64,000 nt of DNA, taken from Pelagibacteraceae bacterium AG-349-O05 (GTDB taxonomy: Bacteria > Pseudomonadota > Alphaproteobacteria > Pelagibacterales > Pelagibacteraceae). Under the pieces are notes generated by a model that worked only from the letters and a program-made list of their open reading frames with translations, did no database searches and was not told the origin of the DNA. Positions within the stretch are counted from its first letter, which is position 1. Each line of letters opens with the position of its first letter. Made by a program: the position numbers and the translations under genes. The stretch is from assembly GCA_003281005.1 (NCBI GenBank), contig QCDE01000003.1:1-64000 (forward strand), given 5' to 3'. Shown here one piece after another: positions 1-64,000 of the stretch.

Positions 1-37
1 TTAACTATTAAAACAAAAAATCAAAATTGGAGTTATT

Positions 38-1540
38 TTGTTATTACATACAATTAAAGTATACCCATCAAATATTCATCTTCCTAAGAAGAAACAGCTA
101 GCATGGAAAATAGCTGAGATCGCTAGTGATAATGTTAAATTAAATAAAGATGCTATAGAAATGGTTATCAATAGAATAATTGATAACGCTTCAGTTGCAA
201 TTGCTTCATTAAATAGAAAGCCAGTAATCTCATCTAGAGAGATGGCATTAAAGCATTCTAGAAAAAATGGTGCTACTATATTTGGTGTAAACTCAAAATT
301 TAAATTTGATTGCGAATGGGCAGCGTGGTCTAATGGAACTGCAGTTAGAGAATTAGATTTTCATGATACCTTTTTAGCTGCAGATTATAGTCATCCTGGT
401 GACAACATACCTCCACTTATAAGCGTTGCACAACAAAACAAAAAAAGTGGATTAGATTTACTAAGAGGAATAATTACTGCTTATGAAGTTCAGGTAAATT
501 TAGTTAAAGGTATTTGTTTGCATAAGCATAAAGTAGACCACATTGCTCATTTAGGTCCTAGTGTAGCTGCAGGATTAGGAACAATGTTAAAATTAAACAC
601 TGAAACTATTTATCAATCTGTTCAACAGTCATTACATACAACAATATCTACAAGACAATCTAGAAAAGGAGAAATTTCAAGTTGGAAAGCTTATGCTCCT
701 GCACATGCAGGCAAACTTGCAATCGAGGCTGTAGATAGAGCTATGAGAGGTGAAGGTGCTCCAAGTCCAATATACGAAGGCGAAGATAGTGTAATAGCAA
801 GAATATTAGATGGTAAAAAAGCTAACTACAAAGTCCCATTACCAAAAAAAGGTGAAAGTAAAAAAGCCATTTTAGAGACATATACAAAAGAATATTCTGC
901 AGAATATCAATCTCAAGCACTGATAGATCTAGCTAAAAAATTAAAAACAAAGATCCCTAGTTTAAATCTAATTAAAAAAATTGATATTTTTACAAGTCAT
1001 CATACTCATTATGTAATTGGAACAGGTGCTAATGACCCTCAAAAAATGGATCCTAATGCAAGTAGAGAAACATTGGATCATTCTATAATGTACATATTTG
1101 CTGTAGCACTAGAAGATGGGGATTGGCATCATGTCAAATCTTATACAAAAGCTAGAGCTAATAGAAAAAGCACAATCAAAATTTGGAGATCAATAAAAAC
1201 ATATGAAGATAAAAAATGGACAAAAAAATATCACGACCCAAATCCAAAAAATAAATCATTTGGTGCCAAAGTAGTAGTAACACTCAATAATGGAAAAAAG
1301 ATAACAGAAGAACTAGATAGAGCAGACGCACATCCATACGGAGCTAGACCATTTAACAGAAAAAATTATATAAATAAATTTTTAACTTTAACTAATGGTA
1401 TTTTAGACAAAAAAGAAAGTGATCGTTTTTTAAAAACAGTACAAAATTTAAAGAATTTAAAATCAGGCCAACTTCATAAATTAAATATTGAAGTAAAAAA
1501 AAGTAAATTAAAACAAAATAATAAAAAAGGAATTTTTTAA
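38..1540 (+). CDS. prpD: MmgE/PrpD family, probable 2-methylcitrate dehydratase
   Basis: ORF 500 aa; TTG start with GGAG at 29-32; followed by prpB and prpC in tight operon order. Confidence 0.85.
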
Positions 1541-2436
1541 TGCACTTTGTAGAAAAAGAGCCAAGTCAAAAAAGATTAGATTTTGATCAAAAATTAAAAA
1601 CAAATAAAATATTAAGAGTTCCAGGTGCTTACAATCCTCTAACAGCAAAATTAATAGAGGAAATTGGATATGATGCTGTTTATGTATCTGGTGGAGTAAT
1701 GGCCAATGACCTTGGTTTTCCTGATATTGGCTTAACAACTCTACAAGATGTTAGTACAAGATCTTATTTAATTTCTAGAGTTACAAATCTACCAACAATA
1801 GTAGATATCGACACAGGATTTAAATCTTGTAAAGAAACTATAGAAACATTTGAGGAATTTGGAATAACAGGTGTTCATTTAGAAGATCAGATTGAGAAAA
1901 AAAGATGTGGGCATCTTGATAATAAAGAACTTATTTCAACTGATGCTATGGTGAAAAAAATTAAAGAATGTATTACTGCTAAAAAAGATCAAAATTTTAA
2001 AATTATTGCTCGTTCAGATGCAAAGAGTGTTGAAGGTATAGATAAAATGATTGAAAGATGCAAAGCTTATATTGATGCTGGTGCTGAAATAATATTTCCA
2101 GAAGCTCTTAAAGATGAAAAAGATTTTGAAAAAGTCCGTAAAGAATTATCTGGCTATTTATTAGCTAATATGACTGAATTTGGTAAATCGAAATTATTTA
2201 ATTACAAAGAATTAGAAAATTTTGGATATAATATTGTTATTTATCCTGTAACAACACAAAGATTAGCAATGAAAAATGTAGAAGATGGATTAAGAGACAT
2301 TTATGCAAATGGACATCAAAATAATATTATTGATAAAATGCAAACGAGAAAAAGACTATATGAATTAGTTGATTATGAAAAATATAATTCATTAGATGAA
2401 AAAATTTATAATTTTAGTACAGAAGGACATGAATAA
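1540..2436 (+). CDS. prpB: Methylisocitrate lyase (ICL/PEPM family)
   Basis: ORF 298 aa; PGAYNPLTAKLIEEIGYDAVYVSGG and DIDTGF motifs; overlaps prpD stop (taATG). Confidence 0.88.
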   Translation: MHFVEKEPSQKRLDFDQKLKTNKILRVPGAYNPLTAKLIEEIGYDAVYVSGGVMANDLGFPDIGLTTLQDVSTRSYLISRVTNLPTIVDIDTGFKSCKETIETFEEFGITGVHLEDQIEKKRCGHLDNKELISTDAMVKKIKECITAKKDQNFKIIARSDAKSVEGIDKMIERCKAYIDAGAEIIFPEALKDEKDFEKVRKELSGYLLANMTEFGKSKLFNYKELENFGYNIVIYPVTTQRLAMKNVEDGLRDIYANGHQNNIIDKMQTRKRLYELVDYEKYNSLDEKIYNFSTEGHE

Positions 2437-3560
2437 TGAGTGATGATATAAAAAAAGGCTTACTAGGTATAGTTGTTGATGAAACTGAAGTTTCAAAAGT
2501 AATGCCAGAAATTAATTCTCTTACTTATCGAGGATATGCTGCTCAAGATTTATGTGAATATTGTAAATTTGAAGAAGTTGCATATCTGATTCTTAACAAA
2601 GATCTCCCAAATACAATCCAACTTAGAAAATTTGAAAAAGAAGAAAGAATCAACAGAGAATTAACAAAAAATTTATATGAAATAATCAAACACATGCCAA
2701 AGAAATCCCATCCAATGGATGTGGCAAGAACAGCTGTTAGCGTTATGGGGCTAGAAGATAAAGAAACAATCGACTCTTCGCCAGAAGCAAATATGAGAAA
2801 AGCTTTGAGGATATTTGCAAAAACCCCAACTGCTTTAGCTGCTTTTTATAGAATTAGAAAAGGTAAAAAAATAATTAAACCTAAAAAAACATTAACGTTT
2901 GCTGAAAATTTTTTTTATATGTGTTTTGGAAAAGTGCCACAAAAAGAAATAGTAAAAGCTTTTGATGTATCTTTAATTTTATATGCTGAACATAGTTTTA
3001 ATGTTTCAACGTTTACTGCAAGAACCATTACAAGTAGTTTGTCTGATATTCATGGAGCAATCACAGGGGCCATTGCAAGCTTAAAAGGTCCACTACACGG
3101 TGGAGCTAATGAGGAAGTAATGCATATGATGAATAAAATTAAAAAACCTGAAAATGCTCTCAAATGGATAAACAATGCTTTAAAAAATAAAGAAGTTATA
3201 ATGGGATTTGGTCACAGAGTTTACAAGTCAGGCGATTCAAGAGTCCCAACAATGAGAGAGTATTTTGCCAAAGTTGCTAAAATTAAAAAAGATAAAAAAT
3301 TTGAAAAAATTTATGACATTGTAGAAAAAGTAATGATCAAAGAAAAAAATATTTATCCAAATGTAGATTATCCTACTGGACCAATTTATCACTTAATGGG
3401 CTTTGATACTGATTTCTTTACGCCTATTTTTGTTATTTCAAGAATTACTGGTTGGTCTGCTCATATTATGGAACAGCATGCTGCTAACAAACTTATCAGA
3501 CCTCTGGCTAGCTATAAAGGAAGCAAACATAGAAAAGTAATGGAATTAAACCAAAGATAG
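2436..3560 (+). CDS. prpC: 2-methylcitrate synthase / citrate synthase family
   Basis: ORF 374 aa; GPLHGGANEEVMHM and GFGHRVYKSGDSR motifs; overlaps prpB stop. Confidence 0.88.
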   Translation: MSDDIKKGLLGIVVDETEVSKVMPEINSLTYRGYAAQDLCEYCKFEEVAYLILNKDLPNTIQLRKFEKEERINRELTKNLYEIIKHMPKKSHPMDVARTAVSVMGLEDKETIDSSPEANMRKALRIFAKTPTALAAFYRIRKGKKIIKPKKTLTFAENFFYMCFGKVPQKEIVKAFDVSLILYAEHSFNVSTFTARTITSSLSDIHGAITGAIASLKGPLHGGANEEVMHMMNKIKKPENALKWINNALKNKEVIMGFGHRVYKSGDSRVPTMREYFAKVAKIKKDKKFEKIYDIVEKVMIKEKNIYPNVDYPTGPIYHLMGFDTDFFTPIFVISRITGWSAHIMEQHAANKLIRPLASYKGSKHRKVMELNQR

Positions 3561-3561
3561 T

Positions 3562-4191
3562 TTAATTTTTTTCTATTTTTGCAAATCTATCGTTACATAA
3601 TATTAAACATTTAAAGCTATTAAGTGAAACAAACTCATCTATAGCTTTTTTTACACCTGGAGCATATGATAAATCGTAATCATCGCAAAGAACAGTGCCA
3701 CCATTAACAATTACTTCTCTACAACAATTTAAGTCATTTTTTACTGTTTGATAATTATGACCTCCATCAAGAAAGACATAATCAATTTTAGACATATCAA
3801 TTTTTTTTAATAATATGTTTGAATTTCCTTTAATTAGTGAAACATTATCTTTAAATTTTTTAAGAAGATCATTTGCAGCTTCTAAACTGTATGGGTTTTG
3901 TTTTTTTATATAATTGAAATAAAAATTTTTGATAGGATTAGAAAATTTAGTATTAGGTATTACTTCGTTTTGATTTTCTAAATTTTCTGCGAATAAATCC
4001 AATCCTACATATTTAAAATCTTCCCCGTGCATTTTGTAAAGTAGCTCACAAACATTTCGAGCGGTAACTCCATGAAAAACACCAACTTCAAGAAATACTT
4101 TAGGATTTTTTTCAGCTACTTCTTTTAAAAAAAAATCGCCAACACCTTTTTGTTTTAAGCTAGTTTTTCGAAAATATTTTTTGTATCTCAA
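3562..4191 (-). CDS. Class I SAM-dependent methyltransferase (Methyltransf_24-like)
   Basis: ORF 209 aa; FLEVGVFHGVTARN and VFLDGGHNYQTVKND motifs. Confidence 0.65.
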   Translation of the reverse strand: MRYKKYFRKTSLKQKGVGDFFLKEVAEKNPKVFLEVGVFHGVTARNVCELLYKMHGEDFKYVGLDLFAENLENQNEVIPNTKFSNPIKNFYFNYIKKQNPYSLEAANDLLKKFKDNVSLIKGNSNILLKKIDMSKIDYVFLDGGHNYQTVKNDLNCCREVIVNGGTVLCDDYDLSYAPGVKKAIDEFVSLNSFKCLILCNDRFAKIEKN

Positions 4192-5208
4192 TTAACTAAA
4201 TGCTTCAGCCCAAGTACCTTGTGTCGATGCTTTAGAATATTCTGTTGCACGACCTTCAAAGAAATTCATATGTTCAACAGCATTAAGCATTGTATCTAAC
4301 CACGTTAGTGGATTTTTTTGAACATCATAAATTGGTTCTAATCCTAATTGAATAAGTCGTCTATTCGCAATGAACCTAATATAATCTTTAACTTCTTGGG
4401 CTGTTAGACCTTCCATTGGACCCATCTCAAAAGCTAAATCAATAAAAGCATCCTCATGTTCAACAATTATTCTACAAGCTTCATAAAGTTCTTTTTTAAG
4501 TTTAGGTGTCCAGATTTCAGGATTTTCTTTTATAAACTCCTTAAAAATTCTGATCATAGAATTGCAATGAAGTGTTTCATCTCTTACAGACCAAGTAACT
4601 ATCTGTCCCATTCCTTTCATTTTATTGTGTCTTGGAAAATTCAATAAAATTGCAAAACTTGCAAACAACTGTAATCCTTCTGTAAAAGCACTAAACACTG
4701 CAACTGTTTTTGCAATATCCTCTTTAGAATTTACATTGAAACCCTGCATATAATCGTACTTGTCTTTCATCTCTTTATATTTCATGAAAGCTGAGTACTC
4801 TGACTCAGGCATTCCAATAGTATCTAAAAGATGAGAATAAGCAGCTACATGAACTGTCTCCATTGCTGCAAATGCTGTCATCATCATTAATACTTCAGTT
4901 GGTTTAAATACAGTTGTGTAATGTCTCAAATAACAATTATTAACTTCTACATCTGCTTGAGTAAAAAATCTAAAAATTTGAGTTAATAAATTTTTTTCTG
5001 GTTGAGATAAGTTCTTTTGCCAATCTCTAACATCATCTCCTAAAGGAACTTCTTCTGGTAACCAATGAATTCTTTGCTGAGTTAACCATGCATCATAACA
5101 CCACGGATATCTAAAAGGTTTGTAGACTGGGTTTTCTACTAATAGACCCATCTTTTTTGGTTGGATAATCTCTTTATTAATTTTTTCTGCTACTGACATG
5201 ATAGACAC
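4192..5208 (-). CDS. nrdB: Ribonucleoside-diphosphate reductase beta subunit
   Basis: ORF 338 aa; ferritin-like Glu/His ligand motifs (AAMETVHVAAY, RDETLHCNSM); overlaps nrdA end. Confidence 0.93.
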   Translation of the reverse strand: MSIMSVAEKINKEIIQPKKMGLLVENPVYKPFRYPWCYDAWLTQQRIHWLPEEVPLGDDVRDWQKNLSQPEKNLLTQIFRFFTQADVEVNNCYLRHYTTVFKPTEVLMMMTAFAAMETVHVAAYSHLLDTIGMPESEYSAFMKYKEMKDKYDYMQGFNVNSKEDIAKTVAVFSAFTEGLQLFASFAILLNFPRHNKMKGMGQIVTWSVRDETLHCNSMIRIFKEFIKENPEIWTPKLKKELYEACRIIVEHEDAFIDLAFEMGPMEGLTAQEVKDYIRFIANRRLIQLGLEPIYDVQKNPLTWLDTMLNAVEHMNFFEGRATEYSKASTQGTWAEAFS

Positions 5209-7127
5209 TCCTCGTACTCTTGTTCTTGACTTTCATTTGTTTTATTTTTGTAAACATTTGCTAAGATATCTGTTGATTTTGAATCATTAACATTCTCAGC
5301 TCTTTGAATTGATTTTGATCTACAGTAATAAAGGCTTTTTAAGCCTTTCTTCCAAGCATCAAAATGAATTTTGTGTAATTCTTTCTTGTGAACATCAGCG
5401 GGTAAAAATAGATTTACTGACTGGGCCTGTGAGATAAATGGTGTTCTATCACCACTTAACTCAATTATCCAATTTTGGTTCAACTCAAATGCAGTTTTAA
5501 ATACATCTTTTTCTAGATCAGTTAAGAAGTTTAGATGATTAACAGATCCTTGATTTGTAGTAATACTAGACCAAGTTTCTTCATCATTTTTACCATGAGA
5601 TTGAAGAATTTCTTCTAAATATCTATTTCTAACATTAAAAGATCCTGAAAGAGTTTTGTGCGTATAGCTATTAGCAGCAATTGGCTCTACTCCTGGTGAT
5701 GCTCCTCCACAAATAATTGAAATTGAAGCAGTTGGAGCGATTGCTGTCTTATTAGAAAATCTTTCTTTGTAACCATACTCAGCTGCATCTGGACAAGCGC
5801 CTCTTTCTTCAGCTAAATCTTTAGAAGCTTGGTTAACTTTTTCGTGAATATTTTTAAATATTTTTTTATTCCATGACTTTGCCATTACAGACTCAAGTGG
5901 AATTCTATTTTTTTGTAAAAATGAATGAAAGCCCATTACGCCTAATCCAACACTTCTTTCTCTTTCGGCTGAATATTTCGCATCTTTAAATTGATCTGGT
6001 GCTTTATTTATGAAATCAGATAAAACGTTATCTAAAAATCTCATCACATCACTAATCATATCTGGATCGTCTTTCCATTCATCATACTTTTCAATATTTA
6101 AAGATGACAAACAACACACCGCTGTTCTATCTCTTCCATCTTTATCAATTCCTGTTGGTAAAGTTATTTCGCTACATAAGTTAGAAGTTTTAACTGTAAG
6201 ATTTGCTAACTTATGATGTTGGGGAATTTGTCTGTTAACAGTGTCAATATAAATTATGTATGGTTCACCAGTTTCAATTCTTGCAGTTAATAATCTTATC
6301 CATAAATTTCTTGCAGAAATAGTTTGTTGAACACTTCCATCAGCTGGACTTTTTAACGCCCATTGTTCATCTGTTTCTACTGCTCTCATAAATGCATCAG
6401 AAACTAGAACACCATGATGTAAATTTAATGCTTTTCTGTTTGGATCACCACCAGTAGGTCTTCTCATTTCTATAAACTCTTCTATCTCAGGATGATCTAT
6501 CGGAAGATAACATGCAGCAGAACCTCTTCTTAACGATCCTTGACTGATAGCCATTGTTAAAGAGTCCATAACTTTTATAAAAGGAATTATTCCAGAAGTT
6601 TTTCCAACTCTTCCTATTTTTTCACCAATAGATCTTAAGTTACCCCAGTAGCTTCCTATTCCTCCACCCTTCGCTGCTAACCAAACGTTCTCACTCCATA
6701 AATCAAGAATGCCTCCTAAGCTATCGGATGCTTCATTTAAAAAACATGAAATCGGCAAACCTCTTTTTGTACCACCATTTGATAACACGGGTGTAGCTGG
6801 CATAAACCAAAGATTGCTTATGTAGTTGTAAATTCTTTGAGCATGTAAATTATCATCTGCATAAGTACTTGCTACTCTTGCAAATAAATCTTGATAAGAT
6901 TCGTTTAAACCTAGGTATCTATCTTTTAAAGTTGCTTTACCAAAATCAGTTAGATTTGCATCTTTAGAACGATCAATTTTAATTATTATGCCTTTATCAT
7001 TCTGAAATAATTCTGTTTCATTGTTTAAGGAGAAAAGATCGGGTTTATTTACTTTAGAAACTTCTTTAACTTCGGGGCTATATTCAGAGACAGCTTTTTT
7101 GAGAGCCTGAGAAAGAATCTTATTCAT
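5190..7127 (-). CDS. nrdA: Ribonucleoside-diphosphate reductase alpha subunit
   Basis: ORF 645 aa; FMPATPVLSNGGT, NLCSEITLP, C-terminal ECLSCQ redox pair. Confidence 0.93.
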   Translation of the reverse strand: MNKILSQALKKAVSEYSPEVKEVSKVNKPDLFSLNNETELFQNDKGIIIKIDRSKDANLTDFGKATLKDRYLGLNESYQDLFARVASTYADDNLHAQRIYNYISNLWFMPATPVLSNGGTKRGLPISCFLNEASDSLGGILDLWSENVWLAAKGGGIGSYWGNLRSIGEKIGRVGKTSGIIPFIKVMDSLTMAISQGSLRRGSAACYLPIDHPEIEEFIEMRRPTGGDPNRKALNLHHGVLVSDAFMRAVETDEQWALKSPADGSVQQTISARNLWIRLLTARIETGEPYIIYIDTVNRQIPQHHKLANLTVKTSNLCSEITLPTGIDKDGRDRTAVCCLSSLNIEKYDEWKDDPDMISDVMRFLDNVLSDFINKAPDQFKDAKYSAERERSVGLGVMGFHSFLQKNRIPLESVMAKSWNKKIFKNIHEKVNQASKDLAEERGACPDAAEYGYKERFSNKTAIAPTASISIICGGASPGVEPIAANSYTHKTLSGSFNVRNRYLEEILQSHGKNDEETWSSITTNQGSVNHLNFLTDLEKDVFKTAFELNQNWIIELSGDRTPFISQAQSVNLFLPADVHKKELHKIHFDAWKKGLKSLYYCRSKSIQRAENVNDSKSTDILANVYKNKTNESQEQEYEECLSCQ

Positions 7128-7160
7128 AAAAGTTTAATATATTTTGTTATTAGTACGAAA

Positions 7161-7207
7161 ACAACTATATGTTGTAGGCGTTTGCTGTAAATATACTAAA
7201 TGAGTAT
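7161..7207. promoter_or_regulatory. Candidate tandem NrdR boxes
   Basis: ACAACTATATGTTGT (7161-7175) and ATACTAAATGAGTAT (7193-7207): two 15-bp sites with perfect 5-bp palindromic arms, 32 bp start to start, upstream of nrdA. Confidence 0.55.
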
Positions 7208-7307
7208 TTAAACAACAGAACATTTATAGAACGCGACAATATGATTATCAATAAAAAAATTGAATTTTTTCCAAGAAATTAACATAAAAAGGTTAAGTAA
7301 ATACCTA

Positions 7308-8762
7308 ATGAATCAAAACATAATAATAGATCCTTACGGCTTTAGAGAATATGACGCTCGTTGGTTGTATGAAAAAGACATAAATTCAGCTGGAATTGAG
7401 AATCTTGGTAAAGGACTTGGAACCCAAATAAAAATTCATACTAAAAAAGAAAATCCAAGAATCATAATTGGACATGATTACCGATCTTATAGCGAAGAAA
7501 TAAAAGCCACTCTTAAAAAAGGATTAATGTCTACGGGATGCAGCATAGAGGATATTGGTCTTTCATTGTCTCCTATGGTTTATTTTGCACAATTCAATTT
7601 GGATGCCGATGCAGTTGCAATGATTACAGCAAGTCATAATGAAAATGGGTGGACTGGTGTCAAAATGGGAATCAAAAAAGGGCTCACACATGCACCTGAG
7701 GAAATGAAAGAGTTAAAAGAAATTACCTTAAATGAAAAGTTCATAAAAGGTGAAGGTAGTGAAAAACAAATAAAAAATTTTGATAAAATTTATAAAGATG
7801 AGTTAATTAGTAAAAACAAAATTAAGAAAAAAATTAAAGCTGTGGTAGCCTGCGGGAATGGAACAGCAGGTGTTTTTGCTCCAGATATTCTAAAGGGTAT
7901 TGGGTGTGAGGTAATAGAGTTAGACTGTAACCTGGATTGGAATTTTCCTAAATACAATCCAAATCCTGAAGATTTAGAAATGCTTCATGAGATAGCAAAT
8001 GTAGTTAAAGAAAATAATGCTGATATAGGTTTTGGATTTGATGGTGATGGAGATAGAGTTGGAGTTATTGACGATAAGGGTAATGAAATATTTTCAGATA
8101 AAATAGGTCTTCTAATAGCAAGAAATTTATCAAGCAAACATAAAAATTCAAAGTTTGTAGTTGATGTAAAATCAACAGGTCTATACTCAAAAGATAAGAT
8201 TTTATTAGAAAACAATTGTAAAACAATTTATTGGAAAACAGGTCATTCTCATATTAAAAGAAAAGTGAACACTGAAAAAGCATTAGCAGGCTTTGAAAAA
8301 AGTGGTCATTTCTTTTTTAATCAACCTTTAGGATATGGTTATGATGATGGAATTAATTCAGCTATTCACATATGTCACCTATTAGACAATCAAAATAAAA
8401 AGATGAGCGAAATTATTAGTGAATTACCTAAGACATTTCAAACACCGACAATGGCACCTTTTTGTAAGGATGAAGAAAAATATTTAGTTGTTGAGGAGTT
8501 AGTTAAACAAATTGAACATTTAAAAAAAAATAATACAGAAATAGATGGTCAAATAATAAGTGATATTTTAACTGTTAATGGAGTTAGATTTTCATTTGAA
8601 GATGGTTCGTGGGGACTTATAAGAGCTTCTTCAAACAAACCATCTTTGGTTATTGTTACTGAAAGCCCAACATCAGATGAAAGAAAGAAAGAAATTTTTG
8701 ATTTTATTGACGATTTGTTACAAAAAACAGGTAAAGTCGGTGAATATGATCAGAAAATTTAA
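7308..8762 (+). CDS. Phosphomannomutase/phosphoglucomutase
   Basis: ORF track begins at a TTG (7260), but the ATG at 7308 (MNQNIIIDPYGFREYDARW) fits the family N-terminus better; TASHNENGWTGVKMG and GFDGDGDRVG motifs. Confidence 0.9.
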   Translation: MNQNIIIDPYGFREYDARWLYEKDINSAGIENLGKGLGTQIKIHTKKENPRIIIGHDYRSYSEEIKATLKKGLMSTGCSIEDIGLSLSPMVYFAQFNLDADAVAMITASHNENGWTGVKMGIKKGLTHAPEEMKELKEITLNEKFIKGEGSEKQIKNFDKIYKDELISKNKIKKKIKAVVACGNGTAGVFAPDILKGIGCEVIELDCNLDWNFPKYNPNPEDLEMLHEIANVVKENNADIGFGFDGDGDRVGVIDDKGNEIFSDKIGLLIARNLSSKHKNSKFVVDVKSTGLYSKDKILLENNCKTIYWKTGHSHIKRKVNTEKALAGFEKSGHFFFNQPLGYGYDDGINSAIHICHLLDNQNKKMSEIISELPKTFQTPTMAPFCKDEEKYLVVEELVKQIEHLKKNNTEIDGQIISDILTVNGVRFSFEDGSWGLIRASSNKPSLVIVTESPTSDERKKEIFDFIDDLLQKTGKVGEYDQKI

Positions 8763-9862
8763 TTTTTTAAATTATCCTCATCAGTTTTAGTTTCTAAATT
8801 ATCTTCTTTATTTTTAGTTTCTGAATTGTCACTGTTCTGATTGTTTTCTTGTTTAGAAATTTCATCACTATAAAACTTTTTGACCAATTCCTCCTCTTTT
8901 AATCTTTGTTCTTCATCAAATTTTTTCTCCCATTCTTTCATTCGCCTATTTTCCTCTTCAGTTCTCTCTTTTTGAGCTATTTCAGCTAATCGAATTCTTT
9001 CGTTTTCTTCTTCAATTCTTTTTTGTCTTTCCTCCTCTATTTTCAATTCTCTTTCTCTTTGACGTCTTTCATTTTCTTTATTTATTCTCTCACGCTCTGC
9101 TTCTTTAAGTTCTTTCTCTTTAATTCTTAATTCCTCTTCCCTGGCTCTTTGCTCAGCCTCTTCTTTTAAAATTTGTCTTTGAATTTCCTGCTGTCTTTCA
9201 GTTTCTAGATCTCTTAATCTTTGTTCCATTTCTTTAAGTTTTTCTTGCTCATATTTCAGCTTCCTAGCTGCCTCTCTTAATCTTTGTTCTTCCTCAAGTC
9301 TATTTTTCCTTTCAATTTCTTTTAATCTTATTTTTTCTTGTCTTTCTTTTTCTTTTTCATCTCTTCTCTTTTGAGCTTCAATTTCTTTACTTTTTAATTG
9401 TTCCTCTTTAATTTTTATATTTTCTTCTCTAATTCTTTGTCTCTCTAACATTTTTAGCCTTAAATCTTCTTCTTTAAACTTTCTGGCTTCCTCTCTAAGT
9501 TTTCTAGCTTCTTCGTCTTTAATTTTTTTCTGTTCTATTTTAATTCTTTGAGCTTCTACTTTTTGTCTTTTTTCTTCATTCTTTTTTTCTTGCTTTTCAT
9601 TTTCAATGATTAATTTTTTTTGAAAAAGAAGTTTCTTTCTTTCTTCTTTAAGTTCGTCTTGTTTAGCTTTTTTTGCTAATTTTTTTTCTAAAATTAATTC
9701 TCTTTTCTTCTCTTTTTCTAATTGTTTTTGTAATGCTAAATCTTTTTTAACTTTGTTTTTTTTTAAATCATTTACAAATGAGGAAAACTTATTTTTGGTT
9801 TTATCAATCGGATCAAATAAGTTCTTTTTAATATTTTTATTAATGTCTTTTATTGAAACCAT
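8759..9862 (-). CDS. Long charged coiled-coil / single-alpha-helix protein, unknown function
   Basis: Almost uninterrupted E/K/R/Q-rich sequence; ORF track starts at a TTG (9877), ATG at 9862 more likely. Confidence 0.75.
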   Translation of the reverse strand: MVSIKDINKNIKKNLFDPIDKTKNKFSSFVNDLKKNKVKKDLALQKQLEKEKKRELILEKKLAKKAKQDELKEERKKLLFQKKLIIENEKQEKKNEEKRQKVEAQRIKIEQKKIKDEEARKLREEARKFKEEDLRLKMLERQRIREENIKIKEEQLKSKEIEAQKRRDEKEKERQEKIRLKEIERKNRLEEEQRLREAARKLKYEQEKLKEMEQRLRDLETERQQEIQRQILKEEAEQRAREEELRIKEKELKEAERERINKENERRQRERELKIEEERQKRIEEENERIRLAEIAQKERTEEENRRMKEWEKKFDEEQRLKEEELVKKFYSDEISKQENNQNSDNSETKNKEDNLETKTDEDNLKN

Positions 9863-9948
9863 TTTTAAAAGTATCAATTAAGATAATAGCACTAAAGATT
9901 ATGTATGGCTAAATTGAGTTTTTATTTATTACTAAATACAACTTAAGA

Positions 9949-9977
9949 TTGTTATATTTTAAATTAGTTAATAAAAT
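9949..9977 (+). promoter_or_regulatory. Sigma70-like promoter candidate for + strand small RNA
   Basis: TTGTTA - 17 nt - TAAAAT. Confidence 0.45.
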
Positions 9978-9983
9978 GCATTT

Positions 9984-10074
9984 TCAACTAATAAGTGTTC
10001 TTAAACATGCGAAGAATCACTTAATTTTGATTCGTGAGGTGATGGAGGGAGACTGAAATCACCTCTTTTTTTTT
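9984..10074 (+). ncRNA. Orphan candidate small RNA
   Basis: Promoter-like sequence upstream, internal GAATCA/TGATTC stem, strong terminal hairpin plus T9; lies between two - strand genes with no + strand ORF. Confidence 0.5.
10036..10074 (+). terminator. Intrinsic terminator
   Basis: GAGGTGAT-ggagggagactgaa-ATCACCTC followed by TTTTTTTTT. Confidence 0.8.
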
Positions 10075-10079
10075 GCTTG

Positions 10080-10865
10080 TTATAATTTTAAGTATTCGTA
10101 AAAAAATTTAATCGAAACCACTAAAAGAAAAATTCCAAAAAACTTACTAATTTTATTCTTATCAATGCTGTGTACTGTTTTAGCTCCTATCCGAGCCATG
10201 AAAGTTGTAATTGGTATAAATATTAAAAATGCTGGTATGTTTATAAAACCAATACTTAGTGGAAGACTAGAATTTAAAAAACTTCCTGAAAGAAGAAATC
10301 CTACTGCTCCAAATAGAGCAATTAGAAAACCTATTGCTGCTGCACTCCCTATAGCTTTATTTATTGAATAACCAAAAAACTTAAGGATAGGTACATTCAT
10401 TACAGCTCCTCCAATACCCATAGGAGCAGATATAAACCCAACAAGAAAACCAAGAATTACTTTTAAATGTAATTTCATTTTAACAATTATGTTTTGCTCC
10501 TTTTCTTTTATTAAAAGTAAGTAAATTCCTAAAAATAAGATCATTACAGAAAAAAATAAAACTAAAGATTTGGTTTTTAGAGAAGCTGCAAAAACAGTTC
10601 CAACAATCACTCCTAGTACAACAAAAAGACCGTAATTCTTTACAATATCAAAATCAACTGCTTTAAATTTATGATGTGTTAAAACTGAAACTGTAGAGGT
10701 TGGTATTATGATTGCAAAAGAAGTTCCAACAGCAAGATGCATTACATATTGAGGATCAATTTCTAAAGAACCAAAAATAAAATATAAAAAAGGAACAGTT
10801 ATCAACCCTCCACCTATACCAAATAATCCAGCCACAAAACCTACTGGAATAGCTGTTAAAGCCAT
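10080..10865 (-). CDS. TauE/SafE (TSUP) family membrane permease
   Basis: ORF 261 aa; GFVAGLFGIGGGLITVP and SAPMGIGGAVMNVP repeats. Confidence 0.88.
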   Translation of the reverse strand: MALTAIPVGFVAGLFGIGGGLITVPFLYFIFGSLEIDPQYVMHLAVGTSFAIIIPTSTVSVLTHHKFKAVDFDIVKNYGLFVVLGVIVGTVFAASLKTKSLVLFFSVMILFLGIYLLLIKEKEQNIIVKMKLHLKVILGFLVGFISAPMGIGGAVMNVPILKFFGYSINKAIGSAAAIGFLIALFGAVGFLLSGSFLNSSLPLSIGFINIPAFLIFIPITTFMARIGAKTVHSIDKNKISKFFGIFLLVVSIKFFYEYLKL

Positions 10866-10905
10866 TAATAAAATAATATAACTGTATTCGTTTGTTAGAA
10901 TTGAA

Positions 10906-11898
10906 TTAAGCAGACTGTCCTACTCTAGTATCTACATTGTTATATTTAATTTTATCCATGATGTGATCAATTTTTTTCACATCAGCATCTCTCACACACA
11001 TGTTTTCACTTAAATATCTTTTCCAATAACTTGCACCTGTTTGACCATGAAATAAACCAAGAGTATGTCTCATAATTTGATTCAATCTTGTTCCTTTTTT
11101 TAATTCTTCTTTAACATAAGGAATGAGTTGTTCAATCACATCTTGTCTACTTGGCACATCTTCATTGTTAAATATTTCTCTTTCAATATCTGCTAACAAA
11201 TATGGGGTATGATAAGCGGCCCTTCCAATCATTACACCATCTGTATTTTCTAAATGAGGCTTTATTTCATCTACTGAAGTTATTCCTCCATTAATAATGA
11301 TCTCTTCATTAGGAAAATCTTTTTTTAATTTATAAACATATTCGTATTTTAGAGGAGGAATATTTAAGTTTTGCTTAGGTGTAAATTTACCTAACATTGC
11401 TTTTCTTGCATGAATGATGAAAGTTTTAACTCCAGTTGCTTTTAAGGTAGAAATAAAACTATGTAAATTTTCATAATCTTCTACATCATCGTAACCAATT
11501 CTTGTTTTTATAGTTACTGGTAGTTTTGTAACTGATTGCATTTTACTTAAACAATCTGCCACTAAATTTGGCTCTTTCATTAAACAAGCACCAAATCTAT
11601 TTTTTTCAACTTTTTTACTAGGACAACCTAAGTTTAGATTAATTTCATCATAACCAAAATCTTCGCCTACTTTAGTGGCTTCAGCTAAAAGTTTTGGAGA
11701 AGAGCCTCCTAATTGAAGTGCTACAGGTTTCTCATTAATATTAAACTCCAATAACTTTTTTTTATCTCCTCTATTTATAGCTTCATCGACTACCATCTCA
11801 GTGTAAAGAAGAGTGTTTTTGGATATTAATCTTAGAAAAAATCGTTCATGACGATCTGTGCAATCCATCATAGGAGCAACTGATACTTTCCTATTCAT
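10906..11898 (-). CDS. dusA: tRNA-dihydrouridine synthase A
   Basis: ORF 330 aa; SVAPMMDCTDRHER, NLNLGCPSKKV, HARKAMLGK motifs. Confidence 0.92.
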   Translation of the reverse strand: MNRKVSVAPMMDCTDRHERFFLRLISKNTLLYTEMVVDEAINRGDKKKLLEFNINEKPVALQLGGSSPKLLAEATKVGEDFGYDEINLNLGCPSKKVEKNRFGACLMKEPNLVADCLSKMQSVTKLPVTIKTRIGYDDVEDYENLHSFISTLKATGVKTFIIHARKAMLGKFTPKQNLNIPPLKYEYVYKLKKDFPNEEIIINGGITSVDEIKPHLENTDGVMIGRAAYHTPYLLADIEREIFNNEDVPSRQDVIEQLIPYVKEELKKGTRLNQIMRHTLGLFHGQTGASYWKRYLSENMCVRDADVKKIDHIMDKIKYNNVDTRVGQSA

Positions 11899-11920
11899 GG
11901 TATAACTTTATATTATTTTT

Positions 11921-12457
11921 TTATGAGTTTGAAGCTTCAGTGTCATCTGAAGATACGTCTGCTTCTTGATTTTCTGATTCTGATACTTCATCTAAGGAAA
12001 CTTCTCCTTGCTCATTCATCGTTTCTTCTCCTAGTGAATTATCAACTTCTGCTGTAGCTGTTTCAGATAGCTCAGCCAAATCTTCTTTTGTTACTTGAAT
12101 TTTTTCTGGAGTTTTTCTTGCTCTTTTAGATGGTAAAATTGGGGTACCACTTTTTGAAATTTCACCTTTATATAGATTTTCAAAATCATCACCTATTTCT
12201 TCATCATCCTCCGCACTGTCATCAACTTGTTCAACATGTTTTCTAAGCTTGTAAACAGCACTATCGGTTAAATCTGAAACTTTTATTTTTTCCTCAGCAA
12301 TTTCTCTTAACGAAATAACAGTATTTTTGTCGTTATCTCTATCAATTGTTGGTTCTATTCCTGCATTTAGTTGAGTAGCTCTTTCTTTAGCAACAAGTAC
12401 TAATTCGTAAGGACTCTCTACTTTATCTATACAATCTTCTACGGTAACTCTAGCCAT
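11921..12457 (-). CDS. rpoZ: DNA-directed RNA polymerase omega subunit with long acidic C-terminus
   Basis: N-terminus MARVTVEDCIDKVESPYELVLVAKERATQLN; 178 aa with D/E/S-rich tail. Confidence 0.9.
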   Translation of the reverse strand: MARVTVEDCIDKVESPYELVLVAKERATQLNAGIEPTIDRDNDKNTVISLREIAEEKIKVSDLTDSAVYKLRKHVEQVDDSAEDDEEIGDDFENLYKGEISKSGTPILPSKRARKTPEKIQVTKEDLAELSETATAEVDNSLGEETMNEQGEVSLDEVSESENQEADVSSDDTEASNS

Positions 12458-12500
12458 GCGGAGTATCTACACAGTGAGTCTTTAAAAATCAAGAGCTATT

Positions 12501-13706
12501 TTATAAATAATTGGGATTTAACTTATTTTTAACTAAATAAAGAAGAATAATTGAACCAAAGATATAAGTTCCTGAAACAACGGCTATTTTTTCAATTGAA
12601 AAGCCAATATCAATTAAAAAGCCAAATAGAGCCGTACCAAATGCTGTTGAAAATACCATCAATGCGGTTGTTAAAGCTTTTATGGACCCAATATATTTAA
12701 CACCATAAATCTCAGCCCAAGTTGAGGAACCAAGCACGTTTGCCAAACCATTGGTTACACCCACTAAACCGAAAAATACAAAAGAAGATAGTGGTGCATC
12801 AAAATAATAGAGAACTATAGTACCAAAAAAAAGTGGGATATTCATATAGATTAATAATTTTCTACTTGAAAATTTATCAATTAAAAAACCAGATATAAAA
12901 AGAGTAATTACAGATAAAATTGAGTATGCCATAAATGATTGTGCAATCACATAAGGTCCCCATTCTTTAGAAGAGGATATAAACGACTGATAAACAAAAG
13001 ATCCTGTTGCAATCCATGGCATTGCTAGCATTGTCATACAGATGATGTAAAATCTATAATCTTTTAAAACTTCTATTCTTCTCCATTGTTTAATTTCTTT
13101 ATTGCTCTCTTCTATTTTAGTTTCTTCTCGGCTATCAAGCTTAACCTCTTTAACTAAAAGAAAAGTTGCAACAGGTAAAACAATTATAACTAATATAGAA
13201 ATTGAAACCCAAATATCTCTCCATTCTATAATAGTTAATAAAAAAACAATTAAAACTGGCATTATAAATTCAGCTAATGACAATCCTAACCAACCAGTGC
13301 TTAAAGCCCTACCTCTATTTTTTTCAAAAAAACGAGATATGGTCGTTGTAGCAGTATGACTTGATAATCCTTGACCTGCTAAACGCATCAAAAAAATTCC
13401 AATAAACAAAAAAATTACAGATGAAATTTTTGAAAATATAAAGCAAGAAGCTGATAAAAAAATTATTACATAAGATGCAAACTTTAATATATTTACATCA
13501 TCAATTTTTTTTCCAATCCAAATTAAAACTATACTACTTAATAAAGTGGCTGATGCATAAATTGAGCCAAATTGTCCATGTGTGATTGATAAGGCATCTC
13601 GAATACTTGAATTAAATAAACCAAGAAAAAAACTCTGTCCAAAGCTTGAAAAAAATGTAAAAATAAACCCAAATAGAATTACTTTTAAACTTAAACTTTT
13701 AAACAT
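12501..13706 (-). CDS. MFS transporter
   Basis: ORF 401 aa, about 12 hydrophobic segments; GWLGLSLAEFIMP region. Confidence 0.8.
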   Translation of the reverse strand: MFKSLSLKVILFGFIFTFFSSFGQSFFLGLFNSSIRDALSITHGQFGSIYASATLLSSIVLIWIGKKIDDVNILKFASYVIIFLSASCFIFSKISSVIFLFIGIFLMRLAGQGLSSHTATTTISRFFEKNRGRALSTGWLGLSLAEFIMPVLIVFLLTIIEWRDIWVSISILVIIVLPVATFLLVKEVKLDSREETKIEESNKEIKQWRRIEVLKDYRFYIICMTMLAMPWIATGSFVYQSFISSSKEWGPYVIAQSFMAYSILSVITLFISGFLIDKFSSRKLLIYMNIPLFFGTIVLYYFDAPLSSFVFFGLVGVTNGLANVLGSSTWAEIYGVKYIGSIKALTTALMVFSTAFGTALFGFLIDIGFSIEKIAVVSGTYIFGSIILLYLVKNKLNPNYL

Positions 13707-13717
13707 AGAAAAAAATT

Positions 13718-14587
13718 ATGACTTGTAATGTTGCTTTCATAGGTCTTGGAGTTATGGGCTACCCAATGGCTGGTTATATATCAAAAGCAGGACACAATGT
13801 AACTGTTTTTAATAGAACTAAATCAAAAGCTGAAAAATGGATTGGTGAATATAAAGGCAAAATAGCAGAAACTCCTGCAGAAGCAGCAAAAGATGCTGAA
13901 TATATTTTTACATGCGTTGGTAATGATAACGACTTAAGAGAGGTAACGTTTGGAGAAAATGGTGCTTTCAAAAATATTCAAAAAGGTGCAGTCTATGTTG
14001 ACAACACAACCGCTTCTGCAACTATAGCAAGAGAGATATACGAATATTCAAAAAAAAATGGATTTGGAGCATTAGATGCACCGGTTTCTGGTGGTCAAGC
14101 AGGTGCTGAAAATGGTGCTTTAACTGTAATGGTCGGTGGTGATCAAGCTGACTTTGATAAAGCACAAGATAAAATAGATTGTTATAGCAAAAAAATGAAA
14201 TTGTTGGGATCAGCTGGCAGTGGTCAACTAGCTAAAATGGTTAATCAAATATGTATAGCAGGTTTAGTTCAGGGTTTGTCAGAAGGAATAAATTTCGGAA
14301 TGAAGGCTGGATTAAATATGGAAGACGTCATTGAAGTGATTTCGAAAGGAGCAGCACAATCTTGGCAAATGGAAAATAGATACAAAACTATGATTGAGGA
14401 TAAATTTGATTTTGGTTTTGCAGTAGATTGGATGAGAAAAGATTTAAAAATTGCTATGGATGAAGCTAAAAATAATGGATCATTATTACCTATAACAGAA
14501 ATAGTCGACAAATATTATGGAGAAGTACAGGAGATGAAAGGTAATAGATGGGATACCTCAAGTTTAATTAAAAGATTTAGGAAATAA
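13718..14587 (+). CDS. 3-hydroxyisobutyrate dehydrogenase family NAD(P)-dependent oxidoreductase
   Basis: IGLGVMGYPMAGYISKAGH Rossmann motif; DAPVSGGQAGAENGALTVMVGG. Confidence 0.88.
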   Translation: MTCNVAFIGLGVMGYPMAGYISKAGHNVTVFNRTKSKAEKWIGEYKGKIAETPAEAAKDAEYIFTCVGNDNDLREVTFGENGAFKNIQKGAVYVDNTTASATIAREIYEYSKKNGFGALDAPVSGGQAGAENGALTVMVGGDQADFDKAQDKIDCYSKKMKLLGSAGSGQLAKMVNQICIAGLVQGLSEGINFGMKAGLNMEDVIEVISKGAAQSWQMENRYKTMIEDKFDFGFAVDWMRKDLKIAMDEAKNNGSLLPITEIVDKYYGEVQEMKGNRWDTSSLIKRFRK

Positions 14588-14588
14588 T

Positions 14589-15188
14589 ATGCAACCCTCA
14601 TACTATGAGGATTTCTCAGAAATTAAAAAAAAAATTTGGTCATTACTAGATAATGCTGTTAAGGACAGAAGCTCTCCATTTAGGATTCCAGTTTTTGCCT
14701 GTGGAAATCAAAATGATATTGATGGAAGAATAGTAGTTTTAAGAAAATCGGATCAATCAAATAATATTGTACAATTTCACAGCGATATAAGATCAGATAA
14801 AATTGAAAAATTAAAAGTGAATAAAAACGCTGCAATGCTGTTTTACGATAAAGATGAAAAAATACAGGTTAGATTAAAAGTAGAATGTATAATTAATCAC
14901 AAGAATGATGTAACAAAAGAATCTTGGTCTAAAACTCAACATATTAGTAGAAAATGTTATTTAGTTGATAATGGTCCTGGAACTGAGTCAGATCTACCAA
15001 CCTCTGGACTAAAACCAGATTTAGACAATTTTGATTACACCAAAGAACAAAGCGAAGAAGGTTACAAAAACTTTACTGTCATTCAGTGCAAGATTAAATC
15101 AATAGAATGGCTTTATTTAGCAGCTAAAGGCCACCGAAGAGCAAAGTTTAATTTGGAAAACAATAAAGATACCTGGTTAGTTCCATAG
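14589..15188 (+). CDS. Pyridoxamine 5'-phosphate oxidase-like FMN-binding protein
   Basis: RIVVLRKSD, FHSDIRSDKIEKLKVNKNAAMLFYD motifs. Confidence 0.75.
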   Translation: MQPSYYEDFSEIKKKIWSLLDNAVKDRSSPFRIPVFACGNQNDIDGRIVVLRKSDQSNNIVQFHSDIRSDKIEKLKVNKNAAMLFYDKDEKIQVRLKVECIINHKNDVTKESWSKTQHISRKCYLVDNGPGTESDLPTSGLKPDLDNFDYTKEQSEEGYKNFTVIQCKIKSIEWLYLAAKGHRRAKFNLENNKDTWLVP

Positions 15189-15392
15189 ATGGTTACTGGA
15201 TATATATTTACAGCATTTCTAATAATTTTAGGATTGGCTGTAATGAGATTTGGCAGCATTCACTTTAAAAAATTTAAAGAGGGTAAAACAAAAATTAAAT
15301 CAAAGTTAAGTGGACAATTATCTTTTTTAATTTTACTAATAGCTATAATTGGGTTAATAGTTTATTCGATTAACGATCTCTTATTTAATTAA
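15189..15392 (+). CDS. Small membrane protein, two predicted TM helices
   Basis: ORF 67 aa with two hydrophobic segments; directly abuts upstream gene. Confidence 0.5.
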   Translation: MVTGYIFTAFLIILGLAVMRFGSIHFKKFKEGKTKIKSKLSGQLSFLILLIAIIGLIVYSINDLLFN

Positions 15393-15409
15393 ATAACTAA
15401 CTATTTTTT

Positions 15410-15994
15410 TCATTTTGATAATTTTTTATCATTAAGCTTTGTCATTGCTCTGCCAGCTGAAAATGTATAATCATTGTCATCCATTAATTTTCCAGCTCCA
15501 TCGTAAAGTTTCCAATTGAATTTTATTTTATCTTTTTGTTTTTTTCCAAGCTTTAAAATGGTCAGTTCGATTTTTCTTGTCTTTCCACCAGAAGAACCTA
15601 CAAATGTCCTTTTTTCTCCCTCTTTCCAAACACCTAAAGGAAATTTACATCCATTTACAATTATTCTTCCACCACGCCTACTATCCCAAACTCTTCCAAT
15701 ACATTGTCCATCATTAGTAACAGTAAAAAGTTGGGTTTTTACTCCACTTTGACCTTTTCTTGTTCTTTTATAAACTTTTATTAATTTTCCAGTTTGAGGG
15801 TTTTTCCAATCTTCAGGACCTACTATTTTTTTTCTTTTCTTGTCTCCAAAGACCAAATTGGCTTTTGTAAATTTAATTTCAGTATCATCACGAATTTCCC
15901 CACCTGTAAATAATTCAAGTGGTATAAATCTTTCGTTTGCTTGAGATAATTGAGAAATTAAAGAAATTATTAAAATTACTAAAAGTTTTTTCAT
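15410..15994 (-). CDS. Secreted protein of unknown function
   Basis: ORF 194 aa; signal peptide MKKLLVILIISLISQLSQA. Confidence 0.6.
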   Translation of the reverse strand: MKKLLVILIISLISQLSQANERFIPLELFTGGEIRDDTEIKFTKANLVFGDKKRKKIVGPEDWKNPQTGKLIKVYKRTRKGQSGVKTQLFTVTNDGQCIGRVWDSRRGGRIIVNGCKFPLGVWKEGEKRTFVGSSGGKTRKIELTILKLGKKQKDKIKFNWKLYDGAGKLMDDNDYTFSAGRAMTKLNDKKLSK

Positions 15995-16923
15995 TAACTA
16001 AAAATATCCTGTATCTTTAATGTCTTGCTTGGGAGTATTTTTTTAAGATCTTTTCTTTTGTATTTACTTAACCTTTTATAAAATTCATCCAAAGTCATAC
16101 CAAAAGTATTTTTAAAAGTAGTTTGCCAATTCCAGCCTGATGGTTGTTTAGCTCTTTGTATCCAAAATTCTCTAAAAACTAATTCAAATGCTTTTTCTTC
16201 AGAAATATTATTTTTTTTTAATTCGTTAACTAATGCAAGTACTATGAATGCAGAGCCAGCATAATTGCTATCAAATCCATTATTTTGTGGTGATGTCTTA
16301 TGTTTTTCGTATATATGAGGTTCTTTATTAACCTTTTTAATACTCCATCTTTTTCTCTCTTGAATGTCGCTCTTTAAAAGATCTTTTTTATAATATTGCC
16401 TTGAATAAATCTCTTCTAAAACTTTAGCACCTCCCTCGACCAACCATTTTGCACTGTTTTCAGACAGACACCTATCTCTATGAGAAAGTGCGATTTGATA
16501 AACATGAAAATACTCATGAACAATAACAGTGTAAGTTCGAATTTTATTAATTGAACTTGTATAATCTTGTGGAAATATGTCTAGTTGCATCCATGGTTCA
16601 GGTGAATTACATCCTTCAATACCTGAATATTTCATATTAGCACGCTTTTCTGGAAAAGGATTTTTTGTGCTTTGCCACGCATAGATATCCATATTATAGC
16701 CCTGTTTCATGTTAGTTAATGTCATATTATTCTTGACCCAATGGTTAGTGTTCTCATTTATAGGCATAACTTCTTGCACAATATTCATTATATTTTTGAA
16801 TTCTGTAATCCATTTCTTTGGTAAATTTTCGTGCAAGTTATATTTGAATTTAAATTTTTCTACGGCAACTACTGAAGTAGAATAAAAAACTAAAGCAATT
16901 AAAACTAAAAATATTTTTCTCAT
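15994..16923 (-). CDS. Secreted putative metallopeptidase-like protein (HEYFH)
   Basis: ORF 309 aa; signal peptide; TVIVHEYFHVYQIALSH matches HExxH. Confidence 0.6.
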   Translation of the reverse strand: MRKIFLVLIALVFYSTSVVAVEKFKFKYNLHENLPKKWITEFKNIMNIVQEVMPINENTNHWVKNNMTLTNMKQGYNMDIYAWQSTKNPFPEKRANMKYSGIEGCNSPEPWMQLDIFPQDYTSSINKIRTYTVIVHEYFHVYQIALSHRDRCLSENSAKWLVEGGAKVLEEIYSRQYYKKDLLKSDIQERKRWSIKKVNKEPHIYEKHKTSPQNNGFDSNYAGSAFIVLALVNELKKNNISEEKAFELVFREFWIQRAKQPSGWNWQTTFKNTFGMTLDEFYKRLSKYKRKDLKKILPSKTLKIQDIFS

Positions 16924-16941
16924 TTTAATTAATTTGTTTGA

Positions 16942-18213
16942 TTAATAATTTACTTTTTCTAAAATATTACCTTCAACACCTAAAAGATAATAACCTTGGC
17001 TATCTTTACTAAAATTTCTCGTAGAGCAACTTGGACCAAATCTTGTCTTCCAATTATATCTTCCAGCATCTTTTAATTTATTTATAACTTTTATATATTC
17101 TGGATGTTTATATTTTCCAAGTTCAAATAAGCAAAAAATTTTATACGGATCATATGGATTTTCTCTAGTAGGTGTTATGTAAACTGAGTCCATAAATTGT
17201 GGACACATCTCTATATCGTGCGCATAGATTTTTCCAATTCTAGGACTGCTAGGATCTACTGAATTTAACATTAACCTTGAGTCTCTGTTCGTATAATGAT
17301 TATTTTTTATCCCTGGTATACAATTTGTCCCCATTCCTTGGGTATGAAGTAATTCATGCAATGCAATTGCAGCTTTTCTTTTGTCAGTACCAACAGATTT
17401 ATTTCGTAAAAATATTGAACCAAACCCTACTCCTGCCTCTCCACCGTCGACACTATTGATATCAGCGAAATTAAAATAAATTTTTTTATTATTTGTTTGA
17501 CCTTTTTTTTTATATAAAAAAGGTGTTATGCTATTGTTGGCGTATTTATGAAGATTTTTAAAGTTTTTATCCATTCTTATAAAAGTAATATCTAATTTTC
17601 CATCTGATCTATAATCTAACTTATATTTACGTGGAACCTTGTCGCCTTTTTTGTTTTTACTTGTAGAAATTTCCATCCATTTATTTGCCATTAAGATAAT
17701 TTCTTCCATTTTCCCATTAATATCTAATTCTCTATCTTCACTATCTTTGGCTAATAGATAATTAAAATGAATTTGATAATCATCATTTACATCAGGTTGA
17801 TCCTCAAAAAATCTTCCAGGTTTTTTGTCATTTTCATCAATTTCCACATTCATATTTGCACTTGCAACGGGTTCATCAATTTTTGTCCAAACAATTTTGT
17901 CGTCAATTGCAAACAAAAAACATTCACTTTGAGTGTACTTTTTTGCTCCTTTCATACATCTTTTGTATGCTTGTTCATGTGCTTTATCATTTATTTCTTT
18001 TACAATTTTAAATCCAGTTGCCCATCCTCCTTCACTTGTTGATCCATAAAAAATTAATTTTTGTTTCTTTTTTTGAGATTTCTTAAGTTGTTTTTTGTAC
18101 CATTCTTCAAAATCACCCCAATAATGAATCTCTCCTGAACCTGGGACTTTAATTTCTGCAAAAATGTTATTTGATAAAAATAAGAAAAATAAAATTAAAA
18201 TAAATTTTTTCAT
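16942..18213 (-). CDS. Secreted putative zinc metallopeptidase-like protein (HELLHTQG)
   Basis: ORF 423 aa; signal peptide; AIALHELLHTQGMG matches HExxHxxG. Confidence 0.6.
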   Translation of the reverse strand: MKKFILILFFLFLSNNIFAEIKVPGSGEIHYWGDFEEWYKKQLKKSQKKKQKLIFYGSTSEGGWATGFKIVKEINDKAHEQAYKRCMKGAKKYTQSECFLFAIDDKIVWTKIDEPVASANMNVEIDENDKKPGRFFEDQPDVNDDYQIHFNYLLAKDSEDRELDINGKMEEIILMANKWMEISTSKNKKGDKVPRKYKLDYRSDGKLDITFIRMDKNFKNLHKYANNSITPFLYKKKGQTNNKKIYFNFADINSVDGGEAGVGFGSIFLRNKSVGTDKRKAAIALHELLHTQGMGTNCIPGIKNNHYTNRDSRLMLNSVDPSSPRIGKIYAHDIEMCPQFMDSVYITPTRENPYDPYKIFCLFELGKYKHPEYIKVINKLKDAGRYNWKTRFGPSCSTRNFSKDSQGYYLLGVEGNILEKVNY

Positions 18214-18500
18214 ATACCTCTAACTATTATATTGGTGCCCTCAGAATTATCGAGTCTTATTTGTTTTATTGGTTTGTACTCTTCAGAATTGTACCATTCT
18301 AATGCTTTTTCATATGTAGGAAATTTAAGAATAATAATTCTAGGAAATTTTGTCTCACCATCAAAAATTTGAAATTCACCAGCTCTTACCAAAAATTCTC
18401 CACCAAATTTTTTTACAAGTGGTGTGACCTTTTCAACATATTCTTTATAGTTTTCTAGATTTGTTATTTTCAATTGAGCTATTACATATCCTGCTGACAT
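18210..18500 (-). CDS. DUF1330 family protein
   Basis: ORF 96 aa; GYVIAQLKITNLENYKEYVEKV...LEWYNSEEYKPIKQIR. Confidence 0.85.
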   Translation of the reverse strand: MSAGYVIAQLKITNLENYKEYVEKVTPLVKKFGGEFLVRAGEFQIFDGETKFPRIIILKFPTYEKALEWYNSEEYKPIKQIRLDNSEGTNIIVRGI

Positions 18501-18509
18501 TTATCTCCT

Positions 18510-19022
18510 TTAAAAAATTGATTTTGAATATTTTTTCCAATTATCTTGATAGTGTTTTGTGTTTTCAAAGACTGCTTTTTTTTCTTCGTCTGTAACTTCT
18601 CTAATAACTTTGCCTGGAGATCCAACAACCAGAGAGTTATCTGGTATGACTTTATTTTCTGTTATCAAAGCTTTAGCTCCAATAATACAATTCTTTCCAA
18701 TATTAGCTTTATTTAAGATAACAGCTCCAATCCCAATTAAACTATTATCTCCAATAGTACATCCATGAAGCATAACTAAATGTCCAACAGTAACATTTTT
18801 TCCTACCTTTAAAGGACATCCAGGATCTGTGTGTAATACGCTTCCATCTTGTACATTAGATCCTTCACCAATATGAATATTTTCAATATCTCCTCTAAGC
18901 ACTGCATTAAACCAAATACTTGTATTTTTTTCTAAAGTAACATCCCCTATTATTGTAGCATTCGGAGCTACCCAATTTTCGCCAGAGTTTTTTGGTTTTT
19001 TATCTTTTAAATCATAAAACAT
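18510..19022 (-). CDS. Gamma carbonic anhydrase-like left-handed beta-helix protein
   Basis: ORF 170 aa; hexapeptide repeats; SIWFNAVLRGD, NVQDGSVLHTD, VGHLVMLHGC. Confidence 0.9.
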   Translation of the reverse strand: MFYDLKDKKPKNSGENWVAPNATIIGDVTLEKNTSIWFNAVLRGDIENIHIGEGSNVQDGSVLHTDPGCPLKVGKNVTVGHLVMLHGCTIGDNSLIGIGAVILNKANIGKNCIIGAKALITENKVIPDNSLVVGSPGKVIREVTDEEKKAVFENTKHYQDNWKKYSKSIF

Positions 19023-19041
19023 AATCTATATATTTTACATT

Positions 19042-19596
19042 ATGCCTATACAAACTCCAATATGTGATTTTGGTCAAAAAGCTATTCCATTTGAATTAAA
19101 ATCTACTGATAATAAAATTCTGTCTTTAAATGATATCAAAGGTGAAAATGGAACTTTGATAATGTTTATTTGTAATCATTGTCCATATGTAAAAGCTATT
19201 ACAAAAGAATTAGTTGAAGATTGTAGTGAATTAAACAAAATTGGTATTAACTCTGTTGCCATCTGCTCAAATGACTTTGTTAATTATCCAGAAGACTCAT
19301 TTGATAACATGATCAAGTTTTCAAATGAAAATCATTTCAATTTTCCCTATTTACATGATGAAACTCAAGAAGTTGCTAAAGCATATGATGCTGTATGTAC
19401 TCCAGATTTCTTTGGCTACAATAAAAATCTAGAACTTCAATACAGAGGACGATTGAGAGAACTTAGAAAGTTTATTCCAGTTAAAGACGGAGAAAGTGAT
19501 CTGCTAAAAGCTATGATACAAATAGCTGAAACTGGAAAAGGACCTGAGGATCAAATACCAAGTGCGGGCTGTGGTATTAAATGGAAGTATGATTAA
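19042..19596 (+). CDS. Thioredoxin/AhpC-like redoxin family protein
   Basis: FICNHCPYVKAI motif; redoxin fold pattern. Confidence 0.8.
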   Translation: MPIQTPICDFGQKAIPFELKSTDNKILSLNDIKGENGTLIMFICNHCPYVKAITKELVEDCSELNKIGINSVAICSNDFVNYPEDSFDNMIKFSNENHFNFPYLHDETQEVAKAYDAVCTPDFFGYNKNLELQYRGRLRELRKFIPVKDGESDLLKAMIQIAETGKGPEDQIPSAGCGIKWKYD

Positions 19597-20678
19597 TGTA
19601 TTTAATTGTAACTAGATCATTCCCACCTGAGCTTGGTGGTATGCAAAATCTAATGTGGGGTCTTTCAAGAGAATTATCTAAAAACTTCATGATAAAAGTT
19701 TTTGCAGATCATATAGAAGGTCACAAAAATTTTGATGAACAAGCTTCTTTTTCTATCGAAAGAGTTGGTGGAATTAAACTACTTAGAAAATATAGAAAAG
19801 CACAATTAATTAATGAATATATTAAAGAAAATAAAATAAATGGAATTATTGCTGATCATTGGAAAAGTTTAGAGCTTATTAAAACTTCTAAGAAAAAATA
19901 CTGTTTAATTCATAGTAAAGAAATCAATCATCCCAAAAGTTCTAGTCAAAATAAAAGGGTAGTTAGTATTTTAAATAATGTTGATAAAGTTATAGCAAAT
20001 TCTCAGTTTACAAAAAATCTAGCAATAGAACTTGGTGTTAATGAAAATAAAGTGATTGTAATAAACCCAGGTGTGGATCCTACTGAAGAATTAAATAAAA
20101 AAACTTTAGATAAAGTTGAAAGTATACTTAAAGTTAAAAATCCAAGACTAATTACAGTTTCAAGATTTGATAAACGTAAAAATCATGAAAAAATAGTAAT
20201 GGCTATAAGGAATTTAAAACAAATTTATCCAGATATTGTTTACATTTGTGTTGGATATGGAGAAGAAGAGAAAAATATTAAAAAATTGGTAAAAGAACTA
20301 GATCTTGAGGCACAAGTTATGTTTTTTAAAGATATTAGTAATGATTTAAAAAATGCTTTAGTTTCAAAATCAAATATCTTTGTGATGCCATCCATAATAC
20401 ATAAAAAATCAGTTGAAGGTTTTGGTATAGCTTACGTTGAAGCTGCACAATACGGTATTCCATCAATTGGTGGTAAAGATGGTGGTGCAGCAGATGCAAT
20501 TGATCACGAAAAAACGGGTTTAATATGTGATGGAAATAGTCTTGATGATATTTATTCTTCAATTACTTCAATGTTAGAAAATAAAAAGTATTTAAACCTT
20601 GGGAAAAATGCAAAAGAATTTGTTAATAAATTTCAATGGTCAAAAATAATTGAAGAATACAAAAAGATACTAAATTGA
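19596..20678 (+). CDS. Glycosyltransferase family 4-like
   Basis: RSFPPELGGMQNLMWGLSREL; EGFGIAYVEAAQYGIPSIGGKDGG. Confidence 0.85.
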   Translation: MYLIVTRSFPPELGGMQNLMWGLSRELSKNFMIKVFADHIEGHKNFDEQASFSIERVGGIKLLRKYRKAQLINEYIKENKINGIIADHWKSLELIKTSKKKYCLIHSKEINHPKSSSQNKRVVSILNNVDKVIANSQFTKNLAIELGVNENKVIVINPGVDPTEELNKKTLDKVESILKVKNPRLITVSRFDKRKNHEKIVMAIRNLKQIYPDIVYICVGYGEEEKNIKKLVKELDLEAQVMFFKDISNDLKNALVSKSNIFVMPSIIHKKSVEGFGIAYVEAAQYGIPSIGGKDGGAADAIDHEKTGLICDGNSLDDIYSSITSMLENKKYLNLGKNAKEFVNKFQWSKIIEEYKKILN

Positions 20679-21565
20679 TTTCAAATAATAAATTAGCAAT
20701 TTTTTTAATTATAATCTCAGTTTTTTGTGGAACATTGATGTTAACCTTTTTAAAATTAGCACAAGAAGAAGTTAATGTTTATGTTGCTGGATTTTTTAGA
20801 TTTTTATTTGGTTTACTAATTATTTTTCCCTACATGCTAAAATCAAATTTTACAGTTTTTAAAACAAATCATCATAAAAAACATTTTTTAAGAGCGGTTT
20901 TAAACTTGCCTTCAATGTTATTATATTTCTCAGCCTTAGTAATGATGCCAATTGAAAAAGCTACAGCTATATCTTTTGTGGTTCCTTTCATAGTAACAAT
21001 ATTGGCAGTTTTGTTTCTGGGAGAAAAAATTTACATATATAGAAGTTTTGCACTAGTTTTAGGATTTATTGGAATGTTAATAATTTTAAGACCAGGAATA
21101 ATTGAAATCTCTCTTGGAGTTTATATGGCACTGGCATCGTCTTTTATGTGGTCAATAGTAATTATAATTACAAAAACTATCGCAAAAGATGATAGTTCGA
21201 TTACGATTTTATCTTATGGATATACGTATATGACAATTTTTAGTTTCATTATTGCGTTGTTTTATTGGCAAACACCTAGTTTTCAAACTTTGATTTATTT
21301 ATTTTTTGCAGGTTTGTTTGGTACATTGTTACATCTTTGCATAAATCACGCATACAAATTAGTGGACGTTAGTATGACACAACCATACTCGTTTCTAAGT
21401 TTAGTGTTTGCTTCTTTAATTGGCTATTATGTTTTTAGTGAAACACCTGATCTATTCACTTGGATTGGTGCTAGTGTTATATTTTTAGGTGTTTTAATCA
21501 TGTCATATCGTGAAATGAAGCTTGATAAAGAAATTATTAGAAAACGTATAGATATTAAATCTTAA
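20675..21565 (+). CDS. EamA/DMT family transporter
   Basis: ORF 296 aa, about 10 TM segments; starts TTG; overlaps previous gene. Confidence 0.85.
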   Translation: MISNNKLAIFLIIISVFCGTLMLTFLKLAQEEVNVYVAGFFRFLFGLLIIFPYMLKSNFTVFKTNHHKKHFLRAVLNLPSMLLYFSALVMMPIEKATAISFVVPFIVTILAVLFLGEKIYIYRSFALVLGFIGMLIILRPGIIEISLGVYMALASSFMWSIVIIITKTIAKDDSSITILSYGYTYMTIFSFIIALFYWQTPSFQTLIYLFFAGLFGTLLHLCINHAYKLVDVSMTQPYSFLSLVFASLIGYYVFSETPDLFTWIGASVIFLGVLIMSYREMKLDKEIIRKRIDIKS

Positions 21566-23061
21566 TTTTTCCTCTTAAAGGTTTTGTAAATATGCCAAAC
21601 TACAATTAAAATTGTAGTTGCTAAGATACATGCAGTTAATGTTCTGTCCCACAAAAATTCCCATGAACCATTACTTAATAATAAAGACCTTCTAAGATTT
21701 TCCTCCATCAATCCACCTAAAACGAAAGCTAATATTAAAGGTGGCATTGGAAAATCATATAATCTTAAAAAAGTTGCAACTACAGCAATCCCAATCATTA
21801 AATAAATATCAAAATTATTAAATGACATTACGTAAATCCCAGTAACAGAGAAAAATAAAATAAGAGGAATTAAATAATTTTTAGGAACAGCAAGAATTCT
21901 AGCTATATAAGGAATTAGTGGTAAGTTTAATATCAGCAAAATTACCATTCCAATATACATAGACATAATTATTGACCAAAAAATCTCTGGATTTGTCATA
22001 TAAAGTCTAGGACCGGGCTGAACCCCAAAACCTAGAAGAGCCCCTAGCATTACAGCTGTAGTTCCACTTCCAGGAATTCCTAAAGTAAGCATTGGCACAA
22101 AAGAACCTGAGCAAGCTGCATTATTTGCAGTTTCTGGTGCAGATAAACCATTTACACTGCCTTTACCAAATTTTTCTTTTTCCTCATCACTAACTACGTT
22201 TCGTTCCATTCCATAAGCTAAAAAAGATGCAATTGTTGCACCAGCTCCAGGTAAAACACCAATTAAAAAACCAATTACTGATGATCTTGGAATTGTCTTA
22301 TACATTTTTGTTCGTTCTTCTTTATTAATTTTAATTGAGCCTAATTCAGTTAAAGAAACTTGTTTAGCAGCACTGGTTGGATCGTTTCTTTTTAAAATAA
22401 TTGTTAAAGCTTCACTCATTGCAAAAGTTGCCATCACTACAAGTACGAAGCTAATCCCGTCAGTTAAGTTCATATTATTAAATGTAAATCTTGTAATATC
22501 AGACAAACTATCTTGGCCAACAGATGCTAACATCAATCCAAGTACTACCATCATCATTGCTTTTAAAAATTGTCCTTTAGAAGAAAAAGCAGCAATCGCT
22601 GTTAAACCTAAAATCATTAAAGCAAAGTAATCTGGTGATCTAAAGGATAAACTTACTTTTGATAAACTTGGAGCCATAAATAATAAATAAATTGCAGATA
22701 ATGTTCCACCTGCAAACGAACTCCATGCTGCGATCGCTAAAGCCTTACCCGCCTTACCTTGTTGTGCCATAGGATAACCATCAAATGAAGTTGCAACTGT
22801 TCCAGGAACGCCGGGTGCATTTAATAATATAGAAGAAGTAGAACCACCAAATACTGCTCCATAATAAACACCAGCCATCAAAATTAATCCTGTTGCAGGA
22901 TCAAAACCATAAGTAATTGGTATCATTAATGCGATTGCTGTCATTGGCCCAAGACCAGGGAGCATTCCAATTATTGTTCCAAAAAAACAACCAACCATAA
23001 CCATTAATATGTTCTGAAAAGTAAGTGCTGTTGTTAATCCAATTAATATTCCTTCAATCAT
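21562..23061 (-). CDS. tctA: Tripartite tricarboxylate transporter large permease TctA
   Basis: GTIIGMLPGLGPMTAIALMIPITYG; LPGAGATIASFLAYG. Confidence 0.92.
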   Translation of the reverse strand: MIEGILIGLTTALTFQNILMVMVGCFFGTIIGMLPGLGPMTAIALMIPITYGFDPATGLILMAGVYYGAVFGGSTSSILLNAPGVPGTVATSFDGYPMAQQGKAGKALAIAAWSSFAGGTLSAIYLLFMAPSLSKVSLSFRSPDYFALMILGLTAIAAFSSKGQFLKAMMMVVLGLMLASVGQDSLSDITRFTFNNMNLTDGISFVLVVMATFAMSEALTIILKRNDPTSAAKQVSLTELGSIKINKEERTKMYKTIPRSSVIGFLIGVLPGAGATIASFLAYGMERNVVSDEEKEKFGKGSVNGLSAPETANNAACSGSFVPMLTLGIPGSGTTAVMLGALLGFGVQPGPRLYMTNPEIFWSIIMSMYIGMVILLILNLPLIPYIARILAVPKNYLIPLILFFSVTGIYVMSFNNFDIYLMIGIAVVATFLRLYDFPMPPLILAFVLGGLMEENLRRSLLLSNGSWEFLWDRTLTACILATTILIVVWHIYKTFKRKN

Positions 23062-23528
23062 CCCATAACTCCTATTGATTGTAAGAATGGATCCCTTAAA
23101 TATATATCAAGAATACCGTGTAGGAGATACATAAAGGCTGCAACAAATGGAAAGGATAATAAAAACATTAAAATCCATCTTCGTTCTCCTAAAAAGTAAT
23201 ATGACGTAAATAAAAATAAAGATGTAGTTAAAAAATATCCAACTTTTAAAATTGTAGCTCCATAAATAATAGCAATAAGTATAAGTATTCCTGTTTTCTT
23301 ATATTCTAAATTTTTATGATCAACTTTTATAGTATTTGGATCTGGTAAAATAAGTTTTAATCCAGAAAAAAATAATCCTGCATAACCTAAATAAATTGGA
23401 AATGTTCGTGCATTAAATGGTGCATTTTCATCAAATGCAAATACTTGAATTTGGTAAGCAGTATATAAATAAAATGCTGAAAAAATAAAAAAGAGCAGTG
23501 ATATAATTTTTGTAGTATTTATATTCAC
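23058..23528 (-). CDS. tctB: Tripartite tricarboxylate transporter small permease TctB
   Basis: 156 aa, four TM segments, between tctA and tctC; GTG start. Confidence 0.82.
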   Translation of the reverse strand: MNINTTKIISLLFFIFSAFYLYTAYQIQVFAFDENAPFNARTFPIYLGYAGLFFSGLKLILPDPNTIKVDHKNLEYKKTGILILIAIIYGATILKVGYFLTTSLFLFTSYYFLGERRWILMFLLSFPFVAAFMYLLHGILDIYLRDPFLQSIGVMG

Positions 23529-23542
23529 TGCTCTAATTTCAA

Positions 23543-23559
23543 ATAATCCTATGGATTAT
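23543..23559 (-). other. Hairpin overlapping tctC stop codon
   Basis: ATAATCC-tat-GGATTAT inverted repeat. Confidence 0.5.
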
Positions 23560-24536
23560 ATAACTCCTAATTTTTTCATAAGAGCTGTCATTTCTTGAGT
23601 TTGTTTTTCTAAGAAAGAAACAAACTTGCCTTCTGGATTATAAATATTAACCCAAGCATTTCTTGCTCTGACAGTTTCCCATTCAGGAGTTTTTTGTACA
23701 TCGCCAAGCATTTTTGCAATAGCTGATCTATCAGCATTGCTCATACCTGGAGGGCCAAAGAAACCTCTCCAGTTAACGAATTGTACATCATATCCTTGTT
23801 CTTTAAGAGTTGGTGCATCTGGTGCATCAGAAACTCTTGAAGGCGCAGTGATACCAATAATTCTTACTTGGTCTCTCGCACCCATCAATTCACCTAAACC
23901 AGTTGATATGATTTGAGTTTCTCCAGATAAAAGTCCAGCTAAAGCTTTTCCACCAGCATCATAAGGAATGTATTGAACAGCATTCGGATCTGCACCTGCA
24001 GCTTGGAAAGCTAAAGCACCAATTAAATGGTCCATACTTCCTCTCACTGATCCACCAGCCATTTTAACTGAATTTGGATCTTTTTTGTAAGCATCAACTA
24101 CATCTTTAAAATTTTTAAAAGATGAACTTTTTGCAACTGCGATAGCACCGTAGTCACCAATTACACCAGCTATTGGCACAACATCTTTATAAGATAAAGT
24201 TCCACTTCCTTTTACATAACCTTTGTGTCTAGTAATTGATCTTAATACTAATGGTGTTGATTGAACTAAAACTGTATTAGCAGGTTTAGTATTGATCATG
24301 TAAGCTAAAGCTTTACCACCACCACCACCTGACATATTTTCAAATGATGCACTACTTAACATACCAGCTTTTGTTAAAGCTTCTCCAGTACCTCTAGCGG
24401 TTCCATCCCAACCACCACCAGCACCACCACCAATTACAAAGTGCAATTTGTCAATTGCAACTGAGCTTGTAGTTGTTGCTGAGAATAATAGGATTGCTGA
24501 GAATAATACTGAAACTATTTTTTTTAAGTTTTTCAT
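23556..24536 (-). CDS. tctC: Tripartite tricarboxylate transporter substrate-binding protein TctC/BUG
   Basis: ORF 326 aa; signal peptide; GGGAGGGWDGTARG; KMAGGSVRGSMDH. Confidence 0.9.
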   Translation of the reverse strand: MKNLKKIVSVLFSAILLFSATTTSSVAIDKLHFVIGGGAGGGWDGTARGTGEALTKAGMLSSASFENMSGGGGGKALAYMINTKPANTVLVQSTPLVLRSITRHKGYVKGSGTLSYKDVVPIAGVIGDYGAIAVAKSSSFKNFKDVVDAYKKDPNSVKMAGGSVRGSMDHLIGALAFQAAGADPNAVQYIPYDAGGKALAGLLSGETQIISTGLGELMGARDQVRIIGITAPSRVSDAPDAPTLKEQGYDVQFVNWRGFFGPPGMSNADRSAIAKMLGDVQKTPEWETVRARNAWVNIYNPEGKFVSFLEKQTQEMTALMKKLGVI

Positions 24537-24641
24537 TATTTATCCCTCTCTAATTTAAAAAAGTTAGTTAATTATAGTCTTAATGTTTATTCAACCTGTA
24601 ATTAAGTAACACAACTTTTAATTGAAACTGCTTTAACAAAA

Positions 24642-24676
24642 AAAACATCAATCAAATATGATGTTTTATTTTTTTT
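24642..24676. terminator. Bidirectional intrinsic terminator-like hairpin in a divergent intergenic region
   Basis: AAAACATCA-atcaaata-TGATGTTTT with T-runs on both strands. Confidence 0.65.
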
Positions 24677-24758
24677 ACAGATTAAAGTTTCACTTAATTC
24701 ACTAATTTTAATTTCTTTTTTCTTATCTTTTAAAAAGTTGATGATAGAAGCTTAGTGA

Positions 24759-25835
24759 ATGATTAAACATCAAATCAAATCTTATCTTGAAAATGCTAAA
24801 CAAGTATTTTCAATTAAATTTATTTCTGTTCTGATAATTTCTTTTCCTAGCGCAATTATTGCTGACTATTTTAATATTCCTCTTGCTTGGTTTTTGGGTC
24901 CAATGATTATCACATCACTTGCTGCTTTATCAGGTCTTAAAATTACTATGCCAAAAATTGTATTAAGTTTTATCTTGGTAATTTTGGGTTTGCATATTGG
25001 AAATTACATAGATCAAAATCTATTTAATCAAATGCTTGATTGGATTTGGACTTCATTAATTATGTTAATCTACATAATAATTTGTATTTTAGTTGTAGCT
25101 AAATACCTCCAAAAATTTGCAAGTTATGGAGAAAAAGCTTCAATATTTTCAGCAGCACCTGGTGCACTGGGTCCTTTAATGATTTTAGCAGAAAATGAAA
25201 AAACAGATTTATCTCAAGTTGCAACTTCTCACTTAATTAGATTAATAATCATAATAACTGTCATTCCATTTATTATAGTTAATAATACTGACAACAGTGT
25301 TTTGTTAAATGATGACTTCAATTATTTAGATCAAAATCATTTCAATTTAATTTTACTTATTTTTGCTTCTTTGTTTTTTATATTTGTTTTTGATAAAATT
25401 AGAATACCTGCAGCTTTACTATCTGGAACATTATTTGCGAGTGGTTTGTTACAAATTACAGATATAGCCTCATATAAATTACCAGATGGAACAGTAAATT
25501 TTTGTTTGCTAATTCTTGGCTCTTCAGTTGGTTGTAGATTTGCTGAAAAAACTGTTAAAGAGATAGCTAATAATTCTCTTCATAGTATTGTGGCTACTAC
25601 TATTTTGGTAGTATTAGGTTTGTTTGCAGCCTATGTTGCAACATTCTTTGTAGAGACAAATATTTTAACTTTAATATTATCTTTTAGTCCTGGTGGAATT
25701 TATGAGGTGGCAGTTATAGCAATTGCTTTTGATCTAGACCCAGATTTTGTTGCTTTTCACCATATAATAAGATTACTTTTTATACTTTTCACAGTTCCTG
25801 TATTTTTAAGAGTATTAGAAAAAATTAAGAAATAA
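24759..25835 (+). CDS. AbrB-type (COG3180) membrane protein
   Basis: ORF 358 aa, multi-TM; duplicated IPLAWFLGPMIITSL / IPAALLSGTLFASG pattern; FSPGGIYEVAVIA. Confidence 0.8.
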   Translation: MIKHQIKSYLENAKQVFSIKFISVLIISFPSAIIADYFNIPLAWFLGPMIITSLAALSGLKITMPKIVLSFILVILGLHIGNYIDQNLFNQMLDWIWTSLIMLIYIIICILVVAKYLQKFASYGEKASIFSAAPGALGPLMILAENEKTDLSQVATSHLIRLIIIITVIPFIIVNNTDNSVLLNDDFNYLDQNHFNLILLIFASLFFIFVFDKIRIPAALLSGTLFASGLLQITDIASYKLPDGTVNFCLLILGSSVGCRFAEKTVKEIANNSLHSIVATTILVVLGLFAAYVATFFVETNILTLILSFSPGGIYEVAVIAIAFDLDPDFVAFHHIIRLLFILFTVPVFLRVLEKIKK

Positions 25836-26766
25836 TTTCAGAAAGTCTTTCAAAAACTTTTTCTGCTGAGAGTTTAGATAGTTCAGGAGCTTGTATTGCT
25901 TTAAAATTTTCCCTTTCGATACTTACTTTAAAAGGAGTTGTATGAGATCCAAATAAAGCAATTCCTTTTGAACCTAAATGAGCTGTCATATGTGCTGGTC
26001 CAGTATCATTTGCAACAACAAATGAACTATCTTTAATTAATGTTGCTAACTGAGAAATATCTAAAGCTTTACCATTATCTAAAACACAAAGTGCATTAAT
26101 ATTTGATGCTTCTTTAATTTCACTTGGTCCAGGTGCAATTATTACTTTAAATTTGTTATCTGACTTTTTATTAATCATAGTAATTAGATCGTTATAGTAA
26201 GGCCATTTCTTTGAAGTTAAATGAGGTGAGCAAAATGGAAAAAGGAGAATATATTTATTTAATTGATGGTGATTTTTTATTTGAGATATGTCTGTTGTGC
26301 TCCATGAAAAATCAGGTTTCAATGTATGATTTGTATTTATGCCTGAATTTTTTAATTGATAATCAAATCTAGATAGAACAGAGTCTTTATCAAAATCTTC
26401 TTTTGTTGTTCCTTCAGGTAATGTTGTATCAGTAGATGACCAAGTATCTTTTGTTGCTTTTGGAAATAAAATTTTTTTATAAAAGGCTGTTCTACTTGAA
26501 TTCTGTAGATCATAAACTTTAGAAAAATTATATTTTTTTATATTTTTCATTAATGAATATAAATAAATTAAGTTCAGTCTTGATAATCGCTTATCTAAAA
26601 TAACATCAGAAATATGTGGATTTTTTTTAAATAAATCAAAATATGGTTTAGTTGTTAGCAAATAAATTTCATCTCCTTTATGATTCTCAGAAATATCTTG
26701 AATTGCGCCACAAGCTTGAGCTATATCACCCAAAGATCCATGTTTAATGATTAAAATATTAGACAT
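25825..26766 (-). CDS. Glycosyltransferase family 9 (heptosyltransferase-like)
   Basis: NILIIKHGSLGDIAQACGAI; VANDTGPAHMTAHLG. Confidence 0.88.
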   Translation of the reverse strand: MSNILIIKHGSLGDIAQACGAIQDISENHKGDEIYLLTTKPYFDLFKKNPHISDVILDKRLSRLNLIYLYSLMKNIKKYNFSKVYDLQNSSRTAFYKKILFPKATKDTWSSTDTTLPEGTTKEDFDKDSVLSRFDYQLKNSGINTNHTLKPDFSWSTTDISQIKNHHQLNKYILLFPFCSPHLTSKKWPYYNDLITMINKKSDNKFKVIIAPGPSEIKEASNINALCVLDNGKALDISQLATLIKDSSFVVANDTGPAHMTAHLGSKGIALFGSHTTPFKVSIERENFKAIQAPELSKLSAEKVFERLSEIIS

Positions 26767-26798
26767 ATTTTTAACAATTTAACATAGTATAAAATTTA

Positions 26799-27188
26799 AT
26801 GAATAAAATTATAGTAGAAGTATCGGTTGGTGAGCTTTTAGACAAAATTTCAATCTTAGAAATTAAAAAAGAAAAAATTAAAGACCCTGAAAAACTAAAA
26901 TTCATATCGAATGAACATTCGATTCTTAAAGATCAATTAGAAAAAAATGTTAAATCTGACGATAAACTAAATAAATTTTTCCAAGATTTAAAAGAAATTA
27001 ATTCTAAACTTTGGGTTATAGAAGATGACAAAAGGGATTGTGAAAAAAATAAGGACTTTGGTGAAAAATTTATAAAGCTATCTAGAGATGTTCATTTTTT
27101 AAATGATGACCGTGCAAAAATTAAACTGGAAATAAATAATCACACTGGATCAACTATCAAAGAGATAAAAGAGTACACTAGTTATTAA
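26799..27188 (+). CDS. DUF6165-like protein
   Basis: ORF 129 aa; IVEVSVGELLDKISILEIKKEKI; beside a glycosyltransferase. Confidence 0.7.
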   Translation: MNKIIVEVSVGELLDKISILEIKKEKIKDPEKLKFISNEHSILKDQLEKNVKSDDKLNKFFQDLKEINSKLWVIEDDKRDCEKNKDFGEKFIKLSRDVHFLNDDRAKIKLEINNHTGSTIKEIKEYTSY

Positions 27189-27189
27189 A

Positions 27190-27783
27190 TTAATCAGCAA
27201 ACAACCAAACTCCTACTAAAACTAATATTACACTGCCTATTAAATTTAAAATTTTTAGGTATTTGTGTGCAATTAGATTTCTAAATTTTCCAAAAATTAA
27301 AGCATAACAGCTATCAAAAATCGTAGCCACAAGAATAAATAATAAACCAAAATATATTATTTGAAAACTTATTGAATACTCCAAACTTATAAATTGAGGA
27401 AGAAATGATCCAAGAAATAAAAAAATTTTAGGATTAGTTAGTATTACTGTCAATCCTTGTAAAATAAATCTTTTATTATATTTGTCAGATTGATTATTAT
27501 TTAAATTTATTTTGGAATTAAATGTAATTATTCCAAGAATTATTAAATAAATTGCACCAAGTATTTTTACAATTTTTATTATTTGATCTACAAATGGAGA
27601 GATAAATTCAAATCCAAGAGCTAAAAAAAAAATTAAGATTAGAACACCGATCTGTGTTCCCAAAACATTTAATAGACCTGCTTTTACACCAAACTTTAGA
27701 GAATTTGCAATTATTAAACTTACAGTTGGTCCTGGAACAATAACCACTAAGAAACTTGCGACAATAAAATATAATAATTCCAT
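27190..27783 (-). CDS. LysE family amino-acid exporter
   Basis: VVIVPGPTVSLIIANSLKFGVKAGLLNVLGTQIG. Confidence 0.88.
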   Translation of the reverse strand: MELLYFIVASFLVVIVPGPTVSLIIANSLKFGVKAGLLNVLGTQIGVLILIFFLALGFEFISPFVDQIIKIVKILGAIYLIILGIITFNSKINLNNNQSDKYNKRFILQGLTVILTNPKIFLFLGSFLPQFISLEYSISFQIIYFGLLFILVATIFDSCYALIFGKFRNLIAHKYLKILNLIGSVILVLVGVWLFAD

Positions 27784-27794
27784 AATAAGGAAAA

Positions 27795-28583
27795 CTAATT
27801 ATTAAATATTTTTGGAAACCAATCTTCTCTCATCAAGTCTCCAGTCTTTAAATTAATACCATCAAATGGTGGTGAAGTAGGTCCTCCTCTGTCAATGTAT
27901 TTAACATCATCCCCTATAAATCGCATTGAAAATGCCCTACGAGCTTTAGAAGTGTTGTTTCCTGTTGAGCCATGTACAGTTTTAAAATTAAATAAAACAG
28001 CATCACCTAAACTTAGTTCTGGGGTAAAAATATTTTTTTTAAATTCTTCTTCCGAAGGTAAATCCATAAAAGAACTATCATCATCATACCAAGATTTGTT
28101 ATTTGACCATTTTGTAGGTTTAATTAATTTTGACCATTTGTGAGAGCCTAAAATTAATTTAAGATTATTTTTCTGATCAATTTCATCTAATGGAATCCAA
28201 AAACTTCCTGTATCGTTACCATCAACGCAGTAATATGGCATATCTTGATGCCATGGGGTTTCCTTCTGAGTGCCTGGATCCTTTATAAAAATGTGTTCAT
28301 GAAAAATTTGGATAGATTTAGAATTAGTTGCTTCAGCAACTATTTGAGCTCCAGGAGAATTGAATAAACAGTTCTTAAATTCCTCTATCCTCTTCCAGTT
28401 ACAGTAATCCTCAAAAAATCTTCCATTATTATCAGTTACATTTTCTCTTCCATGCTTGCTTGGATTATCTAAAACTTTTTGAAATCCTTTTCTAAGTGGC
28501 TCAATCCAATCTTTAAATACATCCTTAATTACAATCACACCATCATCTTGATACTCTTTAATTTGTCTATCAGATAAAAACAT
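27795..28583 (-). CDS. Phytanoyl-CoA dioxygenase (PhyH) family Fe/2OG oxygenase
   Basis: PWHQDMPYYCVDG (HxD) plus VHGSTGNNTSKARRAFSMRF. Confidence 0.85.
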   Translation of the reverse strand: MFLSDRQIKEYQDDGVIVIKDVFKDWIEPLRKGFQKVLDNPSKHGRENVTDNNGRFFEDYCNWKRIEEFKNCLFNSPGAQIVAEATNSKSIQIFHEHIFIKDPGTQKETPWHQDMPYYCVDGNDTGSFWIPLDEIDQKNNLKLILGSHKWSKLIKPTKWSNNKSWYDDDSSFMDLPSEEEFKKNIFTPELSLGDAVLFNFKTVHGSTGNNTSKARRAFSMRFIGDDVKYIDRGGPTSPPFDGINLKTGDLMREDWFPKIFNN

Positions 28584-28585
28584 TT

Positions 28586-29263
28586 CTATTGTTGAAAACT
28601 ATACTTTTTTTCTAAATATTTAATCACATTATGAATTATAAAAGTCATAAACAGATAAATTCCACCAGCAACAATAAACACTTCTATTGGTTTAAAAGTT
28701 GTTGAAATTATATATTTAGCAACACCTGTTAAATCCATCAAAGTTACTGTGCTTGCTAAAGAAGTTCCTTTCATCATCAATATGATCTCATTTCCATATG
28801 CTGGGAGTGATTGTCGAATAGCAATTGGAATTTGAATTTTATAAAAAATTATCTTATTTGATATACCTAAACTTTTTCCAGCCTCGATTATGCCTGGTTT
28901 TATTGTTTGAAATGCTGATCTTAAAATTTCTGAGGTATATGCGCCAGTATTAAGAGTAAATGCTATTATTGCACACCAATAAGGTTCTTTTAAAATTACC
29001 CATAAAAATGTTGATCTTAAATATTCTATTTGTCCTAACCCAAAATAAATAATGAATATCTGGACCAATAATGGTGTTCCTCTAAATATATATGAGTAAC
29101 TATAAGCAAATTTATTAATAAATACATTTTTATTTAATCTTAAAATTGCAAAAAAAAGTCCTATGAATAATCCAAAAAATAATGAAGCAGATAATAATTT
29201 TAAAGTGACTACTGTTGCCCCTAAAAGTTTAGGAAAACTAGTGATCATTAAATCAAAATCCAT
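28586..29263 (-). CDS. Basic amino-acid ABC transporter permease (HisM-like)
   Basis: RGTPLLVQIFIIYFGL; EAGKSLGISNKIIFYKIQIP. Confidence 0.88.
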   Translation of the reverse strand: MDFDLMITSFPKLLGATVVTLKLLSASLFFGLFIGLFFAILRLNKNVFINKFAYSYSYIFRGTPLLVQIFIIYFGLGQIEYLRSTFLWVILKEPYWCAIIAFTLNTGAYTSEILRSAFQTIKPGIIEAGKSLGISNKIIFYKIQIPIAIRQSLPAYGNEIILMMKGTSLASTVTLMDLTGVAKYIISTTFKPIEVFIVAGGIYLFMTFIIHNVIKYLEKKYSFQQ

Positions 29264-29955
29264 TAAAACCCCCTGCTATACCTTATTTCTAATTTGTTAA
29301 TTAATTTCATACTCACGTAAGTAAGTAGCAGATATAAAACTGCTGCAAATGAATAGAAGAATAATGGATCTCTAGTAGATCCTGCTGCTATATAAGATTG
29401 TCTCATTATTTCAACTAACCCTGTTACTGAAATCAAGGAGGTGTCTTTTAAAGTTATTTGCCAAACATTACTTAAATTTGGAATAGCAAGTCTTAACATT
29501 TGGGGTAGTATTATTTTATAAAACTGGCCAAACTTATTTATTCCAAGAACTTTTGCGGCTTCAAATTGACCTTTGTCTATTGATTGAATTGCTCCTCTAA
29601 ACACTTCCGTTGAATAAGCTCCAGAAATAATACCAATTGCCATTGAACCAGTAATAAAAGCGTTAATTTCTATGTATTCATAATAGCCAAAAATAGAAGC
29701 TACATACATGATGGCTCCGCTTCCCCCAAAGAAAAAAAGATAAATTACTAATAGTTCAGGTACGCCACGAATAACTGTAGTGTAAAAATTACCAACTAAA
29801 TTTAAAGTTTTATATTTTGAAAGTTTTAAAGGGGTAAAAATTAATGCAAAAAAGAAACCAACCAACATTGCTGTAATTGATACAGCAACTGTCATCAGGG
29901 TTGCGTAAAATAACTCGTCACCCCAACCTGTTTTACCAAATGCGAGAAGTTCCAT
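29263..29955 (-). CDS. Basic amino-acid ABC transporter permease (HisQ-like)
   Basis: RGVPELLVIYLFFFG; EAAKVLGINKFGQFYKIILPQ. Confidence 0.88.
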   Translation of the reverse strand: MELLAFGKTGWGDELFYATLMTVAVSITAMLVGFFFALIFTPLKLSKYKTLNLVGNFYTTVIRGVPELLVIYLFFFGGSGAIMYVASIFGYYEYIEINAFITGSMAIGIISGAYSTEVFRGAIQSIDKGQFEAAKVLGINKFGQFYKIILPQMLRLAIPNLSNVWQITLKDTSLISVTGLVEIMRQSYIAAGSTRDPLFFYSFAAVLYLLLTYVSMKLINKLEIRYSRGF

Positions 29956-29960
29956 ATAGA

Positions 29961-29987
29961 TTGGCGACTATATATTATAGTCGCCAA
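29961..29987 (-). other. Stable intergenic hairpin between binding protein and permease
   Basis: TTGGCGACTATA-tat-TATAGTCGCCAA: 12-bp perfect arms, 3-nt loop, no T-run. Confidence 0.75.
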
Positions 29988-29999
29988 ATCTGAAATGAA

Positions 30000-30851
30000 T
30001 TACATAGAAGCGTCGAAACCAAAGTGCTTAATAGCAAGTCTGCTAATAATTCCTTGTTTTCTCGCTTTATTAATTGCTTTGTTAAAATCTTTTAAGATTT
30101 TGGCATCTCTTTTTCCAATAGCACTATCGCTAGCTTGTCTGATACCAACACCTACACCATTACCAAATGCACCACCTGAAAAAGTTGGTCCAACTAATAC
30201 AACTGGTTTACCTGATTTATCTGCATAATCTGTAAATGCTACAGCTGCAGCTAAAGCAACGTCACATCTTCCAGAAGTTAGATCTAGGTTTACTTCATCT
30301 TGAGTTTTATAAGTTCTAACATTTACACTTCCTACATCACCAGACTCTAAAAAATTTTGGTGAATTGTTCCTGTTTGAGTACAAACAGTTTTTCCAGCAA
30401 GTGCTCCTGTTAAAGTTTTAAGAGCTTTTTTAACATCAGATCCACCTAATGATAAATTAATACCTTCTGGCGTATCCATACCCTCTAAGCTTGAACCTTT
30501 CATAACTGCTAGAGATGCTACTTCATCAGCATAACCTTGTGAAAAAGTAATTGTTTTTTGTCTTTCAGCGGTAATGGACATTCCAGCCATAATCGCATCA
30601 AATTTTCTCATTACTAGAGCAGGTATCATTCCATCCCAATCTTGTTCTACAATTGTGCACTCATATTTCATGATCGCACAAAGTTCTTGAGCAAGTTCAA
30701 CCTCAAAACCAATAAGATTACCTGATGCATCTTTTGAATTCCATGGAGGATAAGCTCCTTCAGTTCCAATTTTTATTTTTTCAGCAGAAACATTTCCAAT
30801 GATAAATAAAGAAGCAAGAACTGTTAAAATAGTTTTTTTGAATATATTCAT
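30000..30851 (-). CDS. Lys/Arg/Orn-type periplasmic binding protein
   Basis: ORF 283 aa; signal peptide; KIGTEGAYPPWNSKDASGNLIGFEVELAQELC. Confidence 0.9.
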   Translation of the reverse strand: MNIFKKTILTVLASLFIIGNVSAEKIKIGTEGAYPPWNSKDASGNLIGFEVELAQELCAIMKYECTIVEQDWDGMIPALVMRKFDAIMAGMSITAERQKTITFSQGYADEVASLAVMKGSSLEGMDTPEGINLSLGGSDVKKALKTLTGALAGKTVCTQTGTIHQNFLESGDVGSVNVRTYKTQDEVNLDLTSGRCDVALAAAVAFTDYADKSGKPVVLVGPTFSGGAFGNGVGVGIRQASDSAIGKRDAKILKDFNKAINKARKQGIISRLAIKHFGFDASM

Positions 30852-30910
30852 TATTTTCTCCTTTAATTTAGAGGAATTATTTCACAAATTTAAATAAGAA
30901 AAAAGAAAAA

Positions 30911-31951
30911 TTAATGATTAATTGATGAAGAAAAATTCCAAGAACAATCAAAGCTAGGTATGTAAACTCTTGCTAATTTTGCATTACCAAAATTTTGATT
31001 AAAAACATTCAGCCAGTTTTCAACCTGTTGTGGTTTTTTATCCTGACTACCAACTTGAGTTGTAATAACTCCTTTTGGTTTTAATATTCTTACTAATGAG
31101 TCCATATTTTTTGCAGCTAAATCTATACAAAATTGATCATCATTAAGATCTACAAATATATGATCATAAGTATCATCACTAACTGATTTAATACTTTTAA
31201 AAGCATCACCCCAAACACATTTAACAGAGTTCTTCTCGGTTGCTTTTTTTCCAATATCTCCAAGATGCTTATTACAAACATCAACTACTTCTGGATCCAG
31301 TTCGTACCAATCGATAAAATTAAATTTTTTAGAAATACATTCTCTTGCTACACCACCGTCACCTCCTCCAATGATAGCAGCCCTTTCATTGTCTTTATTT
31401 AAATCTAAACCAGAACCAACAAAAGTTGAGCTGTATAAATGTTCATCTGTTGAAGCAACTTGAATTTCCCCATCTATAAATAATGATTTTCCGAACTGCT
31501 CTAAATCTAGTATTTCAATATGTTGACCTACTTTAGATTTAAAGTCCTCTAATACATCGTTTACAACATATGACTTTTGTAAACCTGGCGAACTATAAAT
31601 GTCATGATAAAGAGATTTTGTATCTCTGTTAAACTCTTTTTTAACTATTCTTTTATGTTCGAATTCTTTTTTAATAATATCTATTGCAACGGAAGGGTTT
31701 ACCTTTCCACAAGTAAAAAAATCAAAACTAATTATCCCCTTTTCTGGAAAAGTATGAAAGCTAATGTGACTTTCAGCCAATAAAGCTAAAATTGTAAAAC
31801 CTTGTGGTTCAAATTTATATTTTGAAATATTAAGAATTGTAACTTTAGCAGCTTTTGCAATATCATGAATTACCTTTTCAAATAAAACAGGATCATATTC
31901 TTTTGTAGTTCCAATAATATCTAGGGTAATGTGTTCACCAACTTTTGTCAT
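30911..31951 (-). CDS. Fused S-adenosylmethionine decarboxylase - aminopropyltransferase (SpeD-SpeE)
   Basis: N-terminal LLAESHISFHTFPEKGIISFDFFTCG (SpeD processing site) followed by spermidine-synthase-like GGGDGGVAREC fold. Confidence 0.88.
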   Translation of the reverse strand: MTKVGEHITLDIIGTTKEYDPVLFEKVIHDIAKAAKVTILNISKYKFEPQGFTILALLAESHISFHTFPEKGIISFDFFTCGKVNPSVAIDIIKKEFEHKRIVKKEFNRDTKSLYHDIYSSPGLQKSYVVNDVLEDFKSKVGQHIEILDLEQFGKSLFIDGEIQVASTDEHLYSSTFVGSGLDLNKDNERAAIIGGGDGGVARECISKKFNFIDWYELDPEVVDVCNKHLGDIGKKATEKNSVKCVWGDAFKSIKSVSDDTYDHIFVDLNDDQFCIDLAAKNMDSLVRILKPKGVITTQVGSQDKKPQQVENWLNVFNQNFGNAKLARVYIPSFDCSWNFSSSINH

Positions 31952-32036
31952 AATAACCTTGATGAAACCTTACTAATCAAATTTTTTGCTTCTTTCAAAC
32001 AAAAAACTATTATAATACTTCGCTGAGGTTGTAACT

Positions 32037-34070
32037 GTGAAAAACAATTGGTCAAATTTAGAAGCAAAAAAATACATCAAAAAGTATACAAAACTTGGTC
32101 ATTCAAAAGATATGGCTTTAAGAGTTTATACAACAAGACTATTGGGAAGAAATAGTGAACTTGTTCTTCATGGAGGTGGAAATACATCTGTAAAAACCTC
32201 AATTAAAGATATTGATGGTAAAAATTACGAGGTACTCTGTGTTAAAGGAAGTGGTTGGGACATGGCTGAAATAGAACCAGCTGGTTTACCTGCAGTGAAA
32301 TTAAATCCACTTTTAGCTCTTAAAAATAAAAAATATTTAAGTGATGAAGATATGGTTGCTTATCAAAAAAGAAACTTAATAGATATTAAGTCACCTAACC
32401 CATCTGTAGAAACTTTTTTGCATGCATTTTTACCTTTTAAATTTGTTGATCACACGCATTCTGATGCAATTATGGATGTAACAAATAGGCCAAATGGTAA
32501 AGATCTTTGTAAAAAAATTTTTGGAACCAAGGTTAGTATTGTACCTTACGTAATGCCCGGATTTGGTTTGGCTCAAAAAATTAATGAGGTTTATAATAAA
32601 AATCCAAATATTAACTGTTTAATACTTTTAAACCATGGAATATTCACTTTTGATAATGATGCTAAAAAATCATATGACTTAATGATTAAATATGTTTCTA
32701 TTGCAGAGAAAACAATTAGAAAATTAAAACGAAAAAAAATAAAGCAAATCAAAAATTATAATACAAAGTTTAAGCCACATGAAATTGCACCAATTTTAAG
32801 AGGTTTATTAACTGAAAAAAAAGATCAGAAATTTATACTTAATTTTAGGTCAAACAAAACCTTAGATTATTTTATAAATGGTAAAGAAGTCAAAAGATAT
32901 TCTGGTATTGGAACTGCTACACCAGATCATGTAATAAGAGTAAAACCATTTCCATTAGTAATCACTCCAAAACAAAATTCAAGTATTGAAGATTTCAAAA
33001 AAATTGCAAAGAAAAGTTTTAAAGATTATAGAAAAAAATATGTGAAGTATTTCAATACGAATAAGAAAAAAGTTAAAGGTAAAAAAACAATGTTAGATAC
33101 ATCTCCTAGGGTAATCTTGGTACAAAACGTTGGTTTATTTAGTGTGGGTGATAGTTTAAATGCTTCAAAAATAGCTGGAGACCTAACTGAAACAAATGCC
33201 AGAGTAATTTCATCAGTTGAAGAAACAACAAAATATAAGTTTATACCTGAAAAAGATTTATTTGATGTTGAATATTGGTCGCTAGAACAAGCTAAAATTA
33301 AAAAAGCTAAAAAAATTCTTCAAGGAAATATTGTTGTAATAACTGGTGGATTTGGTGCAATTGGTTCAGCCACTTATAAACTATTTAAAAGTTATGGTGC
33401 AGAAATTGTATTGCTTGATTACGATTCTAAAAAAGTAAAAGAAATGCAAAGTAAAATTAAAGATTTATGTTTGCACTGTGATGTAAGAAATAAAAATAGC
33501 GTAAAAAATGCTTTTAAAATAATAAGTGAACAATATGGTGGTATAGATATTTTAATATCAAATGCTGGAACAGCGGTTGGTGGATCTATTGCTGAAGTTG
33601 ATGATAAAATTTTAAGAGAAAGTTTCGAAGATAATTTTTTTTCTCATCAAAATTGTGCTTCAGAAACTATTAAAATAATGAAAAAACAAAATATACAGGG
33701 ATGCTTATTGTTTAATATTTCAAAACAATCAGTAAATCCTGGAAAAAACTTTGGTCCTTATGGTCTTCCAAAAACAGCTTTATTAAGTTTATGCAAACAA
33801 TATGCGGTTGATTATGGATCACTTGGCATTAGATCAAATGGAGTTAATGCTGACAGAATTAGAAGTGGTCTTTTAAATGATGGAATGATTAAATCTCGAG
33901 CTAAGGCCAGAGAAGTTTCAACGGATGAATATATGAAAGGAAACTTACTTTTAAACGAAGTAAAAGCTGAAGATGTTGCAAAAGCCTTTTTTCATTTAGC
34001 CGTATCAAAAAAAACAACTGGAGCAGTACTAACTGTTGATGGTGGAAATATAGCTGCTTCACTTAGATAA
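32037..34070 (+). CDS. Bifunctional class II aldolase / short-chain dehydrogenase
   Basis: GTG start; HGGGNTSVK, DHTHSDAIM, LLNHGIFTF (aldolase) then VVITGGFGAIGSATYKLF and YGLPK (SDR). Confidence 0.88.
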   Translation: MKNNWSNLEAKKYIKKYTKLGHSKDMALRVYTTRLLGRNSELVLHGGGNTSVKTSIKDIDGKNYEVLCVKGSGWDMAEIEPAGLPAVKLNPLLALKNKKYLSDEDMVAYQKRNLIDIKSPNPSVETFLHAFLPFKFVDHTHSDAIMDVTNRPNGKDLCKKIFGTKVSIVPYVMPGFGLAQKINEVYNKNPNINCLILLNHGIFTFDNDAKKSYDLMIKYVSIAEKTIRKLKRKKIKQIKNYNTKFKPHEIAPILRGLLTEKKDQKFILNFRSNKTLDYFINGKEVKRYSGIGTATPDHVIRVKPFPLVITPKQNSSIEDFKKIAKKSFKDYRKKYVKYFNTNKKKVKGKKTMLDTSPRVILVQNVGLFSVGDSLNASKIAGDLTETNARVISSVEETTKYKFIPEKDLFDVEYWSLEQAKIKKAKKILQGNIVVITGGFGAIGSATYKLFKSYGAEIVLLDYDSKKVKEMQSKIKDLCLHCDVRNKNSVKNAFKIISEQYGGIDILISNAGTAVGGSIAEVDDKILRESFEDNFFSHQNCASETIKIMKKQNIQGCLLFNISKQSVNPGKNFGPYGLPKTALLSLCKQYAVDYGSLGIRSNGVNADRIRSGLLNDGMIKSRAKAREVSTDEYMKGNLLLNEVKAEDVAKAFFHLAVSKKTTGAVLTVDGGNIAASLR

Positions 34071-34071
34071 C

Positions 34072-35142
34072 TTATTTAAATAATTTTTTTAAACCTTCGG
34101 AAGAAGCATCCGAAATCCCTTTTTCAGTAATTAAACCTGTAACATATTTTGCAGGTGTAACATCAAATGCTAAGTTCATTGCTTTACTTTTGCTAGGGTA
34201 TATCAAAACTTTCTTAATTTCATTATTATCATCTATACCTTCGACATGAGATAATTCATCTGAATTTCTTTCTTCAATAGGAATATCTTTTGCATCTTTA
34301 ATATCCCAATCAATTGTTGAGCTTGGAAGAGCTACATAAAAAGGAACGTTATTATCATGAGCAGCTAATGCTTTAAGGTAGGTTCCAATTTTATTACAAA
34401 CGTCTCCATTGGATAAAGTCCTATCAGTACCTACAATACACATATCAACTTCACCCCTTTGCATTAAAATACCCCCTGTATTATCAGCAATAATAGTATT
34501 GGGTATTTCCTCTTCGTTTAATTCGTATGAAGTTAAGTTTGCACCTTGATTTCTTGGTCTTGTTTCATCTACCCATACATGAACTGGTATTCCTTTTTTA
34601 TGAGCATGGTAAATTGGCGATGTTGCTGTACCCCAATTAATAGTTGCTAACCAACCTGCATTGCAATGTGTTAATATGTTTACTGTATCTTTCTTTTTAT
34701 TATAAATTTCTTCAATTATTTTTAACCCATTAATACCAATATTTTCACAAAACTTTTCATCTTCATCACATATTTCTTTTGCCTCATTTAAAGCTATACT
34801 TAATATTTGATCACTGTTAATTCCTGCTAATTTTTTTATCATTCGATCTACAGCCCACTTTAGATTAATAGCAGTAGGTCTTGATTGAATTAATTGATTT
34901 GCACTTTTTTTTATAAATTCTTTATCATTATTTTCTTGAACTGCCAAAGCTAGACCATAAGCAGCTGTTGCTCCTATTAGAGGTGCGCCTCTTACCTCCA
35001 TTACTTTAATTGCATTTATCGCATCATTTACAGTTTTAAGTTCTTTAATTGCAAATTGGTGAGGAAGTTTTGTTTGATCAATAATCTTAACAACATTATT
35101 TTTAAACCAAATAGTTCGATACTCTTTTCCCTCTATTCTCAT
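34072..35142 (-). CDS. mtnA: S-methyl-5-thioribose-1-phosphate isomerase
   Basis: EVRGAPLIGATAAYG; TRPRNQGANLTSYEL; DRTLSNGDVCNKIGTY. Confidence 0.92.
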   Translation of the reverse strand: MRIEGKEYRTIWFKNNVVKIIDQTKLPHQFAIKELKTVNDAINAIKVMEVRGAPLIGATAAYGLALAVQENNDKEFIKKSANQLIQSRPTAINLKWAVDRMIKKLAGINSDQILSIALNEAKEICDEDEKFCENIGINGLKIIEEIYNKKKDTVNILTHCNAGWLATINWGTATSPIYHAHKKGIPVHVWVDETRPRNQGANLTSYELNEEEIPNTIIADNTGGILMQRGEVDMCIVGTDRTLSNGDVCNKIGTYLKALAAHDNNVPFYVALPSSTIDWDIKDAKDIPIEERNSDELSHVEGIDDNNEIKKVLIYPSKSKAMNLAFDVTPAKYVTGLITEKGISDASSEGLKKLFK

Positions 35143-36011
35143 TTATTTAAAACTCTACCTGCTACAGTTTTTAATTTATCTATAGTCTTTTTTGTTCTTT
35201 TTTCTGGAGCGGTAATAATTGCTACATCTAAACAATTATTAGTGGGATCATTTGGGTCAATATGATTTTCAAAATTATCAATCAAATTTTTGATCATGAT
35301 TTTTGCTTTTTCAGCGTTTCCCAATAAAACTTTAATCACTTGTTGTACATCAACATTTTCATGATCTGGATGCCAACAATCAAAATCTGTAACCATGGAG
35401 ACAGATGCATATCTAATTTCAGCTTCTCTAGCTAATTTTGCTTCTGGCATGTTTGTCATACCAATCACATCTGCTTTCCAAGATCTATACAAATTAGACT
35501 CTGCTAATGTAGAAAATTGTGGCCCTTCCATAACTACATATGTTCCATTTCTTTGATAGTCTATGTTTGATTTTTTAATTGCTTCTTCGCATGCATTCAT
35601 TAATCCGTTAGAGGTTGGGTGAGCCATTGATACATGAGCAACAATCTCGTCATCAAAAAAAGTTTTATTTCTTGCAAAAGTCCTATCTATAAATTGATCT
35701 ACAATTACAAATTTTCCAGGAGGTAAATTTTCTTTAAGAGAACCAACAGCTGATACAGAAACAATATCTGTTACCCCTAACTGCTTAAGTGCATCTATAT
35801 TTGCTCTAAAATTTATATTTGAAGGAGAAACAAAATGCCCCTTTCCGTGTCTTGGTAAAAAATAAATTTCCTTACTATTATATTTGGTTTTTAAAATCTG
35901 ATCAGAAGGTTTTCCCCAGGGTGTTTGAAAATCAAGCAATTCTCTTTCTTTGAATTCCTCAACATCATAAAGACCACTACCACCAATTATTGCCAATTTA
36001 TTTGTTGTCAT
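35139..36011 (-). CDS. mtnP: 5'-methylthioadenosine phosphorylase
   Basis: IGGSGLYDVEEF; PRHGKGHFVSPSNINFRANI; MTNMPEAKLAREAEI; overlaps mtnA by 4 nt. Confidence 0.92.
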   Translation of the reverse strand: MTTNKLAIIGGSGLYDVEEFKERELLDFQTPWGKPSDQILKTKYNSKEIYFLPRHGKGHFVSPSNINFRANIDALKQLGVTDIVSVSAVGSLKENLPPGKFVIVDQFIDRTFARNKTFFDDEIVAHVSMAHPTSNGLMNACEEAIKKSNIDYQRNGTYVVMEGPQFSTLAESNLYRSWKADVIGMTNMPEAKLAREAEIRYASVSMVTDFDCWHPDHENVDVQQVIKVLLGNAEKAKIMIKNLIDNFENHIDPNDPTNNCLDVAIITAPEKRTKKTIDKLKTVAGRVLNK

Positions 36012-36052
36012 AATTAAAAAATTATTTATTTATACTTTTATATTTAACTATT

Positions 36053-36580
36053 ATGAATTTAAAAGATTATATTAGATCTATTCCTGATTATCCAAAAAAA
36101 GGTATTTTATTTAGAGATATAACCACGTTAATCAAAGATCAAAATGCATTTGCAGAGACAATTAATCAAATTATTGAAAGATCAAAAAAGTATAATTTTA
36201 CAAAAATAGCGGCTATTGAGTCTCGAGGTTTTGTATTTGCATCAGCTGTTTCGTTTGTTCTTAAAAAACCATTTATTATGCTTAGAAAAAAAAATAAGTT
36301 ACCCGCAGACGTTCACTCGGTAGATTTTGAGCTTGAATATGGAACTGCAACGATTGAGGTTCATAAAGACTCTATAAATGAAAAAGATGAAGTTCTAATT
36401 ATAGACGATTTAATTGCAACTGGAGGTACGGCTGAAGCAGCAGCAAAATTAGTCGAGATATCAAAAGGCAGAGTTGCTGCATTTGTATTTGTAATAAACC
36501 TTTTTGATCTAGGTGGATCAGATAATCTAATAAAAAGTAATTATAAAGTTGAGAATTTAATTGAATTTCCAGGGCATTAG
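36053..36580 (+). CDS. apt: Adenine phosphoribosyltransferase
   Basis: IRSIPDYPKKGILFRDITTLIKD; VLIIDDLIATGGTAEAA. Confidence 0.94.
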   Translation: MNLKDYIRSIPDYPKKGILFRDITTLIKDQNAFAETINQIIERSKKYNFTKIAAIESRGFVFASAVSFVLKKPFIMLRKKNKLPADVHSVDFELEYGTATIEVHKDSINEKDEVLIIDDLIATGGTAEAAAKLVEISKGRVAAFVFVINLFDLGGSDNLIKSNYKVENLIEFPGH

Positions 36581-36593
36581 AAAGTAAAAAAAC

Positions 36594-36602
36594 TTATCCA
36601 CA
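36594..36602 (+). promoter_or_regulatory. Single consensus DnaA box
   Basis: TTATCCACA, 5 bp upstream of TATAAT (36608-36613). Confidence 0.45.
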
Positions 36603-36630
36603 GGCTATATAATGTTTGAAATAAATTATT

Positions 36631-36649
36631 ATGATTATAACTTAATCAT
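36631..36649 (+). promoter_or_regulatory. Inverted repeat immediately before guaC start
   Basis: ATGATTA-taact-TAATCAT ends 2 nt before the ATG at 36652. Confidence 0.5.
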
Positions 36650-36651
36650 CA

Positions 36652-37686
36652 ATGAGAATTGAAGAAGAGCTTAAATTAGATTATTCAGACGTACTTTTTA
36701 GGCCTAAAAGAAGTACCTTGAAAAGCCGTAAAGACGTAAATCTTTTAAGAACATACAGATTCAAATACAGCAAAAATGAATGGTCAGGTATTCCCATCAT
36801 GGCAGCAAATATGGATGGTGTTGGAGAGCTAAGTGTTGCTGAAAAATTAAATGAATATGGAATGATTACATCATTAACTAAACAACATGACGTTAAAAAA
36901 ATTAAACAAAATAAAAATATAAAAAAAATATATCCTAATATTGCACTAAGTGTTGGTATCAAAAAAGAAGATTTTCAAAATTTAGATAAGGTATTAAAAG
37001 AATTTAGCTTTTTTAAATTTATTTGTATTGATGTTGCAAATGGTTACACAGAACATTTCACTAATTTTATTAAATCTGTAAGGGATAAATACCCAACTAA
37101 AACAATAATCGCAGGTAATGTAGTAACTGCTGATATGACTCAAGAATTAGTTCTAAGTGGCGCTGATATTGTTAAAGTTGGAATTGGACCTGGAAGTGTT
37201 TGTACGACAAGAATTCAAACTGGAGTTGGTTATCCTCAATTAAGTGCGGTGATAGAATGTGCTGATGCAGCACATGGACTTGGTGCACATGTAATTGCAG
37301 ATGGTGGATGTACATGTCCTGGTGATGTGGCTAAAGGTTTTGGAGGTGGTGCTGATTTTGTTATGCTCGGCGGCATGCTTGCAGGCCATGATGAAGGAAA
37401 CGGTAAAATTGTTAAAATTAATGGAGAAAAATATATAGAGTTTTATGGATCTAGTTCAGAAGTTGCTAATAAAAAACACTATGGCGGTCTATCAGATTAT
37501 CGAAGTAGTGAAGGACGTAAAGTAAGGGTCAAATATAGAGGTAAAATTAACGACACGATTTTAAATATCCTTGGTGGTGTAAGAAGTAGCTGTACTTATG
37601 TTGGTGCACCTTCGCTAAAACAATTAAGTAAATGCACAACATTTGTTAGAGTATCCAGTCAATTTAATGATAGTTTGATTAAATAA
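36652..37686 (+). CDS. guaC: GMP reductase
   Basis: MRIEEELKLDYSDVLFRPKRSTLKSR...IMAANMDGVG; VGIGPGSVCTTRIQTGVGYPQLSA. Confidence 0.92.
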   Translation: MRIEEELKLDYSDVLFRPKRSTLKSRKDVNLLRTYRFKYSKNEWSGIPIMAANMDGVGELSVAEKLNEYGMITSLTKQHDVKKIKQNKNIKKIYPNIALSVGIKKEDFQNLDKVLKEFSFFKFICIDVANGYTEHFTNFIKSVRDKYPTKTIIAGNVVTADMTQELVLSGADIVKVGIGPGSVCTTRIQTGVGYPQLSAVIECADAAHGLGAHVIADGGCTCPGDVAKGFGGGADFVMLGGMLAGHDEGNGKIVKINGEKYIEFYGSSSEVANKKHYGGLSDYRSSEGRKVRVKYRGKINDTILNILGGVRSSCTYVGAPSLKQLSKCTTFVRVSSQFNDSLIK

Positions 37687-37687
37687 T

Positions 37688-38206
37688 TTATTTTTCAAAC
37701 TTAAAATCTTTTATATTTGTAGTTTCATATTTCTCAAAAGGCATATGTATCCAAGGAGAATCTTTTAAATAATCTACAGAATAATCAGGTTTAAATTTTG
37801 AAGTTGATTTGTGCCATATAACTGCAGTTTTAATTTTTTCATCTAAATAAAATCCGTAGAAATGCTCTAACCATTTGATACTTTTTATTAAAGTTTTTCC
37901 AGAGTCTGCTAAATCATCAACTAACAAAACATGTGAACCTAAATTTGGAGTAGTTTTCGCTAAATCTCTTGAAAAAGTAAACTGTCCTTGTTGGTTTTTA
38001 ATATCATCACTATCACCATGGTAAGATTCTACGGATAAGATTGCTAAAGGGACATTGAAAAGTCTACTAAAAACATCTCCTACTCTTAATCCACCTTTTG
38101 CAATACAAATAATTTGATTAAATTTTAAGTTATCCTCATAAACTTTTTTAGCTAATTGCTCAATTTTTTTATGATATTCTTCCCAAGTTATATAAATATC
38201 TTTCAT
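37688..38206 (-). CDS. Gpt-like xanthine/guanine phosphoribosyltransferase family
   Basis: IICIAKGGLRVGDVFSRLF; VLLVDDLADSGKTL; ORF-track start at 38239 lies inside the tRNA, so ATG at 38206 (MKDIYITWEEYH) used. Confidence 0.85.
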   Translation of the reverse strand: MKDIYITWEEYHKKIEQLAKKVYEDNLKFNQIICIAKGGLRVGDVFSRLFNVPLAILSVESYHGDSDDIKNQQGQFTFSRDLAKTTPNLGSHVLLVDDLADSGKTLIKSIKWLEHFYGFYLDEKIKTAVIWHKSTSKFKPDYSVDYLKDSPWIHMPFEKYETTNIKDFKFEK

Positions 38207-38212
38207 AATTTT

Positions 38213-38289
38213 TGGTAGCGGGAAGTGGGATCGAACCACTGACCTCGGGCTTATGAGTCCCGCGCTCTAACCAACTGAGCTACCCCGCC
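38213..38289 (-). tRNA. tRNA-Met (anticodon CAT, elongator-like)
   Basis: Reverse complement GGCGGGGTAGCTCAGTTGGTTAGAGCGCGGGACTCATAAGCCCGAGGTCAGTGGTTCGATCCCACTTCCCGCTACCA; cloverleaf by eye, encoded CCA. Confidence 0.93.
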
Positions 38290-38358
38290 TTAATTGATAA
38301 ATGGTTTATAATATAAATCTTTATTGTTTCAATAAACTTTTTTAAATCAAATTCTAAA

Positions 38359-38568
38359 CTAAATAATAAAATAAATAGCTAATGAGCTAACTAAACCAGC
38401 TAAAATAATTGAAAAAACAATTCTTTTTTTTAAAGTTCTTTTTTGATCTAATCTTACTCTATTCAGTAAAATATTTACATTAGTAGTTTTAATCTTATCT
38501 ACTTCAAAATCTTTATTTCTAGCAATATCAGTATTAGATAATGATATGTCTTGATCATTTTTTTTCAC
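38359..38568 (-). CDS. Small C-terminal single-TM protein, unknown function
   Basis: ORF 69 aa; TNVNILLNRVRLDQKRTLKKRIVFSIILAGLVSSLAIYFII; resembles the protein at 48479-48694. Confidence 0.55.
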   Translation of the reverse strand: MKKNDQDISLSNTDIARNKDFEVDKIKTTNVNILLNRVRLDQKRTLKKRIVFSIILAGLVSSLAIYFII

Positions 38569-38616
38569 AGTTTATTTAACCAGCTAATTAACTTAAATAC
38601 AATAAATTAAAATTAA

Positions 38617-41061
38617 CTAAATTTTTCTAAAATCTTTTGTATTTAGTGGTTTTGAAAGAATTTCGATTGGATATTTGGTCTTCTCTACTTCAATGAACAA
38701 ATTTTTACCTTTAAGCGTGTCTATTGTGTTTCCTGAATTAACATAGCCAAATGATAAATTTTTTTCAAAGCAGAATGAATAATTTCCTGAAGTGGTTCTT
38801 CCAATGATTTTATCATCTAAATAAATAGGCTCTTCGTGCAACAACAAAGGTTGACCAGGTTTACTATCTTTTAATGTAAACATCATCAATGTCTTTACTA
38901 AAGGTTTATCTTTAATTTTTAACAATGCGTCTTTACCTATAAAATTAACATGTTTTTTATAACTAATAGTAAAATTTAAACCTGCTTGATACTGATTTTC
39001 CTCTGGGGAAATATCATGACCCCAATGCACAAAACCACTTTCCATTCTCATTATGTCCATCGCATGCATTCCACAATGAGATAAATCAAAATTTTTACCT
39101 TCTTCAATTAAAATTTTATATAATTTTAAAGCGTTTTCTTTATCGACATATAATTCAAATCCAAGTTCACCTACATAAGATATTCTTTGTGCCCAAACTT
39201 TAATATCATCTATATTTATATTTTTACCTGAACCAAATCGAAAATTTTCTGATGCAAGATCTTCTTCACTAATCTTTTGAATCATGTCTCTACTTTTAGG
39301 TCCAAATATACCAAGACAACAAATCTCCTCTGTAACATCAAAAAATTTAACATCCTCGGATAAATATTTTAAAATGTGAAATTTATCTCTTTCTCTTGTA
39401 GCGGCTGGACTTACTATTCTAAAATAATTTTTATCTAAACAAACAACAGTTAAATCTGTTTCTATTCCGCCGCCCTCATTAAGCATGTGAGTATAGGTAG
39501 TTTTTCCAATTTCATTTTTAATGTTGGCTGTACAGATTTTTTGTAATTCACTATGAGTTTTTTCACCTTTTAAGTCAAATTTAGAAAAAGTTGAAAAATC
39601 AAAAAGTCCTACATTCTTTCTAGCATTTATGGTTTCATGTTTTGCAGACGGGTACCAATTTTGATAATTAAAACTATAATTATATTTTGGTTCTTCACCG
39701 TTTAAAGAGTACCACATAGGTCTTTCAAAACCTCCTGTAACGCCAAAACATGCACCAGCTTTTTTTAACTCATCATGATAAGGTAGTAATTTTTCATTTC
39801 TTGAAGTTTCGTGTTGTTTATACGGCCAATGCATACCATATAAATCCCCTAAGGTTTCAGTAACCCTATCCATGATAAATTTTGAAGAAGAATGAAACTT
39901 TTGAAATCTTTTTATATCTAAAGAAAATAAATCTTCATTTATATGACCGTTAATCATCCAGTCAGCAGTAACTCTACCTGCACCACCAGAACTTGCTATT
40001 CCAATACTATTAAAACCACAACATGTATAAAGATTTTTAACTTCTGGTGTTTCTCCAAGTAAATATTGAGTATCAGGTGTAAACGACTCAGGTCCTGAAA
40101 AAAATTTTCTTATACCTGCGTTTTCTAACATTGGGAGTCTGTGAAAAGATTTTTCAAGGTAAGGCTCGAAATGATCAAAATCGTCAGGAAATTCTCCAAA
40201 TGAAAAATCATCTGGGACTCTGCCACTATCTTTAAAAGCAGGTTTTGCATTAGGTTCAAAAATTCCAACTAACATTTTTCCAGTATCCTCTTTTAAATAA
40301 AGGCACGCATTGTAATCCCTTAAAACAGGTAAATCTTTAGGAAGATCTTTCATAGGTTCTGTGATCACATAGAAGTGCTCATTAGGATATAGCGGAACAC
40401 TAACACCAATATCTTCTCCAATTTGTCGAGACCACATACCTGTAGCTAAAACTACATATTCACAATCAATTTTTCCTTGAGAAGTTTTAACACCACATAT
40501 TCGTTTATTTTTAACTAAAATTTTTTTTACTGGTGATTTCTCAAATATCTGAACACCTAGCATTTTAGCTGCTTTAGACAATACATTGGTAACACCAACA
40601 GGATCTGCCTGACCATCTTTTGGCATATAAACTCCGCCAACTAGATCTTCGTTTTTTACTACTGGATATAATTCTTTTATTCTTTCTTTATTTAAAACCT
40701 CTACCTCAACATTAGATAGTTGTGCTGTAGTAGCTTGCCTTAACAACTCCTGCATCCTCTCTTTAGATGAGGCAACTGTAATTGCTCCATTTTGTTTAAG
40801 ACCAGTTGATAAACCTGTTTTTTTTTCTAGCTCTTTATAAAGATCTAAAGAATATTTTCTTAACTTAGTTATAGTAGAAGTAGCTCCTAATTGACCTATT
40901 AATCCTGCAGCATGCCATGTTGTTCCAGAAGTAAGTTGGTCTCTTTCTAATAAAACTACGTCTTTCCAGCCAAATTTAGCTAAATGATAAGCACAAGAGG
41001 TACCAGCAACTCCACCTCCTATTACAACTACCTTTGCGCTTGAAGGATAGTTTTTCTCCAT
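38617..41061 (-). CDS. FAD-dependent dimethylglycine/sarcosine dehydrogenase-like protein with GcvT domain
   Basis: ORF 814 aa; VVVIGGGVAGTSCAYHLAKFGWKDVVLLERDQLTSGTTWHAAGL; C-terminal aminomethyltransferase domain. Confidence 0.87.
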   Translation of the reverse strand: MEKNYPSSAKVVVIGGGVAGTSCAYHLAKFGWKDVVLLERDQLTSGTTWHAAGLIGQLGATSTITKLRKYSLDLYKELEKKTGLSTGLKQNGAITVASSKERMQELLRQATTAQLSNVEVEVLNKERIKELYPVVKNEDLVGGVYMPKDGQADPVGVTNVLSKAAKMLGVQIFEKSPVKKILVKNKRICGVKTSQGKIDCEYVVLATGMWSRQIGEDIGVSVPLYPNEHFYVITEPMKDLPKDLPVLRDYNACLYLKEDTGKMLVGIFEPNAKPAFKDSGRVPDDFSFGEFPDDFDHFEPYLEKSFHRLPMLENAGIRKFFSGPESFTPDTQYLLGETPEVKNLYTCCGFNSIGIASSGGAGRVTADWMINGHINEDLFSLDIKRFQKFHSSSKFIMDRVTETLGDLYGMHWPYKQHETSRNEKLLPYHDELKKAGACFGVTGGFERPMWYSLNGEEPKYNYSFNYQNWYPSAKHETINARKNVGLFDFSTFSKFDLKGEKTHSELQKICTANIKNEIGKTTYTHMLNEGGGIETDLTVVCLDKNYFRIVSPAATRERDKFHILKYLSEDVKFFDVTEEICCLGIFGPKSRDMIQKISEEDLASENFRFGSGKNINIDDIKVWAQRISYVGELGFELYVDKENALKLYKILIEEGKNFDLSHCGMHAMDIMRMESGFVHWGHDISPEENQYQAGLNFTISYKKHVNFIGKDALLKIKDKPLVKTLMMFTLKDSKPGQPLLLHEEPIYLDDKIIGRTTSGNYSFCFEKNLSFGYVNSGNTIDTLKGKNLFIEVEKTKYPIEILSKPLNTKDFRKI

Positions 41062-41063
41062 TT

Positions 41064-42182
41064 CTAATGTTTGATAGCTTCTCCAGGTTCTACAAAACTA
41101 TGTCCAAAGACATCAGCAACTGCTTTGTAAGTTACTTGACCTTTATGAACATTTAACCCTGCTAAAAAGTTTTTATCTTCACTTAATGCTTTTTGATAAC
41201 CTTTATTAGCAAGCTTAACTAAGAAAGGTAGAGTTGCATTATTTAATGCTAATGTTGATGTTCTAGGAACACCTCCTGGCATATTTGCTACACAATAATG
41301 AACTACATCATCGACAATATAGGTTGGATCACCGTGTGTTGTAGGTTTACTGGTTTCTACACAACCACCTTGATCTATAGCAACATCAACAATTACAGAA
41401 CCTCTTTTCATTTTTTTAATCATTTGTTTAGTAATTAATTTTGGAGCTTCTGCTCCTGGAATTAATACACCGCCAACCAATAAATCTGCCTCCGCAACTA
41501 ATTTATCTAAATCTGTTTTATCACTTTGCTCTGGAATAATTTTATCTCCAAACATTTCAACAAGTTGTTTTAATCTTGCCTCGGATTTATCAACAATATG
41601 AACTTTTGCTTGCATGCCAGTTGCAATCACTGCAGCATTTTCTCCAACAACTCCTCCTCCTAAAATAACTACTGTTCCGCCTGTTACACCTGGTGCTCCT
41701 CCCAAAAGCAATCCTCTACCACTTTGATTTTTTTCTAAGCAGTGAGCTCCTGCTTGCACAGACATTCTGCCTGCAACAGCACTCATTGGAGCAAGTAAAG
41801 GTAATCTTCCATTATCATCCGTTACAGTTTCATAAGCGATATTAATACTTTTAGATTTTATTAAACCCTCAGTTAATTCTTTTGCTGCAGCTAAATGAAG
41901 ATAAGTATATACGATTTGATTTTCTCTAATCATATCAACTTCTACCTTCTGAGGTTCTTTAACTTTAACAATTATTTCTGCATCATTAAAAATATCAGCA
42001 GCGGTATCAGCAATTTTAGCTCCGGCTTTTATATATTGGTCGTTATCAAAACCAGCCTCAAACCCACCGTTGTTTTCAACTAAAACTTCATGACCCTCTG
42101 AAACTAAAGTTTTTACACTATCAGGAGTTAAACCAATTCTATTTTCTTGTGGTTTTATTTCTTTGGGAACTCCAATTTTCAT
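41064..42182 (-). CDS. ald: Alanine dehydrogenase
   Basis: MKIGVPKEIKPQENRIGLTPDSV; VDVAIDQGGCVETSKPTTH. Confidence 0.94.
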   Translation of the reverse strand: MKIGVPKEIKPQENRIGLTPDSVKTLVSEGHEVLVENNGGFEAGFDNDQYIKAGAKIADTAADIFNDAEIIVKVKEPQKVEVDMIRENQIVYTYLHLAAAKELTEGLIKSKSINIAYETVTDDNGRLPLLAPMSAVAGRMSVQAGAHCLEKNQSGRGLLLGGAPGVTGGTVVILGGGVVGENAAVIATGMQAKVHIVDKSEARLKQLVEMFGDKIIPEQSDKTDLDKLVAEADLLVGGVLIPGAEAPKLITKQMIKKMKRGSVIVDVAIDQGGCVETSKPTTHGDPTYIVDDVVHYCVANMPGGVPRTSTLALNNATLPFLVKLANKGYQKALSEDKNFLAGLNVHKGQVTYKAVADVFGHSFVEPGEAIKH

Positions 42183-42191
42183 AAACGAAAA

Positions 42192-43538
42192 TTAATTCTT
42201 TTTACTTTTTGCGTAATTTGTTATTCCAGTTCGAAGTTTTTCAATGATCTCATCTATGTGTTTTTTTTCACAAATAAACATTGGAGCAATAATTAAACAA
42301 TCACCTGTAGCTTTAAAATTTACACCCGCTTCATAGCAATGTTTGAAACAAGTAAGTCCAGCAGCACCTGGTTTTTTGTCCATAACAATATCTATTCCAC
42401 CCATCATTCCGTATCCTCTGATGTTATCAACAACATCAATATCTTTTAGAGACATTAAACCTTCTTGGAAATAAGGCGCTAAATTTTTAGCTCTATTAAA
42501 AATATCATCCTTTTCAATAATATCCTGTACAGCTAAACCAGCAGCTACAGAAATTGGAATTCCAGAATAAGTATATCCATGAAATAATTCGATCGTTCCT
42601 TTAGGAGCATTTTCTGCAATAGCATCATAGATATCTTCTTTGCATGCAACAACTCCCATTGGGCTTATACCATTTGTTGTTGCTTTAGCCATTGTTATCA
42701 TGTCTGGAGTTACACCATACTCTTGTGATGCAAATGGAGAACCAGTTCTACCCCAGCCTGTAATTACTTCATCAAAAATTAAAAGAATTCCGTGTTTATC
42801 ACAAATTTCTCTTAATCTTTGTAGATATCCTTTTGGTGGAACTAATGTACCTGTTGATCCTGCAATAGGTTCAACAATACAAGCTGCAATATTTTCGGCT
42901 CCAAAGTTCATACAAATTCTTTCTAAATCTTCTGCTAACTCTACACCTGTTTCTGGCTGACCACTTACAAATTTATGTTCTGGTAAATGTGTATGTCTCA
43001 TATGAACAACACCCGGCATTAAAACACTTGCAAAAGTTTTAACATTATTAACCATACCTCCAACAGAAGTCGCACCAATATTCATTCCATGGTAACCTCT
43101 TTCTCTACCAACAAATCTAAATCTTTGACTATCTCCTCTCGCTCTATGATAAGCGATTGCAATCTTTATTGCAGTCTCGACAGCTGTTGAACCACAAATA
43201 GTGTAAAACATTCTATTTAAATTTCCCGGAGTGTGTTTTGAAATTCTAGTCGCTAATTCAAACGATCCACCAAAACCTTGTTGAAAAGGTTGACAATAAT
43301 CTAACGTTTTTAACTGATTTGTTATTGCCTCAATAATTTCTTCTCTACCATGCCCTAACGGATTACAAAATAATCCAGAGCTTGCATCAATTTGAGTTTG
43401 TCCTTGGTGGTTTTTTAAATACACACCTTTAGCTTCAACAATTAATCTTGGGTTCTCTTTAAAATCTTTGTTAGATGTAAATGGCATCCAATGCTCATTT
43501 AAAGAATTTGGAATTGCTGTTTTATTTTGCGTGCTCAT
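42192..43538 (-). CDS. Class III omega-aminotransferase, probable taurine:pyruvate aminotransferase
   Basis: EHWMPFTSNKDF; LLIFDEVITGWGRTGSPFAS; AKATTNGISPMGVV; divergent from tauA and in operon with ald. Confidence 0.8.
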   Translation of the reverse strand: MSTQNKTAIPNSLNEHWMPFTSNKDFKENPRLIVEAKGVYLKNHQGQTQIDASSGLFCNPLGHGREEIIEAITNQLKTLDYCQPFQQGFGGSFELATRISKHTPGNLNRMFYTICGSTAVETAIKIAIAYHRARGDSQRFRFVGRERGYHGMNIGATSVGGMVNNVKTFASVLMPGVVHMRHTHLPEHKFVSGQPETGVELAEDLERICMNFGAENIAACIVEPIAGSTGTLVPPKGYLQRLREICDKHGILLIFDEVITGWGRTGSPFASQEYGVTPDMITMAKATTNGISPMGVVACKEDIYDAIAENAPKGTIELFHGYTYSGIPISVAAGLAVQDIIEKDDIFNRAKNLAPYFQEGLMSLKDIDVVDNIRGYGMMGGIDIVMDKKPGAAGLTCFKHCYEAGVNFKATGDCLIIAPMFICEKKHIDEIIEKLRTGITNYAKSKKN

Positions 43539-43720
43539 AAAAATTTCTTTCTATAAAATTTTTTATTTTAATCTTAAGGCCTCTTTAGACTAAAATAAAT
43601 GGATTAACTACCACATTATTGACACAACCACCAATTGTATAAACTTTCTTTTTTGTTTTACTTCAGGCACAATTTGAATTTAAATATCCAGAATTTAATT
43701 AATTAAACATAGGGGAATAA

Positions 43721-44662
43721 ATGAAAAAAATATTAAGTTTTATTCTAGGATCTATTTTTGCGCTTAACCTATCAATTTCAGTTGCTAATTCAGCTGCAAA
43801 TGAAGTTAGAGTTGCATACTTTCTAGAATGGCCGAGCCCAAATCTAGAGGATATGCAGAAGAAAAATTTTGCTAAAGCTCTTGGCGTACCAGTTAAATGG
43901 ACTAACTTCACAAATGGTGGGGCAATGACTGATGCAATGTTAGCAGGAGATATTGATATTTCTTACTCACAAGGATTAGTGCCTTTTATAAATGCTGTAA
44001 AATCAAATGCACCTATAAAATTAGTTGATATTGCTATGGAATACGGAATGGGTGGAACTACATGTGTTACATCTAACGCTTCTGGAATAACAAAAGCAAA
44101 CGCTACTGAATTAGAAGGTAAAAAAGTTGCTGTTCCATTAGGAACAATGGCTGAATACGTTTTTGATGAAAGTATGAAAGTTGTTGGTGCTGATAGAGGT
44201 AAAATGGACATTATTCAAATGGACCCAGAAGAAGGTGCTGCTGCATTAGTTAGTGGTGATGTTGTAATGGCATGTTTATTTGGTGGTAATTCTATCAAAG
44301 CAGCAACTGCAGTTGGTTCAAGACTTTTGACTGTTGATGAAGCTAGAGCAGCTGGTATCTTAGGTATAGATATCACGTCTGTTACAGATAAATTCATGAA
44401 AGAAAACCCAGGTATGTTAAGAACTTTCATCGAAGTAACTCATGAGGCTAATGCTAGATATAAAGCTGGTAAGGCTGATATGAATTCTATGGCGAAAGCT
44501 TCTGAAATGAAAGTTTCAGATATGAAAGAAACTTTAAGTGGCTTCAAATTCTTAACGCCAGAAGAAACAAAAGCATCTATGGAAAGTGGTAATCTTGATG
44601 GTTTCCTAAAAGGTATGGGAACTCCAGGAGGATCTGTGGATACAAGTTTCTTACCTTTATAA
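43721..44662 (+). CDS. tauA: Taurine ABC transporter substrate-binding protein
   Basis: ORF 313 aa; signal peptide; VRVAYFLEWPSPNLEDMQKKNFAKALGV; TauB/TauC-like genes follow. Confidence 0.87.
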   Translation: MKKILSFILGSIFALNLSISVANSAANEVRVAYFLEWPSPNLEDMQKKNFAKALGVPVKWTNFTNGGAMTDAMLAGDIDISYSQGLVPFINAVKSNAPIKLVDIAMEYGMGGTTCVTSNASGITKANATELEGKKVAVPLGTMAEYVFDESMKVVGADRGKMDIIQMDPEEGAAALVSGDVVMACLFGGNSIKAATAVGSRLLTVDEARAAGILGIDITSVTDKFMKENPGMLRTFIEVTHEANARYKAGKADMNSMAKASEMKVSDMKETLSGFKFLTPEETKASMESGNLDGFLKGMGTPGGSVDTSFLPL

Positions 44663-44683
44663 TTTTAAGGGTTTAAAACTTTT

Positions 44684-44721
44684 AAATAGGCACCGATTAA
44701 TAGTTGGTGCCTATTTTTTTT
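44684..44721 (+). terminator. Terminator-like hairpin between tauA and tauB
   Basis: AAATAGGCACC-N11-GGTGCCTATTT plus T-run. Confidence 0.85.
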
Positions 44722-44746
44722 GTCAAATTTCTAATATAAAGTAGTT

Positions 44747-45544
44747 ATGAGTGATCTAGTTTCTCAAAATCTAAATATGATTTTTAAAACTCCAAAAGGA
44801 GAAACGGTTCATGCTTTAAAGGATGTAAGTTTTACTTTAAAAAAAGGAGAATTGCTTACTGTTCTTGGGCCCTCTGGTTGTGGAAAAACAACTTTACTAA
44901 ATATTACTGCTGGATTTTTAAGACCCACGTCAGGAAAAATAACACTTAACAATAACGAAATTGATGGACCTGGTGTTGAAAGAGGAATGGTTTTTCAACA
45001 AGGTGCTTTGTTTGAATGGTTAACAGTTTCTGAGAATGTAAATTTTGGACTAAGGATGAAAAAAGAAGATCCTGAAGTTACAGCAAAGAAAGTTGATGAG
45101 TGGTTAGATATAGTTGGACTTAAAGGTTTTGGAAATACGCCTACATATCAATTATCAGGTGGTATGCAGCAAAGAGTTGCACTTGCAAGATGTTTAATAA
45201 ATGATCCCGATTTAATTTTAATGGATGAGCCATTAGGAGCATTAGATGCTTTAACAAGAGAAAAAATGCAGTCTTTAGTTTTAAAGATTTGGAAAGAAAC
45301 TGGAAAAACTATTATCTTAATTACTCACTCTGTTGAAGAAGCATTATTGCTTGGAGAAAGATTATATGTAATGGCACCAAGACCAGGACGTATACATAAA
45401 GAGTACAACCTTCCATTTGCAGAAATGGGTCTCACACAAGATTTAAGAGAAATTAAAAAAAATAAAGAATTTTCATCTACAAGAGAAGAAATTTTATCCA
45501 TGATTTGGAATATGGAAGAAGAAATAATGGGGAAAGAAAATTAA
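44747..45544 (+). CDS. tauB: Taurine ABC transporter ATP-binding protein
   Basis: GPSGCGKTTLL; LSGGMQQRVALARCLINDPDLILMDEPLGALD. Confidence 0.9.
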   Translation: MSDLVSQNLNMIFKTPKGETVHALKDVSFTLKKGELLTVLGPSGCGKTTLLNITAGFLRPTSGKITLNNNEIDGPGVERGMVFQQGALFEWLTVSENVNFGLRMKKEDPEVTAKKVDEWLDIVGLKGFGNTPTYQLSGGMQQRVALARCLINDPDLILMDEPLGALDALTREKMQSLVLKIWKETGKTIILITHSVEEALLLGERLYVMAPRPGRIHKEYNLPFAEMGLTQDLREIKKNKEFSSTREEILSMIWNMEEEIMGKEN

Positions 45545-47469
45545 TGTTAACCCAATTTGTAACATTATTAATTATCGTATCTGTTATCGGATGTATTCTT
45601 TATGGAAGAAGATTAATTAGAACTGAAAAAGTTGATGCTGTATTTGGTAATCCGGAAAGAGCTAAAGGTGGAACACACTGGGTAATTGTCGGTAGTAGCG
45701 CAATCTTAATGCTATGGCTTTATTATTCATGGGATATCGCGAAAGGTTTTTATCCAAAATCTGCAAATGAATTATGCCAAGTTGCTAAAATTAATGAGTC
45801 TTTATTAGGTTTAAAATATCAGTTTCCCATTGAGGAAAGGGAATTCAAAAGCACATCGATTATTAAAATTGAAAATAAAAATCTTATAAAAATTGTAAAT
45901 GAAATAAAAGCATCTCCAGATCTAAATGATCAACAAAAAACAATCCTTGTAAGTTTTATTGATAGAACTTCTAAATTAATTCCATTTTTAACAAGTGAAG
46001 AACTAATGGAAATGGATACCAAAATTAAACTTCAGGAAATGACAGAAGAAATAAAAATTCTAAGTTCTAATTTCCAAAAGAAAGATTATCCCTTTGAGAC
46101 AGATGCTGAAAAAACTGAAAGACAAAAACTTATTGATGAACAAGGTGTTTGGGGAATAACAACCATAGACTCTGGAACAGGTACAATTGAAAATACTATT
46201 GAGATACCAACTGCACCTCAAACTAATAAAGGTTTAAAATTTCATGCAGCCGCAGCAGAACTAAAAAAAATTGACGACAAATTTTTTAAATTAAAAAACC
46301 ATAACCCTCAGTTCAAAAGCGCAATCACACAGCTTAAAGATGATATTAAAGCTTACAGGAAAGGATTAGATGATAGTGAAGAAATAGCATCTGACTATGC
46401 AAAAAATATTGTTAAAATTGCAAGGAGAATAGAGTTTGCAAGCATCTACCCTCCTAATGCTTTAAATGAAATGCAAGCAGCAATAATAGAGTTTGATGAA
46501 TTACAAAATAAAGAGCAAGGTGGATTAAGATTAATTGATATTATTCTATTTCCAGCAGGAACAATTGTAGCAAGTGGACCAACATGTTCTGAACAAGGTT
46601 CAGGTAGATGGTTACCTAAACCATCAGATACATTTAATAAGTTTGTATTGATGTCTAAACCAAGTGTTGGATACAAAAATATTCCTCTTTTATGGATTGA
46701 GATGGTTGATGTAAGTAAAATGATCGGATTTATTTTACCTGATTGGATAGCAGATATGTTGCCTGGTGAATATCCAGTGCATACAAAAAACGGAATTGTA
46801 AAAGAAAACTTTAAAAGTAACGTATTAAAAGTTGTTACTGGTGACTTTAAATTATTTAAAGTACCTGTTCCATATGGACACATATGGGACTCATTCTTAA
46901 GGGTATTTTTAGGTTTAGTTTTTGGAATTCTTATTGGGGTGCCATTAGGATTGTTTATGGGTTTAAATCGATTTGCTAAAGGCTTCTTTGATCCTTTAAT
47001 CGAATTATACAGACCTGTTCCACCGTTAGCTTGGGCGCCATTGATTATTTCAGTTCTTGGAATAGATAACACAGGTAAAATATTTTTATTATTCATGGTC
47101 TCACTTTCAATTATGATTATTTCTGCAAGAGCTGGTGCATCGGGAACTCAACTTTCAAAAATCCATGCGGCACACTCACTAGGAGCTACTAAAAAACAAA
47201 TTTTAAGACATGTTATTTTCCCTAATTCACTGCCTGAAATTCTAACAGGAATTAGAGTAGCTGTTGGTATGTGTTGGGGAACACTTGTTGCTGCAGAGTT
47301 TTTAGCAGGTACAACTGGTATTGGTTTCGTTGAAAACGTTGCTAAAAAATACTTCCAATACGAGGTAATTTGGATAACGATATTTATTATGGGTCTACTA
47401 GGTCTTTTATTTGATATTACTTTGAGAAAAATTATTGAAAAAACTATTCCTTGGCGTGGAAAAGGATAA
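45544..47469 (+). CDS. tauC: Taurine ABC transporter permease with large N-terminal extension
   Basis: ORF track starts at 45505 inside tauB; ATG at 45544 (taATG) preferred. C-terminal permease domain RPVPPLAWAPLIISVLGID / HSLGATKKQILRHVIFPNSLPEILTG; about 430 aa precede it. Confidence 0.85.
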   Translation: MLTQFVTLLIIVSVIGCILYGRRLIRTEKVDAVFGNPERAKGGTHWVIVGSSAILMLWLYYSWDIAKGFYPKSANELCQVAKINESLLGLKYQFPIEEREFKSTSIIKIENKNLIKIVNEIKASPDLNDQQKTILVSFIDRTSKLIPFLTSEELMEMDTKIKLQEMTEEIKILSSNFQKKDYPFETDAEKTERQKLIDEQGVWGITTIDSGTGTIENTIEIPTAPQTNKGLKFHAAAAELKKIDDKFFKLKNHNPQFKSAITQLKDDIKAYRKGLDDSEEIASDYAKNIVKIARRIEFASIYPPNALNEMQAAIIEFDELQNKEQGGLRLIDIILFPAGTIVASGPTCSEQGSGRWLPKPSDTFNKFVLMSKPSVGYKNIPLLWIEMVDVSKMIGFILPDWIADMLPGEYPVHTKNGIVKENFKSNVLKVVTGDFKLFKVPVPYGHIWDSFLRVFLGLVFGILIGVPLGLFMGLNRFAKGFFDPLIELYRPVPPLAWAPLIISVLGIDNTGKIFLLFMVSLSIMIISARAGASGTQLSKIHAAHSLGATKKQILRHVIFPNSLPEILTGIRVAVGMCWGTLVAAEFLAGTTGIGFVENVAKKYFQYEVIWITIFIMGLLGLLFDITLRKIIEKTIPWRGKG

Positions 47470-47485
47470 ATGTTAAGGGGTTGGA

Positions 47486-48490
47486 ATGAAAACCCCAGTT
47501 TTAAAAAAACAAGTCATTCAAATATTTCAAAAATTTGGTCTAAGTAAAGATCATTCTTTAATTTCTACTAATGCATTAATTAATGCAGAATTAGTTGGTG
47601 CATATGGGCATGGTTTATCAAGACTTAAAATGTATTGTGATCGAATTTCTAAAAAAGTAATTAATCCAAAACCAAAAATTAAAATCAAAAAAATTTCTTC
47701 TTCTATATCTCATATTGATGCGAATAATAGTATTGGCTTTGTTGCTGCTGATCTAGGAATTAAAACTGCAATTAAACATGCGCAAAAAACCGGAATAGGA
47801 ATGGTAGCAGTTAAAAACAGTGGTCACTATGGTTTATCTGGTTATTACGCAGAACAAGCGGTAAAGAAAAATTTAATTACAATGATCTATACGAATGCTC
47901 CACCTGCAGTTGCTCCACATGGTGCTTTAAAAGCTTTATTTGGAACAAATCCAATTTGTTTTGGATCTCCTACTGGTTCTAAAATTCCTTTTATTCTAGA
48001 TACATCAATTTCAGTAATTAATAGAGGGAAAATTAGAGTTGCAGCAAGAAACAATCAATCTATTCCTATAGGAGTTGCTTTAGATAAATTTGGCAAACCA
48101 ACTACAGACGCAAAAAAAGCATTAGCTGGCGTTCAATTACCAATTGCAGGCTTTAGAGGATCGGGCCTTGCTTGGATGGTTGATATTTTAAGTGGAGTTT
48201 TAACTGGCGGAAATCACGCAGGAAGAGTTAAAGATCCATTTGATGATTTTTCAGGACCACAAAATATTGGACACTTATTTATTACTTTTAAGGCAAATTT
48301 ATTTCAAAAAAATTATAAACAAAGAATTAAATATAATATTAAAACAATAAAAGAGCTTCCTAAGATAAAAGGTGTTAAGGAAATAATGTATCCAGGCCAA
48401 AATAAATTTATCCGGTATAAAAATAATTCAAAAAGGGAAATTTCTATTCCGAAAATAATAAAAAAAGATTTGGAAAACTTAATAAGTTAA
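47486..48490 (+). CDS. Ldh2-family (malate/L-lactate/sulfolactate-type) NAD(P)-dependent dehydrogenase
   Basis: GAYGHGLSRLKMYCDRI; VAVKNSGHYGLSGYYAE; APPAVAPHGALKALFGTNPICFGSP. Confidence 0.82.
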   Translation: MKTPVLKKQVIQIFQKFGLSKDHSLISTNALINAELVGAYGHGLSRLKMYCDRISKKVINPKPKIKIKKISSSISHIDANNSIGFVAADLGIKTAIKHAQKTGIGMVAVKNSGHYGLSGYYAEQAVKKNLITMIYTNAPPAVAPHGALKALFGTNPICFGSPTGSKIPFILDTSISVINRGKIRVAARNNQSIPIGVALDKFGKPTTDAKKALAGVQLPIAGFRGSGLAWMVDILSGVLTGGNHAGRVKDPFDDFSGPQNIGHLFITFKANLFQKNYKQRIKYNIKTIKELPKIKGVKEIMYPGQNKFIRYKNNSKREISIPKIIKKDLENLIS

Positions 48491-48676
48491 CATAGTTAGA
48501 GCACCCAACGAAACAATAACAGATGATAAAATTATTGTTCGTTTAACTTTTTCCTTCTTCTTTTCCTCTAGAAGTCTTTGCTTTAGAACATCCACGTTAA
48601 CTCTTTTTGGAGCTTTAACATATTGAGAAGGGGTCTCTATGATCTCGGATGTTCTATTTAAGCTTTCTGTACTCAT
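48479..48676 (-). CDS. Small C-terminal single-TM protein, unknown function
   Basis: MSTESLNRTSEI...VNVDVLKQRLLEEKKKEKVKRTIILSSVIVSLGALTMLTY; resembles 38359-38568. Confidence 0.5.
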   Translation of the reverse strand: MSTESLNRTSEIIETPSQYVKAPKRVNVDVLKQRLLEEKKKEKVKRTIILSSVIVSLGALTMLTY

Positions 48677-48734
48677 TGCATCAGATAAACACAAATTTAT
48701 TTTTTTTTAAATAGAGATATTTGTCCAAAATGGG

Positions 48735-48763
48735 TTGACTCGTTATTTTATATTGTTCATATT
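48735..48763 (+). promoter_or_regulatory. Sigma70-like promoter for the winged-helix regulator
   Basis: TTGACT - 17 nt - CATATT just upstream of ATG at 48780. Confidence 0.45.
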
Positions 48764-48779
48764 GGGTTTTTTTAAAATC

Positions 48780-49739
48780 ATGAACACTTTACCTAGTATA
48801 TCTGAACATATTGATGAGAAGATAATCAATAAAGTAATTCAAGATAACTTTGCCGCACTAGCACCCTATTATTTTACTTTAACAAGTAATTGGTTTGTCA
48901 GAGCCTATGATCATTGGAAAGATATAGATAAGTTCGTCATCATTATATATTTGATACATCAAGATCTTGTATATTTCAGGCAAAATGGTTTGAAAATCGA
49001 CTACGAAACATTTTATGAAAAAAAATCTATTGAAATTGATAAAATTAATATTTCAGACATTTCAAAAGATCTAGGGGTTCCAAAAGAAAGTATAAGAAGA
49101 AAAGTTTTAGAATTAGAAAAACAAAAAGTAATTAAAAGAATTGGTAAGAAAATTTTTGTTGTAAGAGATACTCTTTATTCGGCTAAAGCGGTCGAAACAC
49201 TTACTGAGGTTGCAAATATATTACATGAATTTAATAAAATTTTAAAAAAAGAAAAACTAGCAAATGAAGTTTATTCTGTAAAAGAAATAATATTAGCAAT
49301 TAAAGAAAATTTTTCTTACTGTTTGTATCAGTTTAATAAATTTTGGTTTATTTATATCAGTAGATGGAGAAAAGAGCTTAAAGATTTAGAAACTTTGGGT
49401 ATTGGTATGGTTGTGGTAATAAATGCAGTTAAAAATAAAGATTTTACTCCAAAAAAAAATATGCGTTCATTCCATAAAGAAGTTATGGGCTCTGACAGTA
49501 GAGGTGTAAATGCTATGTCAATTTCTGAGATAACTGGTATTCCAAGGCCTACAGTTGTTAGAAAATTAAAATATTTAATTAATAAAAAATATCTTCATAT
49601 AAATCAAAAAAAATTAATTTCATTTAATGCTCAAGATAGTGCTTTTATAACAACTAAGGGAATGGTGAACAAAAATATGATTAGCTTAAGTCATTTTATC
49701 TATAAAGTTTTTAATCAAATAAGAATAATAAATTCTTAA
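48780..49739 (+). CDS. Putative regulator with two winged-helix-like segments
   Basis: NISDISKDLGVPKESIRRKVLELEKQKVIKRIGKKIFV and MSISEITGIPRPTVVRKLKYLINKKYLHINQKKLI; TTG start at 48735 rejected. Confidence 0.65.
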   Translation: MNTLPSISEHIDEKIINKVIQDNFAALAPYYFTLTSNWFVRAYDHWKDIDKFVIIIYLIHQDLVYFRQNGLKIDYETFYEKKSIEIDKINISDISKDLGVPKESIRRKVLELEKQKVIKRIGKKIFVVRDTLYSAKAVETLTEVANILHEFNKILKKEKLANEVYSVKEIILAIKENFSYCLYQFNKFWFIYISRWRKELKDLETLGIGMVVVINAVKNKDFTPKKNMRSFHKEVMGSDSRGVNAMSISEITGIPRPTVVRKLKYLINKKYLHINQKKLISFNAQDSAFITTKGMVNKNMISLSHFIYKVFNQIRIINS

Positions 49740-50587
49740 TTAGACTTCCTTAAAATATAAATAAAAATAAATCCAGTTATATACATGATTAGTGCATAAG
49801 CACCTGTTGGTATTGCATATAATATATCGGTGCCAAATATTTGTGTTGAAACGAATAATGCTAAAGTGCCATTTTGTAATCCACATTCTAAAGCAATGCA
49901 TCTCATTTGTTTAATTCCTGAGGCAAATGCTTTTGCAATATAATATGCAATTACCATCATCAATATATTTAATATTAAAGTAATCAAACCTGCTTGTTTT
50001 ATAAAGCTTAAAATATTTTCTCTTTCTTCATAAAACGCTGCTACGAAAAAAATAGCAAACAGAACTATGTTAAGTTTATTAAATATTTCAACTTTAGAAG
50101 ATATGAAATTTTCAGCAAATTTTCTGATAATCATTCCTAAAATCACAGGCACTGTTACAACTAAAAACATTTTTAAAGCTATTCCTGTCATTGAAATATT
50201 TTGAGAAACTTCTGTTATCCCTAACATGTCTGCAGATGTAAAAATTATTAATGGAACTGTAATTATACTTAATAAACTAATTATAGCAGTTAAAGATATT
50301 GATAATGCAACGTCCCCATCAGCAAATTTTGTCATTACATTAGATGTAACTCCACCTGGAGCTGCAGCTATGATCATAACCCCTATTGCTATTTCGGGCG
50401 GTGTTTTTAAAATTAAAATTAATATGTATGCTACAATTGGAAGAATTATTAATTGAGAAACAAACCCAACTATAAAGTCTTTTGGTGCTTTGAATACTCT
50501 TCCAAAATCTTCTAGTTTTAGACCTAGACCTAAGCCTAACATTATCAAGGCCAAAATAATTGGCGCTATCTTAGTTACAATTTCCAA
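49736..50587 (-). CDS. Bile acid:sodium symporter family (BASS) transporter
   Basis: ORF 283 aa, multi-TM; AAAPGGVTSNVMTKFADGDVALSISLTAI; ALECGLQNGTLALFV. Confidence 0.87.
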   Translation of the reverse strand: MEIVTKIAPIILALIMLGLGLGLKLEDFGRVFKAPKDFIVGFVSQLIILPIVAYILILILKTPPEIAIGVMIIAAAPGGVTSNVMTKFADGDVALSISLTAIISLLSIITVPLIIFTSADMLGITEVSQNISMTGIALKMFLVVTVPVILGMIIRKFAENFISSKVEIFNKLNIVLFAIFFVAAFYEERENILSFIKQAGLITLILNILMMVIAYYIAKAFASGIKQMRCIALECGLQNGTLALFVSTQIFGTDILYAIPTGAYALIMYITGFIFIYILRKSN

Positions 50588-50741
50588 AGTCCCCTCTCAG
50601 AAAAAACTATACAATAATTTTAATATATTTGATAAATAAAATAAATTTTAAACCTAGAAGTGAATCTTTTAACAAAATAGTAACAATTTTATTAAATTCA
50701 TATTAACTTTATTTACAATATAACTTTAGAGAGAGGAAATA

Positions 50742-51779
50742 ATGAAAAATATAATCAAGATAGCATCTATTGTCCTTCTTTTTTCAATAACAATGTTTGG
50801 TGTTACAAACAAAGCTTCTGCAGCAAAATTAACTTTATATTGCAGTGTAGAAATCGATGTTTGTGAAATGCTTGAACAAGCTTATGAAAAAGAAACAGGC
50901 ACAAAAGTTGCAATGACAAGAGCAAGTAGTGGTGAAACTTTTGCAAAAATTAAAGCAGAAGGATCTAATCCAAAAGGAGATGTTTGGTTTGGTGGAACAG
51001 GTGATCCACACTTAACAGCTGCTCAGGAAAATTTAACAGAAAAATATAAATCAAAACACTTTGATGATTTATTACCTGCAGCACAAAACCAAGCAAAAAA
51101 TGCTGACTATAAATCTGTGGGGATTTATGTTGGTGCATTAGGTTTTGGATACAATAAAGATCTTTTAGCTAAAAAAGGTCTTCCAGCTCCAAAATCATGG
51201 ATGGACTTAACAAAACCTATTTATAAAGGTGAAATCCAAGTAGCAAATCCTAATTCATCTGGAACTGCTTACACAACTTTAGCTACAATTCTTCAAATTT
51301 TTGGAGAAGATAAAGGTTGGGATTACATGAAAAAACTTCATGCAAATATAAATACTTACACAAAATCTGGTTCTGCTCCAATTAAAGCAACTGGAAGAGG
51401 AGAAAACTTAATTGGTATTTGTTTCCAACACGATGGTGTTAAACAAACTAAAAAAGGTTTACCTGTTGTAACGGTATCTCCAGCTGAAGGAACTGGTTAT
51501 GAAGTTGGATCAATGAGTATTATTGCTGGTGCAAGAAATATGAAAGAAGCTAAGAAGTTTTATGACTGGGCATTAAGTCCTGCAATACAAACTATGGTTT
51601 TCACTTCAGGAAAATCTTTACAAGTACCATCAAATACTAAAGCAAAAGCTGATCCTGATGCTCCAGATTTATCTACAATTAACTTAATTGATTACAATTT
51701 TAAAGTTTATGGAGATAAAGCTACTAGAGCGAGCCTGTTATCCAAGTGGGATAACGATGTATCTGTAATTCCTAGATAA
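50742..51779 (+). CDS. ABC transporter substrate-binding protein (AfuA/Fbp/PhnS-like fold), substrate unknown
   Basis: ORF 345 aa; signal peptide; LTLYCSVEIDVCEMLEQAYEKETG; GDVWFGGTGDPHLTAAQE. Confidence 0.85.
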   Translation: MKNIIKIASIVLLFSITMFGVTNKASAAKLTLYCSVEIDVCEMLEQAYEKETGTKVAMTRASSGETFAKIKAEGSNPKGDVWFGGTGDPHLTAAQENLTEKYKSKHFDDLLPAAQNQAKNADYKSVGIYVGALGFGYNKDLLAKKGLPAPKSWMDLTKPIYKGEIQVANPNSSGTAYTTLATILQIFGEDKGWDYMKKLHANINTYTKSGSAPIKATGRGENLIGICFQHDGVKQTKKGLPVVTVSPAEGTGYEVGSMSIIAGARNMKEAKKFYDWALSPAIQTMVFTSGKSLQVPSNTKAKADPDAPDLSTINLIDYNFKVYGDKATRASLLSKWDNDVSVIPR

Positions 51780-51790
51780 TTTTAGGAATT
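51767..51790 (+). other. Hairpin spanning binding-protein stop codon
   Basis: AATTCCTA-gataattt-TAGGAATT. Confidence 0.55.
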
Positions 51791-51791
51791 A

Positions 51792-53990
51792 ATGAGAGGA
51801 CTCGTTATCTGTTGGATGCTCATAGGAGGATTGGGCTTTCTAGTCTTTCCATGGTATGTAACAGGTGACGGGTTTTTCTCAATAAACTGGATATTAGAAT
51901 ATTCTTTAGAGGATTACGGTTCTGTATTACCTCAAGTATTTATAAATAAAAAATATTGGCTTTTACCAATATTACTACCTCTAATTTTTCCTTTAGCAAC
52001 ATTTAAATTAAATCAGAACAATCCGATATATTCTAAAATTTTCTTATACTCAGGTTTAATTGGTTTTTTTTACTTTTTTCTTCAGGGATTTTCTATTGGT
52101 ATAAGAGGATGGAATTTTGAAATTTTACAATCTATTTTTGGTGATGTAGAAAATCAATTTGGTGTTGGTTCAGGTGCAGTTTTAACTTGTTGTACATTTG
52201 TATTTTATATCACCCATGGTCTTTCAGCACGTGGGTGGTTGAATGGGGATAATTTTATAGTTGGAAGTATAGGTAGTATTATAATTTTAGTTTCAACTTT
52301 TGTGTTTTTTCCAATTTTCAGAATGTTTGCAGTTGCTTTTAAAGGTACCGAAGGTGGATATGAAATAAGTAATTTTTCAGACAAAATATTTAATAAAGGA
52401 ATTTGGGGGCTGGATTGCCTTTATAGTGATTATGCTTGTGGTGTTTTTTGGAATACTGTTACTATGGGTACACTCACTGCATTTTCATCAACAATTTTGG
52501 GGTTAGCTTTTGCTTTATTGGTTGCAAGAACTAGTTTTAAATTTAAAAAAACAATTAGAGTATTATCTGTATTACCAATAATTACTCCACCATTTGTAAT
52601 TGGATTAGCGATAATAATTTTATTTGGAAGAACTGGTGTTGTGAGTTCGTTTCTTGAATGGGGATTTGACATTGAACCTTCTAGATGGATTTATGGTTTA
52701 CCAGGAATATGGTTTGCTCAAACACTTGCTTTTACCCCTATTGCATTTTTAGTTTTAATTGGTGTTGTTGAAAGTGTCAGTCCGTCTATGGAAGAAGCAT
52801 CTCAAACCTTGAGGGCTTCTAAATGGCAAGTTTTTAAAACAGTTACCTTGCCATTAATGAGACCTGGAATAGCAAATGCGTTTCTACTTGGTTTTATAGA
52901 AAGTTTAGCAGACTTTGGTAACCCTTTAGTACTAGGAGCAGAATACGATGTATTATCTACTGAAATATTTTTTGCAATTGTTGGCGCACAGTACGATGAA
53001 ACTAAAGCAGCAATATTAGCTATGATTTTATTATCTGTTGTTCTAGTAGTATTTTATTTACAAAACCAATGGTTAGGAAAAAAATCCTATATTTCAATTT
53101 CAGGTAAAGGAGATAGTGGTGTTCATCCAGAACTTCCAAATAAAACAAAATGGGTAATTTATTCAACTGTGCTTCCGTGGGCTTTATTGACATTTATAAT
53201 TTATGTAATGATCATGTTCGGTGGATTTGTAGAAATGTGGGGTGTCGATCATAGCTTTACATTAAGACATTATATTGAAGCTTTTAGTGTTGATTGGGTA
53301 AAAGAGAGGGGTTTCTTATGGACAGGAACTGCTTGGAATTCCTTTAATACTACATTTACGATTGCTTTAATTTCCTCTTTACCAACTGCTGCAATAGGAA
53401 TTTTAACTGCATATCTTCTAACAAGACACAAATTCAAAGGAAAAAATGCTTTTGAATTTGGTACGATGTTAAGCTTTGCAATACCTGGTAGTGTTATCGG
53501 TGTAAGTTACGTTTTTGCTTTTAATGTTCCTCCTCTTGAAATAACAGGAACTGGAATAATCTTAGTGATCGCATTTGTATTTAGAAATATGCCTGTTGGA
53601 GTTAGAGCAGGAATAGCTGCTATGAACCAGCTTGATCCACACTTAGATGAAGCTTCATCAACTTTAAACGCTTCTAGCGCCCAAACATTTAGGAATATAA
53701 TTCTTCCTTTACTTAAACCTGCCATTACAGCATCTTTAGTTTTTAGTTTTGTAAGAGCCATGACAGCAATTAGCGCAGTTATCTTCTTGGTAAGTGCAAA
53801 TTATGACTTAGCTGTTTCATACATACTTGGTCGATTAGAAAATAATGACTATGGCCTTGCAATAGTGTATTCATCTGCATTAATTGTAGTTATGCTGATT
53901 ACAATTACTTTAATGCAATTAATAATAGGAAAACGTAAATTAGGAAGAAGAGATCAGGCAGCTGGAATTTTACAAGGAAATTTAGGATAA
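51792..53990 (+). CDS. ABC transporter double permease (FbpB-like)
   Basis: ORF 732 aa; two EAA-like loops (EASQTLRASKWQVFKTVTLPLMRPGI; EASSTLNASSAQTFRNIILPLLKPAI). Confidence 0.87.
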   Translation: MRGLVICWMLIGGLGFLVFPWYVTGDGFFSINWILEYSLEDYGSVLPQVFINKKYWLLPILLPLIFPLATFKLNQNNPIYSKIFLYSGLIGFFYFFLQGFSIGIRGWNFEILQSIFGDVENQFGVGSGAVLTCCTFVFYITHGLSARGWLNGDNFIVGSIGSIIILVSTFVFFPIFRMFAVAFKGTEGGYEISNFSDKIFNKGIWGLDCLYSDYACGVFWNTVTMGTLTAFSSTILGLAFALLVARTSFKFKKTIRVLSVLPIITPPFVIGLAIIILFGRTGVVSSFLEWGFDIEPSRWIYGLPGIWFAQTLAFTPIAFLVLIGVVESVSPSMEEASQTLRASKWQVFKTVTLPLMRPGIANAFLLGFIESLADFGNPLVLGAEYDVLSTEIFFAIVGAQYDETKAAILAMILLSVVLVVFYLQNQWLGKKSYISISGKGDSGVHPELPNKTKWVIYSTVLPWALLTFIIYVMIMFGGFVEMWGVDHSFTLRHYIEAFSVDWVKERGFLWTGTAWNSFNTTFTIALISSLPTAAIGILTAYLLTRHKFKGKNAFEFGTMLSFAIPGSVIGVSYVFAFNVPPLEITGTGIILVIAFVFRNMPVGVRAGIAAMNQLDPHLDEASSTLNASSAQTFRNIILPLLKPAITASLVFSFVRAMTAISAVIFLVSANYDLAVSYILGRLENNDYGLAIVYSSALIVVMLITITLMQLIIGKRKLGRRDQAAGILQGNLG

Positions 53991-55045
53991 TGAAAAAAGC
54001 AGAAGTAAAGTTTGAAAATATAACAAAAAAATTTAATGAAACTACAGCGGTAGATAATGTTAGTTGTAAATTTGAAGCTGGAACTTTAACTACTTTACTT
54101 GGTCCATCTGGTTGTGGAAAAACTACTTCACTAAGAATTATTGCAGGTCTAGAAAGAGCTACAAGTGGTAAAATATTAGTAGATGATGAAGATGTAACAT
54201 TATTACCTGCAACTGATAGAGATGTATCAATGGTATTTCAATCTTATGCTTTGTTTCCACACATGAGTGTAATTGAAAATGTTTCGTATGGCTTAAAAAT
54301 GGTCAATGTAAATAAGGAAGAATATATTCAAAAATCTTTAGAAACTCTAAAATTGGTAAATTTAGAGGGGTATGAAAACAGGATGCCATCGGAACTTTCT
54401 GGAGGACAGCAGCAAAGGGTTGCGGTTGCAAGAGCAATTGTGTTGGAACCAAAAGTACTGCTTTTCGATGAACCTCTTTCAAACTTAGATGCAAAATTAA
54501 GAAGACAAGTAAGAGAAGATATTAGAGAAATTCAACAAAAATTAGGAGTTACAACTATTTATGTAACCCATGACCAGGAAGAAGCGTTAGCTATTTCTGA
54601 TAAAGTTATTGTGATGAATAATGCAGTCATCGCTCAAGAAGGTAGTCCAAAAGATCTTTATAATTTTCCAAAAAATAAATTTGTTGCAAACTTTATCGGT
54701 GATGCAAATGTCGTAAAAGCTGAAATATTAAATAAACAATCTAACTCTTATGAATTAAAAATTGCAGAAATGAAAATTAAAGTTCAAAGTGATAAGAATT
54801 TTGAAAAAACTGTTTCTGTAGCACTTAGACCTGAAAAAATTTTAATTTACAAAGATAAAAAAGAGAACTCAATCTATGCAACTGTTAACAATGCATCTTT
54901 TGTAGGAAGTAGTTATCAATACATACTAAATTCAGATGCAGGAAAATTGTTTGTTGTTTCAGGTGAAACGAATGACATATTTAAAGTTGGAGAAGAAGTG
55001 TTTTTAAGTATAAATGAGGAAGAAGTAAAAATTCTAAATGATTAA
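53990..55045 (+). CDS. ABC transporter ATP-binding protein (FbpC/PotA-like)
   Basis: GPSGCGKTTSLRIIAGLE; LSGGQQQRVAVARAIVLEPKVLLFDEPLSNLD; C-terminal TOBE-like region. Confidence 0.9.
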   Translation: MKKAEVKFENITKKFNETTAVDNVSCKFEAGTLTTLLGPSGCGKTTSLRIIAGLERATSGKILVDDEDVTLLPATDRDVSMVFQSYALFPHMSVIENVSYGLKMVNVNKEEYIQKSLETLKLVNLEGYENRMPSELSGGQQQRVAVARAIVLEPKVLLFDEPLSNLDAKLRRQVREDIREIQQKLGVTTIYVTHDQEEALAISDKVIVMNNAVIAQEGSPKDLYNFPKNKFVANFIGDANVVKAEILNKQSNSYELKIAEMKIKVQSDKNFEKTVSVALRPEKILIYKDKKENSIYATVNNASFVGSSYQYILNSDAGKLFVVSGETNDIFKVGEEVFLSINEEEVKILND

Positions 55046-55050
55046 ATTAT

Positions 55051-55962
55051 ATGCTATCAAGTAAAGAAATTGTATGTCCAAATAACCTTATGGATTTAGC
55101 GCATAAAAAAAAAGGTGTTAAAGCTGCTGTAGTAAATGCAGGAAAACCTTTGCCAATGTTATCCATTCAAGATGCGGTAAATGAAAATCTAATTGAACCT
55201 ATTTTTATTGGTCATGAAGTTGAAATACAAAAATGTGCTGAAGATATTAAATGGGATATTTCTAAATACGAACTTATTCACGAACCTGTAGAGAACGATA
55301 CGGCTAAAATTGCAGCTAAACTTGCAAGTGAACATAAGGTTAAAATAATTGTCAAAGGACACATTCATACAGATGTTCTTATGAAAGAAGTTTTAAAACG
55401 TGAATACAATTTATTAGGCAAAACAAGACTAAGTCATATTTGGCATATGAGTATTGGTAAAGATGACAAACCTTTAATAATCACTGATGGAGCATTAAAT
55501 GTATTACCCAATGTAAAAACTAAAATGCATATCTTGAAAAATGTAGTAAATTTTTCACACAGAATAGGAATAGATAGACCAAAAATATCTGTTTTATCAG
55601 CAACTGAGGAAGTATTAGAAAGTGTACCAAGTTCTATTGAAGCTGCAGAAATTACAAAGTTAGCCATAAAAGAAAATTTGGATGCAGATGTTTTTGGACC
55701 ATTGGCTTTTGATAACAGTATTTCAAAAAAATCTGCTGGAATTAAGGGTATTAAAAATGTAGTTGCTGGTGAAGCAGATGTATTGTTAGTACCTAGTGTT
55801 GAGGCAGGTAATGCTTTGGTTAAAATGCTTATATATTTTAATGGCGCATGTGCAGCAGGAGTAGTAGTAGGTGGAAAAGTGCCAGTCGTAATAACTAGTA
55901 GATCTGATGAAGCTCAAGCGCGTTTAGCTTCAATTGCTGCAGCGGTGGTCGCTTTAGACTAA
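55051..55962 (+). CDS. pta: Phosphate acetyl/butyryltransferase family
   Basis: ORF 303 aa; DVFGPLAFDNSIS...ADVLLVPSVEAGNALVKMLIYFNGACAAGVVVGGKVPVVITSRSDEAQARL. Confidence 0.85.
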   Translation: MLSSKEIVCPNNLMDLAHKKKGVKAAVVNAGKPLPMLSIQDAVNENLIEPIFIGHEVEIQKCAEDIKWDISKYELIHEPVENDTAKIAAKLASEHKVKIIVKGHIHTDVLMKEVLKREYNLLGKTRLSHIWHMSIGKDDKPLIITDGALNVLPNVKTKMHILKNVVNFSHRIGIDRPKISVLSATEEVLESVPSSIEAAEITKLAIKENLDADVFGPLAFDNSISKKSAGIKGIKNVVAGEADVLLVPSVEAGNALVKMLIYFNGACAAGVVVGGKVPVVITSRSDEAQARLASIAAAVVALD

Positions 55963-56022
55963 ATGTTTCATTGAATTTTAAAAGAAATTCATTTAAATAA
56001 ATTGAAATTTTAAAGAAGAGAA

Positions 56023-57309
56023 ATGGCAATTACATACTTAAAAAAATCACCAAAAACATCATCAACTGACGATACTAAAACACGAGAAATAGTTGAAAAT
56101 ATCCTAAAAGATATTGAGATTAGTAAAGAAGAAGGTTGCAAAGAACTTTCTAAAAAGTTTGATAAATATGAAGGTGATGTAATTGTTTCAAAAGAAAAAA
56201 TTGAAGAAATAAAAAAAAATTTAGATCAAAAAACTAAAGATGATATTCAGTTTTCTCACGAAAGAGTAAGAAAATTTGCTGAGGCACAATTAAAAAATTA
56301 TGGTCAAGACTTTGAAGTTGAATTATCTGATGGTTTATTCGCTGGACAAAAACTTATTCCCGTAAATACAGCAGGTTGTTATGTTCCTGCTGGAAGATAT
56401 GCTCATATAGCTTCAGCTGTTATGAGTGTCACAACAGCAAAAGTTGCTGGTGTTAAAAATATTTTAGTTTGTAGTTCACCTAAACCTGGAATTGGAGTTC
56501 ATCCATCTATCATTTATACAGCAGACTTATGTGGAGCTGATGTAATAATGAATTTAGGTGGTGTACAAGCTATAGCAGCAATGACAAATGGTTTATTTGG
56601 AAATGCTCCTGCAGATATTTTAGTTGGACCTGGAAACCAATTTGTTGCTGAAGCAAAAAGAATTTTGTTTGGAAAAGTTGGTATAGATTTATTTGCAGGA
56701 CCTACAGAAATTGCCGTTATTGCAGATGAGACAGCGGATCCTGAAATGGTTGCATATGATTTAGTTGGACAAGCTGAGCACGGTTATAACTCACCAGCCT
56801 GGTTATTTACTAAAAGTAAAAAAATTGCTGAATATGTAATGCAAAGAGTTCCAGAATTGATTGAAGATTTACCAGATCTACCAAGAGAAAATTCAGGTGC
56901 AGCATGGAGAGATTATGGAGAAGTAATTCTCTGCGATACCGACGAAGAGATTGCTAAAGTGAGCGATGAATACGCTCCTGAACATTTAGAAGTTCAAACT
57001 AAAAATTTACAATGGTATCACGACAGATTAAAAAATTATGGATCTCTATTCATTGGTGAAGAAACAACTGTTGCTTATGGAGATAAATGTTCAGGTACAA
57101 ACCATATACTACCAACTAAAGGTGCTGGTAGATACACTGGTGGTTTATTTGTTGGTAAATTTATTAAAACTTTGAGTTTTCAAAGAATGACTAAAGAATC
57201 GACAAAAGAAGTTGGTGCAGCTTGTGCAAGAATTTCTAGATACGAAGGAATGGAAGCACATGCAAGGACAGGTGATGTAAGATTAAGAAAATACGGTTTT
57301 TCTAATTAA
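56023..57309 (+). CDS. hpsN: HisD-family dehydrogenase, probable sulfopropanediol 3-dehydrogenase (HpsN-like)
   Basis: ORF 428 aa; VGPGNQFVAEAKRILFGKVGIDLFAGPTE; C-terminus AYGDKCSGTNHILPTKGAGRYTGGLFVGKFIKTLSFQRMT recalls HpsN-type homologs more than biosynthetic HisD. Confidence 0.7.
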   Translation: MAITYLKKSPKTSSTDDTKTREIVENILKDIEISKEEGCKELSKKFDKYEGDVIVSKEKIEEIKKNLDQKTKDDIQFSHERVRKFAEAQLKNYGQDFEVELSDGLFAGQKLIPVNTAGCYVPAGRYAHIASAVMSVTTAKVAGVKNILVCSSPKPGIGVHPSIIYTADLCGADVIMNLGGVQAIAAMTNGLFGNAPADILVGPGNQFVAEAKRILFGKVGIDLFAGPTEIAVIADETADPEMVAYDLVGQAEHGYNSPAWLFTKSKKIAEYVMQRVPELIEDLPDLPRENSGAAWRDYGEVILCDTDEEIAKVSDEYAPEHLEVQTKNLQWYHDRLKNYGSLFIGEETTVAYGDKCSGTNHILPTKGAGRYTGGLFVGKFIKTLSFQRMTKESTKEVGAACARISRYEGMEAHARTGDVRLRKYGFSN

Positions 57310-58568
57310 TAATTACTTAATTTTAAATCTAAATAAAGAGCAGCTGACCAGGAAAAATTATTTGCCCCCATTGGTTTACCATTCTTGCAACTGTAATATT
57401 CATGAAATCCTTTTTTTTCTACTAATTTAATAGTGCTTTGTTTAATTTTTTTTGAATATTTACCGTCTTTATTCTTTAAACCCTTGTATATAAACCAATT
57501 ACAGTTAATCCATACTGGGCCTCTCCAATAACGTTTTTCCTCAAAACTTTTGTGATTAGGTTTTATTGAAGAAAAGAAATATTTTTCCTTTAAGTTATGT
57601 TTTTTTAAGTTTTTGATTAAAACATTATTTATCTTTCGATTGTTAATGTCAGCAAACAAAATCAAATAATTTGTTATTGATGGGACTAATATTTTTTTTT
57701 TATTTCTTAAATCAAAAGAAAAAAAAGTACCTTTTTTTTTGTCGAAAAATTTTAAAATATTTCTCTCAGTAATTTTTACATAGTTTTTTATCTTTGAGCT
57801 ATTAAGATTAAATTTGTTCAATAATATAATTAAATCCTTATTTGCTTTAAGAAATATAGAGTTAAAGCCAATATCAATTACATTAAATAATCCAGTTCTG
57901 AATATTTTTTTTGGATCGTACTTTTTTTTTCTTAAATCATTTTTGATCGTCACATATCTGTCATAATCAATATTTAGAGGTCTGTGTTCTGGATTAATAA
58001 CTTTATTATCAGCTCTTTTATATTGAATATTTTTTTCAATTATCACTTTATTCATTGGCTCATCCCAAAGTGAAGAATTGTCATAACCACTTTCCCAAGG
58101 ATGCAGTATTGAGACCAAACCGGTTTTATTCGGATCCCTATATTGAATAAACCATTCATGAGATTTTTTAATTTTAATTATAATTTTTTTAATTTCTAAT
58201 TTTTGTTTTTTAGTAATTTTATTTTTATCTATTATTTGTTTTAAAATACTTGCAAGTATTGGTGGCTGAGTTATCCCAGATGAGCGAATTTTATTTCCAC
58301 AATTCCAAGCAGTATGATTAGGATAATAGTTTGTATCTGTATTATGAAACAATATATGTGGAACCATTCCATCTTTCCATTGCCCATCTAAAAGTGTCTT
58401 TATTTCTTTTAAAGCAAAATTTAAATTAAAATAAGAATATCCTAGTGCAATAAATGCTGAGTCCCAGTTCCATTGAGCAGGATAAAGTTTGTTATTTGTG
58501 GGTAAGGTATAACCTCTTTTTCTATTTCCAGTTAAAATTTTTTGAGCATCTTTAATAAACTTATTCAT
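57306..58568 (-). CDS. GH63 / mannosylglycerate-hydrolase-like (alpha/alpha)6-barrel glycosidase
   Basis: LYPAQWNWDSAFIALGYSYFN; YWRGPVWINCNWFIYKGL; next to sugar-type ABC transporter. Confidence 0.72.
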   Translation of the reverse strand: MNKFIKDAQKILTGNRKRGYTLPTNNKLYPAQWNWDSAFIALGYSYFNLNFALKEIKTLLDGQWKDGMVPHILFHNTDTNYYPNHTAWNCGNKIRSSGITQPPILASILKQIIDKNKITKKQKLEIKKIIIKIKKSHEWFIQYRDPNKTGLVSILHPWESGYDNSSLWDEPMNKVIIEKNIQYKRADNKVINPEHRPLNIDYDRYVTIKNDLRKKKYDPKKIFRTGLFNVIDIGFNSIFLKANKDLIILLNKFNLNSSKIKNYVKITERNILKFFDKKKGTFFSFDLRNKKKILVPSITNYLILFADINNRKINNVLIKNLKKHNLKEKYFFSSIKPNHKSFEEKRYWRGPVWINCNWFIYKGLKNKDGKYSKKIKQSTIKLVEKKGFHEYYSCKNGKPMGANNFSWSAALYLDLKLSNY

Positions 58569-59761
58569 TATCCTTTAACGCTTCCTGCTGTCAAACCGCT
58601 AACTAAATATTTTTCAAAATAAACAAATATAAATAATACTGGCAATGTAACAACAACTGAGCCTGCCATTAAATATTGTCTTGGTGTTTCTGCATCTCCA
58701 CTTAAATATTGGATAGCTCTTGATAATGTAAACGAATTAGGATTATCCAAAAACATTAAAGAAAATAAAAACTCATTCCAAGCAATCATAAAAACATACA
58801 AAGCAACTGATGAAATCGCAGGAATGCTTAAAGGAATTATAATTTTTGTTATAATTCCGAACCAACTTAATTTATCTAAAATTGCTGCTTCCTCTAATTC
58901 TTTTGGGATGCTTTTAAAATATCCTTGCAACATATAAATTGCTACTGGAAGAGTTGTTGCTGTATACACAATTAATAAACCTTCTATAGAGTTACGTAAG
59001 CCCAATTGACTAAATATCGTATACAAAGGAATAACAAGAACGATTGCCGGGAACATGTATATTATCAGTATAGAAGTAGACAAAAATGTTTTTCCAAAGA
59101 AATTTAATCTTGCAACTGCATAAGCAGCAGGGATTGCAAAAAGAAGTGTTATAATAACAGTTCCAACAGAAACAATAGTACTTGTCACTATATATTTTCC
59201 AAATTTATAAGATTTAAAAATTACAAAATAAGATTTAAACAAATCTTTTATATCCTGTCCAAAATTTATACTAAAATCTAAAGGATTCACTAACAAAGCT
59301 ATTTGTGTTTTAAAACTTGTCACCAACATCATATAAAATGGAAAAAGTATTACAAAAGAGAAAAATAAAATTCCAAATAAAGTTAAGAAGTCAAATAAAA
59401 TTACTTGCGTAGAGTGCTCTTCTTTTAAACTTGTAAAACTATATTTGCTAATTTTATTGGTGAAAAAATATATTATTAAAAATACACCCACATTATACCA
59501 AATTGGTAATTTTTGTATTAGGTAACCATCACAAATAACAAATATAAAAGAAAAAATAACTGATTTATAAAATGATTTAACTCTACCACCAATTCCTAAG
59601 TGAGCTAATGATATTAAAAACCCAAAAATAAAAAGTATCTCAATGTTAAAGCTATTAATACTTAAACCTTGCAGTGTTGATAATATCTTCCAAATAGAAA
59701 TTAAAAAAATTAGGAAAAAAGTAGATATAAATGAAAATAATATTGTATTTTTAGTTCTCAT
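58568..59761 (-). CDS. Sugar ABC transporter permease (MalG-like) with N-terminal membrane extension
   Basis: LEEAAILDKLSWFGIITKIIIPLSIPAI; extra hydrophobic segments before the permease domain. Confidence 0.87.
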   Translation of the reverse strand: MRTKNTILFSFISTFFLIFLISIWKILSTLQGLSINSFNIEILFIFGFLISLAHLGIGGRVKSFYKSVIFSFIFVICDGYLIQKLPIWYNVGVFLIIYFFTNKISKYSFTSLKEEHSTQVILFDFLTLFGILFFSFVILFPFYMMLVTSFKTQIALLVNPLDFSINFGQDIKDLFKSYFVIFKSYKFGKYIVTSTIVSVGTVIITLLFAIPAAYAVARLNFFGKTFLSTSILIIYMFPAIVLVIPLYTIFSQLGLRNSIEGLLIVYTATTLPVAIYMLQGYFKSIPKELEEAAILDKLSWFGIITKIIIPLSIPAISSVALYVFMIAWNEFLFSLMFLDNPNSFTLSRAIQYLSGDAETPRQYLMAGSVVVTLPVLFIFVYFEKYLVSGLTAGSVKG

Positions 59762-61010
59762 CTACTCTCTTTCCTAAAAGTTTAAAATAAAAAAACATAA
59801 ACATTAAAAGTAATACAACTATTACAATGGAAACAGCTGAACCCATTCCAATATCTGATATTGCAAAACCCTGTTGATAAACATTGATTGGCAAAGTTCT
59901 TGTTCCTGATGCTCCTCCTGTTAATAAAAATACGTCCTCAAATTTATTAAAATTCCATATAAACCTAATCATGAATAAAATCGAAATTACTGCAGTAATT
60001 TGTGGAAGTGTGATATTAAAAAATTTTTGAAAAGGACTTGCACCATCAACATCAGCAGCTTCATATAATTCTTTTGGGATAGCTTGAAGTCTTGCAAGAA
60101 TAAATAAAAAAGCTAAAGGGAAATATCTCCAAATTTCAAACATTATAACTGTTGTAAGTGCTAACCTTAATTTAAAATCAAAACCTAAAATGCTAATTTC
60201 AATATATTTTTGTCCAAGAAGGTTTATTGGAGTTTCAATAATTTGATAATTTAGTAATAAACTATTTAATGTTCCACTATTTGGATCTAGTAGAAGTTCC
60301 CAGGTGTAAGCTAAAGCAACAACTGGAGCAACATAAGGAAAAAGTAGAACACTTCTCATGAATGTTCTTCCATAAAATTTTTGATTTACCATTTGAGCAG
60401 TTAAAATACCAAATACTATTGATCCAACAGTTCCAAAAAATGTGTAATAAAAAGTTGTTAGTATTAAATCTACAAATTCATTTTCAAACAAAACTTTTTT
60501 AAAATTTTTGAGAGTAAAGTTGGTATTAAGCAAAATATTATCAGATTTTCCATCTAATTTTGGTTTAATTGATTTGAGATTTTTTTTATCTATTTTTGAT
60601 TCATTATTTGTTGCAAATATTACTTGAAAATTTTCTCTATATTTAGGTGGCCAATTTCCAAATTCACATTTTAAGTGATACTTTTCGTAAGAACATCTTG
60701 AATCTAAATTTTCAATTTCAAAATTTTTTGGAAAATTATCTTCAAACGAAACATCTCTAATTTCTTGAATTAACGAACTATTTCTTAACTTATATAATAT
60801 CTTTATTTTAGAAGGCTCATCAGAAATAGATTTAACGATTTTTTTTGCTCTTGGTTCTGGAATTCTGATATCCTTTAATTCAACCTCTTTAAAACTAATC
60901 CAAACATTTGCAAAAATTGGAAATAAAATTATTGAAAAAACTAAAAGTACTGCAGGTAAAGTTAGTATGTATGCAGTTTTTTTTTCTGTATTTGCTAAAG
61001 TATCATTCAT
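59751..61010 (-). CDS. Sugar ABC transporter permease (MalF-like) with inserted soluble segment
   Basis: LYEAADVDGASPFQKFFNITLPQI; about 130 aa polar segment after TM1. Confidence 0.87.
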   Translation of the reverse strand: MNDTLANTEKKTAYILTLPAVLLVFSIILFPIFANVWISFKEVELKDIRIPEPRAKKIVKSISDEPSKIKILYKLRNSSLIQEIRDVSFEDNFPKNFEIENLDSRCSYEKYHLKCEFGNWPPKYRENFQVIFATNNESKIDKKNLKSIKPKLDGKSDNILLNTNFTLKNFKKVLFENEFVDLILTTFYYTFFGTVGSIVFGILTAQMVNQKFYGRTFMRSVLLFPYVAPVVALAYTWELLLDPNSGTLNSLLLNYQIIETPINLLGQKYIEISILGFDFKLRLALTTVIMFEIWRYFPLAFLFILARLQAIPKELYEAADVDGASPFQKFFNITLPQITAVISILFMIRFIWNFNKFEDVFLLTGGASGTRTLPINVYQQGFAISDIGMGSAVSIVIVVLLLMFMFFYFKLLGKRVDEN

Positions 61011-61012
61011 AA

Positions 61013-61044
61013 AAAAAGCGGATAATTTATATTATCCGCTTTTT
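61013..61044. terminator. Terminator-like hairpin between binding protein and permease
   Basis: AAAAAGCGGATAAT-ttat-ATTATCCGCTTTTT; T-run also on - strand. Confidence 0.85.
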
Positions 61045-61058
61045 AAATTATTTAAAAA

Positions 61059-62390
61059 TTATTTGAATTTAGCTAATTCAGCATTTATTTTATCAACCGC
61101 TTCATCAACAGAAATTTGATCATCAATATATTCACGTGTTATTCTGTTTAGGAATTGTGCATTAATAATTTTGGATGCTCTAGATAGCTCACCTTCTTTA
61201 ACTCCCCATCTATTTGCAGTATCTAAACCGGCTACAATGTTATTAATAACATCTGGGTCGTATAGATCTGACAGAGGTGCTTTTCTATCAACTCCAACAG
61301 GTAGTTTACTCCAAGCTTTCGTGAAAGCCTCAGGGTCACTTGAATTTCCTCTTCGTACAGGAAATTTACCTTCTGGAGCTATCGATAATGTGCTTGTGTA
61401 ACCTTCGTCCATTGAGTACATGATAAATTGCTTAGCTTCATCTGTATCAGCATCAGCTGTTATACCAAAATATCTAACATCTGCCCATGCAGCACCTTTT
61501 TTATTACTAGGTCCACTAAAGTTAGTTATGAAACCAGTTTTAGAAGCTAGTTCAGGTGATGTAGGATCACTGTTAATTGTTGGCGGAGCTGAGTCTCTTA
61601 AACCAGCAAGCTCATCCATAATAAACGGAGACCAAATAATCATTGGAGTTTTACCTGCAAAGTAAAGTGCTCTAGATTGTTTCCAGTACAATTCTCCTGG
61701 AGGACTTGCTTTTGCAATTACTTTATAAAACTCTAATGCTTGTTTTAATTTCTTGCCTTGTTTTTTAATTCCACCTTTTTTAACAATATTAACTCCATTT
61801 GCTAAAAGAACGTGCTCTAAAACTTGACTCATGAAATTTTCATCAGTCTTGGTAGCAGCCACGAACCCAAACATTCCATTTTGTTTTGAAAGCTTCTCAA
61901 CTGCGGCCACAATATTCGCATAACTTGTTGGTGGTGCTAAATCAGCATTTTCAAAAAGATCCTTTCTATAAACAACCATCTGTGTCCATCCATCAACTGG
62001 AACGGCTGCAATTTTTGAACCCTTTTTTGCCATGTTAAGCGCACCAGGTGCAAACGTGTTTTTACCCAATTCTTTGACAACAGCATTGTTAGCATCCACA
62101 TCTAATATTCCTGCTTCAGCCCATGGCAATACATATTGTAAAGTATGGTAGATTACATCTGGTAAGTCGCCTGCTGCTGCTGCAGCTGTAGCTCTAGTTC
62201 CCAAATCTTTTTCTTCTACTGGGATCACATCTACTTTAATACCTGTTTTAGCTTCAAAAGCTTTTGCCATTTCCTCTTGCTTAGCCATTCGGGCAGGCTG
62301 AACTTCTGTAGTCCAAAACTTTATGTCTGCGTAAACAATACTTGAAATAAAAAAAGTTATTACGCAAAACAGTCTTATTATATTTTTCAT
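61059..62390 (-). CDS. Sugar/solute ABC transporter substrate-binding protein
   Basis: ORF 443 aa; signal peptide; ADIKFWTTEVQPARMAKQEEMAKAFEAKTGIKVDVIPV. Confidence 0.88.
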   Translation of the reverse strand: MKNIIRLFCVITFFISSIVYADIKFWTTEVQPARMAKQEEMAKAFEAKTGIKVDVIPVEEKDLGTRATAAAAAGDLPDVIYHTLQYVLPWAEAGILDVDANNAVVKELGKNTFAPGALNMAKKGSKIAAVPVDGWTQMVVYRKDLFENADLAPPTSYANIVAAVEKLSKQNGMFGFVAATKTDENFMSQVLEHVLLANGVNIVKKGGIKKQGKKLKQALEFYKVIAKASPPGELYWKQSRALYFAGKTPMIIWSPFIMDELAGLRDSAPPTINSDPTSPELASKTGFITNFSGPSNKKGAAWADVRYFGITADADTDEAKQFIMYSMDEGYTSTLSIAPEGKFPVRRGNSSDPEAFTKAWSKLPVGVDRKAPLSDLYDPDVINNIVAGLDTANRWGVKEGELSRASKIINAQFLNRITREYIDDQISVDEAVDKINAELAKFK

Positions 62391-62533
62391 TTCCCCTCCT
62401 ATTTATAAATAAAATTATAATTAATTTAAAAATGTTTCGCAAACTATTCAGTTATTTTTATCAATCCTATACTTTTCCTTGTAAATTTATTTAAATATGG
62501 CCAAAACTTAAAGTTAGTCAATCGTAAGTTGTA

Positions 62534-63589
62534 CTAAGACTTTAATCTATTTCCGTTTTCATCAAAAATGAATAAGTCATTTAAATCAAATCCAATTTTA
62601 TTTCCAATTTCTATATTACTTGGAACTTTGGCACTTAATTGATGCTCATTCTTTTTCATATAAGCAATTTTTTCATTACCTAAATTTTCTATTAACTCTA
62701 TTTCAGGATTAAAACTGAACTGATTTTCTTGATTTGCTTTTAAGTGCTCAGGTCTTATACCTACAAAATGTTTTGATTTATTTAATTTTAATTGATCAAA
62801 CTGAATATTGTTTTCTAAAATCTTAATTGTATTTTCTGAGATGATGTTTTGTTCACTTACTTCTAATATATTCATCTTTGGTGTTCCAATAAATTGAGCT
62901 ACAAAAATATTTGCAGGGTCATTATAAATTTCCTCTGGAGTACCAACCTGTTCAATGTTACCTTGATTTAAAATAACTATTCTGTCTGCTAAAGTCATAG
63001 CTTCGACCTGATCATGAGTAACATATATCATATTAGTTTTTATTTGATTGTGTAATTTTGATATTTCCACCCTCATTTCAGCCCTTAAAGCAGCATCCAA
63101 ATTTGATAACGGTTCATCGAATAAGAATATTTTTGGATTTCTTGTGATAGCTCTTCCTATTGCTACCCTTTGTCTTTGACCGCCTGATAATTGTTTTGGT
63201 TTCCTCTCAAGAAGTTCCTCAATTTTTAGAATTTTTGCAGCTTGCATAACTTTTGTATTGATTTCCTCTTTTGGTCTTTTTTCTATTTTCAACCCAAAAG
63301 ACATATTTTCATAAACATTCATGTGAGGGTAAAGTGCATAAGATTGAAAAACCATTGCAGTTTGTCGCTTTGACGGATGAAGTTCGTTAATTTTTTGATC
63401 GTTAATAAAAATTTCACCTTCATCAATTTTTTCTAATCCGGCAATCATTCTTAACAATGTTGATTTTCCACAACCTGATGGTCCTACTAAAACAAGAAAT
63501 TCGTCTTCTTTTCCTAAGAGATTAAAATCAGTAATAATTTTATTTGAACCAAATGATTTATGTACACCAGTAAATTTTATATTTGCCAT
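62534..63589 (-). CDS. Sugar ABC transporter ATP-binding protein (MsmK/UgpC-like)
   Basis: GPSGCGKSTLLRMIAGLEKIDEGEIFI; LSGGQRQRVAIGRAITRNPKIFLFDEPLSNLDAALR. Confidence 0.92.
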   Translation of the reverse strand: MANIKFTGVHKSFGSNKIITDFNLLGKEDEFLVLVGPSGCGKSTLLRMIAGLEKIDEGEIFINDQKINELHPSKRQTAMVFQSYALYPHMNVYENMSFGLKIEKRPKEEINTKVMQAAKILKIEELLERKPKQLSGGQRQRVAIGRAITRNPKIFLFDEPLSNLDAALRAEMRVEISKLHNQIKTNMIYVTHDQVEAMTLADRIVILNQGNIEQVGTPEEIYNDPANIFVAQFIGTPKMNILEVSEQNIISENTIKILENNIQFDQLKLNKSKHFVGIRPEHLKANQENQFSFNPEIELIENLGNEKIAYMKKNEHQLSAKVPSNIEIGNKIGFDLNDLFIFDENGNRLKS

Positions 63590-63591
63590 TA

Positions 63592-64000
63592 TTATTTTTT
63601 GGTTTTTAGAATATCTACTCCAATTTGTTTTAATATGTGGACTATATCAATTGGAACCCAATTTTCACGAATTTTTCCTTCGTCATGATGATAAAAATCC
63701 ATAACCCTCATAGTTACTTTTTGATTTTCAGATTTATATCCTAACCAATCATCTGCTCCATATGTGGCTTGAATACTATTCCATCCAGCAGTTAAAGAAA
63801 ATTTTCCATCTCCTATTTCACAATAATGACCAAGTTCCCAATAATTTCTTTCTTTAAATGTTTTTCTAAACGGTAATTGATGGTTATCTACAAATCCCTC
63901 TAAAGTTCTTGCGGTACCGATGCCACTTGGTCCATACCAGATCATTTTTTCATGCCAATAATCACTTTGTGGATGGTTGATTAATCTTTCTTTAAGATCC
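63592..64000 (-). CDS. SnoaL/NTF2-like protein, 5' end beyond window
   Basis: Reverse-strand frame remains open to window end (DLKERLINHPQSDYWHEKMIWYGPSGIGTARTLEGF...). Confidence 0.65.
   Translation of the reverse strand, partial: DLKERLINHPQSDYWHEKMIWYGPSGIGTARTLEGFVDNHQLPFRKTFKERNYWELGHYCEIGDGKFSLTAGWNSIQATYGADDWLGYKSENQKVTMRVMDFYHHDEGKIRENWVPIDIVHILKQIGVDILKTKK

Follow-up and report, generated by a model that had tools for sequence, protein, structure and literature searches.

The plus strand of Pelagibacteraceae bacterium AG-349-O05 carries a perfect hairpin followed by a run of T between two minus-strand genes, a coiled-coil-like ORF (8759-9877) and a TauE exporter (10080-10865), and the question raised by this locus is what RNA, if any, is made there and what would make use of it. 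An earlier note on the same DNA, a stretch of 64,000 nt referred to here as the window, proposed an orphan small RNA of 90-95 nt with its own promoter and terminator. Its placement of the hairpin and T9 was exact, and the orientation of both neighbours was as described. Its account of the promoter, the transcript length, and the loop required revision, as described below.

Anatomy of the locus and its predicted promoter

The hairpin spans positions 10036-10065 (+). Its arms, GAGGTGAT (10036-10043) and ATCACCTC (10058-10065), pair perfectly over 8 bp and enclose a 14-nt loop, GGAGGGAGACTGAA (10044-10057), with the core GGGAGACU; the T9 (10066-10074) that follows supports an intrinsic terminator in this genome. 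The hairpin escaped the automated terminator scan, which allowed loops of at most 8. Folding z-scores were -2.6 for the 91-nt stretch (against shuffles) and -2.7 for the 41-nt hairpin RNA, and the element is single-copy in the AG-349-O05 genome. A phosphomannomutase-type gene (PMM) lies on the plus strand further left of the coiled-coil-like ORF. That ORF is long and belongs to no Pfam family; only some relatives have it between PMM and the element.

We searched 151 Pelagibacter genomes with the stretch, found clear matches in dozens of them, aligned 63 homologues, and built a covariance model from the alignment. The promoter first proposed, TTGTTA (9949-9954) and TAAAAT (9972-9977) separated by 17 nt, is present in the sequence but scored 9/12, and of 265 host copies only 11 have it. 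In several relatives the PMM gene has its coding end in this zone (9949-9977), and the region holds fewer promoter-like sites than its shuffled versions (12 versus 18.2); this pair is probably not the promoter of a hairpin RNA. The conserved unit is instead a compact promoter-like arrangement nearer the hairpin: TTNANA, an 18-nt spacer holding an invariant GAATC, then TANNNT. In AG-349-O05 the predicted -35 hexamer is TTCTTA (9998-10003) and the predicted -10 hexamer TAATTT (10022-10027). Across 214 host copies, in which the TTNANA element lies 18 nt upstream of the -10, the -35 positions read T170/T211/N/A161/N/A144, and the sixth position of the -10 is T in 178, counted on the hexamer after GAATCRNN with the TA of TANNNT fixed by the search pattern. 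In 176 of these copies, 5-6 nt separate the -10 from the base at which hairpin pairing begins. Perfect TATAAT hexamers occur in three relatives (L175, L177, L053); overall, agreement with TATAAT is only modestly above that of background TA-hexamers, and the argument for a promoter therefore relies mainly on spacing and invariance.

The GAATC (10014-10018), a GANTC site of the kind targeted by CcrM, lies 3 nt upstream of the -10; it is present in all 63 aligned copies and retained in element copies from other genera. An inverted repeat had been described here, GAATCA (10014-10019) and TGATTC (10028-10033) separated by 8 nt; the letters are there, but only the first arm, which belongs to the promoter, is conserved, and the repeat as such does not stand. 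Upstream of this, the 63-copy alignment shows a near gap-free order of a block TWCAAYTAWTAMGWGTT (9983-9999 in the window; alignment columns 7-23, mostly well conserved), 13 variable positions, and (A/C)GAATC(A/G)NNTA, with an insertion between the block and the GAATC motif in one lineage (L063, L075). The block is possibly an activator site or an extended -35 region. A helix joining it to the GAATC motif was considered and rejected (79.8% paired, without covariation).

Given the spacing of the conserved promoter (9998-10027) relative to the hairpin, transcription would start at or just before the hairpin, at about 10033-10035, and end in the T-run. The predicted transcript (10033-10074, +) would be about 40-41 nt long, essentially the hairpin alone, and not the 90-95 nt originally estimated. 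Judged by sequence only, the candidate has its own conserved promoter, and the proposal of an independent plus-strand small-RNA gene with a structured hairpin is supported.

The position of the GANTC site invites comparison with cell-cycle control. The conserved GANTC lies within the promoter, and the AG-349-O05 genome encodes both GcrA and a CcrM-like methylase, the latter adjoining an RNase HII-like gene, as would be expected of a GcrA/CcrM-controlled promoter. In Caulobacter, GcrA recruits RNA polymerase to methylated promoters (PMC7403470); by analogy, it may do so here. The locus would then offer CcrM/GcrA a candidate target that is non-coding, in an organism from which CtrA is reported to be missing (PMC2877005). 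CcnA of Caulobacter, whose CCCC loop acts on ctrA and gcrA mRNAs (PMC8959179), is an alphaproteobacterial non-coding RNA tied to the CtrA/GcrA cell-cycle circuit, as the candidate RNA may be to GcrA; the AG-349-O05 hairpin differs in its loop (GGGAGACU, not CCCC) and in the reported absence of ctrA from Pelagibacter (PMC2877005).

Distribution among SAR11 hosts

Covariance-model matches were obtained in five Pelagibacteraceae genera. In an order-level sample, matches were confined to two genera, both Pelagibacteraceae, and 95 of the 149 good genomes matched, a few by weak matches alone that we regard as chance. A class-wide sample of 289 genomes gave matches only in the genus Pelagibacter, plus one weak match (L138) that was without the conserved promoter motifs and was treated as a chance match. 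A second host family, suggested by weak model matches (below about 36 bits), was also rejected; these matches were without the motifs and chance-like, and several were coding-like.

Within Pelagibacter the element is patchy. Its absence from a substantial minority of good genomes indicates that it is not essential, and several genomes that lack it have the PMM stop codon immediately next to TauE, so that the absence is clean. Its context differs by genus, lying either between PMM and TauE or beside tRNA-Ser, which argues against a cis element of one gene. In one genus, g4 (L178 1514-1620; L179 1532-1638), the element is directly downstream of the tRNA-Ser gene, and just upstream of the element is a DnaA-box-like stretch similar to TTATCCACA. 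A few relatives hold two copies (L171 1507-1612 and 1987-2092; L172 1545-1650 and 4815-4921), and in L173 a second copy (2875-2979) is degraded in both loop and stem.

In several relatives the element directly follows PMM. This placement favors the explanation that it is a conserved 3'-end or terminator hairpin and nothing else: host copies would end PMM or other transcripts, phage copies (described below) would be mRNA-end or processing hairpins, and there would be no separate small RNA. Most host copies do carry a U-run, with at least five T within 8 nt after the hairpin in 49 of 63; the U-run is absent in the other 14 and after the copy in phage HTVC031P. In the window, moreover, PMM is cut off from the element by an opposing gene, the conserved promoter block runs up to the hairpin and stops there, and a terminator has no need of an invariant loop. 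We consider this explanation unlikely as a full account, while a simple role in transcription termination or mRNA stability explains some of the places where the hairpin sits.

Covariation of the stem and constraint on the loop

A lack of covariation in homologous regions had been named in advance as evidence against the candidate. The candidate came through this check, as the stem covaries far above shuffles. Among the 63 host copies, covarying column pairs were 62-89 (AU 43, GC 16, GU 4), 65-86 (UA 58, CG 4), and 67-84 (AU 39, GC 22), and stem covariation was 0.291, compared with 0.208 ± 0.012 in shuffled alignments and at most 0.128 in slid ones. When host and phage representatives were considered jointly, as a hand-chosen set of 23 types, 97.8% of cells were paired and covariation rose to 0.640 (0.202 ± 0.028 shuffled; at most 0.197 slid). 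Stems diverge further in other genera, to GGGCAG/CTGCC and GGCGGG/CCCGCC.

The loop is the most constrained part of the element: AGGGAGACU is unchanged in 63 of 63 aligned host copies, and the core GGGAGACU is near-invariant while stems vary. Folding predicts the core as GG-GAGA-CU, a GAGA tetraloop on two pairs. Some copies in other genera have a C-type loop, GCGGGAGACU(U/C/A)AA. The loop had been noted to carry a Shine-Dalgarno-like purine run, but mimicry is not the best reading of it; what is invariant is the core, whereas the GGAGG varies (AGAGGG, GCGGGAG), and mimicry of a Shine-Dalgarno sequence or of 16S by GAGGTGAT is lost through covariation in relatives. Binding of CsrA, or a role as a CsrA sponge, was also rejected, as CsrA was not found in the AG-349-O05 genome (87% complete). 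The protein-sequestering RNAs of the CsrB/RsmZ type are among the nearest known parallels, being stand-alone RNAs in which a conserved hairpin loop would bind a protein; they differ in that the AG-349-O05 element has one hairpin and another loop, in a genome where their partner was not detected.

A conserved, purine-rich loop in a stand-alone gene with a terminator could also belong to a trans-acting, base-pairing small RNA, with loop GGAGGGAGACU seeding on mRNA sites of the type AGUCUCCC and phage copies serving as competing seeds. Against this, the loop is predicted to be partly paired; its non-core positions change in a coupled fashion (see below), as in a folded ligand, and the only occurrence of AGTCTCCC within the window is the element's own antisense. 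We give this account little credence.

Copies in pelagiphages

The same hairpin was found in at least 260 IMG/VR contigs, a lower bound, since the patterns used for viruses prescribed most of the loop as well as the GG..CC ends of the stem; the constancy of these bases in viruses is to that extent a product of the search. The pattern GGNNNNRGAGGGAGACTGAARYNRCC matched 111 contigs, with all six tested pairs forming in 108 and as few as three in one (probably L310, which has GC-rich flanks). The C-type pattern matched at least 120 contigs, all listed matches having at least five pairs. The loop positions are coupled: A occurs together with G in 111 contigs and with A, T, or C (H) in 30, while C occurs with H in at least 120 and with G in none; three variants with G or T had poor stems.

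Among cultured pelagiphages, the hairpin is present in HTVC019P, HTVC022P, HTVC031P, HTVC131P, HTVC142P, HTVC201P, HTVC304P, Jormungand, and Ran, with variants in HTVC027P, HTVC105P, HTVC011P, and Bylgja; scans of HTVC010P, HTVC200P, and HTVC119P yielded none of this class. Scanned whole phage genomes that carry it have one copy each. Most of 231 contig copies, which are not independent samples since phage gene-order groups are few, fall on the coding strand in three settings: between phrog_2402 and primase (94), between lysozyme/amidase and a T7-like primase (46), and between capsid and tail tubular A (35). The copies sit in short co-directional gaps, a median of 25 nt after the stop and 20 nt before the start. 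The primase-side copies belong to two unrelated replication modules, and as the settings are different gene modules, shared ancestry of one junction does not explain them. The host upstream block was considered as a promoter for phage polymerase and rejected, with no match in HTVC019P or HTVC031P.

Phage T7 has a terminator after the capsid gene and an RNase III site after the lysozyme gene. That pelagiphage copies follow a capsid or lysozyme gene is a further point in favor of the terminator-only explanation, and the pelagiphage hairpins at lysozyme/primase and capsid/tail-tube junctions resemble the intergenic processing hairpins and post-capsid terminator of T7 in position. They differ from those in having 6-9 bp stems, an invariant loop, and, in HTVC031P, no U-run, and in having a host chromosomal copy.

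Proposed function and relation to known RNAs

The reading we favor, and to which we give an even chance on the sequence evidence, is that the element encodes a stand-alone hairpin RNA that binds a host factor, one that SAR11 phages exploit as well. The proposed mechanism is as follows: a sigma-70-type promoter with GANTC in its spacer would direct a start at or 1-2 bases before the first hairpin base, yielding a hairpin of about 40 nt with a U tail. The loop would act as a ligand of fixed three-dimensional shape, in which G-C and G-U pairs carry a GAGA tetraloop and non-canonical, purine-rich pairs lie beneath, and a host RNA-binding protein or a ribonuclease would bind it. By placing the hairpin between the genes of polycistronic mRNAs, SAR11 phages would recruit this factor or keep it occupied, most likely so that the mRNA is processed or stabilized at the junction. 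The host RNA would serve as free ligand of the factor, a decoy or regulator, possibly timed to the cell cycle through CcrM/GcrA. As host and phages share, as far as seen, only the hairpin, a host-encoded binding partner is the simplest inference, and the analysis suggests that host and virus use one shared RNA-binding factor. Weighing against this reading are the failure to find CsrA, the good Pelagibacter genomes that lack the element, the small number of phage gene-order groups, the fact that plain termination or mRNA stability would account for some placements, a pelagiphage (HTVC010P) without the hairpin, and the 14 of 63 host copies without a U-run. In its most specific form, in which a cell-cycle-timed RNA of about 40 nt binds a host protein and unrelated SAR11 phages independently adopted the hairpin in their mRNAs to capture that protein, the proposal is tentative and we think it somewhat doubtful.

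The same sharing could reflect conflict, with the host RNA mimicking a phage mRNA hairpin to titrate a factor the phage needs, or phages carrying the hairpin to escape a defence triggered by the host RNA. Patchy presence with clean absence, sites that differ between genera, and an identical loop in SAR11 phages from unrelated modules all fit an anti-phage decoy; no defence or toxin gene was identified beside the element, however, and the conserved GANTC promoter suggests a housekeeping schedule. We judge a decoy quite unlikely.

If the most specific form of the favored proposal is true, this would be among the shortest independent bacterial RNA genes, and an RNA control point common to both sides in one of the sea's most abundant host-virus systems. 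SAR11 and its phages rank among the ocean's most abundant organisms, and few SAR11 regulators are known. A hairpin common to the host and several phage lineages would offer a small bait for a host factor on which phages may depend, and its place in pelagiphage mRNAs points to a junction that is likely to be regulated.

An Rfam search, as the earlier note had advised, gave no family at gathering score; the best sub-threshold result was AniS (18.5 of 50 bits). The SAR11 motifs of Meyer et al. (2009; PMC2704228) comprise rpsB, rpsL, ffh, SAM-V, rhtB, pntA, bablM, and SAR11_0636. Of these, rhtB is similar in having a conserved hairpin, often followed by a U-run; no motif was reported at PMM/TauE, and none matched the AG-349-O05 element by cmscan. 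Stav et al. (2019; PMC6429828) listed intergenic candidates from SAR11 strain HIMB5, including one sRNA and two that ranked highly but had no assigned function; these may overlap with the present hairpin. In the searchable literature on pelagiphage or SAR11 small RNAs we found no description of the hairpin, though it may be listed among the Stav et al. candidates.

Additional features of viral genomes

A complete tRNA-like sequence, probably a phage attachment site, lies on the opposite strand directly after the hairpin in HTVC019P (L413 3046-3116, -). A second class of phage hairpin, with the loop AACACAGACAA, follows the capsid gene in several pelagiphages (HTVC019P, L417 21070-21105; L569, L573, L570); no host counterpart was matched in 31 Pelagibacter genomes. 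In HTVC011P the AACACAGACAA hairpin stands in tandem after the GGGAGACU hairpin. Finally, one viral group (L335, L361, L383, L399, L408) has GGCCGT/GCGGCC stems, with a T-rich tail in some members and neighboring genes often on the other strand.
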